Shown: one piece after another, positions 1-64,000 of the stretch | Layout of the letters: every line of letters starts with the position of its first letter | Position numbering within the stretch: the stretch's first letter is position 1 | Assembly: GCA_016795365.1 (NCBI GenBank) | Contig: JAEUHN010000026.1 | Location: 1-64,000, forward strand | DNA length: 64,000 nucleotides | Reading direction: 5' to 3' | Source of the DNA: Verrucomicrobiaceae bacterium | Lineage (GTDB): Bacteria; Verrucomicrobiota; Verrucomicrobiia; Verrucomicrobiales; Verrucomicrobiaceae | The notes under the pieces: model-generated | What the model was told of the DNA's origin: nothing | Database searches by the model: none | What the model saw: only the letters and a program-made list of their open reading frames with translations | Program-made: the position numbers and the translations under genes

Positions 1-175
1 TCCCGGCACCCTCGGCGAAGGCTGGTTCTCGCGTTTCGGCATTGATGCCGTCATCCTCGAGTTCAACTGCAACTACATCGAGAAGCTGAAGGAACCTGCG
101 ATGGGCAAACACTGGATCACCTTCGGCGAAGGCCTCGCGAAGACTTTCGAGGCGTATTTTGCGTCGCGCAAATGA
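1..175 (+). CDS. C-terminal end of a putative M14-type zinc carboxypeptidase (truncated by window edge)
   Basis: An open frame enters from the left edge and ends at TGA 173-175, giving about 57 residues. The piece reads GEGWFSRFGIDAVILEFN, then a lysine-rich helix and GKHWITFGEGLAKTFEAYF. A hydrophobic strand with a Glu (VILEFN) followed by a closing helix resembles the end of M14 carboxypeptidases, where a Glu in a similar strand is the general base. This is a weak family guess from one segment. The zinc ligands and the N-terminus lie outside the window. The next gene starts 28 bp downstream on the same strand. Confidence 0.45.
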   Translation, partial: PGTLGEGWFSRFGIDAVILEFNCNYIEKLKEPAMGKHWITFGEGLAKTFEAYFASRK

Positions 176-203
176 CGGCGCGGCGTGCGTATGAGACCGC
201 GAC

Positions 204-1550
204 ATGATTTCACGGCTTCTATTTCTCGCGCTGACCGCATTCACCCTTTCACTGCACGCCAAGCCTGTTGGCGATGGCAAGGCCGATGACACCGATGCGG
301 TGCAATCGATGGTCGATGCGGGTGGCGCGGTGCGTTTTGGGCGTGGGACGTATCGGCTGACAAAGCCGGTCGTGGTCGATCTCGACCAAACGGGCTTCAT
401 CTCGCTCAACGGCGATGGCGTGGCACGATTCGTCATGGAAGGCACAGGCCCCGCGTTTCATTTCAAAGGCACGCACGGCGGCACGGCCGATCCGACGAGC
501 CTCAAACCGGAAATCTTCGCCCGGCAGCGCACGCCGATGGTGGATGGCATCGAAATCGTCGGCGCGCATGCCGAGGCGGATGGCATTGAGGCCACGGGCA
601 CGATGCAGCTCACGATCACGCGTGTTTCCGTGCATGAAGCACGGCATGGTGTGCGCCTGAGCGTGCGAAATCGCAACGTCATCATCAGCGACTGTCATTT
701 GTATCACAACCGCGGTGTCGGCGTGTTTTATGACCATGTCGATCTCCACCAGTCGAACATCATTGGCAGCCACATCAGCTACAATGCCGCCGGCGGCGTG
801 GTGACACGCGGCGGCGGTGTGAGAAACCTCCACATCGGCACCTGCGACATCGAAAGCAACATGGCTCCCGACGCACCGCCGACCGCCAACGTGCTCATCG
901 ACTGCACCGAAGGCTCCACCGCCGAGGTCAGCATCACCGGTTGCACCATCCAGCACAACAGCGTCTCCCCAGGCTCGGCCAATGTGCGCTTCATCGGCAA
1001 AGGCAAGCCCTACGGCAACGACGAAACCGCCCGCTGGGGCCACCTGAGCATCTGCGACAATGTTTTGAGCGATGTCTCCGTGAACATCGACCTCCAAGAA
1101 GTGCGCGGAGCCGTCATCACCGGCAACACCTTCGGCGTCGGCTTCGAGCATGATTTACTCGCGGTCGGTTGCAGCAACCTCTCCATCGGCCCGAACACCT
1201 TTGACCGCAATCCGCCCTACTATCGAGGCAAGGCCGCTGCGGTGAAAGGCGGCCTCGTCTTCCGCGACTGCCGCGACATCACGCTCACCGGTCTGCACAT
1301 CGACGGCGTGCGCACGCATCCCGCCGCCGTGCAGATCGTGAACGGCGACACCTTCAACATCAGCGGCTGCACCATCCTCGACAGCGACGGCGCAGGCCTC
1401 TGGATGCAGAACACCAGCCACAGCCTCGTCACCGGCTGCCTCATCGCTGATCGTCGAAAAGACCGCCAACCTGCGCCGTCGCTGCGCATCGAAGGCGGCG
1501 AGAGCAACACCTTCGCCAACAACAAGCTCGCCCACGGCGAAGCCAAGTAA
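204..1550 (+). CDS. Secreted right-handed parallel beta-helix protein (pectate-lyase-3-like)
   Basis: This 448-residue protein has a Sec signal peptide (MISRLLFLALTAFTLSLHA, cleavage before KPVGDG). The mature start has the GDGKADDTDAVQ pattern typical of pectate-lyase-3 / glycosyl hydrolase 28-like beta-helices. Residues from about 100 to the end are a succession of short strands with Asn/Cys turns (ISDCHLYHN, ITGCTIQHN, ISGCTILDSDGAG), which is how beta-helix coils look. Family members bind or cleave acidic polysaccharides, but I see no decisive catalytic residues, so the substrate is unknown. The next gene starts 11 bp after the stop and is probably co-transcribed. Confidence 0.75.
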   Translation: MISRLLFLALTAFTLSLHAKPVGDGKADDTDAVQSMVDAGGAVRFGRGTYRLTKPVVVDLDQTGFISLNGDGVARFVMEGTGPAFHFKGTHGGTADPTSLKPEIFARQRTPMVDGIEIVGAHAEADGIEATGTMQLTITRVSVHEARHGVRLSVRNRNVIISDCHLYHNRGVGVFYDHVDLHQSNIIGSHISYNAAGGVVTRGGGVRNLHIGTCDIESNMAPDAPPTANVLIDCTEGSTAEVSITGCTIQHNSVSPGSANVRFIGKGKPYGNDETARWGHLSICDNVLSDVSVNIDLQEVRGAVITGNTFGVGFEHDLLAVGCSNLSIGPNTFDRNPPYYRGKAAAVKGGLVFRDCRDITLTGLHIDGVRTHPAAVQIVNGDTFNISGCTILDSDGAGLWMQNTSHSLVTGCLIADRRKDRQPAPSLRIEGGESNTFANNKLAHGEAK

Positions 1551-1561
1551 CTTTCACTTCC

Positions 1562-2344
1562 ATGCGTCTGATCATTCTCGCCTTCCTCGCGCTTCAATCC
1601 CTCCAAGCGGCCGATTTTCATGCCACGACGTGCGAAGGCATCTATCCACGTCATCTCCAGGGCATCTGCACGAATGACAAGGACGCTATTTTCTGGTGCT
1701 GGACCGATTTCCTTGTCAAAACGGACACCGATGGCCACGTGCTCCAAAAAGTGCCGGTGGCGAATCATCATGGCGATTTGTGCTTCCACGACGGACGCGT
1801 CTATGTCGCCACCAATCTGGGCAAGTTCAATCGGCCGGCTGGCGAGGCTGATTCGTGGGTCTATGTCTATGATGGCGACACGCTTGCTGAGCTCGCGAAG
1901 CATCGCGTGCCTGAGTTGGTGCACGGCGCGGGAGGAATGGCATGGCACAACGGCAAATTCATCATCGTCGGCGGTTTGCCGCCCGGTGTGAACGAAAACT
2001 ACGCCTATGAGTATGACGAGAGCTTCAAGTTCGTGAAACGCCACGTGATCGCCAGCGGCTACACATTGATGGGCATCCAAACCGTCGCCTATGCTGATGG
2101 GGCATGGTGGTTTGGCTGTTACGGCAAGCCCGCCGTGCTGCTTCGTGCCGACGACAAGTTCCAGTTCGCCGGCAAATGGGAGTTCAATGCTTCCGTGGGC
2201 ATCGCGCCCATCAGCGGCGGACGTTTTCTCATCGCACAAAACACGGTCGTGAAGGGTGAGGATGGCAAAACAAAGGGAAATCAGGCCAAGGTGCTTGTGG
2301 CGCGGCCTGATGATAAAGCCGGTTTGGTGATCGAGAAGCCCTGA
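1562..2344 (+). CDS. Secreted propeller-like hypothetical protein
   Basis: The product has 260 residues with a short signal peptide (MRLIILAFLALQSLQA, then ADFHAT). The mature part has repeated strand-turn-strand units separated by Gly/Asp turns (GDLCFHDGRVYVATN, GGMAWHNGKFIIVGG, VAYADGAWWFGCYG), suggesting a small beta-propeller of the NHL/SMP-30 kind. No catalytic motif is recognised. It follows the beta-helix gene by 11 bp, so the two probably form an operon of exported proteins. It converges on the phosphodiesterase gene, with 40 bp between stops and no clear terminator hairpin there. Confidence 0.6.
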   Translation: MRLIILAFLALQSLQAADFHATTCEGIYPRHLQGICTNDKDAIFWCWTDFLVKTDTDGHVLQKVPVANHHGDLCFHDGRVYVATNLGKFNRPAGEADSWVYVYDGDTLAELAKHRVPELVHGAGGMAWHNGKFIIVGGLPPGVNENYAYEYDESFKFVKRHVIASGYTLMGIQTVAYADGAWWFGCYGKPAVLLRADDKFQFAGKWEFNASVGIAPISGGRFLIAQNTVVKGEDGKTKGNQAKVLVARPDDKAGLVIEKP

Positions 2345-2384
2345 GCATGCAATTGGAGTGCCCGCAGCTAGGTGGCTTACGTCA

Positions 2385-3410
2385 TCACTGTTTGGTTGGC
2401 TCGGCGGCTGGCGGCGGCTTGGGTGGTTCTGGGGTCCATTCCGGCTTTTGGGAAATGCCGAGATGCTTGTAGATCATCGGCACCAGCGCGGTTTGCGGCA
2501 CGGGTGCATGGAGAAGGCGTTCGCGTGGCAGGTGGGTGCCGTTCGCGATCAGCCAGATGTTCCGCTCCATGTCGCTGTCACCTCCGTGAGCGTTGCCACG
2601 GCCTCCGTGATCGGTGGTGATGAAGACCAGCCAGTCTTCTTCGGCAAATTGGGGTCGCGCACGCATCGCGCGGATCAACTCGCCGATGTGGGAGTCCACA
2701 TGGCTGATGGCATTGAGGTAGATGACGTTTTCGGGTGAGAAGCTTCCGCGCTCGTCGATGGCACCGTGGCCAAACTCGTCCACGGAACCGAAATAGACGA
2801 ACAAGGCGTCAGGATTCTGCTCGCGCAGGGTCTTAAGTGCCGCGTCACGCACCTCGATGTCTTTTTCGGGGTTGTCGATGAAGTGGCGTTTGGCATCCGG
2901 CACGGCGGTGAACTTCACATCGAGGAACTCCTTGTCTCCCACTCGCGATCCATCGGCGATGTAGTCATGAATCGGCGGCCAGTCGGCAAAGGAGGCGCAA
3001 AACGACTTCGGCTGCGTTTCTTTGATCCGCCGCATGAAGTGCGCATACGCCTGAAGCCGCCCGCCGATGAAGCGATTGTCCTTCACGCCGTGCTGATTGA
3101 TCCACACGCCGGTGAGCAGGCTCGTCCAGCCAGGACCGCTGACGGTCGGCTGATACGTCGGCGTGCCGATTTCACCTCCGGCGTAGCATTTCAGCGAGAT
3201 GAGGCCGTTTTCACCCTCGCTGAGCCCTTTCATCTGTGGAGCCATTCCGCGTGCCATCGCCGCCGTCACGGCATCCGCACGACAACCGTCGATGCCGATG
3301 AAAAGCACTCGTTTTCCGGCGAATGAACTCTGTTTGCCCGGTCCTTGCGCGAGCAAGGCAGGAGCTACGACGAGCGAGAGCAGCGATAGGAGGAGTGAGC
3401 GATGCTTCAT
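2385..3410 (-). CDS. Exported type I phosphodiesterase / alkaline-phosphatase-superfamily protein
   Basis: The 341-residue protein starts at ATG 3410, which overlaps the upstream stop as ATGA. It begins with a signal peptide (MKHRSLLLSLLSLVVAPALLAQ). Alkaline-phosphatase-superfamily signatures are visible in order: metal-binding IGIDGCRADAV; the nucleophile region SGPGWTSLLTGVW, where a Thr or Ser would be phosphorylated; and the second metal site TTDHGGRGNAHGG. Relatives hydrolyse phosphodiesters or pyrophosphates outside the cytoplasm. The C-terminus is Pro-rich. Its overlap with the ceramidase-like gene implies translational coupling and a shared role in scavenging lipid or nucleotide phosphate; the exact substrate is unknown. 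Confidence 0.8.
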   Translation of the reverse strand: MKHRSLLLSLLSLVVAPALLAQGPGKQSSFAGKRVLFIGIDGCRADAVTAAMARGMAPQMKGLSEGENGLISLKCYAGGEIGTPTYQPTVSGPGWTSLLTGVWINQHGVKDNRFIGGRLQAYAHFMRRIKETQPKSFCASFADWPPIHDYIADGSRVGDKEFLDVKFTAVPDAKRHFIDNPEKDIEVRDAALKTLREQNPDALFVYFGSVDEFGHGAIDERGSFSPENVIYLNAISHVDSHIGELIRAMRARPQFAEEDWLVFITTDHGGRGNAHGGDSDMERNIWLIANGTHLPRERLLHAPVPQTALVPMIYKHLGISQKPEWTPEPPKPPPAAEPTKQ

Positions 3411-4858
3411 TTCTTCGCCTCGGTTGGTGCTGGCGCAGGCCAAAGATCGTTGAAGGCCTTCACGGTTTCATCCACGAGCACCTGGCCGCCTTCGGGGCCG
3501 ACGCGGCTGCTTTGGATGATGGCACTGTAGCTGCCGCCGGCGACGGCTCGCGGTGTCGGCAGATAGCCGCCGGAGCCGGTGAGCTGGATGAGGAAGGTCT
3601 GCACGGCCGGGCTGCGGGCTTTCATCTGCACGCCGTAGTCGGTGAAGAGTTCAAACTCATTTGTGGCGATGGCGACATCGCCGAGGCGCAGGGCGTGGAG
3701 TTCCATTTGGAAGACACCCGCCGTCCCGGCTTTCTCGGCTTCGTAGCGATCCACGACGCCTTTGTTCCAAAGATACTTCCACTGCTCCTTGGGATCGTCT
3801 TGGTATTGCTCGACAGCCTTCTGGGCATCGGCCAGTTCCTTCTCGGTCACTTTGCGCCAGGGCAGATCGATCTTCCGCGTGTGATGCTGCAACACCGCGC
3901 CGCTCACAGGCTCCAGTTTGGCACCTTCATAGGCTTCCTCCCAGCCGCGAACGACACGCCGGGCGACTTCTTCGAGCCGTGTGAGGCCGCGCAGACGGCG
4001 CATGCGCTCATCGGCGGCTTTGCCATACATCGGGCGCGGCACTTGATCGCCACCAGCGCCGGTCCAGGCGAGGATGTGCAAGTCTTTGCCATAACGTTCG
4101 CGCAACTGACGACGCGCAGAATCCCAGAAGTCGGCGTGGATCACTTTGAGACCTTCCACTTCCTGCGATGGGCAGGGGACATTCACCGCCGTGGCGATGA
4201 GCGTGTCGTTTTGATCCCAGAAGAACAGCACATTCAGATTGTGATCCTCGTAACCTTCGATGCCGCGAAAGTCCGGCACGTTCGTGGGGCCATACATCTT
4301 GGCGGTGCCGTCCGCATAGGTCGCACGGCGATTCTGCGCGATGACAGCCTGACCCTGTCCCCAGCCCGCTTTGCCTGGCTTGCGACTGCTCCAGCTGTGC
4401 ACCGCAGCCTCCACGATCTTATCCACCAGGAACTCGGTGTATTGCATCGGCAGCATCACATTCTTGCCGAGCAAATTGTAGCGATCTCCCTTCATCGTCA
4501 CCGGCGCGGTGTGAGTGTGCGTGGCGTTGAGAACGAGTTTATTCAGATCAAAACCGGGCAGCTTGTCCTTCGCTTTCTCGCGCACCATTTCGATGAGTCC
4601 CTGACGAATGCCCACGAGGTCGCACGAGATCATGATGGCCTGATCCAGCGACTGATCTCCCTCGCGTGATTCAAGTGCGAGTGCCGTGGCATAGATCTGT
4701 GTCTCGGCCTTCTCCGAGATGCGCACATGCATCTGTCCATCCATTGCCACCGGGCGGTCCGGTGTGATATTGATCGTCGCTGCGCCCACATGAAGATCGG
4801 AGGCAGAAGTGAGGCTGGCAGATGTGACAATGAGCAGCGAGAGCAGGAAATGGCGCAT
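3407..4858 (-). CDS. Exported neutral/alkaline ceramidase-like amidohydrolase
   Basis: ATG 4858 was chosen because it begins a signal peptide (MRHFLLSLLIVTSASLTSA), giving 483 residues. The mature N-terminus LHVGAATINITPDRPVAMDG is the hallmark opening of the neutral/non-lysosomal ceramidase N-terminal domain. The zinc-site stretch NATHTHTAP follows at about residues 155-165. Family members cleave the amide of ceramide. Bacterial versions in this phylum are usually shorter than classic ceramidases and have unproven substrates. The stop overlaps the phosphodiesterase start by 4 bp. The gene is divergent from the alpha/beta hydrolase gene, with 137 bp between starts that should hold both promoters. 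Confidence 0.8.
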   Translation of the reverse strand: MRHFLLSLLIVTSASLTSASDLHVGAATINITPDRPVAMDGQMHVRISEKAETQIYATALALESREGDQSLDQAIMISCDLVGIRQGLIEMVREKAKDKLPGFDLNKLVLNATHTHTAPVTMKGDRYNLLGKNVMLPMQYTEFLVDKIVEAAVHSWSSRKPGKAGWGQGQAVIAQNRRATYADGTAKMYGPTNVPDFRGIEGYEDHNLNVLFFWDQNDTLIATAVNVPCPSQEVEGLKVIHADFWDSARRQLRERYGKDLHILAWTGAGGDQVPRPMYGKAADERMRRLRGLTRLEEVARRVVRGWEEAYEGAKLEPVSGAVLQHHTRKIDLPWRKVTEKELADAQKAVEQYQDDPKEQWKYLWNKGVVDRYEAEKAGTAGVFQMELHALRLGDVAIATNEFELFTDYGVQMKARSPAVQTFLIQLTGSGGYLPTPRAVAGGSYSAIIQSSRVGPEGGQVLVDETVKAFNDLWPAPAPTEAKK

Positions 4859-4995
4859 TCGGATAATACATCGCCGATGCATTGCCCCTATCAGTGTGGG
4901 GCACTCGAGACGACAGCACCACACTCCAAGAACCGCGAAAACCCGATGACAGTCCGCGTAGATTATCGGGCCGTCTCACGACCCAACCATCACTC

Positions 4996-6222
4996 ATGAC
5001 GCATCCAACTCTCTTCCCGACTTCACGCACACGACGTTCGTTCATTGCCACATCGGGCACCGCATTGATGACGGGTTTGTTTGGCCAATCCATCTTTGGA
5101 GCCGAGGAGAAGAAGCCGCTGCCAAATTTGCCCGAGGGTTGGCATTTGCGCATGGGCAATGACCAAACGCCTGAGGAAGCCATCGCGGAGCTTGAGGCCT
5201 TCAAAAAGGCCACGCCTGATCTGGCGAGCTGGGAGAAGCGCAAAGCGGCTATTCGCCAAGGCATTCTCGAAGGCGCACGGCTGGCGAATCTACCTGAGAA
5301 GCCGCCGCTTGATCCGGTGTATTCCAACAAGCGAACCTATGAAGGCTACACAGCGGAGAGCGTGTATATCCGCAGTTGGCCCGGCTTCTATATCACCGGC
5401 ACGCTGTATCGGCCGACGGGGCTGAAAGGGCCGTATGCAGGCATCGTGTCTGCACATGGACATGGCGGGCGCTTTTTGCCATCGCGCCAGACTCGATGTG
5501 CAGTGCTGGCACGCATGGGCGCGGTCGTTTTCCACTATGACATGGTGGGCTATGGCGACACGAAGAAGGCCGGCTGGGACCACAGCAAGGTGCCGGAGAT
5601 CCAGCGACTCATCATGTGGAACTGCATCCGTGCTCTCGACTTCGTTTCATCCATCGAAGGCGTCGATCCCAAGCGCATCGGCATGACTGGAAACTCCGGC
5701 GGTGCCACGCAGACCTTCCTGACCTCCGCCTTGGATGAGCGCATCGCGGTGGCGGTGCCGAGCTGCCAGGTGTCCGCGCATTTCTTTGGCGGTTGTCCCT
5801 GTGAAAGCGGCATGCCGATTCATTGGGGGCCGAATCACAAAACCAACAATGCCGAGATCGCAGCGATGACCGCGCCACGTCCGCTGCTGGTCATTTCCAA
5901 TGGAGCCGACTACACGAAGAACACACCACAGGTGGAGTTCCCCTACATCCAGCACATCTACAGCCTCTACGGCGCTACGGACAAAGTCGTGAACGCCCAC
6001 TTCCCGCTCGAAGGGCACGACTTTGGACCGAGCAAACGTCTCGCGGCCTATCCGTTCTTCATCCGCCATCTCGGACTCAACAGTCTGCGAGTCTGGGCCA
6101 AAGAAGAGCAGATCAACGAGACCTTCGCCAAGGTCGAAACCGAAGAAGAGATGCTCGTCTTCAATGACAAGAACCCCTGGCCGAAGGACGCCACAGCACC
6201 AAATACGCCGCTTTCGTTTTGA
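4996..6222 (+). CDS. Twin-arginine exported alpha/beta hydrolase (acetylxylan-esterase/dienelactone-hydrolase-like)
   Basis: ATG 4996 gives 408 residues beginning with a Tat-type leader ([13 protein letters not shown], then a hydrophobic stretch to FGAEE). The hydrolase core has an oxyanion strand ([10 protein letters not shown]), the nucleophile elbow [12 protein letters not shown] around residue 230, and a late Asp/His pair near LVISNGADY and EGHDFG. Such proteins deacetylate xylan or hydrolyse carboxyl esters in the periplasm. It lies opposite the ceramidase and phosphodiesterase genes, making a small divergon of exported hydrolases. The substrate is not determined from sequence. Confidence 0.8.
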
Positions 6223-6251
6223 AGAACTTTCCTTCTTGTAGATCAAGAAAT

Positions 6252-6600
6252 TGGAGGCGAGGGGAATTGAACCCCTGTCCGAACTGCCTTCACCCGTAGC
6301 GTCTCCATGCTCAGTCATCTCTTTAATCTCGGTGGGTGGCTGCTGATGACCGCATCCACTTCACCCAGGAACCTGTTGGATCTTGCCTTCGACCCGGTTA
6401 CCCGATCAACTGGCCAGCCTGGTAGTTGCGTCGTTCAGGCTACCAGACATTACCTGAAGGACGTCGCGGGGCTTAGGCCGCGAGAGCGAGCTCGTTAGAG
6501 TTTGCTGTTATTTGTTTGACCCGGTTTTTTACGAGGAACACGAATCATCCTCGGCATGCAGCCCCGAACTCAGACGATCCGTCGAAACCAGAACGCCCCC
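6252..6600 (-). ncRNA. ssrA: tmRNA (ssrA), tag peptide ANSNELALAA
   Basis: The minus strand begins GGGGGCGTTCTGG at 6600, with the conserved TTTCGACGG just inside. It ends with a T-arm (AGGGGTTCAATTCCCCT) and CGCCTCC plus discriminator A at 6252. The 5' GGGGGCG pairs with 3' CGCCTCC over seven positions (one G-U), which fixes both ends. Length is 349 nt. The resume reading frame at 6505-6473 encodes A-N-S-N-E-L-A-L-A-A followed by TAA. CCA is not encoded, since ATT follows the discriminator. Function: trans-translation rescue of stalled ribosomes with SmpB. An open frame seen on the opposite strand is only its shadow. Confidence 0.96.
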
Positions 6601-6616
6601 GTTTTGGAGAGGGAGG

Positions 6617-6644
6617 AAGATAGGCCGAATCGGGCGAAGGGCAA
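6617..6644 (-). promoter_or_regulatory. Putative promoter of ssrA
   Basis: Reading the minus strand, TTGCCC (6644-6639) and TATCTT (6622-6617) are separated by 16 bp and lie 16 bp upstream of the mature tmRNA 5' end. This would give a short 5' leader for RNase P removal. Both boxes are imperfect, so this is an inference from position. Confidence 0.45.
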
Positions 6645-6720
6645 GCGCTGGTTGGACTGACGCTGAGATGAGGATTGTCAGGTTCGTAAACCCAGTCTAT
6701 TACCCGCGCCGCTTTTCGCC

Positions 6721-8340
6721 ATGCCTTCCTCCACGCTCTCCAGTTACTCCAATCGGACAAAGCCGATGTCTGGCATGGCTTTGGCCCTTCTGGCGGCTTT
6801 GGCGGTGGGGCTGGCGTTGTTTTACCGTCTGCCAGATCTGGGGTTGCGTCCGATGCACACAGATGAGGCGATTCTGGGCATGAAGTTCATCGACATGTGC
6901 AAGCAGGGTCGATTCGACTATGATCCCCACGACTTCCATGGGCCGGTCTTGCACTACGCGACGTGGGTTTATGGCACGCTGGCGGGCTGGGGGGATTCGA
7001 TGGGGATCACGGAGGCTGATTTGCGCCGAGTGGTCGTGATTTTCGGGGTGCTTCTGGTGCTCTCGACGTTGCTGGTGACGGATGCTTTGGGACGAGGGGC
7101 GACATCGATTGCGATGCTGATCATGGCAGTTTCGCCGATGATGGTGTTTTACTCGCGGTATTACATCATGGAGGTGCCCTACGTTTTGTGGCTGGCGCTC
7201 TTCATGTTTGGATGCTGGCGCTTCTCGGTTTACGAGAGTTGGCTGTGGCTTGTGCTTGTCGGGGCGTCACTGGGTTTGATGCATGCGACCAAGGAGACTT
7301 TCATCATCAACATGGTGGCCATGCTTTGTGGGTGGGTGGCGGCGAAGTTGTTGACCGATGGCTTCGAGCATCGCAATCGCGGGTTGCATCTCAGTATCGG
7401 ACGCAGCAGGCATTTCATCCAATGGCCATGGATATGGGGTGGGGTGATTGCGCTGGTGGTTTCGGTGATGCTGTTTTCGGGATTTTTCAGGTTTTGGGAT
7501 GATGTTAAGGAGAGCTTCACGACTTACGGGAGCTATGCTCATCGTTCGACAGGGGCGGGGCACGAGAAGCCTTGGTATTACTACCTTTCGGTCCTTTTGT
7601 GGACGAAGGACTTCTTTTTGTGGACGGAAGCGATGATCGGGGGGCTGGCGGTAGTGGGCATGATTCACGCCTTTGCAGGACGGTTTCAGCGTGAAGAACC
7701 AAGAAAGGCGTTCCTGGTGTTTCTGAGTGTGTATGCCCTCGTGGCTCTGGCCTTTTATTCCATCATCCCCTATAAGACGCCTTGGACTTTCCTGTCGGTG
7801 CAGCATGTGCTGACGCTTTTGGCGGGGGTGGGGGCGCAGGTGGTATTTGCCCAATCACAAAGCCGCTTGTGGAAGGGACTCTGCTCGATGCTTCTGATCG
7901 CGGGTCTTTATCATCTTTGCGATCAATCGATGTTTACGATCCGGGATCGTGGCCGAGCAAATCTGAGGGGTCCGTATGTGTATAGTCACACGACTTCCAG
8001 TGCGATGCAGTTGGTGGAAAAGCTGCGGGGCTTGGCGGAGTTTCAAAAGGCAGATTTCACTGCTCAAGTGATCACGATGGATGCCGGATGGCCGTTGCCC
8101 TGGTATCTTCGTGAACATGACAAGGTAGGTTATCAGACCGAGGTTCCTACTGGTCTGGACGCATCGGTGATCGTGGTTGATCAGGCGATGGCTGCCGATG
8201 TTCGTTCGGCATGCAAGGACAAGCAGTTTGTCTCTGATGTCTATGGGATGAGGGGGCCAGGGACTAACGTGGTTCTTCTGGTCGAGAAGGGATTGTGGGA
8301 TACTTACACGGCTGCCAAGACGAAGATCAAGGTGCCATGA
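6721..8340 (+). CDS. Polytopic membrane glycosyltransferase-like protein, Agl23/TIGR03663 family
   Basis: The product has 539 residues and about ten hydrophobic segments. After the first transmembrane helix comes RPMHTDEAILGMKF, the acidic periplasmic loop seen in GT39/GT83-like and Agl23 proteins, in which Asp/Glu would contact a lipid-linked sugar donor. A second loop carries DPHDFHGPVLHY. The C-terminal third is soluble (from about LVEKLRGL) and probably faces outward. The expected role is transfer of sugars from a polyprenyl carrier or flippase-associated glycosylation; no substrate can be read. The stop overlaps the next start (ATGA at 8337-8340), so it is translationally coupled to the ApbE-like gene. 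A second possible start is Met16. Confidence 0.7.
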   Translation: MPSSTLSSYSNRTKPMSGMALALLAALAVGLALFYRLPDLGLRPMHTDEAILGMKFIDMCKQGRFDYDPHDFHGPVLHYATWVYGTLAGWGDSMGITEADLRRVVVIFGVLLVLSTLLVTDALGRGATSIAMLIMAVSPMMVFYSRYYIMEVPYVLWLALFMFGCWRFSVYESWLWLVLVGASLGLMHATKETFIINMVAMLCGWVAAKLLTDGFEHRNRGLHLSIGRSRHFIQWPWIWGGVIALVVSVMLFSGFFRFWDDVKESFTTYGSYAHRSTGAGHEKPWYYYLSVLLWTKDFFLWTEAMIGGLAVVGMIHAFAGRFQREEPRKAFLVFLSVYALVALAFYSIIPYKTPWTFLSVQHVLTLLAGVGAQVVFAQSQSRLWKGLCSMLLIAGLYHLCDQSMFTIRDRGRANLRGPYVYSHTTSSAMQLVEKLRGLAEFQKADFTAQVITMDAGWPLPWYLREHDKVGYQTEVPTGLDASVIVVDQAMAADVRSACKDKQFVSDVYGMRGPGTNVVLLVEKGLWDTYTAAKTKIKVP

Positions 8341-9188
8341 CGGGGATTCACAGGTTCCGGCATGAAGCCATGGCCACCGAGTTTGAGGTGGTGATAGCAA
8401 TGCCTGAAATCTCGCCAGTAAGGGCTCGCCAGGCAGCCGCTGCCGTTTTTGGCGAGGTTGATCGTCTGGAGCAGGAACTGAGCAGATTTCGACCCACGAG
8501 TGAAATCTGGCGAATCAGCCTACTGAAGAAAGGAGAAAGCACAGGGCTGGATTTTGCGGCCTGGGATTGCCTGAGTCTCGCCAAGGCGGTGCACTCGGAG
8601 ACTTTCGGGGCCTTTGATGTGACGATGGGACCCCTCATGAAAGTCTGGAGGAACCCGGATGGATCACCTCGGCAGCCGGTGGAGGGGGAGCTTGATCAAA
8701 TCAAGCGCCGCGTCGGCATGGACAAGTTTAGTCTCGATCCCGATGGGCTTCGGATAACGGTGCATGCGGATGAGATCGTTTTCGACCTCGGTGCTGTTGG
8801 CAAGGGTTATGCCTTGGACCAAGCGGTCCGAATTTTGGAGGAAGAGGAGGTGACTTGTGCGCTGATCAACGCTGGGGAAAGCACCCTCGTCGCGATTGGG
8901 GATGCACCCGATGAAGAGGGGTGGCCAGTGGAGATGCACCTCGAAGAATCTGAGATTCTACAACTGAAGGGAGATGCATTGAGTTGTTCGGGTTTTGCTG
9001 TGCAGGGCAATCACATTCTTGATCCGAGGACGCTAGCACCAGTGCCTGTGAATGGACGGCGTAGTTACGTCCTGGCCCCTACGGCAGCAATGTCTGATGC
9101 GCTTTCGACGGCCTTCATGGTGATGACCGACGAAGAGGTGAAGGCATTCTGTCGGAAGCATCCCCAGGTGACTGCTATTGGGCGGTAA
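8337..9188 (+). CDS. apbE: ApbE-like FAD:protein FMN transferase
   Basis: ATG 8337 overlaps the upstream stop, giving 283 residues. The ApbE fold is clear: HEAMATEFEV at the start; the AFDVTMGPLMKVW segment; DLGAVGKGYALDQA, the canonical loop for flavin and magnesium; INAGESTLVAIG; and the late ILDPRT and SDALSTAFMVM motifs. The enzyme attaches FMN through a phosphoester to Thr/Ser of target proteins. The predicted start has no lipoprotein or Sec signal, unlike most ApbE proteins. Either it acts in the cytoplasm or the start is misplaced. No flavinylation-target gene such as nqrC/rnfG is in the window. Confidence 0.85.
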   Translation: MTGIHRFRHEAMATEFEVVIAMPEISPVRARQAAAAVFGEVDRLEQELSRFRPTSEIWRISLLKKGESTGLDFAAWDCLSLAKAVHSETFGAFDVTMGPLMKVWRNPDGSPRQPVEGELDQIKRRVGMDKFSLDPDGLRITVHADEIVFDLGAVGKGYALDQAVRILEEEEVTCALINAGESTLVAIGDAPDEEGWPVEMHLEESEILQLKGDALSCSGFAVQGNHILDPRTLAPVPVNGRRSYVLAPTAAMSDALSTAFMVMTDEEVKAFCRKHPQVTAIGR

Positions 9189-9202
9189 ACAAATTCTGGG
9201 AG

Positions 9203-9223
9203 CCACCGAAAGTCAGGCGGTGG
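9203..9223 (+). terminator. Possible terminator hairpin after the ApbE-like gene
   Basis: CCACCG and CGGTGG (9203-9208 and 9218-9223) form a 6-bp stem with a 9-nt loop, followed by the A/T-rich tract ATAAATTTT. The stem is short, but it is placed correctly 15 bp after the apbE stop. Confidence 0.45.
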
Positions 9224-9262
9224 ATAAATTTTGCAGTTACGTGCCGCAAATTTAAAAAAGAG

Positions 9263-9279
9263 ATCAAGTTTGACTTGAT
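9263..9279. promoter_or_regulatory. Perfect palindrome overlapping the marR promoter, candidate operator 1
   Basis: ATCAAGT-TTG-ACTTGAT has 7-bp perfect arms and a 3-nt centre. Its right arm overlaps the putative -35 box at 9275-9280. The size and symmetry suit a winged-helix MarR dimer, so it is probably an autorepression site. Confidence 0.6.
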
Positions 9280-9302
9280 ATTCGAGGATGGTTGAGTAAT
9301 AT
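9275..9302 (+). promoter_or_regulatory. Putative marR promoter
   Basis: TTGATA (9275-9280) and TAATAT (9297-9302) are separated by 16 bp in an unusually AT-rich 240-bp gap. Transcription would begin near 9309 and leave a leader of about 120 nt containing the second palindrome. Confidence 0.5.
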
Positions 9303-9347
9303 AGCTGCATAGAAAACACCCGAGAATGTTATCTATTTATTAAAACT

Positions 9348-9367
9348 ATAATTTCACTTGAAATTAT
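9348..9367. promoter_or_regulatory. Perfect palindrome in the marR leader, candidate operator 2
   Basis: ATAATTTC-ACTT-GAAATTAT has 8-bp perfect arms and a 4-nt centre, 63 bp before the marR start. A further half-site, TAATTTCA, occurs just before the gene. It could be a second regulator site downstream of the transcription start. Confidence 0.55.
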
Positions 9368-9430
9368 CTGGCGTCTTGTTATCATCTCCATCAGTCTGAT
9401 TGTAATTTCAAAAAATTAACTCCCTCGACC

Positions 9431-9886
9431 ATGTCAGCTCTCAATGGAACCAAACTCCCGCCCCGCGACCACGCGAAATTGGCGGACTTCATCTTGTTCA
9501 GCCAGCGCGAGTTCCTGCTGAACCTTTCGAGAGACCTGAATAAGGACAATATCTCTTTTGCTCAGTTCTTCCTCCTTAGCTACCTCTCCACATCAAAGGA
9601 GCTAACAATGACGGATATCGCTCGCAAGATGGGGCATTCCACGGCTGCCGCGACCGGTCTCGTAGATCGGCTTGAAAAGCTCGGCTACATGGAGCGCACT
9701 CATGCCATTGACGACCGCCGCAAGGTGTTGGTCAGGATTACTTCGAAGGGCGTCGATCTTGTCAGTCGCTTACGTGACGAACTGCAGGCTCGCATTGCTG
9801 AAGCCATGGAGGAGACGCAGACCGCCGACGCTGGCAGCTTCATCTCAGCTTATCGTAAGCTGGATGACTCTGCGATGCCGCGCTAG
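9431..9886 (+). CDS. MarR-family winged-helix transcriptional regulator
   Basis: The product has 151 residues. Helix 1 (ADFILFSQREFLLNLSRDL) and the C-terminal helix form the dimer domain. The HTH is MTDIARKMGHSTAAATGLVDRLEKLGY, and the wing is HAIDDRRKVLVRIT with the typical Asp-Arg-Arg. MarR proteins are usually autorepressors released by small ligands. The gene is bracketed by a hairpin at 9203 and a strong terminator at 9909, so it is probably monocistronic. Two perfect palindromes precede it. No efflux pump or degradative gene adjoins it, so its targets may be its own gene and sites elsewhere. Confidence 0.92.
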   Translation: MSALNGTKLPPRDHAKLADFILFSQREFLLNLSRDLNKDNISFAQFFLLSYLSTSKELTMTDIARKMGHSTAAATGLVDRLEKLGYMERTHAIDDRRKVLVRITSKGVDLVSRLRDELQARIAEAMEETQTADAGSFISAYRKLDDSAMPR

Positions 9887-9908
9887 TCATCCGAGATCAT
9901 TTAATTTT

Positions 9909-9954
9909 GAAAGTCCGGTCTGCTCGCCATGAGTTGACCGGACTTTCTGTTTTT
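9909..9954 (+). terminator. Strong rho-independent terminator after marR
   Basis: GAAAGTCCGGTC (9909-9920) pairs perfectly with GACCGGACTTTC (9936-9947) across a 15-nt loop. TGTTTTT follows. It closes the marR unit before pgeF. Confidence 0.92.
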
Positions 9955-9965
9955 GCCCACTCGTT

Positions 9966-10622
9966 ATGAATACGGTCTCGTCGATGACTTTCCCAGCCCT
10001 AGCCGATGTGTCGCATCGGTTTGTGCTGAGGCAGGCGGGCTTGGCCCTCGACGTTGACAGGCAAGAGGCGCTCGAGTGTCTGGTGCCCTGGCACATGGCA
10101 GCTGTGAGGGAGATGGGGTATGACGAGGCAAGTTTGCGAACGGCCGAGCAAATCCACGGTTCTCTGGTCGTTCGAGTTGATCGGAACAGCGACCAGATCG
10201 CCTTGGCGGCCGATGGTTTGGTGACCAACGATCCGGACGTGTTGCTGGGAATCTACGTGGCCGATTGTGGAGCCATCTTCCTCCACGACGCACGCCAGCG
10301 TTGCGTGGGGCTTGTGCACTCGGGAAAGAAGGGCTCAGAGCTGGGGATTGTCCGAGAGGCGATCGTGGCCATGAAGCGTGAGTTTGGCTCAGACGCCGCA
10401 GACATGGTCGTCCAGTTGAGTCCGTGCATTCGCCCGCCGCACTATGAAGTGGATTTTGCCTCGGCGATACGTGAGCAATGTCTGCAAGAAGGTGTCAGGC
10501 CCGAGAACTACCATGACTGTGGGCTGTGCACGGCACAGGACACGGCGCGTTTTTACTCCTATCGGGTCGAGAAAGGCAGGACGGGGCGAATGCTGGCCCT
10601 CCTGGGGCTTCGTGGAAGTTGA
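9966..10622 (+). CDS. pgeF: Peptidoglycan editing factor PgeF / multicopper-polyphenol-oxidase-fold protein (YfiH)
   Basis: The product has 218 residues, slightly shorter than the usual 240-260. The three residues of the metal/catalytic site of YfiH proteins are identifiable: His in EQIHGSLVV (about residue 64), Cys in YVADCGAIF, and His in GLVHSGKKGS, where most relatives have HAGWRG. The C-terminal family block GLCTAQDTARFYSYR followed by GRTGRMLALLGL is also present. PgeF removes wrongly inserted residues from peptidoglycan stem peptides. ispE follows after 33 bp on the same strand, so the two are likely co-transcribed. Confidence 0.85.
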   Translation: MNTVSSMTFPALADVSHRFVLRQAGLALDVDRQEALECLVPWHMAAVREMGYDEASLRTAEQIHGSLVVRVDRNSDQIALAADGLVTNDPDVLLGIYVADCGAIFLHDARQRCVGLVHSGKKGSELGIVREAIVAMKREFGSDAADMVVQLSPCIRPPHYEVDFASAIREQCLQEGVRPENYHDCGLCTAQDTARFYSYRVEKGRTGRMLALLGLRGS

Positions 10623-10655
10623 TGCTTCCCGTGGAAGCGCTAATCCTGCCCGCTC

Positions 10656-11513
10656 ATGAGCCTGCTCCCTTTTTCTGTCGTCCTCAGCGCCCCCGCCAAA
10701 ATCAATTTGTGGCTCAAGGTCCTCGGGAAGCGCGATGATGGGTTCCATGCTGTTGACACGCGGATGTGCCCCATCTCCATCGCGGATGAGGTCTCGATCC
10801 AGGCTCTTCCTGAAGGGGCTGAGACAAAGCTCACCTGCTCGGATGCTTCGTTGCCGGTGGATGAATCGAATCTGGCACTCAAAGCGCTCCGAGCCTTCGA
10901 GCAGCGAACCGGCATTCATCGGTCCTGGCAGTTGCATTTGGAGAAGCGAGTTCCCTCGGGGGCCGGCCTCGGAGGGGGCAGCAGTGACGCCGCCGCAGTG
11001 CTCCGAGGGGTGAATCAACTCACCGGCGAGCCTCTCAGCATCGAGGATCTCTGCTCCATCGCCGGCACCATTGGTTCGGATATTCCGTTCTTCGTTCATG
11101 GCTGTGTCTGTGATGCCTCGGGCAGGGGAGAGGTGGTGAAGCCGGTGGATCTCCCTCATCAACTGACCCTCGTGCTGATCAAACCTCCGTTTGGCATTCC
11201 AACCCCTTGGGCCTACAAGCAATGGCAGGCCTCCGTGGAGATTCCGGGAGTGCGCTACGCACCGCAGGTCTGTGCCTGGGGAGAGATGGTGAATGACCTT
11301 GAGAGGCCAGTCTTCGCCAAGCACATGCTCCTCCCCGCATTGAAGACGTGGCTCCTGCAGCAGGAGGAAACCGTGGCGGCTCTCATGTCGGGATCAGGCT
11401 CCACGATGTTTGCCATTGTGAAGGACCAGCCATCAGGGGACGCCTTAGCGTCTCGAGTGCGAGATTGGGTAGGGGCAACTGCGTGGATTCAGGTAGCGCA
11501 CACCCTGCCATGA
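10656..11513 (+). CDS. ispE: 4-diphosphocytidyl-2-C-methyl-D-erythritol kinase
   Basis: The product has 285 residues, normal for IspE. GHMP-kinase motifs are in order: SAPAKINLWLKVLGKRDDGFH at the N-terminus, the ATP loop PSGAGLGGGSSDAAA near residue 105, and LMSGSGSTMFAIV near the C-terminus. It phosphorylates CDP-methylerythritol in the cytoplasmic non-mevalonate isoprenoid pathway, which supplies the polyprenyl carriers needed by envelope glycosyltransferases. It is convergent with the outer-membrane barrel gene, with only 7 bp between them and no visible terminator. Confidence 0.95.
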   Translation: MSLLPFSVVLSAPAKINLWLKVLGKRDDGFHAVDTRMCPISIADEVSIQALPEGAETKLTCSDASLPVDESNLALKALRAFEQRTGIHRSWQLHLEKRVPSGAGLGGGSSDAAAVLRGVNQLTGEPLSIEDLCSIAGTIGSDIPFFVHGCVCDASGRGEVVKPVDLPHQLTLVLIKPPFGIPTPWAYKQWQASVEIPGVRYAPQVCAWGEMVNDLERPVFAKHMLLPALKTWLLQQEETVAALMSGSGSTMFAIVKDQPSGDALASRVRDWVGATAWIQVAHTLP

Positions 11514-11520
11514 GACTTTG

Positions 11521-12606
11521 CTAAAAGGTCTTTCCAATCATCAGGCCGGCCGTGAAGGAGTCGAGATCGACCTCGACTGTCGAGGGTCCCACTGACGCCT
11601 CGATACCCTGGCTCCAGTCGTAACGAACGAACGCCGATACATGCCAGTCGTGATCGAAAGAACGATGCGCCGCTAGCTGCACAAAACCTCCGAAAAGGGC
11701 CTCCGTCTCGGTCTCGCGGTCCAGCCATGATTGGATCTCCTCGCCGTTCCGAAGCAGGCGTTCCTGCTGCTCCGCCTCCCATCGGGCGACATTGATCGCC
11801 AGTCCGGCCGAAGCTTGCACGCCCCAGCGTCCACGATGCCACTCCACGGTGGGTCCGAGGCTGAAGGTCAGTAATTGAAGTTCAAACGCCTGCCTGATCA
11901 CATTGCGGTAACGATCATTCTCTTCAGACACGTTGTGGTAGGAACGCGAACTTGGCGACACGGGAAGCGTCGGACCGGGGCCCGCAAAGTCGCCATGGTA
12001 GGGACCCGCAGGAGGCAGCAGACCGCCCAGATCATAGCTGTCCGTCACGCTCTGGACTTGGCTCATGTGAGTGGCTGAAAAAGTGCTGCCACTGTGCTCA
12101 GCATCGAACTGCGTGAAGAAAAAGCTGCCAAGCACAGACCACGACCACTCCGCGTTCAGACGTGTGATCCACTCTGCCTGCAAGGTGGGGCCAAATCCGT
12201 CCAGATTGCCCTCGGTCCAGTCGCCTGAGGTGCTGGTGAACTCCGTTTGAACGATGGTTCCTCCGCCCCCTTGGAAAATAAGAGAATTGCCCTGCAACTG
12301 CGAGTCTGCCTCGTAGCCCCAGAACCAAGTGCTCCCAGTAATCGAGGTGTTTGGATCCGGGTTCACATAACCATTTTGATAGCTGCGTGAGGCGGCTCCA
12401 GAAGCAGGTCCGGCGGCACCGACCGTGTTGAAGTCGGCTCCAAGTCCAGGAAGCAGAAAATCAGCAGACCGAGTTCCAGAGTGCCAGTCGAGTCCACCGA
12501 TTTGGCGGGAGACAGCTCCCGCCGAGAAGCGCCAGAAGGAGGGCTCATCGGGTCGAGCGGACGTAGCTCCAAAAGACAAGATCAGTAGCAGGGTGGGGAG
12601 GCGCAT
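11521..12606 (-). CDS. Putative outer-membrane beta-barrel protein
   Basis: ATG 12606 begins a signal peptide (MRLPTLLLILSFGATSARP); ATG 12609, one codon upstream, is equally possible. The 361-residue product has alternating amphipathic strands rich in Trp/Tyr/Gly/Ser (WEWSVLGSFFFTQF-like stretches and AFVRYDWSQGIEASVG). It ends GLMIGKTF with a terminal Phe, the BAM-recognition signature of outer-membrane barrels. The function (porin, autotransporter-like or structural) cannot be told. The TATACT promoter-like box upstream would give only a 10-15 nt leader. Confidence 0.7.
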   Translation of the reverse strand: MRLPTLLLILSFGATSARPDEPSFWRFSAGAVSRQIGGLDWHSGTRSADFLLPGLGADFNTVGAAGPASGAASRSYQNGYVNPDPNTSITGSTWFWGYEADSQLQGNSLIFQGGGGTIVQTEFTSTSGDWTEGNLDGFGPTLQAEWITRLNAEWSWSVLGSFFFTQFDAEHSGSTFSATHMSQVQSVTDSYDLGGLLPPAGPYHGDFAGPGPTLPVSPSSRSYHNVSEENDRYRNVIRQAFELQLLTFSLGPTVEWHRGRWGVQASAGLAINVARWEAEQQERLLRNGEEIQSWLDRETETEALFGGFVQLAAHRSFDHDWHVSAFVRYDWSQGIEASVGPSTVEVDLDSFTAGLMIGKTF

Positions 12607-12625
12607 CATGGGAGTATGACTGAAG

Positions 12626-12637
12626 AGTATAGTCACA
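12626..12637 (-). promoter_or_regulatory. Putative extended -10 promoter of the barrel gene
   Basis: On the minus strand TGTGACTATACT ends at 12626. The same 11-mer TGTGACTATAC occurs upstream of the nucleotidyltransferase-like gene near 25305. No good -35 box is present, which fits an extended -10 type promoter. Confidence 0.4.
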
Positions 12638-13029
12638 GGCTAGAACTTCTTGATTCTGTGCGCCCGATTCGCTGGCTTCGAAGGTGGCTCTGGCTGGGCC
12701 GGTTGATCCAGATCATGCGACGAGCTCTCGCCGCGCGGTGGACAGAGGAAGGTCCATTGCTAGTTAGGGACTTTGAATTTGTTTTTCTCACGAATGCATC
12801 ATCCTAGGAGCGTTCCAGGGTTTCCTCAGCACGTGTAAAAGGAACTGGCGGCAGGGACGAGATGGATAGTAATGCTAAGAGGACATGTTTAGTTTTCATC
12901 GCTGGGAGGACTCGATTTCTCTCTATGAGACTCCCAGTTTGCAGTTCAGAAAACAAGCCCTCTGATGGATCAGAGTATTACAAGGGTGTTATCACGTTAG
13001 GTGCCTCATGAGCGCACAAAGCTGCGATC
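12638..13029. other. Intergenic stretch without a supported gene
   Basis: About 390 bp lie between the barrel gene's promoter-like box and the nuoG terminator. A 63-codon open frame (12616-12807, plus strand) has no signal, motif or convincing start, so I do not call it. The composition is more AT-rich than its surroundings around 12760-13020. I see no RNA gene or repeat here. Confidence 0.5.
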
Positions 13030-13076
13030 AAAAAGACACCGAAAACAAGCGCTAGGGCAAGTCCCCCGTGTCTTTG
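13030..13076 (-). terminator. Terminator of the nuoG gene
   Basis: AAAGACAC (13075-13068 on the minus strand) pairs with GTGTCTTT (13039-13032) around a 28-nt loop. It is followed on the minus strand by a five-T run. It starts immediately after the nuoG stop codon. The long loop lowers certainty. Confidence 0.6.
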
Positions 13077-14804
13077 TCACCCTACGATGACGCCCTTGGC
13101 CTTGCGCTCTTTCTCGCGCTCAAGGAGCGGCACCGTTTCGGTGGTCTCGAGCACTTGCACGCCGAGGTCGCCGATGCGGCTGAGCGTGAGGCCTTCGAAG
13201 CACTTCACTTCGGCAGCGAGGCGCTTGAAGACGTCGTCCACGCTGTGCAGGCCATTGCTGCCGGAGATCTCGAGCACGAGGTCGCGCAGGACTTCCCAGG
13301 TATCGCGTGCCTGACCAGGTGAACTGATGGCCTTGTTGAGGCGCTGAAGACGACCGGTGACGTTGATCATGGAGCCGCGCTTCTCGGCGTAGCTGTTGAC
13401 CGGGAGCACGACGTGCGAGGCTTCGGCGGTCGGGTTGGCAAGGATGTGCGCGCTGACCAAGACGGTGAGCTTGCCGAGTGATTCGGTATCGAAGCCGCAC
13501 TTCACCAAGTTCTCACCGAGAGCAATCACGCCTTTCACGAGGCCGCTGCGCACAGCGCGCTGAATGGTGTCGAGTTGTGCACCGGGCTCAATGCCGAGGA
13601 TCTGCTTCACGCCGTTGGTGTTCGGATTGAGTTCGTCGCTGCGGAGGTAGTTGTCGCCGCCGCCGTTGCGGGGGATCACGTCGAGGAACTTCGCCTTGGT
13701 CGCGGCGGCGAGCTGCTTGACCATGTAGAGTTCTTCATTGGTCATGCGCGCGCTGGCGATGATGGCGATCTCTTCACCATTGAGTCCTCGCAAGGCGTCG
13801 GCAGCGGTGCGGATGGCTTTCTTCCACGAGGCGATGGCGTGCTTTCCACCGGTCTTCACCATTGGATCGGTGAGGCGGAATTCGCTGTTCACGAAGTGGA
13901 AGTCGAGACGGCCCTGGTCGCACATCCACGTGGAGTTCACGTCGTTGTTCTCGCGCGGCGTCTGGCGATACAAGGTGTCGCTGCGGGCGCTGATCTCAGT
14001 GTTGCAACCACGACCGCACTTCGTGCAGATCGAGTTGGTTTCCTTCATGAACCAGACGCGTTGCTGGAATCGGAAGTCGTTGCTCGTTAGCGCGCCTACG
14101 GGGCAGATGTCCACCGTGTTGAGCGAGTAGTTGTTCTCCAGGCGCTTGTCTGGATGGATCGTGACGGTGGTGTGCGTGCCGCGTTCGGTGAAGCCCAGCA
14201 CCGGATCATCGGCGATCTCATCGCAGAAGCGGATGCAGCGCGAGCACATGATGCAGCGCTCGTCATCAAGGCGAATGCGCGGGCCGATATCGACGTTCTT
14301 GGGCTTCTTCGTTTTGTCCTCGCGGAAACGGCTTTCACCCTGGCCGTGCTCGACGCTGAACTCCTGCAGGCGGCACTCACCGGCTTGGTCGCAGATCGGG
14401 CAGTCGAGAGGATGGTTGGCGAGCAGGAACTCCATCACACCGCGACGGCACTCCTCGGTGAGTTTGCCTTCGGTGCGAATGCCCATGCCTTCGCTGACGG
14501 TGTTGGCACAGGCGATCACGGGGCGCGGCATCCAGCCAATCTTGGCGAAGCCGTGCTCGTCTTTCTCCGGCTCGGTGCCGGGAGCGGGACGTGGCGGCAT
14601 GCCCATCTCGACGAGGCACATGCGGCAGTTGCCAGGGGAGCTGAGCTTCGGGTGGTAGCAGTAGTGGGGCACCTCGGCCTTCACCTGCTTGCACGCCTCA
14701 ATCATGCGCGTGCCTTTGGGGAACTGGTGCCAGGTGCCGTTGATTTGCACATTGACCATGTCCACGGGGGGCTTGGCGGCGGGGGCGCTGGAGGCTTCTG
14801 ACAT
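13077..14804 (-). CDS. nuoG: NADH-quinone oxidoreductase subunit G-like iron-sulfur protein
   Basis: The product has 575 residues. Cluster motifs are in order: 2Fe-2S plant-ferredoxin domain (CYHPKLSSPGNCRMC plus a later Cys in CANTVSEG); the His-Cys3 4Fe-4S site (HPLDCPICDQAGECRLQ); a second 4Fe-4S pair (CIMCSRCIRFC and CPVGAL); and the molybdopterin-type CTKCGRGCNTE. A shortened molybdopterin-like domain follows to the C-terminus. It is NuoG of complex I, carrying electrons from NADH dehydrogenase to quinone. It is much shorter than the 900-residue enterobacterial form, as in other phyla. No other nuo gene is adjacent. Confidence 0.88.
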   Translation of the reverse strand: MSEASSAPAAKPPVDMVNVQINGTWHQFPKGTRMIEACKQVKAEVPHYCYHPKLSSPGNCRMCLVEMGMPPRPAPGTEPEKDEHGFAKIGWMPRPVIACANTVSEGMGIRTEGKLTEECRRGVMEFLLANHPLDCPICDQAGECRLQEFSVEHGQGESRFREDKTKKPKNVDIGPRIRLDDERCIMCSRCIRFCDEIADDPVLGFTERGTHTTVTIHPDKRLENNYSLNTVDICPVGALTSNDFRFQQRVWFMKETNSICTKCGRGCNTEISARSDTLYRQTPRENNDVNSTWMCDQGRLDFHFVNSEFRLTDPMVKTGGKHAIASWKKAIRTAADALRGLNGEEIAIIASARMTNEELYMVKQLAAATKAKFLDVIPRNGGGDNYLRSDELNPNTNGVKQILGIEPGAQLDTIQRAVRSGLVKGVIALGENLVKCGFDTESLGKLTVLVSAHILANPTAEASHVVLPVNSYAEKRGSMINVTGRLQRLNKAISSPGQARDTWEVLRDLVLEISGSNGLHSVDDVFKRLAAEVKCFEGLTLSRIGDLGVQVLETTETVPLLEREKERKAKGVIVG

Positions 14805-14930
14805 AGGCTCAGGAAAGGAAAGTGCGGCGAGTATCGGAGCGCGAAGGGATGCGGCAAGACGATTTTGTGAAATTTTTCACAAGCGTTTCAGAAGCCCGCA
14901 AAATCCTCCCCGTTCCGCCATCCGCAAGGC

Positions 14931-14958
14931 TTGACACGAAAATGCCGATAGATAGCAT
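14931..14958 (+). promoter_or_regulatory. Putative promoter for the RRM protein gene
   Basis: TTGACA (14931-14936) and TAGCAT (14953-14958) are 16 bp apart in the 263-bp divergent gap. The -35 is a consensus match, the -10 is weak. A leader of about 100 nt would follow, consistent with a cold-inducible RNA-binding protein, but this is inference. Confidence 0.4.
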
Positions 14959-15067
14959 TTTGCCCGATGCGCTTTCCAGCGCTGACAGGAAAACTGGTTT
15001 CACGCCATGGAACCGTGATTCTGACCATGCTCCATGGCGACAACTCCCTCAGTGTTAAACTAGTTCA

Positions 15068-15553
15068 ATGAACCTCTACGTCAGTAACCTCAGCTACACG
15101 CTCACCGATGATGAGTTGCGTGCGGCATTCGAAGCCTTTGGTGATGTGTCCAACGCACGCGTCATCTTGGATCGCGAAACAGGTCGCTCCCGTGGTTTCG
15201 GCTTTGTCGAAATGCCGGACAACAATCAGGCCACCGCAGCAATCAATGCTCTCAATGGACAGGAGATTGGTGGTCGCCCGGCAAAGGTCGTGGAAGCACG
15301 TCCCAAAGAAGATCGGCCAGGGGGCGGTGGCCAGCGCAACTTCGGAGGAGGTGCTCCGGGTGGACCCCGCAACTTCGGTGGCGGCGGCGGTGCAGGCCGT
15401 GGCCGCGATTTCGGTGGTGGTGGTGGCGGTCGTGACTGGGGTGATGATCGTGGCGGCGGCGGACGTGGGGGACGTGACAATCGCGAGCGAGGTGATCGCG
15501 GCTGGGATCGCGGCAAACGCAGCGGTGGCTACGATGACGATGGGGGCTGGTGA
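15068..15553 (+). CDS. Glycine-rich RRM RNA-binding protein
   Basis: The product has 161 residues. Residues 1-80 form one RNA-recognition motif with RNP2 (LYVSNL) and RNP1 (RGFGFVEM). From about residue 85 the tail is a low-complexity Gly/Arg/Asp region with repeated GGG, FGG and RGG units. This is the layout of bacterial Rbp proteins that bind single-stranded RNA, are often cold-induced, and act as RNA chaperones. It is monocistronic, with its own terminator 25 bp downstream. The nucleotide repeats of the tail come from Gly codons and are not a CRISPR or satellite. Confidence 0.92.
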   Translation: MNLYVSNLSYTLTDDELRAAFEAFGDVSNARVILDRETGRSRGFGFVEMPDNNQATAAINALNGQEIGGRPAKVVEARPKEDRPGGGGQRNFGGGAPGGPRNFGGGGGAGRGRDFGGGGGGRDWGDDRGGGGRGGRDNRERGDRGWDRGKRSGGYDDDGGW

Positions 15554-15577
15554 GCCCTTGAGTCGGCTAGATTTGGA

Positions 15578-15612
15578 AAGCGCGGATGCCTGATCGGGCT
15601 CCGCGCTTTTTT
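15578..15612 (+). terminator. Rho-independent terminator after the RRM gene
   Basis: AAAGCGCGGA pairs with TCCGCGCTTT around a 12-nt loop and is followed by a T run. It lies 25 bp beyond the stop. Confidence 0.9.
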
Positions 15613-15683
15613 CATGTCTGATCGAATCATTGTTTGATCCAGCATTGACCCATCGTAAACGGCCCGCTCCAATCCCACTCGCT

Positions 15684-16670
15684 ATGACCCATCTGAAGCA
15701 TTCGCTCCTTCTCGCATTGGCTCTCGTCGGCACTGCTGCCGCAGAGGTCTCGTATGAATTCGTTCCCGATTTCATCAAGCCACCACCCGGACAAGAGAAT
15801 CTCGGCAACAGTCACGGTGAGATCTCGTGTGACAGCGCTGGCAATTTTTATGTCAGCGTCACCGACAACAAAGCGGGCGGCCTGCTCGTGTATGGTCCTG
15901 ATGGAGCCTTCAAGAAGGTGCTGCCCGTGCCTGCATCGCTGCATGGCTTCGTCGTTCGCAAAGATGACGGGAAGGAATTCATCTTCGCTGCCGTGCTCAA
16001 TGAGAACCGCTTCATCAAATGCGACCTCGATGGCAACGTGGTGCTCGAGATTCCCAAGACTGCATTCCCTGCGGACAAGGGCGCACTGAAGCTGACCAAC
16101 TGCGACGTGGCTGGCAACGGCGACATCTACATCGTTGATGGCTATGGCAAGAGCTGGATCTTCGTCTTCGACCGTGCAGGCAAGTTCAAGAAGGTCTTCG
16201 GTGGCCCCGAGCAGCCCTGGGGGTTCAAGAACACGCACAAGATCTTCATTGATACGCGATTCAGCCCGCAGCGCATCGTTGCGCTCGACCGTGGCAACAA
16301 TCGCATCCTGCATCTCGACCTCGATGGCAACATCCTCGGCACCATTGCCAGCAACCCGCCTCGCGATCCGAAGAAGCCCGCTCCCATCACCAGCGAAACG
16401 GTGCGTAATCCGAGCAGCGCCAGCTTCCATGGTGACCTCATGTGCGTCGCCGAAATCGGCGGACGCGTCAGCGTATGGGACAAGGAGAACAAGCTCGTCG
16501 CCGCACTCGGCGTGAACGAGAAGTTCACAAACACCCCTGGCATTGAGCCTGCAGCCTGGCAGCAGGGCACTGTGACCTCGCCTCACGGCATCACTTTCGA
16601 CAACGCCGGGAACATCCTGGAGTGCGAGTGGAACAAGTGGGGCCGTGTGCTGCGCTGGAACAAGAAGTAA
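15684..16670 (+). CDS. Secreted NHL-repeat six-bladed beta-propeller protein
   Basis: ATG 15684 starts a signal peptide (MTHLKHSLLLALALVGTAAA), giving 328 residues. The mature protein has NHL-type blades: SHGEISCDSAGNFYVSV, CDVAGNGDIYIVDGYGKSW, IVALDRGNNRILHLDLDGN and SPHGITFDNAGNILECEW. NHL proteins act as scaffolds or lyases; no catalytic centre is recognised. Its stop overlaps the next start (TAATG at 16668-16672), so the following membrane-anchored protein is probably its partner. A paralog-like NHL protein is encoded at 55242-56351. Confidence 0.8.
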   Translation: MTHLKHSLLLALALVGTAAAEVSYEFVPDFIKPPPGQENLGNSHGEISCDSAGNFYVSVTDNKAGGLLVYGPDGAFKKVLPVPASLHGFVVRKDDGKEFIFAAVLNENRFIKCDLDGNVVLEIPKTAFPADKGALKLTNCDVAGNGDIYIVDGYGKSWIFVFDRAGKFKKVFGGPEQPWGFKNTHKIFIDTRFSPQRIVALDRGNNRILHLDLDGNILGTIASNPPRDPKKPAPITSETVRNPSSASFHGDLMCVAEIGGRVSVWDKENKLVAALGVNEKFTNTPGIEPAAWQQGTVTSPHGITFDNAGNILECEWNKWGRVLRWNKK

Positions 16671-17317
16671 TGCGCGTCCGCAGCATCATCCGATTCATCG
16701 CAAGGGGAGCCATCGCGCTCCCCTTGTTTGCGTTTGGGCACAGCACCGAGTTTCTCGATGCCAAGTTTTACTTCGATGCTGCGGGCATCGCACATGTGGA
16801 GATCACCGCTGACTACGCTGGCAACCCGATGCTCAGCTCCAAGGAGGAAGCCGAATCCGCGCTTCGCTCGGCCCTCGCACTGATGTGCGGCGACCAAATG
16901 CGTGCCCTCACAGACTTCGCTCCGCTGATCGTTGCGCCCCGCGACAAGCCTGATCCCGACTCTCCGATGCCGAGCGGTCCCGAAGACCCCAACACGAAGC
17001 ATCAACTTCTCACCGCAGCCTGGCAGTGGCGACCTGATGTGACAACTCTGACGTTCATCGTGCCTCGCGAATCCAGTCAGACACTCGTCTTCTGGATGAA
17101 GGAGCCCGGTGTCAAAGAGCCGCGATGGAAGATGCTCTTGCCCGGTGAATCCACGCCTCCCATCAAGGTCCCTGGGGGCGCAAAACAGGCGGCCGCCGTG
17201 CCTCCAGCGCCGAGTTCTGCGGTTCGCTGGCCTTGGCTCGGATTGCTGCTGGTTCTTCCTGCTGGCCTTTGGATGTGGAGAAGATCATCAAATCATTCGC
17301 GTGGGACGACGGAGTGA
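16670..17317 (+). CDS. Exported membrane-anchored hypothetical protein
   Basis: ATG 16670 overlaps the preceding stop, giving 215 residues. It has an N-terminal signal (IIRFIARGAIALPLFAFG), a soluble outer domain of about 140 residues, an Ala/Pro linker, and one C-terminal transmembrane helix (WPWLGLLLVLPAGLWMW) ending in a basic tail. The orientation is therefore periplasmic domain out, tail in. I do not recognise the family. Coupling to the NHL propeller gene suggests they act together at the cell surface. The UDP-sugar epimerase gene starts 16 bp later and may be in the same operon. Confidence 0.65.
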   Translation: MRVRSIIRFIARGAIALPLFAFGHSTEFLDAKFYFDAAGIAHVEITADYAGNPMLSSKEEAESALRSALALMCGDQMRALTDFAPLIVAPRDKPDPDSPMPSGPEDPNTKHQLLTAAWQWRPDVTTLTFIVPRESSQTLVFWMKEPGVKEPRWKMLLPGESTPPIKVPGGAKQAAAVPPAPSSAVRWPWLGLLLVLPAGLWMWRRSSNHSRGTTE

Positions 17318-17333
17318 GGGAGATTTCCCGCCC

Positions 17334-18362
17334 ATGTCCGCCTTCGATCAGCTCAAAACCGAACTCCTCGCTTCTCCACGCCAATGGCTAGTCACCGGAG
17401 GCGCAGGTTTCATCGGCTCACATCTCACCGAGACGCTGCTGAAGCTGAATCAAAAGGTCGTGGTGCTCGACAATCTCGCCACCGGCCATCGCAAGAACAT
17501 TGACGACGTGCTCACCAAGGTGAGCAACGACCAGCGGCACAACTTGCTTTTCATCGAAGGCGACATCACGGACCGAACCACCTGCGCAGGTGCGATGATC
17601 GGCTGCGACTACGTTTTGCACCAGGCCGGCCTCGGCTCCGTGCCGCGCAGCATCGAGCGCCCAACCGACACGCACGCGGCGAACGTCACAGGCACTTTGC
17701 ATCTTATGGACGCCGCGCGCGTCGCAGGTGTGAAGCGTTTCGTTTATGCATCGAGCAGCTCCGTGTATGGCGATGACCCCACTCTGCCCAAGGTCGAAGG
17801 CCGCACCGGCAACCCGCTCTCGCCGTATGCCGCGAGCAAGGCCATGTGCGAGACCTACGCGAAGGTGTTCCATCGCTGCTATGGCATGCAGATCGTGGGC
17901 TTGAGATATTTTAATGTCTTCGGTCCGCGCCAGGACCCCGAGGGACCGTATGCCGCTGTGATGCCGAAGTGGATCTCCGCGCTGCGCAAGGGCGAGACCG
18001 TCTTCATCAATGGCGATGGCGAGACCTCGCGCGACTTCTGCTACGTGGCCAATGTGGTGCAGGCCAACCTGCTCTCCGCCACCGCGCAGCACGACGAGAT
18101 CGGCGTGCAGGTCTTCAATGTTGCACGCGGAGACCGCACGTCGCTCAACCAGCTCTTCGCCGCGATTCGCGCGAGCCTGCAGCGTCGTGATCCAAGCATT
18201 GGTAATCCGCAGCCCACCTATCGCGACTTCCGTCCTGGCGACATCCTGCACTCGCAGGCGGATATCTCACACATCCAGCGCCTCACGGGTTACGAGCCAA
18301 CTCACGACGTGCAGCAAGGGCTGGAAGAAGCGCTCGAGTGGTATTGGGCCAACTTGAAGTAG
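17334..18362 (+). CDS. UDP-sugar 4-epimerase, extended SDR (WbpP/UDP-GlcNAc 4-epimerase-like)
   Basis: ATG 17334 gives 342 residues, normal for extended SDRs. The NAD-binding motif WLVTGGAGFIGSH is at residues 18-30. The active site has SSSSVYGDD and YAASK (Tyr-X3-Lys), followed by LRYFNVFGPRQDP. GPYAAVMPKWI, NGDGETSRDFCYV and the C-terminal YRDFRPGDILHSQAD segment are characteristic of the WbpP/TviC branch, which interconverts UDP-GlcNAc/GlcNAcA and the GalNAc forms. It would feed surface polysaccharide synthesis. It is convergent with mfd, 3 bp apart. Confidence 0.85.
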   Translation: MSAFDQLKTELLASPRQWLVTGGAGFIGSHLTETLLKLNQKVVVLDNLATGHRKNIDDVLTKVSNDQRHNLLFIEGDITDRTTCAGAMIGCDYVLHQAGLGSVPRSIERPTDTHAANVTGTLHLMDAARVAGVKRFVYASSSSVYGDDPTLPKVEGRTGNPLSPYAASKAMCETYAKVFHRCYGMQIVGLRYFNVFGPRQDPEGPYAAVMPKWISALRKGETVFINGDGETSRDFCYVANVVQANLLSATAQHDEIGVQVFNVARGDRTSLNQLFAAIRASLQRRDPSIGNPQPTYRDFRPGDILHSQADISHIQRLTGYEPTHDVQQGLEEALEWYWANLK

Positions 18363-18365
18363 TCC

Positions 18366-21300
18366 TCAAAACGCTCGCAGCATCTCCAGCGCTTCGTTGA
18401 GCTGCGCGACGCCGTCGCTTTCCGTCTTCAATCGCGGGAAGCGTCCGTTCACCATGATAAAGCCGGTGCCGCGTGCGAGCATGAGCTTGCGTTCTTTGAT
18501 CTCGACCGACGTGATACCTTGATGCGCAGCAGCGAGACGAATCGCGGCGCAGACGAGCAGGTTCTCCATCGCGTGGGGCAGGCGGCCAAACTGATCGCGC
18601 CACAGCTGCGCGAGTTCGTCGATTTCCTTCTTTGAAGTGACCTCAGCAACCGCGCGATAAGCCTGGATGCGCAGCTTGGCGTCCTCGATGTAGTCGCTCG
18701 GGATGAACGCAGGCTCCAGCCCAGGCAGTGCGCCGTTGAACGCGGTCTCGCTCAAGCACAGGAAGTCCGCGCGCATCGCCACATCGATCGGACGCTGCGA
18801 GCGCTTGCCTTGGTTCTTGTTCACCGCCTGCTTCAGCATCTGGCAATACAAGTCAAAGCCCACCGCCGCGATGTGGCCGCTCTGCTCAGTGCCCAGCAAG
18901 TTGCCGGCACCACGAATCTCCAGGTCGCGCATGGCGATCTTGAAGCCCGAGCCGAGCGCCGTGTATTGCTTGATCGCGTTCACACGCTTGCGCGCATCGC
19001 CACCGGTCACGAAGTCGCGAGGCAACAGCAGATAAGCGTGCGCCCGCTGATCGCCGCGTCCCACGCGACCGCGGAGTTGATACAAGTCCGCAAGGCCAAA
19101 GCGGTCCGCGCGGTCGATGATGATCGTGTTCGCATTCGGCACGTCCACGCCGCTTTCGATGATCGTCGTGCATAGCAGCACATCGGCCTCGCCACTGACA
19201 AACTTGTGCATCGTCACCTCCAGCAGCCCTTCGTCCATCTGGCCGTGCCCAATCACAATGCGCGCACGCGGGCACAGGCCCATCAGCTTCGCCTTCACCG
19301 CGTCCATGTCGCCCACGCGGTTGTGCAGGAAATACACCTGACCGCCGCGATCGAGTTCTGCATTGATTGCATCGCGGATCACGCGGTCGTCATACGGACA
19401 AATCGTCGTCGCCACCGCGTGACGGCTCGGCGGCGGCGTCTCGATGGTGCTCATGTCGCGCATACCCATCAGCGCCAGATACAGTGTTCGCGGGATCGGC
19501 GTAGCGCTCAGCGTCAGCACGTCGATGAGGCGGAACATCTCCTTGAAGCGCTCCTTGTGCTTAACACCAAAGCGCTGCTCCTCATCCACCACGGCGAACC
19601 CGAGGTCTTTGAAGACGATGTCCTTGGACAGCAGTCGATGCGTGCCGATCACGATGTCCACACTGCCATCGGCTAGGCCTTTGATGATCTCGCGTTCCTT
19701 GTCCGGCGGCGTGAGTCGGCACAGCATCTCCACGCTCACTGGAAACTCGCTCATGCGTTCGCGGAAGGTCTTGAGATGCTGAGCCACTAGCACCGTCGTC
19801 GGTGCCAGGATCGCGACTTGGCGTCCGCCCATCACCGCCTTGAACGCGGCGCGGATCGCCACCTCGGTTTTGCCAAAGCCCACGTCTGCGCACAACAGTC
19901 GGTCCATCGGACGCTCGCTCTCCATGTCGCGCTTGATCTCATCCACACTGCGGAGCTGATCGGGCGTCTCGCGATAAATGAAGCTGCCTTCGAACTCTGC
20001 CTGCCACTTCGTGTCCGGCGCGTGCGCGATGCCTTTCGCGTTTTGGCGTTCGGCGGCCACGCTCAGCATCTTCGCAGCGAACTCCTCCACGCTGCGCTCC
20101 GCGTTCTTGCGGGTGCGTGCCCACTTGGTGTCGCCCAGCTTGTTCAGCGCGGGCGCCTTGCCACCCACGCCCACGTAGCGCGACACGAGATGGCCTTGCT
20201 GCAGAGGCACATAAAGCCGTGCGTCCTCCGCGAATTTCAGCACCATCACTTCCTTGCCATCGCGCAACTCGATGCCGAGGAACTTGCCGATGCCGTGATC
20301 CATGTGGACGACGAGGTCGTGCTCGCGCAGTTCCTTCACCAGATCGCGAGCGTGTCGCAGCACCTGTGCCTCCTCCAACTTCGAGCCGCGCACACGTCGC
20401 GTGATCTGGTGACGACCAAAGATCTCGGCGCCCGTGAGCACCGCGAGCTTCGCTGCTGGCACCGTGAAGCCTCGATACAACATGCCGAGCATCAGCGTCG
20501 CTTTGGTGCCGGTCTTGAGTTCCTCAAAGCGCTGCAACTCCGACTCGTTGTGGAAGAAGATGATCACCTTCCAGCCCTCAGCGCGCCACTCGCTGATCTG
20601 CTTGTCGAACTGCTGCCGCCGCGCCTCGTGAATGACAAAGTCTGCCGCATCGAACACGCCGAGCGGGTTGTCGTGAATGGCGGTGGCGAAGTCCTCCGCG
20701 CCTTCCTTTTCCGCCGCATCGACCGTGATGCGCGCGTCGCAGTCGAGCGTCGGTTCGCACTCGATGGCAATGATGAGATCGTCCTTGCCAATGTAGTCGC
20801 GCACGAGGCTCGTCTTCGTGTCCGAGTCCGCGAGCTGAACGATGATGCCCGCCTGCTCCAGCTTGCGCACGCTGCCCTGGTCGTTCACGTCGAACACGCG
20901 CAACGACTCGATTTCGTCGTCGAACAACTCGATGCGCAACGGCTCGTCCGCCTGCCAGCAGTAGAGATCGAAGATGCCACCACGACGCGCGAACTGACCG
21001 CGCTCGATCACCTGCGGCACGCGCTCGTAGCCCGCCGCTTCGAGTTCCACAGCTAGTGCCTCGACATCCAGCCGCTGCCCCACCTTGAGGAAACGCTGCT
21101 GTGTCTCGACATCGCGCAAGGTCGGCACCTGCTCGTCCAGACTGTCCGCGCACAGCACCACGGCTTCCTTCGTTGTGCGGCTCTTCGCGAGCACCGACAC
21201 ACGCTCTGCCACCGCATCAGGGTCAGGCAGTGCGCCTGCGACCGATGCCATCTGACGCGGGAAGTAAAGCAGCGGCACCTGCCACACGCTCAGCTCCGCG

Positions 21301-21734
21301 TTGATGAGGTCCTGCATCTTCGGGTCCGCGCACACCAGCCACACGCGCTTGCCTTTCGCGGCCTGAAGCAAAAGCGCTGCCGCGAAACCCTGTGCGCGCG
21401 GTGTGACGTGATCGAGCACCAGTGGCTGCTTGCCGAACAAGGCGAGTCGCTCCTCGAACTCCGCCGTCTTCGCCACGAACCGCACCAATGCCGAAGCACT
21501 CGGCTTTGCCTTGGCCGGTGCGGCCTCGGCTTTCACCTTCGCGGGCTTCGGTGGTTCAGGCTCCGTGAGCTTGCGCGCGATGGCTTCAACCAGCGGATGC
21601 TCCGGCTCTGGCGGCGGCTCTTGGGCAATCGCCTTCTCCCGAAGCATGCGCACACGCGACCAGTCATCGGACGGCGCATACGCGGGCTTCTTCGGTTTGC
21701 GAGGTTTGCGCGGTGAGCCGAAGGGAGTTTTCAA
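18366..21734 (-). CDS. mfd: Transcription-repair coupling factor Mfd
   Basis: The frame starts at TTG 21734 (1122 residues); the first ATG is Met30 at 21647, so the true start is uncertain. After a Lys/Pro/Ala-rich extension come the UvrB-homology region, the RNA-polymerase-interacting CarD-like domain (HDLVVHMDHGIGKFLGIEL), and a RecG-like translocase with Walker A (ADVGFGKTEVAIRAA), the Walker B variant DEEQRFG, SATPIPRTL and QLRGRVGRG, then the TRCF C-terminal domain. Mfd dislodges RNA polymerase stalled at DNA damage and recruits UvrA. The N-terminal basic, proline-rich tail of about 95 residues is longer than usual. Confidence 0.96.
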   Translation of the reverse strand: MKTPFGSPRKPRKPKKPAYAPSDDWSRVRMLREKAIAQEPPPEPEHPLVEAIARKLTEPEPPKPAKVKAEAAPAKAKPSASALVRFVAKTAEFEERLALFGKQPLVLDHVTPRAQGFAAALLLQAAKGKRVWLVCADPKMQDLINAELSVWQVPLLYFPRQMASVAGALPDPDAVAERVSVLAKSRTTKEAVVLCADSLDEQVPTLRDVETQQRFLKVGQRLDVEALAVELEAAGYERVPQVIERGQFARRGGIFDLYCWQADEPLRIELFDDEIESLRVFDVNDQGSVRKLEQAGIIVQLADSDTKTSLVRDYIGKDDLIIAIECEPTLDCDARITVDAAEKEGAEDFATAIHDNPLGVFDAADFVIHEARRQQFDKQISEWRAEGWKVIIFFHNESELQRFEELKTGTKATLMLGMLYRGFTVPAAKLAVLTGAEIFGRHQITRRVRGSKLEEAQVLRHARDLVKELREHDLVVHMDHGIGKFLGIELRDGKEVMVLKFAEDARLYVPLQQGHLVSRYVGVGGKAPALNKLGDTKWARTRKNAERSVEEFAAKMLSVAAERQNAKGIAHAPDTKWQAEFEGSFIYRETPDQLRSVDEIKRDMESERPMDRLLCADVGFGKTEVAIRAAFKAVMGGRQVAILAPTTVLVAQHLKTFRERMSEFPVSVEMLCRLTPPDKEREIIKGLADGSVDIVIGTHRLLSKDIVFKDLGFAVVDEEQRFGVKHKERFKEMFRLIDVLTLSATPIPRTLYLALMGMRDMSTIETPPPSRHAVATTICPYDDRVIRDAINAELDRGGQVYFLHNRVGDMDAVKAKLMGLCPRARIVIGHGQMDEGLLEVTMHKFVSGEADVLLCTTIIESGVDVPNANTIIIDRADRFGLADLYQLRGRVGRGDQRAHAYLLLPRDFVTGGDARKRVNAIKQYTALGSGFKIAMRDLEIRGAGNLLGTEQSGHIAAVGFDLYCQMLKQAVNKNQGKRSQRPIDVAMRADFLCLSETAFNGALPGLEPAFIPSDYIEDAKLRIQAYRAVAEVTSKKEIDELAQLWRDQFGRLPHAMENLLVCAAIRLAAAHQGITSVEIKERKLMLARGTGFIMVNGRFPRLKTESDGVAQLNEALEMLRAF

Positions 21735-21787
21735 AAGCAGTGAAGGCTAACGTGTCGGCAGCTGGCGGGGCTGCAACCGAGTTGACC

Positions 21788-24700
21788 TCAATGCAGGTAA
21801 AAGAACTCGTTTGAGTTGATCAGCGCGTGGCACAGATCGGCGAGGGCTTCCTTGTTCGGATCGAAGTTGCCGCCGCTGGCCTTGGGGGCCGCCGCGCTGG
21901 ACTCCCATGTCCATTGCCGCGTGGCGGGGGCTTTCACCATGGCGGGCACCTGGTCGGCGGTGATGTCTGCCACGCAGGTCGGGTCCGCGTTGCTGGCCCA
22001 GGTCATGAGCTTGCCCGCATCGAGCAAGCCATTGCGCAGGGCCACACGCGCAATCGCACCATCCCACAGGCTCCTCTTGTCCATGTCGCGACCGCCGACA
22101 TACAGCACGCGCTTGTCATTGATCCATGCGCCGCAGACCTGGCTGTGGACGGTCATGTTCTGCATCTCTGCGGCGGGATCGCTCAGATCGCGGGCATAAA
22201 AGGTGATCGTGCTGCCGAATTGATGTCCCTCGGCGGGATGCGGGTCAATACTGGCGGCGACATAGAACGGCTTGTTCAGCGGGATGCGCAGTCCGCTGGG
22301 CACGGCCTCGTAGAGCTGGCTGCCCTGGAAGTCCTCGCCGCTGAGCTGCATGATGAGGTTGTTAGGTTTGTGCGCCGACTTCTCGCTGGTCACGCCGAAG
22401 GACCAGCCGCTCTCGGATTTGCCGTTGTTCCAGCGCGAGACGATGGTGCGCACACCGGCGTCGGGATACAGAGACTTGAGCATCACCACGGCCTCGACGG
22501 CGAACTGCTCGTTCTCGATCTTGGTGTCCAAGTTGACGCGCAGCTTTTCGTTCGGCGTTCCAGGCTGGAGCATCATCGACTTCGCCGTCTTCGAGGCTGG
22601 ACCAAAGATCTTCGCCGCGTCCGCCAGCGGCGAGGCGACGGGCGGCGGCGGTGGTGCCTCGCGCTTCAACTGAGCGCGCTGCTCCTTCAGGAATGCGGTC
22701 GCCGCCTTCACCTCGTCAGCCTTGGGATCACGGGCAAAGACGAGTTGGTAGAGCTGGCGCAGCAGTTCCGTGTCGCTCGCAGGCTTGTTCTTGATCAAAC
22801 GTGCTGCCAGCGCGCGAGCGCGGTCGAGTGGCCATTCGCCATTGACCAGCAGCAGGCTTTGCGTGGCGGTCGTTGTGGCCTGGCGCTCAGGAATGCTCTG
22901 GAACCCGGCGGGTTGATCGAGGCTGGCAAGGAACTCCTCCTGGCTGTTGCGGATACGCTTCAGATACACCGAGCGGCATGGCTTGCTCTTGTCTTCACCT
23001 TCGCCCGTGGAGCGACCGGTGAGTTCGCCGCTCGCTGCGAGCACCGCATCGCGTGCCTGCTCCGCATCGAGACGACGCGGGCTAAAGCGCCACAGCAAAC
23101 GGTTTTCCGGGTCCTTCAGCATCGCCTCCGCTGGCGGTGTGCCGCGAGCGGTCTGGCGATACGTCGCGCTTGTGACGATGAGCCGATGAAGGTCCTTCAG
23201 CTTCCATCCACCCTGCACGAATTGCGTCGTGAGCCAGTCGAGCAGCTCGGGGTGCGTGGGCTTTTCGCCGAGATGCCCGAAATCGCTGGCCGTGCCTGCG
23301 ATGCCTTTGCCGAAGTGCCACTGCCACACGCGGTTCACGATCACGCGCGTAGTCAGCGGATTGTCGGGTCGCGTGAGCCAGTTGGCCAAGACGGTGCGGC
23401 GGCCTGTGGTCGTGGCACTGCCCGAGGGCTCGGGAATCGTTGCGTCCCTGGGATCGAGGATCGTGAGGAAGCCGGGGTTCACCTTCACCTCGCCAGCGCG
23501 GCGTGTTTTGAACTTCGTCTCCGCACCCTTCGTGCCCGTCTCGCCGATCACGAACGCGGTGAGCAATGGCTTTGGCTTGAGCGACTCGAACTTCGCCAAC
23601 TCCTCCCGGGCCTTGGCGAGGTTTGTGACGTCGGGCTCCTTCATCTTATCTTCCTTGAAGCGCACGCGCTCATACTCCGCCTGCCGCCACGCGAGCTGCA
23701 CCACCTGCTCCTCCCACGGCGAGCGCTGCTCTTTGGGCTTGCGCCACATGGCCTGCACCTCGTCGGGAAATTTCTCCATCGCGTTGGTCTGCGCTTTCTG
23801 AATGCGTGGCTCGATGATGCTGTCGATGACCTTGCGCGGCTCCATGGTCGCGGCTTCCCACACCTTCGTCTGCTCCGCGTGCTGCCGTTTTTCTTCAGCG
23901 GTCGCGAGCACCTTGTCCTCGGCCCAGGTGATGTTGCCAAAGAACGCCTGCAGCCGGTAGTAGTCCTTCTGGAGGATCGGATCGAACTTGTGATCATGGC
24001 AGTGCGCGCACTGCACCGACAGGCCCAGGAACACATCGCCAGTCACATCCGTGACCTCGTCCAAGGTCGCGCGCCATTGTCCTTCGGCATCGCGTTGATT
24101 GTATTCGTAGATCGAGTGGCGCAGGAAGGCGGTGCCGATGGTCACACTCGGATCGTCCGGCGCGATCTCGTCGCCCGCGATCTGCTCGCGCACGAACTGG
24201 TCATACGGCTTGTCGTCGTTGAGCGACTTGATCACGTAATCACGATACGGCCACGCATGGGGCCGATACGAATCCAGGCGATAGCCATCGCTTTCCGCAT
24301 AGCGCACCAAGTCCAGCCAATGCTGTGCCCAGCGCTCACCGTAGCGTGGCGAGGCAAGCAGGCGATCCACGAGGCGGCTGTAGGCGGTGGTAGGGGAACG
24401 TGGAGAGGTTGAGACGTTGAGAGGTGGAGAAGCCTCAGCCGGTGAGCCTTTCGCAAGTTCCCCGCCTCTCGACTTCCTCACGTCTCCACTTCTCGACGCG
24501 GCCTTCTCGACATCAGTCTCCTGCACAAACGCGCGCACTTCCTCCGGCGTTGGCGGCAGACCGGTGAGATCGAAGGTCACACGACGAATCAATTCCTCCG
24601 GGGAGGCCTCGGGCGCGGGCTGGAGTCCGTTCTCCGCCAGCTTTGCGCGCACAAAAGCATCCACTGGATTCGTTGCTGTGCTCACCGCTGGCACCTTCGG

Positions 24701-25156
24701 ATTCTGCACGGGCTGAAAGGCCCACCACTTGCGATCTTCATCAGTGATCTGGCCTGGCTTGCGCGCGAGTTTCGCGCTCGCGACTTCCGCCTCCGGCCAG
24801 GGCGCACCCATCGTGATCCATTGCTTCAGCACCGCGATGTCCGTGTCGCTCAGCTTGCCGTCCGGCGGCATCTGCATGTCCTTGTCAGCATATTCGACCG
24901 CCTTGATGAGCAGCGACTTCTCGGGCTGGTGTGGCACCACCGCAGCACCCTGTTCGCCGCCTTGCAGAATGTAGGGCAGGTTGTCCAGGCGCAGGCCGCC
25001 TTTCTTCTTCTGCGCGCCGTGGCATTCCTGGCATTGGTTCGCGAGGATCGGACGAACCTTGGACTCAAAGAACTGCAGAGCCTCCGGCGTAGGCGCGGCC
25101 GAGACGCAGCTCATGCCAAGCAATGCGGCGCAGAGTGATGAGGTGAGACGAGTCAT
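21788..25156 (-). CDS. Giant PSD1-type cytochrome: CxxCH domain, DUF1549, DUF1553 with inserted LamG domain
   Basis: ATG 25156 begins a signal peptide (MTRLTSSLCAALLGMSCVSA), giving 1122 residues. The N-terminal domain has the heme-c motif CQECH and the MPPDGKLSD segment of PVC-type cytochromes. DUF1549 has PPTPEEVRAF, LLASPRYGERW and VQCAHCHDHKF. DUF1553 follows (PTHPELLDWLTTQF and RRLDAEQARDA). It ends ALINSNEFFYLH, the usual family end. Two oddities are a low-complexity insertion of about 40 residues inside DUF1549, encoded by a quasi-palindrome, and a concanavalin-like LamG domain at about residues 865-1055 inside DUF1553. It is expected in the envelope, with function unknown for the family. 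Confidence 0.88.
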   Translation of the reverse strand: MTRLTSSLCAALLGMSCVSAAPTPEALQFFESKVRPILANQCQECHGAQKKKGGLRLDNLPYILQGGEQGAAVVPHQPEKSLLIKAVEYADKDMQMPPDGKLSDTDIAVLKQWITMGAPWPEAEVASAKLARKPGQITDEDRKWWAFQPVQNPKVPAVSTATNPVDAFVRAKLAENGLQPAPEASPEELIRRVTFDLTGLPPTPEEVRAFVQETDVEKAASRSGDVRKSRGGELAKGSPAEASPPLNVSTSPRSPTTAYSRLVDRLLASPRYGERWAQHWLDLVRYAESDGYRLDSYRPHAWPYRDYVIKSLNDDKPYDQFVREQIAGDEIAPDDPSVTIGTAFLRHSIYEYNQRDAEGQWRATLDEVTDVTGDVFLGLSVQCAHCHDHKFDPILQKDYYRLQAFFGNITWAEDKVLATAEEKRQHAEQTKVWEAATMEPRKVIDSIIEPRIQKAQTNAMEKFPDEVQAMWRKPKEQRSPWEEQVVQLAWRQAEYERVRFKEDKMKEPDVTNLAKAREELAKFESLKPKPLLTAFVIGETGTKGAETKFKTRRAGEVKVNPGFLTILDPRDATIPEPSGSATTTGRRTVLANWLTRPDNPLTTRVIVNRVWQWHFGKGIAGTASDFGHLGEKPTHPELLDWLTTQFVQGGWKLKDLHRLIVTSATYRQTARGTPPAEAMLKDPENRLLWRFSPRRLDAEQARDAVLAASGELTGRSTGEGEDKSKPCRSVYLKRIRNSQEEFLASLDQPAGFQSIPERQATTTATQSLLLVNGEWPLDRARALAARLIKNKPASDTELLRQLYQLVFARDPKADEVKAATAFLKEQRAQLKREAPPPPPVASPLADAAKIFGPASKTAKSMMLQPGTPNEKLRVNLDTKIENEQFAVEAVVMLKSLYPDAGVRTIVSRWNNGKSESGWSFGVTSEKSAHKPNNLIMQLSGEDFQGSQLYEAVPSGLRIPLNKPFYVAASIDPHPAEGHQFGSTITFYARDLSDPAAEMQNMTVHSQVCGAWINDKRVLYVGGRDMDKRSLWDGAIARVALRNGLLDAGKLMTWASNADPTCVADITADQVPAMVKAPATRQWTWESSAAAPKASGGNFDPNKEALADLCHALINSNEFFYLH
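24393..24498. repeat. Imperfect inverted repeat inserted in frame within the DUF1549 coding region
   Basis: The left arm (24393-24430, Gly/Arg-type purine run GTGGAGAGGTTGAG) is roughly the reverse complement of the right arm (24464-24497, CCTCTCGACTTCCTC and CTCCACTTCTCGAC). About 33 nt lie between the arms. It encodes a Ser/Arg/Gly/Pro-rich peptide absent from normal DUF1549 domains, between the conserved FVQE and AYSRLVDRLL blocks. Confidence 0.5.
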
Positions 25157-25304
25157 GTGAGAGGAAAGTTTGGCGATGGACCGAGAGCGGGCCCTTCGAT
25201 GGCTTACGGGGTGGTCATTGCTCAACTTTCCTTTTCAGACCAGAAGCGAAAACCACGCGAGCTAATCGCATAAGGCAACTGTTACGAAACTTTGGTGCGG
25301 GAGT

Positions 25305-25315
25305 GTGACTATACC
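25305..25315 (+). promoter_or_regulatory. Putative extended -10 promoter of the nucleotidyltransferase-like gene
   Basis: The sequence is GTGTGACTATACC at 25303-25315, with -10 TATACC at 25310-25315. It shares TGTGACTATAC with the upstream region of the barrel gene near 12631. If real, transcription starts near 25322, so the in-frame GTG at 25305 cannot be the gene's start. Confidence 0.4.
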
Positions 25316-25370
25316 CCATCAGAGTTCCAAAAAGACAAGCTACGTAGATTCAGCCCCTCCGACTGTGGTC

Positions 25371-26525
25371 ATGCAATACTCACCGGCCAGAAGATTCACT
25401 CGCGATGGAAATGAGGCTTTGGAGAAGCATCTCGCCTGGGTTTGCGAGCAGGTGAAACTGAACGTGGAAGTGCTGCTACCGCCGACCGTGATGGATGGGC
25501 TGGTCCTCACAGGGCCTTATGGATGTGGGGAAGGTGGTGTCATGCGGCTGGTGAATGATGCTCCCTTTGACACGATGGAGTTCGTTGTGCTGGTCAAGGG
25601 TGCAGCACAGGTGGAGAGCGCAGACTTGCGGAAGATTCTGGATGATCTAGCTGGTCGTCTGACGCCCTTCGCCAATACCAAGCTGACCATTCGTATGGAG
25701 TCGAAAGCCCGGCTGAAGAAGGCTGCGGTCAGCGTGGCTTCCTATCATTTCGTTACCCGCCTGCGCTGGATTGTTGGCGACAAGTCCCTGCTGGCAGATT
25801 GCGAGCATCATGCCGACGCACGGCGGATTCCGATCGAGGATGCGATGACCTTGCTGCTTGATTCGTGCTCGGCGCTCCTTCTGGCGAGGGATCGAGTCTA
25901 TCGGCCCGGTTTCTCTATCGACGATGCGGCGTTCGTGATTCGGAGCATGGCACGCGTGCAGATGGCGATGGGCGATGTGATATTGATCGCCCGGCAGCTC
26001 TATCATTGGAGCTGCGTGGAGCGAAACCATCGTCTCAATGACATGCGCAAACCGGACTGGGCATGGACTGTTCTGGGGCATCACATCCAAGGCATGGAGT
26101 TCCAACTGCATCCGATGTTTATTGCGGAATCGCAGGGTGTGCTCGCGGTGCGTTGTCAGCAGGTGAGCGATTTGGCTGGCAAGGTGTGGCTTTGGCTGGA
26201 AAAGCTGAGATTGAACCACGACTTCGCCACCGTGCGCGACTACGCCTACGACGAGAGCACCAAGTGCCCGAAGGAATCGCAGTGGCACAATCTGGTGTTC
26301 AATGCGCGTGCCTTCGGTAGTGCGGGTGTGAGTTCCAAATGGAGGCTGCGGCATCCCTTGGAAAGACTCATGCGTGCGATGCCCCTGCTCCTTTGGGATG
26401 GGGCCGAGGGGCGAAACTATTCTCTCGTGGCATCCTGTCTCGATGTGCTTTCGTCGGTGACGTCGCCTGTCGCTGCCTACGAGAGCCTGTGGCGTCGGCT
26501 GAAGGGAACGGTATTGCCAGCTTGA
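25371..26525 (+). CDS. Hypothetical protein with nucleotidyltransferase-like N-terminus
   Basis: I chose ATG 25371 (384 residues) because an in-frame GTG at 25305 lies inside a promoter-like box. Near residues 45-75 is LVLTGPYGCGEGGVMR followed by DTMEFVVLV. This resembles the Gly-rich loop and acidic strand of minimal nucleotidyltransferases, although the first Asp of the usual D-X-D pair is uncertain. The rest is helical (about residues 140-380) with Trp/His-rich segments (QLYHWSCVERNH). There is no signal peptide, so it is cytoplasmic. It starts divergently from the giant PSD1 gene. The substrate is unknown; similar proteins occur near polysaccharide gene sets. Confidence 0.45.
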   Translation: MQYSPARRFTRDGNEALEKHLAWVCEQVKLNVEVLLPPTVMDGLVLTGPYGCGEGGVMRLVNDAPFDTMEFVVLVKGAAQVESADLRKILDDLAGRLTPFANTKLTIRMESKARLKKAAVSVASYHFVTRLRWIVGDKSLLADCEHHADARRIPIEDAMTLLLDSCSALLLARDRVYRPGFSIDDAAFVIRSMARVQMAMGDVILIARQLYHWSCVERNHRLNDMRKPDWAWTVLGHHIQGMEFQLHPMFIAESQGVLAVRCQQVSDLAGKVWLWLEKLRLNHDFATVRDYAYDESTKCPKESQWHNLVFNARAFGSAGVSSKWRLRHPLERLMRAMPLLLWDGAEGRNYSLVASCLDVLSSVTSPVAAYESLWRRLKGTVLPA

Positions 26526-26606
26526 ACCAGGTGACTGCCAACGGGGCAAAGAGGTTGTCGGGTAATTGTTGAAAGCACAGAGGTGCTGGCACGTCTCTTC
26601 TGCTCC

Positions 26607-27983
26607 ATGTTCCGCCTTCTACTTTCACTCATCCTTGGCAGCCTGACGATTCACGCCGCCAGCAAGCCGAACATCATCTTCATCTTGAGCGATGATCTCG
26701 CTCAAGGTGACCTCGGTTGCTATGGACAGAAACTGATTCAGACGCCGCGGCTCGATCGCATGGCCGCTGAAGGAACAAGGTTCACCCAGACCTTCTGCGG
26801 CACCACGGTGTGTGCTCCCTCCCGCACCTCCTTGATGCTGGGGCTGCACACGGGCCATAGTCCGATCCGTGCGAATCGTGAGGTGCAGCCGGAAGGGCAA
26901 AAGCCAATTCCGGCCAATGCTTTCACAGTGGCGCAACTGCTCAAGAGCGCTGGCTACGCAACCGCCTGCTGTGGCAAGTGGGGCATGGGGATGTTCGACA
27001 CTACGGGCAGTCCGTTGAAGCACGGCTTCGATCATTTCTTCGGCTACAACTGCCAGCGCCACGCGCACTCTTACTTCCCAGCCTATCTCTATAACGATGA
27101 CAAGCGCTTCGAGCTGGAGGGCAACACCGGCAAGGGCGTGGGCAAAGTGTATGCGCAGAACCTCATCGCTGATGAGACGCTGAAGTTCGTGCGTGAGCAT
27201 CGCGCGGAGCCCTTCTTTCTCTACTACTCGATCACGCTGCCGCATGGCACTTTTGAGATCGACGACCAGGGTATCTACAAGGACAAACCCTGGACCGAAA
27301 CGCAGAAAAACTATGCGGCGATGATCACTCGTCTCGACACCGATGTGGGACGTCTTTTGGATGTGCTCAAGGAACTCAAAATCGACGACAACACCTTGGT
27401 CATCATCTCTGGAGACAATGGTTCTTCCTGGGACCCAAAGAGCGAACTGGGCCGCCACTTCAATCAAGCTGCCAACGGGCTTCGTGGTTTCAAACGCGAC
27501 CTCTACGAAGGTGCGCTTCGTCAGGCCTGCATCGCGCGCTGGCCTGGGCAAGTGGCTGCGGGCCGCGTCTGTGACGAGCCCTGGGCCTTCTGGGATTTCA
27601 TGCCCACGGCGGCTGAACTCGCTGGCCTCAACTTGCCCCCCAACGTGAAGACAGACGGACTTTCCATTGTGCCGCTGCTCAGGGGTGGATCGGCTCCCCA
27701 GCGCGAATGCTTTTACTGGGAACTGCACGAGGGGGCGTCGTTGCAGGCGGTTCGATTCGGGAACTGGAAAGCAGTGCTCAATGGCCCCTCGGCTCCCCTC
27801 GAACTCTACGATTTGAAAACCGACCCTGGTGAGCAGCGCAATGTGGCTGCCGAGAACCCGGCGATCGTGGCCCGGGCTCGTGAATTGATGGACAGCCAGC
27901 GCACGGAGGATCCTGATTGGCCATTGCGAGACAAGCCTCCCGGCAAGGGCAAAGGCAAGAAGGGCAAAAAGGGTCCGAAGTGA
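26607..27983 (+). CDS. Secreted arylsulfatase (formylglycine sulfatase)
   Basis: ATG 26607 starts a signal peptide ([17 protein letters not shown]), giving 458 residues. Metal ligands appear in [16 protein letters not shown]. The sulfatase signature [11 protein letters not shown] supplies the Cys that is converted to formylglycine. Lys in [11 protein letters not shown] and the Asp-Asn pair in [11 protein letters not shown] complete the active site. The C-terminus ends in a Gly/Lys run ([13 protein letters not shown]), an unusual basic tail that might contact anionic polymer. It removes sulfate esters from polysaccharides or aryl substrates in the periplasm. A maturation enzyme is not in the window. 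It is convergent with the amidase gene. Confidence 0.92.
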
Positions 27984-28003
27984 TGCTGCGTGCTGGGGGG
28001 CGA

Positions 28004-29479
28004 TCAGTCAGCGCGGAACTTCGGCTCGCGGAAGGCAGGCATCACCTGCTCAAAGCCGTAGCCCAGCGCCAGCATTGACGCATCGCTCCCAGCTGCACCG
28101 AAAAACGACAAGCCAACCGGCAGATCATCGACGAAGCCCATCGGCACGGTGAGGTGCGGGTAGCCTGCGATGGCGGCGGGTGAACTGCTCACACGCACGC
28201 GAGCATCACCATTCGCGAAGTCCGTCTTGTGAATCGGATCGTTCGTGGGGCAGATCAGCGCATCGAGCTGATTCTCGCGAAGCGCTGCATCAATGCCCTC
28301 GGGTCCGGCAAGCCGACGTGCCTCAGTTCGCGCTTCCTTGGCCATTGCGATGGCTTCGTCGGTGCCGAGTTTCTCGGCCAGCTCGAAGAAGTCCTGACCA
28401 AAGTGCGGCAGCTCTTGCTCGCGATGCGCTTCATTGAAGGCGATCACCTCAGCCAACGACTTCACCTTTGCACCGCGTTGCTCAAGGTAGGCATTCAAGT
28501 CGGCGCGAAACTCCGTGAGCATCGCGAGGAAAGCCGGACGATTGATCTCCTCGCGATGCGGCAGTTCCACCGGATCAACGATGATCGCACCCGCATCGAG
28601 CATCGCTTTCAACGCCTGCTCAAACATCGCGAGCACCTGCGCGTTCTCGCCGCTCATTGCTCGCACAACGCCGAGGCGCTTGCCCTTCAAGGCATCTGCA
28701 CGCAGCCCGGCGGTGAAGTCCGTCACCCGCGCGTCTTTCGTCATCGCATCGCGTTCATCGCGACCAGCGATCACATTCAAAAGCATCGCTGCCTCGCGCA
28801 CCGTGCGTGCCATCGGTCCCGCTGTGTCCTGCCAGTGCGTGATCGGGATGATGCCGCTACGGCTGAGCATGCCCACGGTCGGCTTGAAGCCCACGATGCC
28901 GCACGCGCTCGCGGGACTCACGATGGAGCCATTCGTCTCCGTGCCAATCGCCAGCGGCACCAGTCCTGCAGCAACAGCTGCCGCCGATCCAGAACTCGAT
29001 CCGCTCGTGTTGTAGGTCAGCCGATGAGGGTTGCGCGTGAGCCCACCCCGCGCACTCCAACCGCTCGTCGATTTGGACGAGCGAATGTTCGCCCACTCGC
29101 TAAGGTTGGTCTTGCCCAGCAGCACCAGACCCGAGGCTCGCAGCCGCTCCACGATGAAGGCATCGCGCTTCGGCTTTGATCCCACCAGCGCCAGCGAGCC
29201 TGCCGTCGTCTCCATCGCATCCGCGGTCTCAATGTTGTCCTTGATCAGAATCGGCACGCCATGCAAATCGCTCAATGGCGGCTTGTCTTCGAGCGCTTCA
29301 GCGATGCGTCGCGCGTCAGGATTGATCTCGATCACCGAGTTGATAGCCGGCCCATGCTTGTCAATCTCGTCGATGAGCTGAAGGCAACGCTCAGTCGCTC
29401 CGACGATCAGCCGATGACGAGCGCAGCCAGATAAAACCAGCGCAGCGCTGGTGCTCCCGATGAACTGACGACGATTCAT
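28004..29479 (-). CDS. Exported amidase-signature hydrolase, probable lipoprotein
   Basis: The product has 491 residues. The N-terminus combines a twin-arginine motif (MNRRQFIGS) with a lipobox (LVLSGC), so it is probably a Tat-exported lipoprotein. The amidase-signature triad is visible: Lys in ILIKDNIET, Ser in SGSSSGSAAAVAAG, and the nucleophile Ser in TETNGSIVSPAS. The family hydrolyses amides, including peptide amides and some acyl amides. It is not a GatA, because gatB/gatC are absent and it is exported. Downstream, across a 123-bp gap holding a palindromic element, lies the phospholipase-like gene on the same strand, read before this one. Confidence 0.85.
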   Translation of the reverse strand: MNRRQFIGSTSAALVLSGCARHRLIVGATERCLQLIDEIDKHGPAINSVIEINPDARRIAEALEDKPPLSDLHGVPILIKDNIETADAMETTAGSLALVGSKPKRDAFIVERLRASGLVLLGKTNLSEWANIRSSKSTSGWSARGGLTRNPHRLTYNTSGSSSGSAAAVAAGLVPLAIGTETNGSIVSPASACGIVGFKPTVGMLSRSGIIPITHWQDTAGPMARTVREAAMLLNVIAGRDERDAMTKDARVTDFTAGLRADALKGKRLGVVRAMSGENAQVLAMFEQALKAMLDAGAIIVDPVELPHREEINRPAFLAMLTEFRADLNAYLEQRGAKVKSLAEVIAFNEAHREQELPHFGQDFFELAEKLGTDEAIAMAKEARTEARRLAGPEGIDAALRENQLDALICPTNDPIHKTDFANGDARVRVSSSPAAIAGYPHLTVPMGFVDDLPVGLSFFGAAGSDASMLALGYGFEQVMPAFREPKFRAD

Positions 29480-29502
29480 TCGCCCATCGTGAAGCTGTGG
29501 TT

Positions 29503-29591
29503 CTGGAGTTCAAGGTTTACCTTGCGGCACATCGCTCGGAGTTCAGGGTCGAGGCGACGTCCAGCACCCCAGGCTGAAGCCTGAACTCCAG
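29503..29591. repeat. REP/BIME-like palindromic element
   Basis: The outer arms CTGGAGTT (29503-29510) and AACTCCAG (29584-29591) are perfect inverted repeats. Each abuts a small perfect hairpin: CAAGGT-TT-ACCTTG on the left (29511-29524) and CAGGCT-GA-AGCCTG on the right (29570-29583). A further GGAGTTCAGGG lies inside. The nested symmetry occupies nearly the whole gap between two minus-strand genes. Confidence 0.65.
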
Positions 29592-29602
29592 CACTGATGC
29601 GA

Positions 29603-30637
29603 CTACTTCCTCCACCGCTTGGTGAGTGCATCCCAGCCGGGTCCATTGTCTTTTGGCAGGGCCGCGAGCACCTTCGAGCGATGCGTCACGGCTTCGAACA
29701 TCACGGCGACTTCCTCGCCGATGCGCCAGAGCGTCTGCGTGAAGTTCGCCTTGGCGGCGGCTTCGATCATCTCGGGATAGGTGAAGCCAGTGAGTTCACG
29801 GATCGTTGCTTTGCACTCGCCGTTCGTCAGTTGCATGTCGTCGAGCACGTCGTTCGCATGGTGCTTCACCCAGCGACGATTCTCGGCCATCACCGCACGC
29901 AGCGTTGGCTCGGCTTCGGGTAACCAATGATCCGCGAACACCTCGCCCAGGCGGCCACGCTTGGGCGCGCAGCGCATGTAGTGAAGCTGCAAAGGCTCCA
30001 CCGGCGTCGCGGCCATGTCGGCAAACATCGCGGGCCAGTCGAGATGAAACTCCTTCACGCCGATCTCGTAATACGTGACGAGGTCCTGCACGGGCCGATT
30101 GCGCGCCGTGTAGCGACCATCGAGAAGATTGAGATCAATGCCCGGCTGCATTCCTTTGATGAGACTGTCGCCCACCACATGCACGATCCAGCCGAGCGCA
30201 TACGCGAGCTGCCGTTCGCCCGGCCCGATGAGCGCCGCGTCATCGAACATCGCAGCGAAGTAGTCCGGCAAATGATCCCAAGGCACATGCATCGCTGCGT
30301 CCTTCTTCGTGAAGCCAAACACTAGGTGAGCGCGGCCATAGAAGCGTTCATGCACGTCACGCGGCGTCAGCGCACCCTCCGGCGTAGCGAGCCGGAACTG
30401 CCGCACCGCACCGCCCGTGATCGGGCTCTTCTCCAGCGGCACCGTGCCGAAGCCCACCTCGCGCCCCGTGTCCACGCAGATCGCTTCGGGCATCACCTGG
30501 ATGTCGCTGCCGATGTAAGCTCCCGCGAGGAAGCTCGCGAAGTGTCGCTGCGCGATCGCGACGAGCGGGAGCTGGCGTTGCATCGCGGCCTTCAATCCGA
30601 GCACCGCATACATGCTGTGGCCGACGATGCCGCTCAT
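29603..30637 (-). CDS. Hypothetical protein, zinc-dependent phospholipase-C-like
   Basis: ATG 30637 overlaps the upstream stop (ATGA), giving 344 residues. Helical segments carry several His/Asp residues (LAIAQRHFASFLAGAYIGSD, HVPWDHLPDYFAAM, LGWIVHVVGDSLIKG, KHHANDVLDDM), spaced like the ligands of the all-helical zinc phospholipase C / S1-P1 fold. There is no signal peptide at the chosen start, which is odd for that family, so it may act in the cytoplasm or depend on an earlier start. The tight overlap with an exported MBL-fold hydrolase implies a joint function. The assignment is tentative. Confidence 0.4.
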   Translation of the reverse strand: MSGIVGHSMYAVLGLKAAMQRQLPLVAIAQRHFASFLAGAYIGSDIQVMPEAICVDTGREVGFGTVPLEKSPITGGAVRQFRLATPEGALTPRDVHERFYGRAHLVFGFTKKDAAMHVPWDHLPDYFAAMFDDAALIGPGERQLAYALGWIVHVVGDSLIKGMQPGIDLNLLDGRYTARNRPVQDLVTYYEIGVKEFHLDWPAMFADMAATPVEPLQLHYMRCAPKRGRLGEVFADHWLPEAEPTLRAVMAENRRWVKHHANDVLDDMQLTNGECKATIRELTGFTYPEMIEAAAKANFTQTLWRIGEEVAVMFEAVTHRSKVLAALPKDNGPGWDALTKRWRK

Positions 30638-31563
30638 GGTGCCGGAGCGCGCTCGTGTTGCTTTGACATGATCACCTTCTCGCCATCGCTCACCGCCGTG
30701 ATGTTGCCGTGGAAAGCGGTGACAAACACTTCCGCACCGATCGCACCATAGACTTTGATCGCGTTGTCGCCCGGCGAGCACGGATACGGCGTGTTCGCAT
30801 TGCCCGGATAGTCCGCCACGCAGGACGCCACCACATACTGCGGCATCACCATCTTCGGGAAGTCGAAGCCGGGATTGAAGCCGTGATGATTCGCCGTCAA
30901 CACGTTCGCCTTCAGCTTCTCGGGCGGAACGTTCGTCTTGATGTGCTTCTCGAAGGTGCCGCCATACGAGTCGCCAGGGAAGATGAAGACGTTCTTTCCA
31001 TGCTGCACGCGCAGCGCTACGGAGTTCGAGTTGAGCAAGCCGTGATCACTCACCTTGGCAGGGTCGCTGTTGGGATCGAGAAACTCCTTCGGCGGCGACA
31101 GCACCTCCACCTTCAGCGCCGGGTCCCAATCGAGCACATCACCAAAATGCACCGGCTGATGCACGCCGCCTCGCGACACCGCCAAGCCACGCAAGCGTGT
31201 GTAGCTCAGCGTCTGACCGCGTCCCTCGTAGTTGTGGTCGATGAAGGCGTTGACCTTCCAGTTATTGATCAGCCACTCCGCACCGCCGTAGTGATCGCCG
31301 TGCGGATGACTGATGACGATGCCCGCGATCTCAGTCACGCCCTGCGCCTTGAGGAACGGCGAGACCGCATCGCGTCCGGCATTGTAGTCCGGCTGGCTGC
31401 GCACACCGCCCGTGTCGATGAGATACACCTTGCCCGCAGGCGTCTTCAGCACCGCCGCGAGCCCATGCACAGGCGTATCCAGCCACGTGACTGTCATGGA
31501 ACCCTGAGCCCGCGCCAGCAACGGCAGCAGCAGAAGTGAAAGAAAAATCCGAAGAGAAGCCAT
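30634..31563 (-). CDS. Secreted MBL-fold (ComEC/Rec2-type) metallo-hydrolase
   Basis: ATG 31563 begins a signal peptide (MASLRIFLSLLLLPLLARA), giving 309 residues. The metallo-beta-lactamase motif SHPHGDHYGG (His-X-His-X-Asp-His) is near residue 84. Later ligands lie in FIFPGDSYGG and TANHHGF. It resembles the hydrolase domain of ComEC-like proteins, which cleave phosphodiesters, but as a free-standing exported enzyme. Only 49 bp separate its start from the divergent bioA start. Its stop overlaps the next gene. Confidence 0.82.
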   Translation of the reverse strand: MASLRIFLSLLLLPLLARAQGSMTVTWLDTPVHGLAAVLKTPAGKVYLIDTGGVRSQPDYNAGRDAVSPFLKAQGVTEIAGIVISHPHGDHYGGAEWLINNWKVNAFIDHNYEGRGQTLSYTRLRGLAVSRGGVHQPVHFGDVLDWDPALKVEVLSPPKEFLDPNSDPAKVSDHGLLNSNSVALRVQHGKNVFIFPGDSYGGTFEKHIKTNVPPEKLKANVLTANHHGFNPGFDFPKMVMPQYVVASCVADYPGNANTPYPCSPGDNAIKVYGAIGAEVFVTAFHGNITAVSDGEKVIMSKQHERAPAP

Positions 31564-31612
31564 GCGCCCACAACGCCATTGGACGCACGCATCCTGCGCG
31601 CTATCAGCAATC

Positions 31613-32863
31613 ATGGCCGACTGGCAACATCTCATCGCTCTGGAGAAGCAGCACCTCTGGCATCCGTTCACGCCGATGCAGGACTGGTGCGCGCCGGAGC
31701 ATGAGCCGCTGATGCTGGTGAGCGGACAGGGCTGCGTGCTGCGTGATCAGCACGGGCGCGAGTATTTGGACGGCAACTCGTCCATCTGGACCAACATCCA
31801 CGGGCACAATCATCCGACAATCACGGCAGCAATCACGAAGCAGCTCCGCACGGTCGCGCACACGTCCTTCCTTGGCTTCACGCATCCACCGGCGATTGAG
31901 CTGGCAAAGCAGCTCGTGGATCTCTTCCCCGGCGAGAAGCTCATGCGCGTGTTTTACTCGGACAACGGGTCCACGGCGATCGAAGCCGGTGTGCGCATGG
32001 CCTTGCAATACTGGAAGCAGAACGGCGCACCGCAGCGCGACACCGTGCTGTCCTTCGATCGCGCGTATCACGGCGACACACTCGGTGCGGCGTCGCTGGG
32101 CGGGTTGCCGGTCTTCAAGGGTTCGGGCAACGACTTCGGCTACAATGTGGTTCGGGTGGCTTCGATGGAGGCGCTTGAGCAAGTCGATGCCTCGCGACTG
32201 GCGGTCGTGATCATTGAGCCGTCGATTCAAGGTGCCGCCGGGATGCGGGTGTGGCCGCAGGGCATGCTGAGGCAACTCAAGACGTGGTGCCACGCAAACG
32301 ATGTGCTGCTCATGCTGGACGAGGTCATGACGGGCTTTGGTCGCACGGGGAAGATGTTCGCATGCCTGCATGAAGACGTGGTGCCGGACATCATCGCGAT
32401 GGCGAAGGGCATCACCGGCGGCTACCTGCCGCTCGCTGCCACACTGACCACCGAGCGGCTATTCGCAGGCTTTCTCGCACCAGGGAACACGTTCTACTAC
32501 GGCCACAGCTACACGGCGAACCAAGCCGGTTGCGCCGCAGCGCTGGCGAGCTTGCAGGTCTTCAAGGACGAACACGTGCTCGAACTGCTGCCGCAGAAGG
32601 TGGAGCAGTTCTCGCGTGCGCTCGATGTGTTCCGTGTGCATCCAGCGATCAAGGAGGTGCGGCAAGTTGGACTCATCGCAGGCATCGAAGTGTGCAGTGC
32701 GGAACTCGTCGGCCCGCGCATCTGCATGGCGGCGCGAGAGCATGGATTGCTAACACGTCCGGTGCTGAACACGCTGGTTCTCATGCCGCCGCTGTGTGCG
32801 ACGGAGGATGAGATGCAGCGCATGGTGAATGCGCTGCGACTGGCGCTGGACTCGGTCTTGTGA
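31613..32863 (+). CDS. bioA: Adenosylmethionine-8-amino-7-oxononanoate aminotransferase
   Basis: ATG 31613 gives 416 residues. BioA features: LWHPFTPMQDW at the N-terminus; YLDGNSSIWTNIHGHNHP; RAYHGDTLGAASLGG; the acidic MLDEVMTGFGRTG; and the PLP lysine in AMAKGITGGYLPLAAT near residue 265. It transfers the amino group of S-adenosylmethionine to KAPA to form DAPA in biotin synthesis. No other bio gene lies in the window. The stop TGA is the first triplet of a shared promoter-like motif for the following DUF1501 gene. Confidence 0.93.
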   Translation: MADWQHLIALEKQHLWHPFTPMQDWCAPEHEPLMLVSGQGCVLRDQHGREYLDGNSSIWTNIHGHNHPTITAAITKQLRTVAHTSFLGFTHPPAIELAKQLVDLFPGEKLMRVFYSDNGSTAIEAGVRMALQYWKQNGAPQRDTVLSFDRAYHGDTLGAASLGGLPVFKGSGNDFGYNVVRVASMEALEQVDASRLAVVIIEPSIQGAAGMRVWPQGMLRQLKTWCHANDVLLMLDEVMTGFGRTGKMFACLHEDVVPDIIAMAKGITGGYLPLAATLTTERLFAGFLAPGNTFYYGHSYTANQAGCAAALASLQVFKDEHVLELLPQKVEQFSRALDVFRVHPAIKEVRQVGLIAGIEVCSAELVGPRICMAAREHGLLTRPVLNTLVLMPPLCATEDEMQRMVNALRLALDSVL

Positions 32864-32895
32864 AACATACGGGCGCTTCAGACCTTATGTAGAGC
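32861..32895 (+). promoter_or_regulatory. Shared promoter-like motif, copy 1 (upstream of the first DUF1501 gene)
   Basis: TGAAA (32861-32865), 17 bp, then CCTTATGTAGAGC (32883-32895). The same two blocks at the same spacing precede the PSD1 gene at 36678, and a weaker copy precedes the second DUF1501 gene. The start codon lies 12 bp beyond this copy. Confidence 0.55.
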
Positions 32896-32907
32896 ACCTC
32901 CAAAATC

Positions 32908-34254
32908 ATGCTCTCACTCTACGGTCCCCAACGAAAAGCTCTGTGCGACGGTGTGTCGCGGCGCGATTTCCTGCGCATAGGCAGCCTGGCCATGGGAGGA
33001 TTGTCGTTGCCTCAGTTGCTCAGTGCCGAGTCACAGAACGGCACGAAGCGTGGGTTCAAGAGTGTCATCATGATCTACCTTTGCGGGGCACCTCCGCATC
33101 AGGACATGTGGGACCTCAAGATGGACGCGCCCGCAGAGATTCGCGGTCCCTACAAGCCGATCAGCACAAATGTGCCCGGCATTCGCATCTCCGAGCACGC
33201 TCCGCGATTGGCGCAGATGATGGACAAGCTGGTGCCCATCAACTCGATGTATGGATCGCTCAGCGGCGACCACGATTCCTTCATTTGCTACACCGGTCGT
33301 CCGCCGCGTGGACAGGTGCAGCCTCCAGGTGGATGGCCATCACTGGGCAGCGTGGTGTCGCGTTTGCAAGGCCAGGCCAATCCCGCGATCCCAGGCTTTG
33401 TTGGCCTCGCGCCGAAGGCAGGGCATCCTCCGTATGGGTCGCCTGGGCATCCAGGATTCATTGGCCCGGCTCATTCGGCTTTCCGCCCCAATGGCGCGGG
33501 CATGGATGATCTGAAGCTTAATGGCATCTCGCTGGAGCGCCTGGAGGATCGCAAGGCGCTGCTGAATGGATTTGATACCTTCCGTCGTGATGTGGATGCG
33601 AGCGGCATCGTGAGCAGCATGGACAGCTTTAATCAGCAGGCGCTCAACGTGCTCACGAGTTCCAAGCTGCTCGATGCGCTCGACCTCTCCAAAGAGGATC
33701 CGAAGACCCGCGAACGCTACGGCAAGGGCGACCCGAAGAACTACGGCGATGGCGCGCCGCTCAATCTCGAGCACTTCCTTGTCGCGCGTCGTCTCGTCGA
33801 AGCCGGGGCTCGTGTGGTGACGCTCAACTTCGGACGCTGGGACTTTCATGATCGGAACTACCCGCAGCTCCTACGTCACCTGCCACTCTTCGATCAAGGC
33901 ATGAGCGCCCTGGTGCAGGACCTTCATGATCGTGGACTCGACAAGGACGTGGCCGTGGTCGCCTGGGGTGAGTTTGGCCGCACACCCATCGTCAACAAAG
34001 ATGGTGGACGCGATCACTGGCCACGCGTGGGCAATGCCCTGCTCGCGGGAGGGGGCTTTAAGCGTGGTCAAGTCATCGGCAAAACCGACAAGCTCGGTGG
34101 CGAGCCTACCGAACGCGGTGTCCACTTCGGCGAAGTCTTCGCCACGCTCTACAAGTTCCTCGGCATTGATACCGCGAAGACCGTTCTCAATGATCTGGCC
34201 GGTCGTCCGCAGTATCTCGTCGATGGCTGGTCGGCGATGCCGGAGTTGATTTGA
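32908..34254 (+). CDS. Tat-exported DUF1501 protein, first copy
   Basis: The product has 448 residues. The leader has SRRDFLRIGSLAMGG, a twin-arginine signal. DUF1501 belongs to the alkaline phosphatase/sulfatase-like clan. Visible family motifs are LCGAPPHQDMWDLKMDAP near the start, ARVVTLNFGRWDFHD in the middle and [20 protein letters not shown] late, whose Asp/His residues could bind metal. The enzymatic activity is unknown for the family. A second copy at 35284 is well over half identical by eye. Its last 68 bp overlap, antisense, the end of an orphan membrane gene. Confidence 0.92.
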   Translation: MLSLYGPQRKALCDGVSRRDFLRIGSLAMGGLSLPQLLSAESQNGTKRGFKSVIMIYLCGAPPHQDMWDLKMDAPAEIRGPYKPISTNVPGIRISEHAPRLAQMMDKLVPINSMYGSLSGDHDSFICYTGRPPRGQVQPPGGWPSLGSVVSRLQGQANPAIPGFVGLAPKAGHPPYGSPGHPGFIGPAHSAFRPNGAGMDDLKLNGISLERLEDRKALLNGFDTFRRDVDASGIVSSMDSFNQQALNVLTSSKLLDALDLSKEDPKTRERYGKGDPKNYGDGAPLNLEHFLVARRLVEAGARVVTLNFGRWDFHDRNYPQLLRHLPLFDQGMSALVQDLHDRGLDKDVAVVAWGEFGRTPIVNKDGGRDHWPRVGNALLAGGGFKRGQVIGKTDKLGGEPTERGVHFGEVFATLYKFLGIDTAKTVLNDLAGRPQYLVDGWSAMPELI

Positions 34255-35188
34255 CCTTCGGGGTCCCACGAGCACGTCGGATGATGAGGAAGCCAATGCC
34301 AGCGACGGTGAGTGTCGCGGCCCAGTAAACCCAGGGAAACCACCAACGATTGCCGCAGGGACCTCGGGAGAGGAGCCAATCAGGGCCAACATCTGCTCGT
34401 GCAAAGTCTGATCGGCCAAGTTTTTCCGTGGATGACATGTCGTGTTGGTAGGTCAAAAATGCCTTCACTCCTCTCATCACCTCGGCGTCGGCGGCAGGAG
34501 CATCCTGGAGATAGGTCACGAGGTTGATATCTGTGTCACGTATCCAGCGGTAAGCGTTAATACGGGCGAAACCAGGCATCGCAAAGTCTTCTTCCGGGAG
34601 CCAGCCATTCTGATTGTGTCTTCGGTCTTGTCCAAGATCGAGCGGTTTGATCCTTCCCAAGATTCTCAGCAATTTCGTTATGTTGTCGGTAGTCCATGGA
34701 GGAATGTTGATGGTGAATCCCAGGGCCTCAAAGCCCTCTTTGACCCATTGGTCCCTGGACTTCAAACGGTTGTCATTTAGCCAGCGAAGCCAGTCTGAGT
34801 GTTGCTCGAAGTGGTGGTTCGTGATGACCTGTAAGGCGAGCGTTTCGTCGTCGCAGCAGGGCAACCATTGGTATTGTCGGCTGCCAACCCATGCTGCCAG
34901 TTCGATTGCTATCTCGTGGCCACCGCCGCCCACCGCAGACCAGGGTGATGAATAAGCCCAGCCAGCGGGATACAAGTGAAGTCTTTGACGTCGCCACACC
35001 GTCATTTGCTCGCGAGCTCTTGCTGACCACGAGCGACTCTGCATCCACTCTTCATTGTTGATGCGCCACCACGGGAGATAGGCGTAAAACCACCAAAAGA
35101 CGAGCAGTGCGGCGGTGATCGCGAGCATAGAGCCAAACGCCAAAAACGTTCGCGGCATTCGACACGGCTTGGGATTGGAGAGATCCAT
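34187..35188 (-). CDS. Orphan membrane protein lying antisense between two DUF1501 genes
   Basis: ATG 35188 gives 333 residues. Transmembrane helices lie near the N-terminus (TFLAFGSMLAITAALLVFWWF) and the C-terminus (WWFPWVYWAATLTVAGIGFLIIRR). A Trp-rich, His-containing domain of about 230 residues lies between them, presumably outside. I recognise no family. The frame is open throughout and encodes plausible membrane topology, so I accept it despite the 68-bp antisense overlap with the first DUF1501 gene. It interrupts an otherwise colinear module and may be a later insertion. Confidence 0.6.
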   Translation of the reverse strand: MDLSNPKPCRMPRTFLAFGSMLAITAALLVFWWFYAYLPWWRINNEEWMQSRSWSARAREQMTVWRRQRLHLYPAGWAYSSPWSAVGGGGHEIAIELAAWVGSRQYQWLPCCDDETLALQVITNHHFEQHSDWLRWLNDNRLKSRDQWVKEGFEALGFTINIPPWTTDNITKLLRILGRIKPLDLGQDRRHNQNGWLPEEDFAMPGFARINAYRWIRDTDINLVTYLQDAPAADAEVMRGVKAFLTYQHDMSSTEKLGRSDFARADVGPDWLLSRGPCGNRWWFPWVYWAATLTVAGIGFLIIRRARGTPKVKSTPASPTSHRRDTADDRPDH

Positions 35189-35246
35189 ACCTGGATCATT
35201 GGCCACGATTTGGCCGCTCAACTCAAGTTTAAACCGAGCACAGTGA

Positions 35247-35281
35247 TGAAAGGACGTGATTCTCCGCCGCTTACTTTGCAG
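35247..35281 (+). promoter_or_regulatory. Shared promoter-like motif, copy 2 (upstream of the second DUF1501 gene)
   Basis: TGAAA (35247-35251), 17 bp, then GCTTACTTTGCAGC (35269-35282). It is a weaker match to copies 1 and 3 (CTTA and a terminal GC are conserved), but the spacing is identical. The ATG follows at 35284. Confidence 0.4.
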
Positions 35282-35283
35282 CC

Positions 35284-36627
35284 ATGCTCACCCTGCACAG
35301 CTCGAACGGCGGACGCTTCTGCGATGGCCTCGTGCGTCGCGACTTCCTCAAGATCGGAGGTCTCGCGATGGGCGGTCTGTCGTTGCCAGAGTTGCTTCGT
35401 GCGGAGAGTTCGCAGGGCACGCGGAGCAACCACAAGGCGGTGATCATGGTGTTCTTGCCGGGCGGGCCTTCCCATCAAGACATGGTGGATCTCAAGATGG
35501 ATGCGCCGAGCGAGATTCGCGGCGAGTTCAAGCCGATCAACACCAACGTCGATGGCCTGCAAATCTGCGAGCATCTGCCGAAGCTGGCGCGGATGATGGA
35601 CAAGTTCACGGTCATCCGCTCGATGGCCGACTGCGAGCCGCAGCACGATGCGTTTCAGTGCCTCACCGGACGCTGTCTCAAGGCGCAGCCGCCAGGAGGC
35701 TGGCCGTCGTTCGGAGCTGTGGTCTCGAAGCTTCAGGGGCAGACAGATCGTGCGGTGCCTGCCTTCGCTGGCTTGTCGCCGAAGATGGGCCACATGCCTT
35801 GGGCCCGCACGGGTGAGCCGGGATTCCTCGGCGTAGCGCATGGTCCTTTCCAGCCCAATCGCGGTGGTGGCACGGACGACATGTCGCTCAATGGTATCAG
35901 CCTGGAGCGATTGCATAATCGTGCGGCCTTGCTGAAGAGCTTCGACGATTTCCGTCGCGACATGGATGCGAGCGGTCTGATGTCGGGTCTCGACACCTTC
36001 AACGAGCAAGCCATGGGCGTGCTCACCAGCTCGAAGCTGCTCGACGCGCTCAACCTCTCGAAGGAAGACCCGCGCATCTACGAGCGCTACGGCAAAGGCT
36101 TCAATCAGTTCCGTGACGATGGCGGTCCGCGACTCACGGAGCACTTCCTTGCGGCACGTCGTCTGGTGGAAGCCGGTGCACGCGTGGTGACGCTGGGCTT
36201 CAGCCGCTGGGACTATCATTCAAACAACTTCGGTCAGCTCCGCGAGGATCTTCCTCTGCTGGATCGCGGCCTGTCAGCCCTTGTGACGGATCTACACGAG
36301 CGCGGCATGGACAAGGATGTGTCCGTGGTGGTGTGGGGGGAGTTTGGTCGCACGCCGACGATCAATGACAAAGGTGGTCGCGATCACTGGCCCCGGGTTT
36401 CGTGCGCAATGCTCGCTGGTGGTGGCATGAGGCATGGTCAGGTCATCGGAGCGACTGATAAACTCGGTGGCGAAGCGGTGGATCGTCCGGTGCGCTTCGG
36501 CGAAGTCTTTGCCACGCTTTACAACCGTCTGGGCATTGACGTGAACAAGGTCACGCTCACGGATCACGCGGGCCGTCCGCAGTATCTCGTGCCCGACAGC
36601 TTGCAACCCATGGCAGAACTCGTCTGA
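35284..36627 (+). CDS. Tat-exported DUF1501 protein, second copy
   Basis: The product has 447 residues. The twin-arginine leader is [15 protein letters not shown]. It has the same motif series as the first copy: [33 protein letters not shown] and [20 protein letters not shown]. The two proteins align without large gaps, so they arose by duplication. They differ most around residues 130-145, where copy 1 has a Pro/Gly/Gln stretch, perhaps reflecting different partners or substrates. The PSD1 gene follows after 50 bp. DUF1501-PSD1 pairing is common in this superphylum and suggests a joint envelope function. Confidence 0.92.
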
Positions 36628-36641
36628 CCGCGGGCAGTGGC

Positions 36642-36676
36642 TGAAAGTATAGGCTCGCCTGATCCTTATGTAGAGC
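36642..36676 (+). promoter_or_regulatory. Shared promoter-like motif, copy 3 (upstream of the PSD1 gene)
   Basis: TGAAA (36642-36646), 17 bp, then CCTTATGTAGAGC (36664-36676). The 13-mer is identical to copy 1. If TTATGT is the -10 box, transcription would start at or next to ATG 36678, giving a leaderless message. Confidence 0.55.
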
Positions 36677-36677
36677 C

Positions 36678-38870
36678 ATGCAAAGGCTCGCTCTCATCGC
36701 ACTCCTGACGTCCACGGCGTTCATCGCTCGTGCGGAGGAACGTCCGTTGAACTTCACCAACGACATCGTGCCGATCTTCACGAAGGCAAGTTGCAACTCG
36801 GGCGGCTGCCATGGCAAGGCCTCAGGCCAGAATGGCTTCAAGCTCTCGTTGCTGGGCTTCGAGCCTCAGGAGGATTTCGAGCACATTGTGAAGGAGGCGC
36901 GTGGTCGTCGTGTGTTCCCCGCAGCGCCGGATCAAAGCCTGCTGCTGACCAAGGCGATCAATCTCACGCCCCATGGTGGCGGCAAGAAGCTCGACGCGAA
37001 GTCGGACGAATACGCCATCCTCAAGAAGTGGATCAGCATTGGCATGCCGTGGGGCAAAGACACGGACCCGAAGATCGTGTCCATCGAGGTGCAGCCATCG
37101 CAGCAGTTGATGAAGCTGAAGACGAATCAGCAGCTCAAGGTGCTGGCCAAGTATTCCGACGGCTACGTGCGAGACGTGACGCGCAGTGCGCTCTATGAGC
37201 CGAACGACAAGAGCATGGCCGAGACCACGGAAGGCGGCTTGGTTAAGATGTTCGATTTGCCCGGCGAGGTCGCGGTGATGATTCGCTACCAGGGCAAGAT
37301 CGCCGTCTTCCGTGCGACCGCTCCGCTGGGTGCTCCGGTGGCGAACCTGCCGAAGTCGAAGAACTTCATCGACGATCTAGTCTTCAATAAATTGAAGATG
37401 CTTGGCCTGCCGCCCTCGGACATCGCCGACGACAACACCTTCATTCGTCGCGTCACCATCGACATCGCGGGTCGTCTGCCAACGCCGAGCGAAGTGCAGA
37501 GCTTCATCTCCGACGGCAATCCGAAGAAGCGCGAGGCCTGGGTGGACAAGCTGCTCGCGAGTGATGAATACGCCGACTACTTCGCAGGCAAATGGAGCGC
37601 CTTGCTGCGCAACAAGCGCGCCGAGCCGAAGGACGCGCGCGGCAACTTCGTCTTCCATCGCTGGATTCGCGACAGCCTCGCGGACAACAAGCGCTACGAT
37701 GAGTTCGTGCGCGACGTGATCACCGCCAGCGGCGACATCAACACCGCACCGCCCGTGACGTGGTATCGTCAGGCGAAGGACACCACCATTCAGATGGAAG
37801 ACACAGCACAGCTCTTCCTTGGTCAGCGTTTGCAGTGCGCGCAGTGCCATCATCATCCGTTCGAGAAGTGGAGCCAGCAGGACTACTACGGCTTCGCGGC
37901 CTTCTTTAGCACTGTGTCGAAGAAGGCGACGAATCTCCCCGGCGAAGACGTGGTCTTCACCAAGCGTGCTGAAGCCCAGGCGATCAATATCCGCACCAAG
38001 CAACCCGTGAAGCCGACGGGTCTCGGCTCGCCCACGCTGGCACTCGCACCCGATGATGATCCGCGTGTCGCGCTCGCTGACTGGATGGGCAGCAAGGAGA
38101 ACCCCTTCTTCGCCAAGGCGCTGGTGAATCGCTACTGGAAGCACTTCTTCAATCGCGGTCTCATCGAACCCGAGGACGACATGCGCGACTCGAACCCGCC
38201 ATCGAATCCCGAGCTTCTCGATGCGATGGCCAAGTCCTTCGTCGCCAGCGGCTATGACTTGAAGCAACTCATCCGCACCATGGTGCAGAGCACGACTTAC
38301 CAGCTCAGCGCCGTGCCGAATGCCCACAACGCCATCGACCGCCAGAACTTCAGCCGCTACTACCCGAAGCGCCTCCAGGCTGAGGTGCTGCTGGATGCGA
38401 TCAACAACGTCGTGGATGCGAAGAGCAGCTTTGATGGCATGCCCGTCGGCACTCGCGCCACAGCGCTGCCGGATAACAGTTTCAACACGACCAACTACTT
38501 CCTCACCGTTTTCGGGCGTCCTGAAGGCAGCAGCGCCTGCGAATGCGAGCGCACGCAGGAAAGCAGCCTCGCGCAGAGCCTGCACCTCATCAATGCCCCC
38601 GACATTCAGAAGAAGCTCACGGATGACAAGGGACGTGCTGCCGCTCTCGCGCAGGACGACAAGCGCGGCGACGAAGCGAAGCTCACGGAAATCTATCAAT
38701 GGGTTGCGTCACGCCAGCCCACGCCACAGCAAGTGAAGCTCGGCCTCGCTCACATCGAGAAGCGCACGGCAGGCAAGACCGACAAGGAACTCATCGCCGC
38801 AAAGCGTCAGGCCTATGAAGATCTGCTCTGGGCGCTGATCAATACGAAGGAGTTCTTGTTCAATCACTAG
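36678..38870 (+). CDS. PSD1-type protein: CX4CH domain, Big2-like domain, DUF1549, DUF1553
   Basis: The product has 730 residues with a signal peptide (MQRLALIALLTSTAFIARA). The N-terminal cytochrome-like domain has CNSGGCHG, that is Cys-X4-Cys-His rather than CXXCH. A bacterial Ig-like (Big2) domain spans about 135-215 (VQPSQQLMKLKTNQQLKVLAKYSDG in outline). DUF1549 follows (FIRRVTIDIAGRLPTPSEV and LQCAQCHHHPFEKW), then DUF1553 (PSNPELLDAMAKSF and YPKRLQAEVLLDAINNV), ending LINTKEFLFNH. It is exported. The biochemical role of the family is unknown. The next gene begins 25 bp downstream. Confidence 0.9.
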   Translation: MQRLALIALLTSTAFIARAEERPLNFTNDIVPIFTKASCNSGGCHGKASGQNGFKLSLLGFEPQEDFEHIVKEARGRRVFPAAPDQSLLLTKAINLTPHGGGKKLDAKSDEYAILKKWISIGMPWGKDTDPKIVSIEVQPSQQLMKLKTNQQLKVLAKYSDGYVRDVTRSALYEPNDKSMAETTEGGLVKMFDLPGEVAVMIRYQGKIAVFRATAPLGAPVANLPKSKNFIDDLVFNKLKMLGLPPSDIADDNTFIRRVTIDIAGRLPTPSEVQSFISDGNPKKREAWVDKLLASDEYADYFAGKWSALLRNKRAEPKDARGNFVFHRWIRDSLADNKRYDEFVRDVITASGDINTAPPVTWYRQAKDTTIQMEDTAQLFLGQRLQCAQCHHHPFEKWSQQDYYGFAAFFSTVSKKATNLPGEDVVFTKRAEAQAINIRTKQPVKPTGLGSPTLALAPDDDPRVALADWMGSKENPFFAKALVNRYWKHFFNRGLIEPEDDMRDSNPPSNPELLDAMAKSFVASGYDLKQLIRTMVQSTTYQLSAVPNAHNAIDRQNFSRYYPKRLQAEVLLDAINNVVDAKSSFDGMPVGTRATALPDNSFNTTNYFLTVFGRPEGSSACECERTQESSLAQSLHLINAPDIQKKLTDDKGRAAALAQDDKRGDEAKLTEIYQWVASRQPTPQQVKLGLAHIEKRTAGKTDKELIAAKRQAYEDLLWALINTKEFLFNH

Positions 38871-38895
38871 ACGCTTCAAGCCACCGGTCACTCCG

Positions 38896-40830
38896 ATGAA
38901 CTGTTTCCGCATCATGCCCCGTGTTGTCGGGAAGGCAGTGCTTTTGCCTGCCCTCCTGCTTCCGTTGATCCTCACGGCTCAATCCACGCTCCCGCATCCC
39001 ATCCTAAACACCATCTATCCGTGTGCGGCGCAGATGGGCACGACGACCGAAGTCACTATCACCGGCACGGACCTGGAAGGTGTCTCGCGACTGCATTTCT
39101 CGGCCAAGGGCATCGAATGCAAAGCCGGGGCCAAGCCGAATGTGTTCACGCTAGCCATCGCCAAAGATGCGCCCGCTGGTTATTGCGATGTGCGTGTGGT
39201 GGGTCGCTATGGCATCAGCAATCCACGTGGCTTTGCAATCACGAAGCTGCCCGTGGTGCAACTGAAAGACAGGGCATTCAAGGCGACGATGGAGCAGGTG
39301 ATCGTTGGCAAATCGCTCAAACAGGATCAGGCGATCATCTCGTTCGATGCGAAGAAAGGCGAGGCCGTGCAGGTCTTGTGCAAGCCGGAGTTGCTCGACT
39401 CGCGCATGGAGCCGGTGGTAGCGATTCGTGACGCTGCGTCTTCGGTGGTCGCACGCATGGATGTGGACGGCGAAGTGAACTTCACGCCTGCCAGAGATGG
39501 GATTTTCAGCATCGAGTTGCGGGATCTGATGTTCCGGGGCGATGCCGAGTATCCCTTTGGGCTCTCGATCTCAAAGCCCGGCGCGAGCGGTTTGGACGAG
39601 GTGCCTTCGCTCAGGCCGAGCGAGAAACTTGATGCGGACCTATCGAAGCCAGTCGCCCTGGAGGCAACGTATCAAGGATGGTTCCCGGCTCGAGGCAAGG
39701 CTCGTTACTTCACGTTCACGGCCAAGAAAGGGGATGTGCGAATCATTGAACTGAGGTCGGCAAGGCTCGGCTATGACGCTGATCCCTTCTTCCTGGTGGA
39801 GAAGCTCGAGGGCGACAAGGCAACCTTCGTCGCTGAGGCGAATGACCGTCCGGCCCTCGCTGCGAAAGATGAGTTCGATGGCGGCTGGGCTGACCCGACG
39901 TATCGCTTCGAAGCGAAGGAGGATGGCACCTATCGCGTGAAGCTGCGCAATCTCTTCCCGACCCGCGTGCCGTTTGAACTCAGCGTTCAGCCTCCGGGAG
40001 TGGCCTTCGAATTGGTGGCCTTGCCGAGTGAGGTGGCTCCGGCGAAGAAGACAGCGGCGGCCATCACCGCAGCTCCGCTGTGGCGTGGCGGGGTGGCGAC
40101 CTTCAAAGTGGTGGCCCTGCGCGAGCGTGGTTTCACTGGGCCGATCACGCTCAGTGCTGAAGGTTTGCCTCCTGGAGTGACAGCTCTCGGCGGCTTGATT
40201 TCAGAGGGGCGAGACGTGGGCTACATTAGCTTCAGCGCCGATGACAAAGCAGAGCCGTGGGCTGGCGCAGTGCGCATCATCGGCAAGAGCGGTGACTTCA
40301 CCAAAGTCGCACGCGGGGCTACCGTGGTGCGCGCGACAGCTGACGTGACCAAGGCTGCGGTTTACACCCGCTTCACTCAGGAAGTCGGACTGGATGTCGT
40401 CGCATCGGAAGCACCCCTCTTAGTAGAGCCTGCGGCACCGATTTATGAAGTCGCCACGACCGGCAAGATCGATGTGCCGCTGAAACTCACCCGTCGTGCT
40501 GGCTTTGCTGATGCAGTGAAACTCACGGCTCTCGGATCGCTGACGCCTCCGCCGACGATCGACATTGCCGCGAAGGGTGTGGCTGGTTCCATGAGCCTCG
40601 ATGTGGCAAAGCTGAAGCTCTCGCCCGGGGATTATCCGGTGCTGTTTCAAACGACGGCGAAATTCAAGCATCAGCCTGATGATCCGAAAGCCAAGCCCAA
40701 GGATGTGGTTGCGACCGTGCACTCAAAGCCCTTCATCGTTCGCGTGACAGCCGCTCCGAAGCCAGAGCCCAAGCCAGTTGCGAAACCCGCCGCCGCAACG
40801 CCTGCACCGAAGCCGGAGGCGAAGAAATGA
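38896..40830 (+). CDS. Secreted multi-domain beta-sandwich protein (TIG-like and PPC-like domains)
   Basis: The product has 644 residues with a signal peptide ending near LLPLILTAQS. An IPT/TIG-like sandwich occupies about 35-105 (YPCAAQMGTTTEVTITGTDL). Two regions resemble bacterial pre-peptidase C-terminal domains (about 110-220 and 235-360, with RGKARYFTFTAKKGDVRIIEL and DGTYRVKLRNLF). Further Ig-like sheets extend to about 620, then a Pro/Ala/Lys tail. There is no catalytic site. It looks like a binding or scaffold component. Its stop overlaps the start of the WD40-cytochrome gene (ATGATGA), indicating translational coupling. Confidence 0.75.
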   Translation: MNCFRIMPRVVGKAVLLPALLLPLILTAQSTLPHPILNTIYPCAAQMGTTTEVTITGTDLEGVSRLHFSAKGIECKAGAKPNVFTLAIAKDAPAGYCDVRVVGRYGISNPRGFAITKLPVVQLKDRAFKATMEQVIVGKSLKQDQAIISFDAKKGEAVQVLCKPELLDSRMEPVVAIRDAASSVVARMDVDGEVNFTPARDGIFSIELRDLMFRGDAEYPFGLSISKPGASGLDEVPSLRPSEKLDADLSKPVALEATYQGWFPARGKARYFTFTAKKGDVRIIELRSARLGYDADPFFLVEKLEGDKATFVAEANDRPALAAKDEFDGGWADPTYRFEAKEDGTYRVKLRNLFPTRVPFELSVQPPGVAFELVALPSEVAPAKKTAAAITAAPLWRGGVATFKVVALRERGFTGPITLSAEGLPPGVTALGGLISEGRDVGYISFSADDKAEPWAGAVRIIGKSGDFTKVARGATVVRATADVTKAAVYTRFTQEVGLDVVASEAPLLVEPAAPIYEVATTGKIDVPLKLTRRAGFADAVKLTALGSLTPPPTIDIAAKGVAGSMSLDVAKLKLSPGDYPVLFQTTAKFKHQPDDPKAKPKDVVATVHSKPFIVRVTAAPKPEPKPVAKPAAATPAPKPEAKK

Positions 40831-42800
40831 TGAACCACGAACACATGAAGACGATGGGTTTCCATGCACGCCTTAGTTTGATGTTGTCGATGACACTGCT
40901 GTCGCTCGCAGCGAGTGCTGCCACCCTTCCGGTGGCGAAGTCGGACCGCAAAACGCCGGTTGATTTCCACGAGGAGATTGTGCCGATTCTGAAGACGAAC
41001 TGCACCGCCTGTCACAACAAGACAACGACCAAAGCAGATCTAAACATCGAGACACCAGCGCTCATGCTGAAGGGCGGTGAGTCCGGCCCCGCGATTGTTC
41101 CAGGCAAGGCGTCCGAGAGTTTGCTCTTCCAGTCCGCCATTCATGAATCGGACTCCGAGATGCCGCCAAAGGGCAACAAGGTCGGTGCGGTGAATCTCTC
41201 GCCGGAGGAACTCGCGCTGCTGAAGCTATGGATCGATCAAGGCGCAAAGGCAGGCGAGAAGAAGGCGCAGCAGATCGCGTGGCAGCCTTTGCCTCCGGGT
41301 TTGAACCCGATCTACGCCGTCGCTATGTCGCCGGGTGGTGAACTCGTCGCATGCAGCCGAGCGAATCAGATCTTCATCTACGACGTGGCAGCGAAGAAGC
41401 TCATCGCGCAGTTCGTGGCCCATCGCGACATGACCCTTGCGCTGGCCTTTAGCCCGGATGGTTCGCAACTCGCCAGCGGTAGTTTTGGCGAAGTGAAGCT
41501 GTGGAAGACAACTGTCGCGCCGCCGCCTGTTTCGGAGTTGGTGAAGCTCAATCGCGCTTCAGGCATCGCTACGCTGGACGTGGCCTTCCAGACTGCCGCT
41601 GTCGCCGAGGCAGACAAAGAAGTCGCCGCCCTCAAGGATCGCGTGAAGAAGGCCAACGATGCCATCGCGGACACCAAGAAGAAGCTGGAGGAGAAGCGCA
41701 AGGCTGTGAAGCCAGCCGTTGATGCAAAGGTTGCAGCGCAGAAGGTCTACGATGAAGCAGCGGCAGCAGTGGCCAAGCTTCCCCAAGATAAGCCGGATGC
41801 AGCGCTCACGAAGAAGCAGACGGATGCGAAGACCAAGCTCGACGCGGCAGTGAAGGCGGAAGCCGATGCTAACGATGCAGTGAAAGCTGCCGAGACTGCC
41901 GCCACGGATGCAGCGGCTGAACTTCCGAAAGTCACCAAGCTGCAAGCCGAGGCTGAGAAAGCCGCGGTCACTGCCAAGGCTGCACTTGCCGCCGCGCAAG
42001 CAGCCCAGAAGAAGGCGGCAGCTGATCTCGCTGCTGCCACGAAGGCCGCGAAGCCGGCGGTCGCTTCTCCTTTGCCTCCACAGGAGTGGAATCTCGAACG
42101 CACGCTCGGCACGGGTGATACACTTTCGCCCATCACGGATCGCGTGAACGCCATCGACTTCAGCCCGGATGGCAAGGCGGTTGCAGTCGGCAGCGGCGCA
42201 CCGTCTCGCGATGGTGATATCACGTTCTGGGACAGCACCTCTGGCAAGCTCATCAAGACCATTTCAGATCGCCACAGCGACACCGTGCTCAGCCTGGACT
42301 ACTCCCCGGATGGCAAGCTCATCGCGAGCGGCGGAGCAGACAAGCAACTGCGCATCTCTGAGATCGCGAGTGGCAAGCTCTTGAAAACCTTCGAGGGGCA
42401 CACGCATCACGTCATGGGTGTGAGTTGGCGTGCCGATGGTCGGGTGGTGGTGAGCAGTGGCGCTGACAATGCCGTGAAGGTCTGGGATTGGATCAAAGGT
42501 GATCGCCGCAAGAACATCGACGGCTGGGACAAAGAAGTCACCAGTTTGCGCTACCTCGGTGCGACCACACGCATCGTCACTACCAGTGGCGACAAGCAAG
42601 TGCGCATGATTGGCGAGGATGCGAGTGCTCCGGTATTGCTGCCTGGAACGACCGACTTCATGCAAACCTGCGCCGTGTCTTTGGACGGAGATCGCGTTGC
42701 GGCTGGCGGCGAGGATAGCGTGCTGCGCGTTTGGGACGTGAAGACCGCCAAGGAGATTGCTTCGTTTGCAAAGCCTGCTGGCGAGACGGCGGCGAAGTAA
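40827..42800 (+). CDS. Exported heme-motif WD40 protein with an Ala/Lys coiled-coil insertion
   Basis: The product has 657 residues with a signal peptide (MLSMTLLSLAASAA after a basic start). At about 45-135 is a PVC-type cytochrome domain with CTACH, KGGESGPAIVPGKASESLL and MPPKG. WD40 blades start at about 150 (VAMSPGGELVACS, LAFSPDGSQLASGS). They are interrupted at about 250-410 by a charged Ala/Lys/Asp helix predicted as coiled coil, then resume (IDFSPDGKAVAVGS, DYSPDGKLIASGGADK, VWDWIKG, DSVLRVWDVKT). Repetitive DNA near 41600-42050 reflects this helix. It is likely the last gene of the module and a surface assembly platform. Confidence 0.85.
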   Translation: MMNHEHMKTMGFHARLSLMLSMTLLSLAASAATLPVAKSDRKTPVDFHEEIVPILKTNCTACHNKTTTKADLNIETPALMLKGGESGPAIVPGKASESLLFQSAIHESDSEMPPKGNKVGAVNLSPEELALLKLWIDQGAKAGEKKAQQIAWQPLPPGLNPIYAVAMSPGGELVACSRANQIFIYDVAAKKLIAQFVAHRDMTLALAFSPDGSQLASGSFGEVKLWKTTVAPPPVSELVKLNRASGIATLDVAFQTAAVAEADKEVAALKDRVKKANDAIADTKKKLEEKRKAVKPAVDAKVAAQKVYDEAAAAVAKLPQDKPDAALTKKQTDAKTKLDAAVKAEADANDAVKAAETAATDAAAELPKVTKLQAEAEKAAVTAKAALAAAQAAQKKAAADLAAATKAAKPAVASPLPPQEWNLERTLGTGDTLSPITDRVNAIDFSPDGKAVAVGSGAPSRDGDITFWDSTSGKLIKTISDRHSDTVLSLDYSPDGKLIASGGADKQLRISEIASGKLLKTFEGHTHHVMGVSWRADGRVVVSSGADNAVKVWDWIKGDRRKNIDGWDKEVTSLRYLGATTRIVTTSGDKQVRMIGEDASAPVLLPGTTDFMQTCAVSLDGDRVAAGGEDSVLRVWDVKTAKEIASFAKPAGETAAK

Positions 42801-42930
42801 GAGGAGCGAGAAGTTACGAGCAACAACCTGTGGGTCTGCGCGTTAGCAGCGGCCATTCGGTCAACGGGCATCTTCGCGTTCGTGCTTTTCACGGTGCGGC
42901 TTGTCTGTCAGCCTGCCGGATATTCCTTCC

Positions 42931-45060
42931 ATGCCCAACTCCTCCCCTGTTCGAATGATGTGGTTGCTCAGCGTGCTGAGTCTGCTCAGCGCCTTCCTGC
43001 TGTTTCAAGTGCAGCCCGTGATCAGCAAGTTCATTCTGCCATGGTTTGGCGGCAGTCCAGGCGTGTGGACCACGTGCATGCTATTCTTTCAGTGCCTGTT
43101 GTTTGCCGGTTATGCCTATGCGCATGGTCTGATGCATCTGCCGCGCAAGTGGCAGTTCATCATTCATGGTGTGCTCGTGGTCGCGGCGGCTGCGATGCTT
43201 CCGATTGCACCTTCAGCAAGCTGGAAGCCCACTGGCAATGAGGATCCCACGGGGCGCATCTTGCTTCTGCTGATCGCGTCGGTGGGGTTGCCTTACTTTG
43301 TGTTGTCCAGCACGAGTCCGCTGGTGCAGGTGTGGTTCTCACGCGCAGTGCAAGGAGGCAAGCCGTGGCGTCTCTATGCGCTCTCGAACATCGGCTCGCT
43401 CACGGCGCTCATCACATATCCCTTCATCTTTGAGCCGCGCTGGGATGTGCAGGAGCAGACGGTGCGCTGGTCGCTGGGCTTTGGAGCCTTCGCTTTGCTT
43501 TGCCTTGGTTCTCTGTGGCGCGACAGCAAGAGCGAGCACGATGAAGAAGCGCACGCAGCAGCGAAAGCAGCGAGCACGCCTGCGATCTGGCAGCGTCTGC
43601 TCTGGGTGCTGCTGCCCGCCATGGCGAGTATGCTGCTGCTGGCGACGACCAATCATGTCTGCACTGATGTGGCGGTGATTCCATTCCTGTGGGTGGTGCC
43701 GCTGAGCCTTTACCTGCTCACCTTCATCATCTGCTTCGAGCACGAACGTTGGTATCGTCCGGTGCTGTGGGCGCTGCCCGCGCTGCTGTTCTTGTTCGTA
43801 GCGGCTTGCTATGGCGGGATCTTTGACAATCTCGCCGAACGTCTGGGGCATGGCTGGCTGCACGATGTGATGAGCCGGATGGATGACAACATGGATGACT
43901 TCCGCTGGCAGTTGCTCGTGTGTTTTGGTGCGATGTTCTTTGGCTGCATGATTTGTCATGGCGAACTGGCCCGTATCAAGCCGGATCCGGCTCACCTCAC
44001 GGAGTTCTACCTCCTGATGTCTGCCGGTGGTGCGATCGGCGGCCTGTTCGTCAGCCTCGCGGCGCCGCATTTGTTCACGACTTATCTGGAGTGGCCGGTT
44101 GGCTTGCTGCTTTGCTTTGGCATCGCTGCTGTGGTGGTGACTCGTGCTGGCTGGAGGCGGCCTCTGCGCTGGCAGCGGTATGTGTTCGCTTCAGCTGGCA
44201 TCGCTGTGTTGGTGGCGGGCCTGCTTTTGATGAAGGACTTTGCGTTCGAGGAAGAGGAGCGCATTTATCGCGTGCGAAACTTCTACGGTGCCGTGTCCGT
44301 CGAGAAGATCTGGGACGAGGAGAATGGCGGCAACATGGTCCGCTTCCACCATGGTGGCATCACGCATGGGGTGCAGGTCTTCACGCCTGAGCTGCAGCAG
44401 CAGCCCTTGAGTTATTATGGTCACGACACAGGCATCGGCCGTGCGCTGGATTCGTTGAAGGACAAGCCGAATGGCAAGGCGGGTATCGTTGGCATGGGAA
44501 CGGCCACAGCGGCCACTTATGGGCGCACAGGACACACGTTCCGCTTCTACGAGATCAATCCCGTGGTGCCTCAGATTGCCCGCGAATACTTCACTTACCT
44601 CGCAGACATGGAGGCTCGTGGCGGGAAGGTAGAAGTGATCATGGGCGATGCTCGTCTTTCGATGGAGCGTGAGCCCTCGCAGCAGTTTGACGTGCTGCTC
44701 CTGGATGCCTTCAGTGGTGACTCGGTGCCGGTGCATCTGCTCACTCGCGAAGCCTTCGAGATCTACCAGAAGCACATGAAACCTGATGGCATCATCGCGG
44801 TGCATGTGACCAATCGCTACCTCGTGCTCGCGCCTGTGATTGAGAAGATCGCTTCGGTGGTGGGCATGAAGACCGCACGTTTCATCACCGATTCCGAAGG
44901 CGATCTGGAATACACGGACTACGTGCTGCTGACCAACAACGAAGCCTTCCTCAAGGCGAACCCGGGCGATGACTCGGAGTCACGTTCCGATACCGAGGTC
45001 CATCCCGGTGTATGGACCGACGAGCGCTACAACTTGTATCAGATCCTCGACACGGACTGA
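42931..45060 (+). CDS. Fused membrane permease-like / spermidine-synthase-domain protein
   Basis: ATG 42931 gives 709 residues. The N-terminal half has about ten transmembrane helices (LLSVLSLLSAFLLFQVQPVISKFILPWFGG is typical of this fusion family). From about residue 440 the cytoplasmic half resembles spermidine synthase: GIVGMGTATAATYG is the nucleotide-binding loop, FYEINPVV, the acidic motif GDARLSM, and LLLDAFSGDSVP. Members are widespread as fused MFS/spermidine synthases, and whether they make polyamines is unproven. The in-frame TTG 42901 is a possible but less likely start. It stands alone, 130 bp after the WD40 gene. Confidence 0.85.
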   Translation: MPNSSPVRMMWLLSVLSLLSAFLLFQVQPVISKFILPWFGGSPGVWTTCMLFFQCLLFAGYAYAHGLMHLPRKWQFIIHGVLVVAAAAMLPIAPSASWKPTGNEDPTGRILLLLIASVGLPYFVLSSTSPLVQVWFSRAVQGGKPWRLYALSNIGSLTALITYPFIFEPRWDVQEQTVRWSLGFGAFALLCLGSLWRDSKSEHDEEAHAAAKAASTPAIWQRLLWVLLPAMASMLLLATTNHVCTDVAVIPFLWVVPLSLYLLTFIICFEHERWYRPVLWALPALLFLFVAACYGGIFDNLAERLGHGWLHDVMSRMDDNMDDFRWQLLVCFGAMFFGCMICHGELARIKPDPAHLTEFYLLMSAGGAIGGLFVSLAAPHLFTTYLEWPVGLLLCFGIAAVVVTRAGWRRPLRWQRYVFASAGIAVLVAGLLLMKDFAFEEEERIYRVRNFYGAVSVEKIWDEENGGNMVRFHHGGITHGVQVFTPELQQQPLSYYGHDTGIGRALDSLKDKPNGKAGIVGMGTATAATYGRTGHTFRFYEINPVVPQIAREYFTYLADMEARGGKVEVIMGDARLSMEREPSQQFDVLLLDAFSGDSVPVHLLTREAFEIYQKHMKPDGIIAVHVTNRYLVLAPVIEKIASVVGMKTARFITDSEGDLEYTDYVLLTNNEAFLKANPGDDSESRSDTEVHPGVWTDERYNLYQILDTD

Positions 45061-45178
45061 GCAATCAGGGCAGTTCGTGGCCCCGATGCTGCTCCGGGCG
45101 GGCTGCGATTCGTGAACAGTCTTGCCTTCTCGTTCGTAGATCTTTACGATCTCTAGGAACCCTAACATCCCAACTGCC

Positions 45179-45679
45179 ATGAGCGATCTCCCTCCACCAT
45201 CGTCACCACCACCCGAAGTGCCACCCGAGGTTCCGGCAGCCATGCCGCCTCCGGAACCACCACCAACACCTCCCGTCGATCAGACTCCGGCGGCACCACC
45301 GCCATCAGGCGACGATCCTCAGCCAAAGGATGCCAATGAGCGGACCATGGGCCTGCTGATGCATCTTTGTCCGCTCGCGGGCATGCTTTTGCAGACCCTG
45401 GGTATTCCGTTTGGCAACATCGTAGCGCCATTGGTTTTCTGGCTGATCAAGAAGAACGAGAGCCCCTACCTCGACGCCCATGGCAAGGAGGTGCTGAACT
45501 TCCAGATCAATGTGGGTGCCGCGAGCCTCGTCGGCTTCCTGCTGATCTTCGTCTGCATCGGCGTTCCCTTGCTTATCGCCCTGGGCATTGCGGCGCTTGT
45601 GTTTATGATCATGGCTGCGATCGCGGTCAGCGATGGCAAGTTCTACCGCTATCCGTGGATCTATCGTGTGATCAAGTGA
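45179..45679 (+). CDS. DUF4870 membrane protein with proline-rich N-terminus
   Basis: The product has 166 residues. The first 55 are a cytosolic-looking Pro/Glu/Ala region with PPEPPPTP repeats. The rest matches DUF4870/Tic20-like proteins: MGLLMHLCPLAGMLLQTLGIPFGNIVAPLVFW, then KKNESPYLDAHGKEVLNFQIN, and two more helices. The function is unknown; the family is a small four-helix membrane protein. A strong terminator follows 32 bp after the stop, so it is probably monocistronic. Confidence 0.88.
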   Translation: MSDLPPPSSPPPEVPPEVPAAMPPPEPPPTPPVDQTPAAPPPSGDDPQPKDANERTMGLLMHLCPLAGMLLQTLGIPFGNIVAPLVFWLIKKNESPYLDAHGKEVLNFQINVGAASLVGFLLIFVCIGVPLLIALGIAALVFMIMAAIAVSDGKFYRYPWIYRVIK

Positions 45680-45711
45680 TCGACCGCTGAGGCACTACGC
45701 GAGTCTTTGAG

Positions 45712-45747
45712 CAGCCGCTTCACCTCCGGGGGGAGCGGCTGTTTTGT
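45712..45747 (+). terminator. Rho-independent terminator after the DUF4870 gene
   Basis: CAGCCGCT (45712-45719) pairs with AGCGGCTG (45734-45741) around a 14-nt loop. TTTTGTCTT follows. Confidence 0.85.
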
Positions 45748-45795
45748 CTTAGGGTGCGAGGTTGCGTATTGATGGCCAAGGCGCATGGTGGGTGC

Positions 45796-46146
45796 ATGGA
45801 TGATCGATCACTGCCCGACTCGTCTGGCTTTCTCTCCCGTGCATGGGGCGAGGTGCGGACCATGTTCAGCATCCTCACGGACCTGTCGTTCCGCCGGTTT
45901 GTCACACCTCGTCTTGTTCGGCTCATCTACTTCATCAGCCTGATCGGTGCCGCCTTGTCCGCCTTTGCGTGGATGCTGAGCGGGTTCAAGACGAGCGTCT
46001 TCTATGGCATCTTCACCTTTGCCAGCGGGCCTCTGGCCTTCTTCATCTACATGCTCACGGCGCGTGTAGTGCTGGAGTTCATGCTCGCGGTGTTCCGCAT
46101 CGCCGAGAACACGGAGCGGCTGCGAGAGAAGCACGAGAACCGGTGA
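45796..46146 (+). CDS. DUF4282 membrane protein
   Basis: I chose ATG 45796 (116 residues) over ATG 45772 and GTG 45754 because it lies just before the conserved part; all three are in frame. The core is LSFRRFVTPRLVRLIYFISLIGAALSAFAWM, a second helix (FTFASGPLAFFIYMLTARVVLEFMLAVFRI) and the charged tail ENTERLREKHENR, the standard DUF4282 pattern. Two or three transmembrane helices are present. Function is unknown. It converges on trmB with 7 bp between stops. Confidence 0.85.
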   Translation: MDDRSLPDSSGFLSRAWGEVRTMFSILTDLSFRRFVTPRLVRLIYFISLIGAALSAFAWMLSGFKTSVFYGIFTFASGPLAFFIYMLTARVVLEFMLAVFRIAENTERLREKHENR

Positions 46147-46153
46147 ACCAACT

Positions 46154-46759
46154 TCAGGCCGATCGAATCCAGCGCGCTCGATGGATGCTTCGGTCCAGGC
46201 GCAGCCAGTGACGCTCGAAGTCGGTCATCGCGTAAAAGAAGTCGCCAATCGCCCAGGATGCCCGGGTGAAGCCTGGCATCGGATCGAACTGCTCCTGCGC
46301 GTCTTCGAAGTAAACCGTATCATCGGTTTTCAGCAGGAACTCGCCTCCGGGCACAAGCACCCGCGCCAGACCGCGCTGAAACTCCTCCATCCGCACCATC
46401 CGCCGCCGGGCATGACCGGCCTTGGGCCATGGATCGGGACAGAGCAGGTGAAGTCGCGTCACCGACTGTGCGGGCAGCAGCCATCCGACCGTGTAGCTGC
46501 TCTCCAGGCGCAGCACCCGCACATTGGTCAGTCCCTGTTCACGAATCGCACGCGCCACCTTCTCGTAGCGGCCCGGCATGCGTTCCACGCCCAGGAAATC
46601 CCTCTCGGGATGATGCTTGGCCATGGCCAGCAAGAAGGTGCCGTCGCCACAGCCCAGATCGATCTCCAGTGCCCGGGATGAATCGGGAAAAATCTCCTCC
46701 CGGCGTGCCTCGCGAAAGTAGTCGGCAGGAATGAACTCAGCGTCGTGAACCCTTTGCAT
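46154..46759 (-). CDS. trmB: tRNA (guanine-N7-)-methyltransferase
   Basis: The product has 201 residues. The SAM-binding loop is EIDLGCGDGTFLL, followed by FLGVERMPGR. The diagnostic TrmB motif PDPWPKAGHARRR is at about residues 110-122, and the catalytic-acid strand LKTDDTVYFEDA follows. It methylates G46 in the variable loop of tRNAs. The start overlaps the stop of the upstream lipoprotein gene by one base (TGATG), so both are on one message. Confidence 0.93.
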   Translation of the reverse strand: MQRVHDAEFIPADYFREARREEIFPDSSRALEIDLGCGDGTFLLAMAKHHPERDFLGVERMPGRYEKVARAIREQGLTNVRVLRLESSYTVGWLLPAQSVTRLHLLCPDPWPKAGHARRRMVRMEEFQRGLARVLVPGGEFLLKTDDTVYFEDAQEQFDPMPGFTRASWAIGDFFYAMTDFERHWLRLDRSIHRARWIRSA

Positions 46760-47355
46760 CAGCGGCCTAGCAGTCGTTTCACCTCGTCCTCGCTGTAGGC
46801 ATTCGCGCTGGGGGCCGCATCAGCGGGCGAGCCCACTTCCCTCATGACTCGTTTGTTGTCGTCGAGCGACTTCTTCGCCGGCTGGAACTCGCCGGTCTTG
46901 TAGGCATCGTTGCTCCCCTGGAACACCTGCGAGTTCTGATTGGCCATCTGGCCCTCGAAGCGGCTGGACTTGGTGGCAAAGTTCTGCCCGCTCATACGAT
47001 TCGTTTGTGATCCGAACTTCGAGTCCTTGCTGCCCCACGTGCTGGTCTTGCCAGCTTGAGTGAATTCCCCGGCCTTGAAGCTCCGGGAGCCGCCCCCGAA
47101 GTCCTTCATGCCTGCCACATCATTCGAATGGAAGCCCTTGCGGTTCCACGATTTCATATGGCCCTTGTCCCCTGCGCTCGCCGTGTTGAAGGCTTTGTCG
47201 AAGGGGTGTGTCTTGGTCATGTCAGGCTTCAGCATCCGGCGCTGCATCGAACCCTGCGTATTGAGTGGATCAGGCTTTTCTTTGTCATGCTGGGCGCAGC
47301 TCATCAATGCCGAAGCGAGGACGGCGAGAGTGAGTCTGAAAACACGAACGGGCAT
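46759..47355 (-). CDS. Hypothetical lipoprotein with degenerate repeats
   Basis: The product has 198 residues. The signal ends in the lipobox ALMSC, so Cys20 is probably lipidated. The mature region is Lys/Ser/Gln/Phe/Gly-rich and irregularly repeats a motif of about 10 residues with an aromatic (SRSFKAGEF, TSTWGSKDSKFGSQ, SSRFEGQ, SQVFQGSNDAYKTGEF). It ends with a short amphipathic helix (YSEDEVKRLLGR). No family is recognised; the pattern suggests an extended cell-wall-associated protein. It is translationally coupled to trmB, probably for expression rather than function. Confidence 0.65.
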   Translation of the reverse strand: MPVRVFRLTLAVLASALMSCAQHDKEKPDPLNTQGSMQRRMLKPDMTKTHPFDKAFNTASAGDKGHMKSWNRKGFHSNDVAGMKDFGGGSRSFKAGEFTQAGKTSTWGSKDSKFGSQTNRMSGQNFATKSSRFEGQMANQNSQVFQGSNDAYKTGEFQPAKKSLDDNKRVMREVGSPADAAPSANAYSEDEVKRLLGR

Positions 47356-47434
47356 GTTTTTGGTTTAGCACACTTGCCGCTGTGTTGACAAGCCAATGCG
47401 CGCGTGTCAGAGGGCCGCTCTTTTTCACGACCTC

Positions 47435-48016
47435 ATGAAGTATCTGACGGTGTTGCGACATGCCAAGTCCGCCTGGGACCAGCCCGGACTCAGCGATCAC
47501 GACCGCCCCCTCAATGAACGGGGCAAGCTCGCGGCCCCGGTCGTCACCACCTTCCTGAAGAAGACCTACTTCGGAGGTAATGGCACACCTCCACTGCTCG
47601 CGCCGCCTGATGGCATGATCGTCTCCACTGCCGTGCGCGCTCTATCGACGGCCACTTACGCGCAGAACACTTTCGGCATTTCCGTCGAGCGCCTCCAGCT
47701 CGACTCGCGTCTCTACCTCGCTCCGTCCAGCACTGTGCTCGAAGTTGTTCGAGGAGCCGATGAAACGTGGAAGCACCTCGTCATCGTCGGTCACAATCCT
47801 GGCTTGCATGAGTTCTGCGACCGGATGCTCGCCCGGGCCTCCATTCCACGGATGCCTACTTGCACAGCTGTGATCATGGGCCTGCCGCATGAATACTGGG
47901 GCATGGCGGATTGGGGCGAAGCCCAGCTCATCGCTTACGTTACTCCCAAGGCCCTCGAGCGCCGATTCCCCCTGGAATTTGCCGGCATCTCGAAACTCAC
48001 CGGCGAGGATGATTGA
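47435..48016 (+). CDS. SixA-like histidine phosphatase
   Basis: ATG 47435 gives 193 residues. The phosphohistidine motif is LTVLRHAKSAW, with the nucleophile His in RHA where classic members have RHG. LNERGK follows, the STAVRALSTA segment supplies the conserved Arg, and IVGHNPGLHEF has the second active-site His. SixA-type enzymes dephosphorylate histidine phosphotransfer domains or small molecules in the cytoplasm. Its stop abuts the stop of the convergent lipoprotein gene (48016/48017). Confidence 0.88.
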   Translation: MKYLTVLRHAKSAWDQPGLSDHDRPLNERGKLAAPVVTTFLKKTYFGGNGTPPLLAPPDGMIVSTAVRALSTATYAQNTFGISVERLQLDSRLYLAPSSTVLEVVRGADETWKHLVIVGHNPGLHEFCDRMLARASIPRMPTCTAVIMGLPHEYWGMADWGEAQLIAYVTPKALERRFPLEFAGISKLTGEDD

Positions 48017-48502
48017 TTACAATCTCGTGTCCGAGACGATGCGGTCGTCGGTTTCGTCTTCGATCCAGTAGTCGTAGGAATCGCCGTTTTTGCGCATGTG
48101 GGCCGCGTAGTCGTGACCGGGGAGAACGCGAAAGGTAAGGGTGCGATCGAAGCGTGAGGGTGCGTGGCTGAGATGCTCGCCAAGGCGGGCACCGATATTG
48201 CCTCCGATGCGACCACCGAGGAGGGCGGCGCTGTCTTTCCGAGCGCTGAGGGTGATGGAATGAACGCCCGGCGCGAGGGACAGTCCGGCAGGGAGCTTGG
48301 GATCGGGCGCAGGCTGGCCGTCAATGGCTTTGACCACGAGATAGACGCGTTTCTTCTGGGACCGCAGGTGGATGCCGAACCAGCCTTTGCTCTGCTCGAG
48401 ACCAAGGATGGCAACGCCTGGATGGGTGACACGCGGGGTGGACCCGCACCCAGGCAACAAGCAAACGATCAGCGCGATGAGGGGGACGAGCCGGAGGTTC
48501 AT
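48017..48502 (-). CDS. Hypothetical lipoprotein
   Basis: ATG 48502 gives 161 residues and a type II signal (MNLRLVPLIALIVCLLPGC). The remainder is beta-rich with a Gly-rich stretch in the middle (LLGGRIGGNIGARLG), which may be a short membrane-active or glycine-zipper segment, and ends in an acidic tail (YWIEDETDDRIVSD). The family is unknown. It is 32 bp downstream of the M29-like peptidase gene on the same strand and could share its transcript. Confidence 0.65.
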   Translation of the reverse strand: MNLRLVPLIALIVCLLPGCGSTPRVTHPGVAILGLEQSKGWFGIHLRSQKKRVYLVVKAIDGQPAPDPKLPAGLSLAPGVHSITLSARKDSAALLGGRIGGNIGARLGEHLSHAPSRFDRTLTFRVLPGHDYAAHMRKNGDSYDYWIEDETDDRIVSDTRL

Positions 48503-48534
48503 GGGCGCGAAGTATCCCATCGGGAACGCCTTGA

Positions 48535-49716
48535 TCAAGAGGCGAGCGCGTTGAGCAGATAGTTCATGGGCTGGAAGTGCTCGATAAGGACCTCGACCTT
48601 GCCATCTCGGGACATGCGGGCCTGCTTGATGTCGAAGTTCGGCGTCTTGTGCGGGGCGAAGAGGATGTCGTCATGCGTCGCGTTGGCGTGCTTCTTGAAC
48701 AGGGCGGGCGTGATGTGGCCGCCGAGGTGGTCGTCGCGTCCGGTGGCGAGATGGCAGGTGCCGAGGACCTTCTCGTCCTGAATGTCCGCACCGCTCACGG
48801 GGAGCACTTGCGTGCCGAATCCAAGTTCGCCGAGCACGCCAGTCATCGGGTCGTCAGCGAGCTTGGCATTGTGTGCGTCGATGGTGGATTGGCTGCCTTC
48901 GATGAGTTCGGCCTTGATGATGCGACCACCGGTGACGGTGAGCTTGCCGAGGGTGCCGTCTTCATACTTGAGAGGGAAGGCTCCTTCCGCTCCTTGTGGA
49001 ACGAAATACACTTCACCAGCAGGAAGATTCGCCACATCGGGCTCGAGCCCGCGGCAGAGGCCATGGGACTTCTGGGCCTCCTGCTGGCCGAGTTCGAGAC
49101 GGACAGTCATCTCTTCACCACCGTGGACGATGAAGTCGATCTCTACCCAGTCAGCACGAGTCATGGCGAGCCGAAGTTTTTCCGCATCGCGGCTGACGTC
49201 GTTGTAATCCACAGCGAGCCCGGAATTGAGGATCACGTCATTGACTCCGTGCAGCGTGGCGCCGCGGAAGCCGTGCTTCTTGGCATGGGCCGTGAGTGGC
49301 GCCGTAGCGCTGAAGGTGCTGATGCAGAGGATGATGTCGAACTTCGAATACACATCCTTCTCGAGACTCAACGTGTTGCCTTGCATGTCCACGCACACAT
49401 CATCCATGTCGAGGTTGCTACCGCCAGTCATAGGGTAGGCAAACATTTCCACGCCAGTCGCTCCCAGCGCAGCCAGGCCACCTTCCTTGAGGCCCATGTA
49501 GAAGTGCTTGTGTGCGCGGGCCTGAATTTGAAGTTTGAGGTCGTCGAGGAAGCCGAAATCCTTGGCCAGGGAGAGGTCTGGCAGGTCGATGAGGATGCAG
49601 AAGCGCTTGCCTTGAGTGGGTTCGAAAACGGAGGAAAGCAGACGGACGAGATCAAACTTGGGAAAGCGGCGATCGTTGGCGGCGGACTGGACAGTGGGGG
49701 CGGACATGGAGTTCAT
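48535..49716 (-). CDS. M29-like (thermophilic leucyl) aminopeptidase-related protein
   Basis: ATG 49716 gives 393 residues; ATG 49707 is an equally plausible start. The C-terminal half has M29-type blocks: LPAGEVYFVPQGAEGAFPLKY, GELGFGTQ, EKVLGTCHLATGRDDHLGG and IDFIVHGG, with Glu, His and Asp suitable for a two-metal site. The N-terminal half is diverged (KRFCILIDLPD). Family members remove N-terminal residues from peptides in the cytoplasm. No signal peptide is present. Function as a peptidase is inferred, because the N-terminal part does not match well. Confidence 0.6.
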   Translation of the reverse strand: MNSMSAPTVQSAANDRRFPKFDLVRLLSSVFEPTQGKRFCILIDLPDLSLAKDFGFLDDLKLQIQARAHKHFYMGLKEGGLAALGATGVEMFAYPMTGGSNLDMDDVCVDMQGNTLSLEKDVYSKFDIILCISTFSATAPLTAHAKKHGFRGATLHGVNDVILNSGLAVDYNDVSRDAEKLRLAMTRADWVEIDFIVHGGEEMTVRLELGQQEAQKSHGLCRGLEPDVANLPAGEVYFVPQGAEGAFPLKYEDGTLGKLTVTGGRIIKAELIEGSQSTIDAHNAKLADDPMTGVLGELGFGTQVLPVSGADIQDEKVLGTCHLATGRDDHLGGHITPALFKKHANATHDDILFAPHKTPNFDIKQARMSRDGKVEVLIEHFQPMNYLLNALAS

Positions 49717-49958
49717 GATGACGAATTGGGGCAAGGGGTAAACTGCTTTACGCAGTCGTGGAGAACCGGGCGGCAACAAAGTTCAGTTCATCGCCAGCAC
49801 GACGATGGATTGGTTGATCGAGAGTTAGACAGCTCAGCAAGTTGCAAGGGTTGCTGGGTTGGTTGTTCTTCCAACAAGGGCAATGAACGGCCTAAGGCAT
49901 CAGCGGGTTTGTAAACAGTTTAGATGACAAGCCATGAAGGCTTCGCCAAGATTCCTTC

Positions 49959-50648
49959 ATGCAACGTCATAAATTGGTCTGCATCACCGGCTGCACTCGT
50001 GGGCTGGGACGTGCCATGGTGGATGAGTTTATCAAGCTCGGCTGGATCGTCGCGGGCTGTGGGCGCAGTCCAGAGAGTGTGATGGAGTTGCACCAGCGGC
50101 TGAATGATCCGCACTTCATCCAGCGCTGTGACGTGGCGAAGGAGGCAGAGGTGGCGGCCTTCTGCCAGTCGATGATCAAAACGGTGGGCGTGCCCGACTT
50201 GGTGATCAACAACGCGGCGCTCATCAATCCGAATCGCGTGCTCTGGAAGATGAGCGCGGAGGATATCGACAGCATCGTGGATGTGAACATCAAAGGGACC
50301 ATGGCCATGATGCGTCATCTGCTGCCGGCCATGATGACTCGAGGTGGCGGTGTGGTGGTGAATCTGAGTTCAGGCTGGGGGCGCAGCACTTCGGCAGAGG
50401 TGGCTCCTTATTGTGCCACGAAATGGGCTATTGAAGGATTGAGTCAGGCCGTGGCACAGGAGACCGAGGGCAAGGTGGCCATCGTGGCCATGAACCCAGG
50501 GATCATTGATACCGACATGCTGCGAAGCACCTTTGGACCTCACGCAGGGCAGTATCCGAATCCACGTCAGTGGGCGAAGAACGCGGTGCCATTTCTGGTT
50601 TCACTCGGACGCAAGCACAATGGTCAGGCTGTGACAGCACCGTCCTGA
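49959..50648 (+). CDS. Short-chain dehydrogenase/reductase
   Basis: The product has 229 residues, a classical SDR. The cofactor loop is TGCTRGLGRAM, with NNAAL as the stabilising strand. Catalytic Ser is in VNLSSGWG, and Tyr-X3-Lys is in PYCATKWAIEG. Arg in CGRSPESV, after the second strand, suggests NADP(H). The substrate is unknown. It is separated from neighbours by 243 bp upstream (no gene seen there) and 59 bp downstream. Confidence 0.88.
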   Translation: MQRHKLVCITGCTRGLGRAMVDEFIKLGWIVAGCGRSPESVMELHQRLNDPHFIQRCDVAKEAEVAAFCQSMIKTVGVPDLVINNAALINPNRVLWKMSAEDIDSIVDVNIKGTMAMMRHLLPAMMTRGGGVVVNLSSGWGRSTSAEVAPYCATKWAIEGLSQAVAQETEGKVAIVAMNPGIIDTDMLRSTFGPHAGQYPNPRQWAKNAVPFLVSLGRKHNGQAVTAPS

Positions 50649-50707
50649 TTTTAGTGAGCGTAAATGGTTCCCTCTAACAAAGTGCAGGTCTGCTCGTTGG
50701 ACGGTGC

Positions 50708-52441
50708 ATGTCTGCTCTCACTCGCTTCAGCATCCTCACATGGTGTGCGCTCTGTATTGGCTATGGTCGGGCCGATACGGCAACAGAGGTTGCTGCCCGG
50801 ATCGATGAGGGGCTGCTGAAGACCCTGGCACTCGAGCAGGGTGTGATCGGTCGCACGCCCGCAGCCGTTCCCGTGGTTCTGTCGCCCTTGACCGACGACG
50901 CCACCTTCATCCGCCGTGTGACCATCGACCTCGCGGGCCGATTGCCCAGGGCTGACGAAGTTCGTGCGTTTCTAGCTTCCGATCTCGGGACGAAGCGCGC
51001 CGACTTGATCGACCGGCTGGCCTTGAGTCGTGAGGCCAGCGACCTGCGCTACCTCCGGCTGGCCGATCTGCTGCGGGTGAGGGACAAGGTTGGAGAACGG
51101 TCTTTGCTTCCATTTGCGGATTGGCTGAGAAAATCTGTTCGGGGCAACGTGGCTTGGGATGAGCTGATGCGGCAGATGCTGCTAGCCTCCGGTGATCAAA
51201 GCACGAGTCCGGCCACGGGTTTTCTTCTGCGTGACGAGGGCAACCGGCTGCACACCGCGGTCGCTGTGGCTTCCATTCTCCTCGGGACGGATTTCCATTG
51301 TGCCCAGTGCCACGACCATCCCTTCGCTGATTGGACGCAGATGCAGACCTACCAGCTGGCGGCGTGCCTGCCACCGGTTCGCGGTGAGATGCCAGCGGCG
51401 ATGAGGAAACCGAAGAAAGCCGAGACCCTGCTGCCTGGAGCGCGCCGTCTGGGCCGCGTGATGATTGAGCCGGTGATTCCTCCCCCGGACGAGAGAAAGC
51501 TCTCTCAGGTGGGGTGGTTTGGGATTGCCGAAGGTGCTCACGATCTGCTTCCGGGCATGCGATTGCGGAATGATTACAAGTATGTGGATGGCAAGCCCGG
51601 CGATGTGGTGGGCGCTGCCGTGCCGGTGTTTACGAAGTGGCAGCGGCGGGAACTCATTGGTCTGCGAGGCACACCCATGACAGGCAGCGCAACTCGCGAT
51701 GAGGTGGTGACGACCTTGTTCAAGCTGCATCGTGAACGCATCGCACGAGTGATGGCTTTGCGAGTGTGGATCTGGATGTTCGGCTTCGAAACGGCGAAAA
51801 CAGACCTCCGTGAGGGTGATGCGGATCTGGGCGAGATGAGCGTGGAATGGCTGCACAGCTGCTCGGCCGGGCTGACGAACTCCCTGCGCTATCAGAACAT
51901 GGTCGATACCCCATTTGCGCAGTTGCTGGGGAAGGAGTTCGAGCGCTGTAGCTTCGACCTCCGTGAGTTCCTGCGCATCATCGCCAGCACCGTGGCTTAT
52001 CAGAGGCAGGCAGTGCCGAGTCCGCCCATGGGCCAGCCGCAGTTCACCTCAGCTCCGACGATTCGCCGTCTGCCACCCGGTGTGGTTTGGGACGCGTTTC
52101 AGGAATGGCTCGGGTCAGCTCCGATCACACGTGCGGTGGAGCAGCCCGCCGTGGTGGACGTGGCGCACCCATTGCGTCTGCTGGGGCGCGGCACTCGCCA
52201 GTGGACCGAGGAAGAGGCACCGCTGATCGCGCCGGGCATTGCCCGCTTCTTCGCCAATAGCGAGTCGGTGCATCAGGCGGAGCAAAAACTGACAACCAGT
52301 CCCTTGGAGGACCTTTTCCTGACGATCCTTGGCCGTCCCGCAACGGCGGAGGAGACCTCGGCTTTCGCCTTGTCGGGTCTGTCTTCGGCGGATGCCGCCT
52401 GGGCCTTGATCAACACCACCGAGTTTTTATTCCAACACTAA
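50708..52441 (+). CDS. Short PSD1-type DUF1549/DUF1553 protein
   Basis: The product has 577 residues with a signal peptide (MSALTRFSILTWCALCIGYGRA). It lacks the N-terminal cytochrome domain of the other two PSD1 proteins and starts almost directly in DUF1549 (FIRRVTIDLAGRLPRADEV, FHCAQCHDHPFADW with CXXCH). DUF1553 is shortened, with FLRIIASTVAYQRQAVPS and the end ALINTTEFLFQH. A CXXCH in DUF1549 remains, so heme or metal binding is possible. The next gene starts 10 bp later and is probably its operon partner. Confidence 0.88.
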   Translation: MSALTRFSILTWCALCIGYGRADTATEVAARIDEGLLKTLALEQGVIGRTPAAVPVVLSPLTDDATFIRRVTIDLAGRLPRADEVRAFLASDLGTKRADLIDRLALSREASDLRYLRLADLLRVRDKVGERSLLPFADWLRKSVRGNVAWDELMRQMLLASGDQSTSPATGFLLRDEGNRLHTAVAVASILLGTDFHCAQCHDHPFADWTQMQTYQLAACLPPVRGEMPAAMRKPKKAETLLPGARRLGRVMIEPVIPPPDERKLSQVGWFGIAEGAHDLLPGMRLRNDYKYVDGKPGDVVGAAVPVFTKWQRRELIGLRGTPMTGSATRDEVVTTLFKLHRERIARVMALRVWIWMFGFETAKTDLREGDADLGEMSVEWLHSCSAGLTNSLRYQNMVDTPFAQLLGKEFERCSFDLREFLRIIASTVAYQRQAVPSPPMGQPQFTSAPTIRRLPPGVVWDAFQEWLGSAPITRAVEQPAVVDVAHPLRLLGRGTRQWTEEEAPLIAPGIARFFANSESVHQAEQKLTTSPLEDLFLTILGRPATAEETSAFALSGLSSADAAWALINTTEFLFQH

Positions 52442-52451
52442 CCAAACATCC

Positions 52452-53147
52452 ATGAAAGCGATCCTCCTCTCCACTCTCCTTGCTTCCTCCTTGCTCGCTG
52501 CTGATCCGGCGGGACCCAAGACGGTCGTCATCACGGTCGATTACCTGAAGACTGATCCCGCGACGGCGAACGAACTCATCCACGGCGCGCAGGCTCCGAA
52601 GAACAGCAAAGAATGGAGGGAGGCGCTCACGAAGTTGCAGAACCCACCGAAGTCAGAGTTGCTGGCCTCCACCACGGTAACAACCAAAAGCGGACAACGC
52701 GCCAGCAGTGAGTCCGTGCAGGAGCACATTTACCCCACGGAATATAGTCCAGCGCAGGGACGCAAGCCTCACTCTCCTCCCGTGCCAGCCACGACGAGCG
52801 GTGTCGATGTGCCCACACCGGCGGCCTTTGAGATGAAGCCTGCGGGTATGCGGCTGGAAGTCGATCCCGTGGTGGGACCTGACGGCAAGTCAGTCGATCT
52901 CAATCTCGCGCCCGAACTCGTGCGTTACTTTGGTGACGAGCCGATGCTGAAACTCCCCACGGAAGGCGGTGAGCGTGATGTGATGACCAAGCCCCGCTTT
53001 TACTCGATGAAGATTCAGACCGCCGTGACGGTGGGTGACGGTGGCAGTGCTCTGATTGGCACGCTTCTGCCACCAGATGAAGATGGCAATGCAGATGGCA
53101 CTCAGCGCGTGCTCGTCTTTGTCTCGGTGAAGCTGGTGGACGCGTGA
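52452..53147 (+). CDS. Secreted small protein resembling the secretin C-terminal domain
   Basis: The product has 231 residues with a signal peptide (MKAILLSTLLASSLLA). After a linker rich in Pro/Ser/Thr, the last 110 residues (MRLEVDPVVGPDGKSVDLNL, then ITAVTVGDGGSALIGTLLPP in outline and RVLVFVSVKLVDA) follow the strand order of the GspD/PilQ secretin domain: conserved L-V-P, V-x-V-x-DGG-x-x-x-x-GL and a final LVFVSVKLV. It is far too short for a full secretin, with no N-domains, so it may be a pilotin-like or solitary pore-domain protein. It is 10 bp after the short PSD1 gene. Confidence 0.5.
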   Translation: MKAILLSTLLASSLLAADPAGPKTVVITVDYLKTDPATANELIHGAQAPKNSKEWREALTKLQNPPKSELLASTTVTTKSGQRASSESVQEHIYPTEYSPAQGRKPHSPPVPATTSGVDVPTPAAFEMKPAGMRLEVDPVVGPDGKSVDLNLAPELVRYFGDEPMLKLPTEGGERDVMTKPRFYSMKIQTAVTVGDGGSALIGTLLPPDEDGNADGTQRVLVFVSVKLVDA

Positions 53148-53154
53148 GGCGCAC

Positions 53155-53778
53155 TCACTTCGCTGGGTGCCAGCGATAGTGGCCGGTGAGCGGGAACTCG
53201 AACAAACGATCCTCCATCTGGGGTCCGCCGCCGATGTTGTGAACGATCCATGGTGCCCCGCTGCCAGTGGGGCTGAGCACCACCATCGCGATGTGCGGCA
53301 GTTTTCCCGCAACGGTGCAGGTGATGAGGTCGCCGGGGCGGTAATCGTCAGCATTCTGCGTGACCGGCAGCGATGCACCCTGGCGCTTGAAGAAGGTCTG
53401 CAAATTCGGCACGCGACGGTGGTCGATGTTCCTGTCCGTCTTTGACAGTCCCCATTGCTTTGGATAGGCGCGGAAGTTTGCGGCCATGTCCTCGTGAACC
53501 AGCTTCTGCAAATCGAAGCCCAGCGCTCGATAGGCGCGGATCACTTCATCGGTGCAGACACCGGTCTCTGCCGGCACATCGCCTCCGGGATACTTGAGCA
53601 CCACATAAGCGGGCTCGTAACGAACCATGTGCTTCGTGCGATTGAGGGCGGCGTGAACGAGCCTGGAGGCAAAGGTTTGATCCAGAGGCACTCGTGCTCG
53701 GGCAGCCTCGACTTGATCGGGAGTGGCGGCGGACGCGGTGAAGACCAGGGCAAGAATAGCAGCCAGAGGAGTGTTCAT
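53155..53778 (-). CDS. DUF1287 secreted protein
   Basis: ATG 53778 starts a signal peptide (MNTPLAAILALVFTASAA), giving 207 residues. The DUF1287 pattern is clear: GVCTDEVIRAYRALGFDLQKLVHEDM, DRNIDHRRVPNLQTFFKRQG, DYRPGDLITC, LPHIAMVV and HNIGGGPQMEDRLFEF. DUF1287 belongs to the NlpC/P60-like cysteine peptidase clan: the Cys in GVCTDE and His in LPHIAM are the likely catalytic pair, so cell-wall peptide cleavage is plausible. It is convergent with the secretin-like gene and divergent from the MFS gene, with 86 bp between starts. Confidence 0.88.
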   Translation of the reverse strand: MNTPLAAILALVFTASAATPDQVEAARARVPLDQTFASRLVHAALNRTKHMVRYEPAYVVLKYPGGDVPAETGVCTDEVIRAYRALGFDLQKLVHEDMAANFRAYPKQWGLSKTDRNIDHRRVPNLQTFFKRQGASLPVTQNADDYRPGDLITCTVAGKLPHIAMVVLSPTGSGAPWIVHNIGGGPQMEDRLFEFPLTGHYRWHPAK

Positions 53779-53864
53779 GTGCAGTCCGTGTGTGCGTTGG
53801 AATCGTGGCATCGCTGTGTCGCGTGTCTTGCACTTTGTCACGGATTCAGCCAGTCTCCGCATCC

Positions 53865-55196
53865 ATGAGTTTTTCAGCCTCCCCGACGACCGAAATCAAA
53901 AGCCTCCGCGACCTGTCTCCGCATCAACGTCGCTCAGGCATCGCCGCTTGGCTTGGCTGGTTGTTCGATGGGTTAGACATGCATATCTACACGCTCGTGG
54001 CCACGCCGTTCGTCGCGGCGCTGCTGATGCAGGGAAGTGTGGCGGCCTCGCCCAAGGACGTGGATACGAAGGCCTCGATTATTCAGGCGGCGTTCCTGGT
54101 GGGATGGGCGCTGGGCGGCGGGTTCTTTGGTCGCCTCGGCGATGTGCTAGGGCGCAGCCGCACGCTGGTGCTGACGATCTTGTTTTATGCCGGGTTCACG
54201 GGTCTGTCGGCGTTCTGCACCGAGTGGTGGCACCTCTTGATTTGCCGGTTCCTCTCGGCACTGGGCATAGGTGGCGAGTGGGCTGTGGGGGCGTCGTTGC
54301 TCTCGGAGACCTGGCCGAAGAACTGGCGTCCGTGGATCGCTGCGACGCTTCAGACCGCCGTGAATATGGGCGTGCTCCTTGCCTGCGCTGCGGGTGCCAC
54401 GTTCGCGTGGATCGTGAACCAGGGATGGATGACCGAGGCCATGAGCCATCGCGTCGTTTTCCTCGTGGGGATCTTGCCCGCGCTGATCACGCTTTGGATT
54501 CGAAAAGCCGTTCCCGAGACCGAGGAATGGGAGCACGCGAAGAAAGACGCCAAGCCCCCGGCCATCCGAGAGTTGTTCGGACCGCAGGTGGCGGGCACGA
54601 CGTGGCGGGTGCTGATCATCTGCGCGGTGTCGCTCACGGCGCACTGGGCTTTCATGTTCTGGCAGCAGAGCCTCATTCGTGCGCTTCCTGAGGTGAAGAC
54701 TCTTAGCGGGCCGGACCAAACCAATGCCGTGGTGGAAGCTCTCGTCTGGATCATGTGCGGCTCGATCATTGGCAATTACGTGGCCGGGCTCCTGGCCAAG
54801 CTCTGGAGCTATCGCACGGCCATCGTCGTGATGCTCCTCGCCTACGCCGTGGCGATGCTCTGTGCGTTTCACAACGCAACGGCATGGACGCATTCTCAGA
54901 TGCTCGTCTGGTATGCCGTGATCGGTCTGTGCCAGGGCGTCTTTGGCCTTTTCACCATGTGCCTGCCGCCGCTGTTCCCGACATTGCTGCGGACCACAGG
55001 CGCGGGATTTTGCTACAATATCGGCCGCATCGTGGCGGCGGTGGGAACCGTGGTCTTCAAGCTCTACGCGCCGGTGGGTGACTACCACACGGCGCTTTAT
55101 TACGCAGGACTGCTCTTCATCCCGGCGGCCTTGATCGCCCTGCTGCTGCCTCAGGAGCGCGAGGAAGATACGACCACGCCAATCCCTGCGGACTAG
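53865..55196 (+). CDS. MFS transporter, sugar/aromatic-acid symporter type
   Basis: ATG 53865 gives 443 residues and twelve predicted helices. The first helix contains WLGWLFDGLDMHIYTLVATP, typical of the acid:H+ symporter (AAHS) and related sugar-phosphate branches. The A-loop motif GRLGDVLGRSRTL lies between helices 2 and 3, followed by RFLSALGIGGEWAVGASLLSE and LPETEEWEH. It imports a small organic acid or sugar driven by proton symport; the substrate is not evident. A weak hairpin (GGCGA/TCGCC) lies just beyond the stop near 55202-55215. Confidence 0.88.
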   Translation: MSFSASPTTEIKSLRDLSPHQRRSGIAAWLGWLFDGLDMHIYTLVATPFVAALLMQGSVAASPKDVDTKASIIQAAFLVGWALGGGFFGRLGDVLGRSRTLVLTILFYAGFTGLSAFCTEWWHLLICRFLSALGIGGEWAVGASLLSETWPKNWRPWIAATLQTAVNMGVLLACAAGATFAWIVNQGWMTEAMSHRVVFLVGILPALITLWIRKAVPETEEWEHAKKDAKPPAIRELFGPQVAGTTWRVLIICAVSLTAHWAFMFWQQSLIRALPEVKTLSGPDQTNAVVEALVWIMCGSIIGNYVAGLLAKLWSYRTAIVVMLLAYAVAMLCAFHNATAWTHSQMLVWYAVIGLCQGVFGLFTMCLPPLFPTLLRTTGAGFCYNIGRIVAAVGTVVFKLYAPVGDYHTALYYAGLLFIPAALIALLLPQEREEDTTTPIPAD

Positions 55197-55241
55197 CCAA
55201 TGGCGAGCAGTCGCCTTGTTCCGCGAGGCTGCCGTCGTTCG

Positions 55242-56351
55242 CTAGGGTTTCACCAGCTTCACCGGGTAGGTCTTGCCTGCATTCCACTGGCAGACGTAGA
55301 GATTGCCTTCGTCGTCCGGGCACACGTCGTGCCCATGATGGAAGGTCTTCTCAGGAGCCTGGGACAAGGGCTTGAGCACGTCATCGGTGTAAACTGGCTC
55401 CGTTCCGCCGGGGGCGCTGATGACCTTGTTGTTCCTATCCAGAATGACGACGAACCCGCTGTCGTTGAGCCGCTTGCCCGTTCCGTTTTCTTTGCTCCAG
55501 CAGACCCCGGCGTGGAGGTGATCGCCTGCGATCACAGCTCGGCAGACAAAGCAGCCCGGCACGTCGATGCGGTCGATGAACTTCCCTTCGAGGGTGAAGC
55601 GCTTGAAGCAATTCTCTGCCCGCGAGGTGGCGATCAGCACGGGGTTGTTCGCATCGCGAAGGTCCACGGCAATGCCATGAGCATTGCTGAGTGCGCCCTG
55701 AGGATCGCCCTCGGGCTTGGCTCCGCCGAACTTGCTGATGAATCGACCGTGCTTGTCGAAGCGCAGGATGTAGTTCGAGCCGTAACCATCGGCGATGTAG
55801 ATGTCGCCATTCGGAGCCACCGCTGTCTCCGTGGGCATGTAGGTCGTTTCGGGTTCGTAGGCGCGGTAAGTGGCCGGATGGCCGATGTCCAGCAGCACCT
55901 TGCCGGTGAGGTCCGTCTTGATCACGCGACCTTGCTGGCGGTTCCATTTCTCGTTCTTCCAATACCAGCCGCAGTCCACGATGAGCAGGAATTCCTCGCC
56001 TTTGTCATCGCGCCCGAGGGTGAGCCCGTGACCGCCCGGATACTCGGTGCCCCAGAAGTCGAGCAGTTGTCCGCTCTTGTCGTAAATCAGCACGTTGTTG
56101 GCCGTGTGATCGCCTAGCATGATCAGCCGTCCTTTCGAGTCCTGGACCATTTCGTGGCAGTTCATGACGGGGTGCTTGGTGCTGTCGATTCGACGAACAC
56201 CCCAGTCGAGGTCCACCCGGTAGCGATGCGTTCCGTGGCCGATCACCACGTCATCGGCAGCCCTGGTCGGGGAAGGAACGAAGGCAGACAATCCGGCGGC
56301 GGATAGGCCACCCAGGAAGGTGCGGCGGGAGGGCGGAAGAGCAGGGGGCAT
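55242..56351 (-). CDS. Tat-exported NHL-repeat beta-propeller protein
   Basis: The product has 369 residues. The leader has SRRTFLGGLSAAG followed by a hydrophobic run, a Tat signal. The propeller has blades such as CHEMVQDSKGRLIMLGDH, TAVAPNGDIYIADGYGSNY, NAHGIAVDLRDANNPVLIA and HDVCPDDEGNLYVCQWNAGK. NHL proteins with this pattern include peptidyl-alpha-hydroxyglycine lyase-like enzymes, but I see no certain metal site. The gene is alone on the minus strand, convergent with the MFS gene and divergent from the next. Confidence 0.82.
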   Translation of the reverse strand: MPPALPPSRRTFLGGLSAAGLSAFVPSPTRAADDVVIGHGTHRYRVDLDWGVRRIDSTKHPVMNCHEMVQDSKGRLIMLGDHTANNVLIYDKSGQLLDFWGTEYPGGHGLTLGRDDKGEEFLLIVDCGWYWKNEKWNRQQGRVIKTDLTGKVLLDIGHPATYRAYEPETTYMPTETAVAPNGDIYIADGYGSNYILRFDKHGRFISKFGGAKPEGDPQGALSNAHGIAVDLRDANNPVLIATSRAENCFKRFTLEGKFIDRIDVPGCFVCRAVIAGDHLHAGVCWSKENGTGKRLNDSGFVVILDRNNKVISAPGGTEPVYTDDVLKPLSQAPEKTFHHGHDVCPDDEGNLYVCQWNAGKTYPVKLVKP

Positions 56352-56521
56352 GTGACCTCAACGCGTCGTCCTATGCGTCCATTGCACGCCGCTACTCTCT
56401 CCAGATGCTGACAAATGATTGGCAATTCAGCCTCTTCTGGCTAGCTGTCAGACCCGCTTCATTGCGCAGATTTCATTGAAATCGGCGCGAAGAATCCGCT
56501 AGTCTCTTGTCGAAACCCCGC

Positions 56522-57415
56522 ATGGAAACCCACTGGAAACGCCTGACCTCGGTCCTCTTCGCCGCCCTGCTCATGACCGCGGGCCGCGAAGCATGGGCGC
56601 AAACCAGCCCCTCCGTGTCCTCGGCCAGCGCCCTTTCCGGGGCTCGCCAGGCCAACGGCCAGGGCTTCCAGGGCGGGGTGCCGAAGGTCTTCGCGCCCAC
56701 CATGCCGCGTGTCAGCTACACGCTTTATCCCTGGAAAACAGACATCGTGGCCACGGTGTTTTGGGTGGGGGAAGAGCCGACGGAAAAGAATCCGACCACC
56801 AATACGAAGAGTGCTTGGGACCCGCAGTGGAAGATCAATTTCGGCGGTTACGACGATCCCGATCCCACCAAGCGCACCTCGAATTTCATCCCGGCCAACT
56901 TTGTTCCGAAGCAGAACCCGTTCTACATCGCGCTGCCTTACAACGATGTCGAAAGCGGCAACACTCGTCCTGACGCTCAACGTATTCCGTGGTTCAAGCA
57001 GCGCTTCCGGACCAAGGGGAAGAGCGTGGTTCGAGGTCAGTGGCTGGCGATTCGATATGGCAATCGCGTGTGCTACGCCCAGTGGGAAGACGTGGGACCG
57101 TTCGAGATTGATGACGTCGATTACGTCTTCGGCCCTTCTCGCCCTCGGAACTCGAAAAACAACGGCGCTGGAATCGACATCTCCCCAGCGGTTCGCGATT
57201 ACTTGGGCCTGAAAGCCGGTGGCAAGGTGGACTGGAGATTCGTCGATCTGAATGAGATTCCCGATGGTCCCTGGCGTTGGTTCGGCACGAATAATCCCTT
57301 CACGACGGCCAAGTCCACGGAGAAGCAGCAGATCCAGAACCGTCTCGAAGAACTCCGCCGCATGAGAGACGAATACTTCCGCCAGAACGGGAACTCGGGC
57401 CTGCGGGTGAGGTAG
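56522..57415 (+). CDS. Secreted hypothetical protein with a double-psi-beta-barrel-like region
   Basis: ATG 56522 gives 297 residues with a signal peptide (LTSVLFAALLMTAGREAWA). Residues about 70-260 contain WKINFGGYDDPD, KSVVRGQWLAIRYGNRVCYAQWEDVGPFE and AGIDISPAVRDYLGLKAGGKVDWRFVD. This resembles the RlpA/expansin-type double-psi barrel (DRGP-like VGPFE and the D-I-S helix), which binds or cleaves naked glycan. The tail is a basic helix (NRLEELRRMRDEYFRQ). Similarity is structural in feel only; the catalytic Asp of RlpA is not certain. Confidence 0.5.
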   Translation: METHWKRLTSVLFAALLMTAGREAWAQTSPSVSSASALSGARQANGQGFQGGVPKVFAPTMPRVSYTLYPWKTDIVATVFWVGEEPTEKNPTTNTKSAWDPQWKINFGGYDDPDPTKRTSNFIPANFVPKQNPFYIALPYNDVESGNTRPDAQRIPWFKQRFRTKGKSVVRGQWLAIRYGNRVCYAQWEDVGPFEIDDVDYVFGPSRPRNSKNNGAGIDISPAVRDYLGLKAGGKVDWRFVDLNEIPDGPWRWFGTNNPFTTAKSTEKQQIQNRLEELRRMRDEYFRQNGNSGLRVR

Positions 57416-57467
57416 GTATTGACCGCAGCGGGACTACGCAGAACGTGGCGACTCCGATCCTTCCCGC

Positions 57468-58322
57468 ATGAGTGCTCTCATCAACGAACCGCCCCTCACC
57501 AGTCCCATCGCTTGTCTCGGACCGGAGGGAAGCTTTTCGCATCTGGTCACGGCGCAGCGTTTTCCGCAGCATTCGCTGCAGATGATCGGCAGCGTGAGTG
57601 AGGTCTTTGACTACCTGGCCGCGAATCCTGAGGCCCACGGCATCGTGCCGATCGAGAACTCATCAGGCGGATTCATCATCGACACCGTGGACCGCCTGGT
57701 GGACGACCGCTGTGGACTCCACATCCTCGAGGAACTGACACTCGATGTGAAGCTCGCCCTCCTCGGGCATATGGGTCAGAGCGTGGATGTCATCTATTCG
57801 CATCCGATGCCCTTCTTCCACTGCGATGAATGGCTGCGTGTTCATTACCCGGTTGTGAAACGCGTGCCCCTCGCGAGCACTGCGGCTTCGGCGAAACGCG
57901 CTGTCGAAGAGATGAATGCTGCCACCATTGGGCCTCGACAAAACGCGGCCAAGCACGGGCTCGACATCTTGCACTTCCCGATCGCGGGCGACGTGCCCAA
58001 CATCACTCAATTTTTCCTCCTGGGACGCACTCCAAACACGCCCGTGGTCGAGCACAATCGTGCCGCCCTCGTCGTGGAATTGCCTGACCGTCCTGGCAGC
58101 CTCTGCTCCTTCTTGCAGCCCTTCAGCGATGCCAGCGTGAGCCTGAAGCGCATCGAGTCGCGGCCCCTGCGCGGCCAGCCGAACAAGTATCGGTTTTACA
58201 TCGAACTCGAAGGTTCGCCCGCACAGCCAGGAACTTCCGATGCCCTGGCCCGCGTGCGTGCCGATGGGGCCACTGTTCGCCTCATTGGCAGCTATGCCAC
58301 GGGCCGGAGATTTGAATCCTGA
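57468..58322 (+). CDS. pheA: Prephenate dehydratase
   Basis: The product has 284 residues. The N-terminal part has LGPEGSFSHLVTAQRFP, IVPIENSSGGFIIDTVD and IGPRQNAAKHGL. The catalytic motif normally ending T-R-F is NITQFFLLG here, with Gln in place of Arg. The C-terminal ACT domain has LPDRPGSLCSFLQPFSD and IESRPLRGQPNKYRFYIEL, which binds phenylalanine for feedback inhibition. It makes phenylpyruvate from prephenate in phenylalanine synthesis. There is no chorismate mutase domain. It is convergent with the HEAT-like gene, with 6 bp between stops. Confidence 0.92.
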   Translation: MSALINEPPLTSPIACLGPEGSFSHLVTAQRFPQHSLQMIGSVSEVFDYLAANPEAHGIVPIENSSGGFIIDTVDRLVDDRCGLHILEELTLDVKLALLGHMGQSVDVIYSHPMPFFHCDEWLRVHYPVVKRVPLASTAASAKRAVEEMNAATIGPRQNAAKHGLDILHFPIAGDVPNITQFFLLGRTPNTPVVEHNRAALVVELPDRPGSLCSFLQPFSDASVSLKRIESRPLRGQPNKYRFYIELEGSPAQPGTSDALARVRADGATVRLIGSYATGRRFES

Positions 58323-58328
58323 GCGTGG

Positions 58329-59873
58329 CTAGACCTTGAGCAATTCGCGTGCTTCCGCCTGGCCAGGGGCTGGTCGCCCATACTCGCTGGCGGTGACTCG
58401 GGCCAGGGCCACGAGGTGACGCCAGCGAAATGCCGGGCGAGTGCTGCGAAACTCGTCGGCCACGGTTTGATAATACTTTTCTGCATGAAGAGCACCGTCT
58501 TCGCTCACGGCAAAACGCAGCAGCAGGTCAAATACAGGATCCGGCTCGTGGCCAAGCGTGCCGTAGCGCTGCACAACGGCGGCAGCGTGTGATTGCATGT
58601 TCTGCCGGACCATCGCGTCGAGTTCCTTGAGCAGGGCAGTCGGCTCTTTGATCGTCAAGGTGCTCACCTGACGCTTCGAAGGAACGGGCTCCCACTTGGC
58701 GAACTCGCGAGCCGAGGTGTCGCGAGCGATCTGCCACGCCCCGAGAATCAGACAGGCGAAGGCATTTCTCCCGTGGCTCACTTGCGACAGATGGCGCCAG
58801 GCATTGATCGAATCACTCGCATGGACGCCAACGGAATCGCCATGCACGCTGCCCGTCGGTTTGCCAGGGAACTCCCATTCGGGTGGACGACCATGGTCGC
58901 GAAGCACAATCTGATTGGCCGCCAGCGAGATAGCTTCGCCAATGTCACGAGGATCGAATCCTTCCGCCAGCGCGGCAGCGACAGCCCCAGCCGCATCGGC
59001 AGGTGACCCTGCAAAGAGAGTGTTGGAGAGTTTTTCGATGAAGCCATCCTCTGCACTGCGAGTCCCCGGTTCGCGGCCCAGGAGCTTGTGCTCATCGAGC
59101 AACTTCGTCAGCACACGTCCGTGTTCCTCCCATTCGGGACGTCGGTAGCTTTCAGCCTTCAGGCAGTAGCGAAGTGACTGCCGGAGCAAGGTCTGCGCAT
59201 GTTCCTGCCCGACGACGTCCAGCAAGTCCCATGCTCGATACGGCAGCACCGTGCGATGAACTTCAGTGTCGTCCTGCACACAATGCAGCAGCGCGTCGAA
59301 GGCACCGTCTGCGCCTTGCTTGAGGAGGTTAGCAAAGACTTGTTCGGCAGTCGCATTGTCTTTGCGTTTCATCGCGTCGTGCAACTGATCCGCTGTCGCG
59401 ATGCCCGTCCCCGCAGAAATGGGGTGCAGCACTTCCGCCTTGCGTCCGCCGTTCTCCTGAATGCGGCTGGTGTTGCGATACAGCACCTTGAAGATCGGCA
59501 AGGCTTGCTCCGCCTCCGGCATGGAGTCCGACATCCTGAGCGCGGGCATCATGGCCATCAGGGTGTGAAAGCCGACGTAGTCTTCGCCGCCAAATGTGCG
59601 AGCATTGGCCAGCGCTCCGGCGGCGAGCAGACGCTTCAGTGGAACACCGGACTTGAGCTGTCTTAGCAGCAGGGGTTGCAGCTTCGCCGCTTCTGTCTCC
59701 TGCATCAGGCAGACCAGGGGCTCGAACTCGCCAAAGTGCAGGGCCTCAGGCGCTGGCTCCGCAGAAGTGGTGGTGATGCCCAACTCCGCAGCGAGGGCCT
59801 GACCGATAGTAGCAATGAGTGTTCCCTGACTGATGTCCGTAAGGAACTGACGGCGCGATGACTTGTTTTTCAT
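58329..59873 (-). CDS. Tat-exported helical-repeat protein associated with DUF1501
   Basis: ATG 59873 gives 514 residues, preceded by a rare good Shine-Dalgarno (GGAGG, 5 nt spacing). The leader has SSRRQFLTDISQG, a Tat signal. The rest is mostly alpha-helical with Leu/Ala repeats (LQPLLLRQLKSGVPLKRLLAAGALANAR, VFANLLKQGADGAFDALLHC), reminiscent of HEAT or armadillo repeats, and several His residues (SVHGDSVGVHASDSINAWRHL). The family is unknown. It lies 67 bp downstream of a DUF1501 gene on the same strand, so the two are likely an operon and the proteins probable partners. Confidence 0.6.
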   Translation of the reverse strand: MKNKSSRRQFLTDISQGTLIATIGQALAAELGITTTSAEPAPEALHFGEFEPLVCLMQETEAAKLQPLLLRQLKSGVPLKRLLAAGALANARTFGGEDYVGFHTLMAMMPALRMSDSMPEAEQALPIFKVLYRNTSRIQENGGRKAEVLHPISAGTGIATADQLHDAMKRKDNATAEQVFANLLKQGADGAFDALLHCVQDDTEVHRTVLPYRAWDLLDVVGQEHAQTLLRQSLRYCLKAESYRRPEWEEHGRVLTKLLDEHKLLGREPGTRSAEDGFIEKLSNTLFAGSPADAAGAVAAALAEGFDPRDIGEAISLAANQIVLRDHGRPPEWEFPGKPTGSVHGDSVGVHASDSINAWRHLSQVSHGRNAFACLILGAWQIARDTSAREFAKWEPVPSKRQVSTLTIKEPTALLKELDAMVRQNMQSHAAAVVQRYGTLGHEPDPVFDLLLRFAVSEDGALHAEKYYQTVADEFRSTRPAFRWRHLVALARVTASEYGRPAPGQAEARELLKV

Positions 59874-59940
59874 GACGGCCTCCGATTGATTGGCACCGAG
59901 TGTCCCAGGTCGGGCGAACAGGGTCAATCACGAAAAGAAC

Positions 59941-61377
59941 TCACATCAGACCCTTGATCGGATCGGCATCATAAAGCCAGTGGGGGCGCTGCTGGAGGTC
60001 CGTCCAGGTGATCTCGCGCGGCAGTCCCAGCGCTTCGTAAATCGTCGCAGCCATGTTCTCAGGCTTCTGCGCGTCGCTCTCTGGATGGCCTCCTAACTTG
60101 TCTGTGGAGCCAACCACCGTGCCGCCGCGAACGCTGCCGCCTGCAAAGAAAACCGTCTGAGCGGCACCCCAGTGGTCGCGGCCCGCGCCCTTGGCACCCT
60201 TCAGCGTGCTGATCTTCGGGGTGCGGCCGAATTCGCTGCCCATCACCACCAGCGTCTCATCGAGCAGCCCCGTGGCCTCCAGATCATCGAGCAAAGCACT
60301 GACCGCGCGGTCCATCGGCGGCAGGAGGAAGTTCTTCAAATTCGGCCAGGCGTTCTGGTGCGTGTCCCAGGACTCGTTGTTGCCCAGGTTCACCTGCACG
60401 AGGCTCACGCCCGCCTCCAGCATTCGTCGCGCCATGATAAGCGACCACCCGAAGCTGTTGCGACCGTAGCGGTCGAGGGTCTGCGCACTTTCCTTGGCCA
60501 GGCTGAAGGCGTCCTGCACCTGGTGGTTGGTCAGCAGCGAAATGGCAGCCTCGCGATATTGATCAAAACCGTCATCAGCCATGAATCGCAGCGCTTCACA
60601 CTGCGATTCCAAAGCCTCGCGCAAGCCCGCCCGGTCCCGCACACGATCCAGCGAAAGGCCCTGCGGCAGTGAGAGCTGCGGCGGTTGCCATCGCACCTGG
60701 GCGTCCTTCTCAAAGCCTCGCTCGTGATGAAACAAATACTCGGGAAAGGCTCCGTAGTGCGCCGGGTGATAAGGCGACATTTCGAGGAACCACGGATCAT
60801 GCTTCACGCCCATCATGCCGCCCAGCTGGCCATTGATGGTGCGGCCCTCGCGATGTTTCATTTTCTCCGGTAGCACCAGGGCTGGCGGGAGATTGTTCTG
60901 CTTCGGCAGCAAGGCCGTGGCAAGTGATGCAATGCTCGGGAAGTCCGTGGACTGCGGCTTGCTGCGGTCAAATCCAAGCGGTGCCTCGCTTCGTCCGGTG
61001 AGCATGACGTGGTGGGCCAGCGAGTGGTCGTTGGTGCCATGCGTGAGCGAGCGAACGAGAGCCCACTTGTTGGATCGTTGCGCCAGCATTGGCAGGTGCT
61101 CGCAGATCTGAATCCCAGGCGTGCGGGTGGCGATCGGCTTGAACTCACCCCGATACTCCACTGGCGCATCCGGCTTCATGTCGAAGCTCTCATGTTGCGC
61201 AAGACCACCACTGAGGAAGATGTAAATCACCTTCTTCGCTCGTGCCTTCGGCGCGGTGCTCGCTCCCAGCGCCTGCAAGGCACTCACATGATTCATCCCA
61301 AGACCCAGCAATCCAATCGCTCCGGCCTGGATCATCTCCCGCCGTGTGACGCCTTGTCTGTGCCCACATGAATGCAT
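59941..61377 (-). CDS. Tat-exported DUF1501 protein, third copy
   Basis: The product has 478 residues. The leader is VTRREMIQAGAIGLLGLGM. Family motifs are LSGGLAQHESFDMKPDAP, GVSLVQVNLGNNESWDTH, VMGSEFGRTPKISTL and GAGRDHWGAAQTVFFAGG, where the Asp-His pair of the other copies is retained. It is longer than the tandem copies and more distant from them. Its partner is a helical-repeat protein rather than a PSD1 protein. Expected location is the periplasm; activity is unknown. Confidence 0.92.
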   Translation of the reverse strand: MHSCGHRQGVTRREMIQAGAIGLLGLGMNHVSALQALGASTAPKARAKKVIYIFLSGGLAQHESFDMKPDAPVEYRGEFKPIATRTPGIQICEHLPMLAQRSNKWALVRSLTHGTNDHSLAHHVMLTGRSEAPLGFDRSKPQSTDFPSIASLATALLPKQNNLPPALVLPEKMKHREGRTINGQLGGMMGVKHDPWFLEMSPYHPAHYGAFPEYLFHHERGFEKDAQVRWQPPQLSLPQGLSLDRVRDRAGLREALESQCEALRFMADDGFDQYREAAISLLTNHQVQDAFSLAKESAQTLDRYGRNSFGWSLIMARRMLEAGVSLVQVNLGNNESWDTHQNAWPNLKNFLLPPMDRAVSALLDDLEATGLLDETLVVMGSEFGRTPKISTLKGAKGAGRDHWGAAQTVFFAGGSVRGGTVVGSTDKLGGHPESDAQKPENMAATIYEALGLPREITWTDLQQRPHWLYDADPIKGLM

Positions 61378-61472
61378 GGCCGGGAACTACGCGTGCGGTG
61401 GAGAGGTTCTTGCGTCGTGGACAATCTGCACGTTCAGCCTCAGACTCAAACAGAAGTTTGGATCGTCAGCAC

Positions 61473-61826
61473 ATGTCTATGAAACGAAACCTCACGAATG
61501 CCTTCGTCTTGTTCGGCTTGGTTGCGATGGTTTTGTATTGGATCGCTTCGGAGGTGAACTATGCCCGAATGAAGCGGCCGGATGGCATGGTCACATTGGC
61601 TGACTTTAAGGCACGTTTTGGCGAGCCCGTTCGCGTGCGAATCGTGCATCGCGACGGCAGGGATTTTCATGAATTGACGGGACCAATGCCAAGCTGGCCG
61701 TGGCTTGAGGCGTTTCCTTCAAGTGCCCCTGTCTATATTTTTAACGACCAAGGACAACTCATCGAATGGTTCAGCGATCCGGGCGATCAACCGGAGTATG
61801 GTCGGCGTTGGGGAAGGGACCCATGA
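61473..61826 (+). CDS. Small membrane-anchored hypothetical protein
   Basis: ATG 61473 gives 117 residues. One N-terminal transmembrane helix (AFVLFGLVAMVLYWIA) is followed by a domain of about 90 residues with DFKARFGEPVRVRIVHRDGRDFHELTGPMPSWPW, a beta-rich pattern. An in-frame extension upstream would overlap the DUF1501 promoter region and is unlikely. No family is recognised. It is isolated between divergent neighbours, with its own 95-bp upstream gap. Confidence 0.55.
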   Translation: MSMKRNLTNAFVLFGLVAMVLYWIASEVNYARMKRPDGMVTLADFKARFGEPVRVRIVHRDGRDFHELTGPMPSWPWLEAFPSSAPVYIFNDQGQLIEWFSDPGDQPEYGRRWGRDP

Positions 61827-61909
61827 GTTGACGTTCATCATGATGACGTTGTGCAATATGGGGAGGACTAGGCTCGATTGATGGTGTTCACCGATCCACT
61901 GCTGCAATC

Positions 61910-62938
61910 ATGCTCCCCATCTCCACCATCGACGACCTCGACGAAGCTCTCAGTCGCCCGACGCCGGGAGTGCTCGGCACATTGATCCAGCTCGATGGCG
62001 ACTTCATGGTCCTCGGTGCCGGAGGCAAGATGGGGCCAACGCTGGCGCGCATGGTGAGGCGAGGGCTGGATGAGATCGGGCAAACCCAGCGGCGTGTGAT
62101 CGCGGTGTCGCGTTTCTCTTCGGCCGAGGCAGCGGCGAGTCTCCAACAGCACGGCGTGGAGACCATCGCGTGCGACTTGATGGACCGGACGGCGGTGAAT
62201 GCATTGCCCGAGGTGCCGAACCTCATCTTCATGGCTGGGCAAAAGTTTGGCACTAGCGATGCACCCGAACTCACCTGGGTGATGAACACGGTCGTGCCCG
62301 CCATCGTGGCCGAGCGCTTCGCGAAGTCGCGCATCGTCGTGTTCTCCACCGGTTGTGTGTATCCGCTCATGCCCGTGAATGGTCCAGGTTCGCGCGAAGG
62401 CGATTCGCTCACCCCGCCCGGCGAGTATGCCAATTCCTGCGTTGGGCGCGAGCGTGTGTTCGAGCACTTCGCCAAGCTGCACCGCACGCGCGTGCTGATG
62501 TTCCGTCTCTGCTACGCCATTGATCTACGCTATGGCGTGCTCATGGATGTCGCGCAGAAGGTGGCGAGCGGCCAGCCTGTTGATGTCTCGATGGGATACG
62601 CCAACGTCATTTGGCAAGGCGATGCCAGCGCGCGTGCGATCCAATGCCTCGCTCACACCTCCTCGCCGCCGATGGCACTGAACGTCACCGGCTTGGAGCG
62701 AGTCTCGATCCGCGAGCTGGCGCAGCATTTCGGTGACAAGCTCGGGCGTGCTGCCGTCATCACGGGCATCGAAAGCTCCACTGCGTGGATCTGGGACGCT
62801 GCCCGCTCGTATGGGTTGTTCGGTCCGCCCACCGTCTCGCTCGATGAGATGATCGAGGCGACCGCGCATTGGCTGAAGCTTGGTGGACAGACGATCGGCA
62901 AACCCACACACTTTGAAGTTCAAGATGGACAGTTCTGA
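61910..62938 (+). CDS. NAD-dependent epimerase/dehydratase with an altered active site
   Basis: The product has 342 residues. The cofactor loop is LGAGGKMGPTLARM. The Ser motif STGCVYPLMP is normal. The Tyr-X3-Lys motif is replaced by GEYANSCVGRERVFEHF, with Tyr followed at +4 by Cys instead of Lys. The C-terminal part has FRLCYAIDLRYGVLMDVAQKVASG and GDASARAIQCL. It belongs to the extended SDR superfamily but cannot use the classical Lys. The next gene begins 14 bp before its stop, so it is coupled to the DapA-like enzyme, probably in sugar-acid catabolism. Confidence 0.8.
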   Translation: MLPISTIDDLDEALSRPTPGVLGTLIQLDGDFMVLGAGGKMGPTLARMVRRGLDEIGQTQRRVIAVSRFSSAEAAASLQQHGVETIACDLMDRTAVNALPEVPNLIFMAGQKFGTSDAPELTWVMNTVVPAIVAERFAKSRIVVFSTGCVYPLMPVNGPGSREGDSLTPPGEYANSCVGRERVFEHFAKLHRTRVLMFRLCYAIDLRYGVLMDVAQKVASGQPVDVSMGYANVIWQGDASARAIQCLAHTSSPPMALNVTGLERVSIRELAQHFGDKLGRAAVITGIESSTAWIWDAARSYGLFGPPTVSLDEMIEATAHWLKLGGQTIGKPTHFEVQDGQF

Positions 62939-63983
62939 CGTCCGCGTTGCCTTCCATCGAGGCCTCGCCATTCCCGCGCATCCACTGGCGTTGAATGCGT
63001 CGCGCAAGCTCGACGAACGACGCCAGCGAGCGCTGACTCGCTACTACATTGCGGCGGGTGTTGGCGGGCTTGCTGTTGGGGTGCATACGACGCAGTTCGC
63101 CATTCGTGATCCGAGGATCGGTTTGTTCAAGCCGGTGCTGCAACTCGCGGCGGAGGAGATGAACATGGTTGCGCCCGCGCCTGATTCGGCTGAAGCCACA
63201 GCCACGTTCCTCCAACCGCTTGTGCGCATCGCCGGAGTTTGCGGTGAGACGAAGCAGGCTATTGCCGAGGCGACGCTCATCCGCGAACTCGGTTACCATG
63301 CTACGTTGCTCAGTCTCGGCGCGATGCGAAACGCGACCGACGACGAACTCATCGCGCACTGTCGAGCGGTCGCGGAGGTCGTGCCGGTTGTTGGATTTTA
63401 CCTTCAGCCAAGTGTCGGTGGACGCGTGCTTCCGTATGCGTTCTGGCGTCGGTTTGCGGAGATCGAGAACGTCGTCGCCATCAAGATCGCGCCATTCAAC
63501 CGTTACCAGACACTCGATGTGGTTCGTGCGGTCATTGAGGCCGGTCGCGATGACATCGCGCTCTACACGGGCAATGACGACAACATCGTCGCCGATTTCC
63601 TCACGCCGTATCGCGTCGGCGGCAAAGAACGCCGCATCGTCGGTGGCTTGCTGGGGCATTGGTCGGTGTGGACGAAGCGCGCCGTTGAGTTGCTGGATCG
63701 CTGCCGCCATGCGGATGCCACGCCCGAATTGCTGCGGCTCGGAGTCGAAGTCACGGACACCAACGCCGCCTTCTTCGATGCCGCCCATGCCTTCCACGGT
63801 TGCATCGCAGGGCTGCACGAAGTCTTGCGACGCCAGGGCCTGCTCGAAGGCATCTGGTGCCTGGACGAAAACGAAATGCTGAGCCCCGGCCAACTAGCGG
63901 AGATTGATCGTGTGTATCGCGCCTATCCCCACCTGCACGATGATGACTTCGTTGAGCGTAATCGAGATCAATGGCTGCGATAG
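62925..63983 (+). CDS. Dihydrodipicolinate synthase (DapA) superfamily aldolase/lyase
   Basis: ATG 62925 overlaps the upstream gene by 14 bp, giving 352 residues, longer than the usual 290. The barrel motifs are AAGVGGLAVGVHTTQF, the counterpart of the GTTGE loop, GFYLQPSVGG with the active-site Tyr, and the Schiff-base Lys in VVAIKIAPFNRY near residue 190, followed by LYTGNDDNIVADF. Such enzymes cleave or condense pyruvate with sugar-acid or aldehyde partners; it is not assigned to lysine synthesis. With the adjacent SDR it probably catabolises a ketodeoxy-sugar acid. The extended N-terminal part may make an oligomer contact. Confidence 0.8.
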   Translation: MDSSDVRVAFHRGLAIPAHPLALNASRKLDERRQRALTRYYIAAGVGGLAVGVHTTQFAIRDPRIGLFKPVLQLAAEEMNMVAPAPDSAEATATFLQPLVRIAGVCGETKQAIAEATLIRELGYHATLLSLGAMRNATDDELIAHCRAVAEVVPVVGFYLQPSVGGRVLPYAFWRRFAEIENVVAIKIAPFNRYQTLDVVRAVIEAGRDDIALYTGNDDNIVADFLTPYRVGGKERRIVGGLLGHWSVWTKRAVELLDRCRHADATPELLRLGVEVTDTNAAFFDAAHAFHGCIAGLHEVLRRQGLLEGIWCLDENEMLSPGQLAEIDRVYRAYPHLHDDDFVERNRDQWLR

Positions 63984-64000
63984 CTCCCACTCACACCTTC

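Follow-up and report, generated by a model that had tools for sequence, protein, structure and literature searches.

The window (the whole stretch of DNA analysed, 64 kb) contains an intergenic gap of 123 bp (29480-29602), which by direct reading of the sequence and its open reading frames (ORFs) is bounded by two minus-strand ORFs. In this gap lies an element (29503-29591) composed of two tagged hairpins in inverted orientation, with an outer arm that extends to 29601. The features of the locus are as follows.

28004-29479, minus strand: amidase gene (PF01425), the downstream neighbour (ORF list and Pfam)
29503-29510, plus strand: tag (head) of the left unit, CTGGAGTT, GGAG plus 2 nt (sequence; tag-blind partner hairpins, below)
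29511-29524, plus strand: left hairpin CAAGGTTTACCTTG, CAAGGT-TT-ACCTTG (sequence; identical at the same place in the sister species G001)
29538-29549, plus strand: possible third tag remnant GGAGTTCAGGGT, weak (direct repeat D1; not conserved in G001)
29570-29583, minus strand: right hairpin CAGGCTGAAGCCTG, CAGGCT-TC-AGCCTG, with the family consensus stem (sequence and genome pattern search)
29584-29591, minus strand: tag of the right unit, AACTCCAG as read on the plus strand and CTGGAGTT on the minus strand (sequence and genome pattern search)
29592-29601, minus strand: outer arm CGCATCAGTG (CACTGATGCG as read), similar in the copies on contigs C25, C26, C41, and C13
29603-30781, minus strand: upstream ORF with no Pfam family at E 0.001, missing from the locus in G001 (ORF list, Pfam, and comparison)

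Both units share one architecture, GGAG followed by 2 nt and a 6-bp stem with a 2-nt loop. The right unit reads CTGGAGTT-CAGGCTTCAGCCTG on the minus strand and the left unit reads CTGGAGTT-CAAGGTTTACCTTG, the tagged hairpins facing each other. Compared with the family consensus CAGGCT/AGCCTG, the left stem has two altered pairs (G-C to A-T and C-G to G-C), and because both sides are changed in each of them, pairing is kept. A repeat search found inverted-repeat arms of 28 nt with 75% complementarity (29500-29527 and 29567-29594). When the element was folded as DNA, one of 200 shuffles was at least as good (z -2.68), and as RNA, two of 200 (z -3.14); the fold is better than that of nearly all shuffles, with modest z-scores. 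The first-pass annotation had described a hairpin pair of nested symmetry in this gap, and sequence, repeat search, and folding agree that it is real. On the right, the symmetry reaches past the end annotated then and includes 29592-29601, where the outer arm ends beside the neighbouring ORF's stop codon (29603-29605); the left side has no matching outer arm.

The only terminator-like site found, a hairpin with a T-rich tail (29436-29452, minus strand), is inside the start of the amidase gene. None exists at the element, which also has no Rfam match up to an E value of 1.

Copies in the host genome

At up to three mismatches, nothing in the window besides the right unit itself matches the unit (0.04 matches expected in shuffles). 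In the whole genome, a 23-letter unit pattern matches 16 sites at the same threshold, as opposed to none for the reversed pattern. One of the 16 sites (C1:63238, three mismatches) is located inside a 1007-codon open frame and is probably a chance match. Nine of 12 sites in the host genome have no covering open frame of at least 150 codons, whereas this holds for 2 of 60 places picked at random in the window; those under an open frame are the sites on C25 and C11 and the doubtful one on C1. Paired copies exist on C41, C25, C3, C11, and C7 in addition to the window element, while C26 and C34 carry single copies. Within the pairs, the stems of the two partners differ.

The element is thus a multicopy, mostly extragenic palindrome, as a canonical REP is, and its two units are inverted around a short spacer, as in a BIME or REPIN. 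The earlier description as BIME-like paired hairpins was therefore right in kind. The tag, in turn, is not the standard one: a canonical REP has GTAG or GTGG directly at the hairpin foot or no more than 2 nt from it, and here the foot is GGAG. Because of this tag, we regard the element as a variant and not as a canonical REP.

The outer arms beyond the tag are genome specific (CGCATCGGTG in the host genome and GCCGTTATTT in the OFTM167 loci). In four OFTM167 loci (L061, L127, L063, and L159), the pair is nested in longer inverted ends (matching GCCGTTATTTTGGAGTTCA exactly or nearly) and looks more MITE-like than elsewhere.

Comparison with the sister species

G001 is the sole genome of the same genus among the relatives searched. 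A search with one mismatch allowed was positive for 2 of 38 genomes, namely, G001 and the host genome; by the degenerate pattern, another family member (G002) has 30 units, and three further members have one each. At the window locus, the left hairpin is preserved letter for letter in G001, in surroundings that are about 86% identical. There, G001 does not have about 2 kb (approximately 29563-31568) that holds the upstream ORF and the right unit together with the larger part of a gene for a metallo-beta-lactamase-fold protein. One edge of this segment falls inside the hairpin element.

In the orthology comparison (the copies on C11, C1, C3, and C7 lie outside it), five copies, the left unit of the window (C51) and those on C34, C25, C26, and C13, are found at matching places in G001. 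Because of this, the family looks fixed and decaying in the host genome and its sister. Decay is seen in both directions: all that is left of the C41 pair in G001 is the end of its right tag, and the host genome has a decayed counterpart of the G001 unit C171. No clean empty site was found among the loci compared, the C41 counterpart retaining a remnant, and no insertion was observed. The loci compared show inheritance and decay and not new insertion.

A different kind of change was observed in an IS200-like Y1 cassette (L212:2544-3205 and L211:1943-2605; 663 bp, 96% identical), which has opposite orientations in the two species with respect to its flanks. The DNA around it is rich in other palindromes and tandem repeats.

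Distribution in other genomes

Other genomes contain a 21-letter core with 20 fixed letters in at least 117 stretches. Judging by contig titles, the matches listed, which are mostly from metagenomic bins, include Planctomycetota, Acidobacteria, Verrucomicrobia, Chloroflexales, Falkowbacteria, and others. Within the same phylum, a degenerate pattern matched 34 of 387 genomes (268 hits summed, versus 7 for the reversed pattern); this pattern leaves pairing unforced, its maximum is 42 hits per genome, and several of the single hits may be due to chance. A Chloroflexales genome (G044) has 198 units.

Stems vary among genomes (CGCC/GGCG, AGCC/GGCT, AGGC/GCCT, and CGGC/GCCG) and are nearly always paired among the hits listed. 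In the 117 listed stretches, 85 of 110 neighbouring unit pairs at most 160 bp apart have the order tag-hairpin and then hairpin-tag, and 57 of 141 clusters consist of a single unit. Tag and stem were also scored independently. With partners chosen by tag only (140 seed units, 89 with a downstream partner tag and 51 without), 77 of the 89 partners have at least five of six stem pairs, compared with 0.8% of shuffles, and stem position 4 is C-G in 34 and G-C in 34. With partners chosen by stem only (137 seeds, 76 with a downstream 6-bp hairpin), GGAGT[TCA] is located at the foot of 64 of the 76 hairpins.

In six Planctomycetia loci (JACQFH L071, L087, L094, L101, L135, and L137), the units pair around a conserved spacer of about 90 nt. 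The internal complementarity of this spacer suggests that the units may there be part of a larger structured element.

Y1 transposases in the host genome and its phylum

The first-pass annotation had likened the element to BIMEs moved by a REP-associated tyrosine transposase (RAYT). The host genome has 10 Y1_Tnp matches. For the nine proteins scanned (all but L020), the best match is the IS200 model in six cases, with one score narrowly below its cutoff, and the RAYT model in three, all three below its cutoff. The case that would have refuted a mobile element according to the first-pass annotation, a single copy and no RAYT gene, is not what the genome shows. No tagged hairpin was found within 1.5 kb of these three RAYT-like genes, where the only similarity consists of weak 14-base matches near L025. 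Thus, the arrangement of a REPtron, in which the cognate RAYT is flanked by the repeat, was not found in the host genome. Units lie within 1.5 kb of 1 of the 10 Y1 genes, an IS200-like gene on C13, which has two decayed units in duplicated, repeat-rich DNA; its counterpart in G001 has one unit nearby. A link of the element to the Y1 genes of the host genome was rejected except on C13, where the units are decayed and other palindromes lie closer to the gene. Movement by a RAYT of the host itself is not supported, with a single decayed association among 10 Y1 genes and five copies orthologous in the sister species.

Enrichment at Y1 genes was likewise absent from 15 genomes of the same phylum: at 90 Y1 loci, drawn from 305 matches (summed), one strict unit was found versus 0.76 expected from the pooled density. 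One of the 15, a 5.3-Mb genome of the same class (G212), has the most Y1_Tnp matches (134). HMMs built from the host Y1 proteins found no Y1 gene in the 117 listed unit-bearing stretches, and tblastn with seven Y1 proteins, run without a positive control, found none in 69 unit-bearing stretches of viral contigs. A plasmid-borne RAYT relative (L453) has no unit.

RAYT-like genes with units in Falkowbacteria

A Falkowbacteria genome of 0.9 Mb (G057) has two Y1 matches, both RAYT-like and both with units. Four of its 11 strict units are located within 500 bp of the two genes (binomial P 2.6e-8). This link emerged after inspection of 22 motif-bearing genomes, mostly metagenomic bins, and the P value is still small after correction for 22 genomes. 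RAYT1 scores 100.6 bits against the NCBIfam RAYT model and passes its cutoff of 80; it goes with GGAGTCC units, one of which lies inside its reading frame. RAYT2 (L270:1690-2229, minus strand), whose sole PDB match is the Escherichia coli TnpA-REP structure 4er8, is flanked on both sides by inverted units (beginning with GGAGTTCACCC and GGAGTTCAGGC), with GGAGTTCACCCTTTAGGGTG on one side and, on the other, GGAGTTCAGGCTTTAGCCTG, which is one loop base from the right unit of the window. Elsewhere in the same genome, the two units of RAYT2 form two dimers (L274 and L275). In another genome, then, a RAYT gene does have repeats of this kind on its flanks, as in a REPtron.

Across the 22 motif-bearing genomes, strict units were found at 2 of 70 Y1 loci (L201 and L207), the 70 loci being drawn from 178 matches (summed) and the second Falkowbacteria RAYT locus being taken separately. 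At the loci examined in the other 21 genomes, no RAYT flanked by units was found, apart from a Y1 gene of G047 with a pair of units at a distance of about 600 bp (L207). The G047 pair is weaker evidence, as is a Y1 gene of G038 that has a decayed unit at about 1.3 kb (L231). The Chloroflexales genome with 198 units, which has one Y1 match, and G041, which has two, have no strict unit at their loci (L186, L198, and L225).

Origin of the element

We conclude that the element is probably a BIME/REPIN-like doublet of old REPs, from a family in which the tag is GGAG. A REP-type origin is likely, and present mobility in the genus is not supported. The origin is supported by the Falkowbacteria RAYT-like genes, which carry units and one of which is flanked by a core nearly that of the window. 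As to the RAYT postulated at the outset, the idea that units were moved by such an enzyme is strengthened by these two genes, and the host genome as the source of the enzyme is not supported. The units may have been spread by a RAYT (TnpA-REP) that recognised them as hairpins in single-stranded form and for which GGAG presumably served as the guide in place of GTAG. In the genus of the host, the family would then have stopped moving, its copies being inherited and subsequently decaying. The left unit of the window is common to both compared species, and the right unit was either gained here together with the 2-kb segment or lost with it in the sister species, the edge of the segment lying inside the element.

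A different origin could be envisaged if the long outer inverted repeats (beginning with CGCATCGGTGCTGGAGTTCAGGCT) were the ends of a nonautonomous transposon, an orphan MITE mobilized by a non-Y1 transposase. The outer arms do reach past the tag and are genome specific, and the 15 genomes of the phylum show no enrichment of units at Y1 genes. A MITE has terminal inverted repeats and a target-site duplication where it inserted; the outer arms here are inverted, and the sole orthologous site of different size (C41) gave a remnant and no duplication. Against a MITE, single units exist both here (C26 and C34) and elsewhere, the two ends each form a hairpin whose stem changes compensate one another, and the Falkowbacteria RAYT-like genes carry units. 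We therefore consider a MITE unlikely.

Whatever their origin, the hairpins between the upstream ORF and the amidase gene could also be kept by selection as regulatory structures that stabilise mRNA, attenuate transcription, or terminate it. If the element has an effect today, it may be, for example, as a hairpin in a transcript that continues from the upstream ORF into the amidase gene. The unchanged left hairpin in diverged surroundings and the RNA fold would agree with such a role, but G001 keeps the amidase gene without the right hairpin and the upstream ORF, the element resembles neither a terminator nor an Rfam family, and related units are found at other loci of the genome. A regulatory role thus appears improbable. 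The hairpins could finally have arisen by chance in the GC-rich gap, as short perfect stems are common and the z-scores of the folds are modest. Chance is nevertheless refuted by the copy number, to which the absence of reversed-pattern matches and the recurrence of the 21-letter core in other genomes can be added, and we give it practically no weight. The old REP doublet remains the preferred explanation.

Comparison with known systems

REP biology rests mainly on the GTAG repeats of Proteobacteria. The window copy itself is ordinary. A family that has a tag differing by one base, nearly identical cores in distant phyla, and, in one small genome, two RAYT-repeat sets that apparently match would offer a test of the tetranucleotide as the RAYT cleavage guide and of how repeats outlive their transposase. 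Tentatively, and with more doubt than confidence, we propose that GGAG REPs form a tag class of their own, the third after GTAG and CGTC, present in at least five phyla (by contig titles, Planctomycetota, Acidobacteria, Verrucomicrobia, Chloroflexi, and Falkowbacteria), with a GGAG-guided RAYT lineage of their own that may have been lost from most carrier genomes.

The strings GGAG and AGGCTT are absent from the main texts, figures and supplements apart, of PMC3733652, PMC6006769, and PMC8266576, and GGAGT and AGGCTT are absent from that of PMC2817692, again apart from figures and supplements. The GGAG tag class is thus absent from the main texts searched, and its novelty in print is not proven. 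A table in PMC2817692 contains REPs of Haemophilus influenzae and Thioalkalivibrio that share the CTTCAG centre with the element. In our literature search, one paper came up for REP-associated tyrosine transposases and Verrucomicrobia and none for these enzymes and the Candidate Phyla Radiation, and among the papers listed for the unit motif none was relevant.

Both the GTAG and CGTC superfamilies and the TIRYTs/TIRtrons are described in the text consulted of PMC3733652. TIRYTs and the class 3 TnpA-Y1 transposases resemble the present case in having non-GTAG repeats and, for TIRYTs, long outer inverted repeats (PMC3733652 and PMC6006769, main texts). According to the latter text, class 3 occurs mainly in Planctomycetes, Acidobacteria, and Proteobacteria and goes with CnGA-foot structures. 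The unit of the element, however, has GGAG and neither GGGGWSAS (PMC3733652) nor CnGA (PMC6006769). By eye, the TIR motif GGGGWSAS, which stands beside the Y1 gene in TIRYTs, was absent, and enrichment at Y1 genes was not found; also by eye, the corresponding motifs of the Falkowbacteria RAYTs are YIHQNP and YIHHQP and not the YV..EQ-type motif given for class 3 in the main text of PMC6006769. The same text reports that each TnpA-REP has its own REP family and that one subclass has in-frame REP insertions.

The CGTC-tagged REPs, as presented in the main text of Di Nocera 2013 (PMC3733652), are alike in forming dimers with different stems and in having, in most genomes examined, no dedicated transposase beside the repeats. 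They differ in the tag, and the GGAG family has one genome with RAYT-like genes at units. The GTAG REPs, BIMEs, and REPINs with their RAYTs are similar in their inverted pairs and, in one other genome, in a RAYT with units; they differ from the element in that its tag is GGAG, its own genome has no linked RAYT-like gene, and the copies compared are shared with the sister species and are not new. The Marinomonas REPtron Mb, for which the main text of PMC8266576 gives GTAG, a 2-base gap, a 5-bp stem (a 10-nt palindrome interrupted by 4 nt), and the loop TTTA, is like the element in having a tetranucleotide, a 2-nt gap, a short perfect stem, and a small loop.
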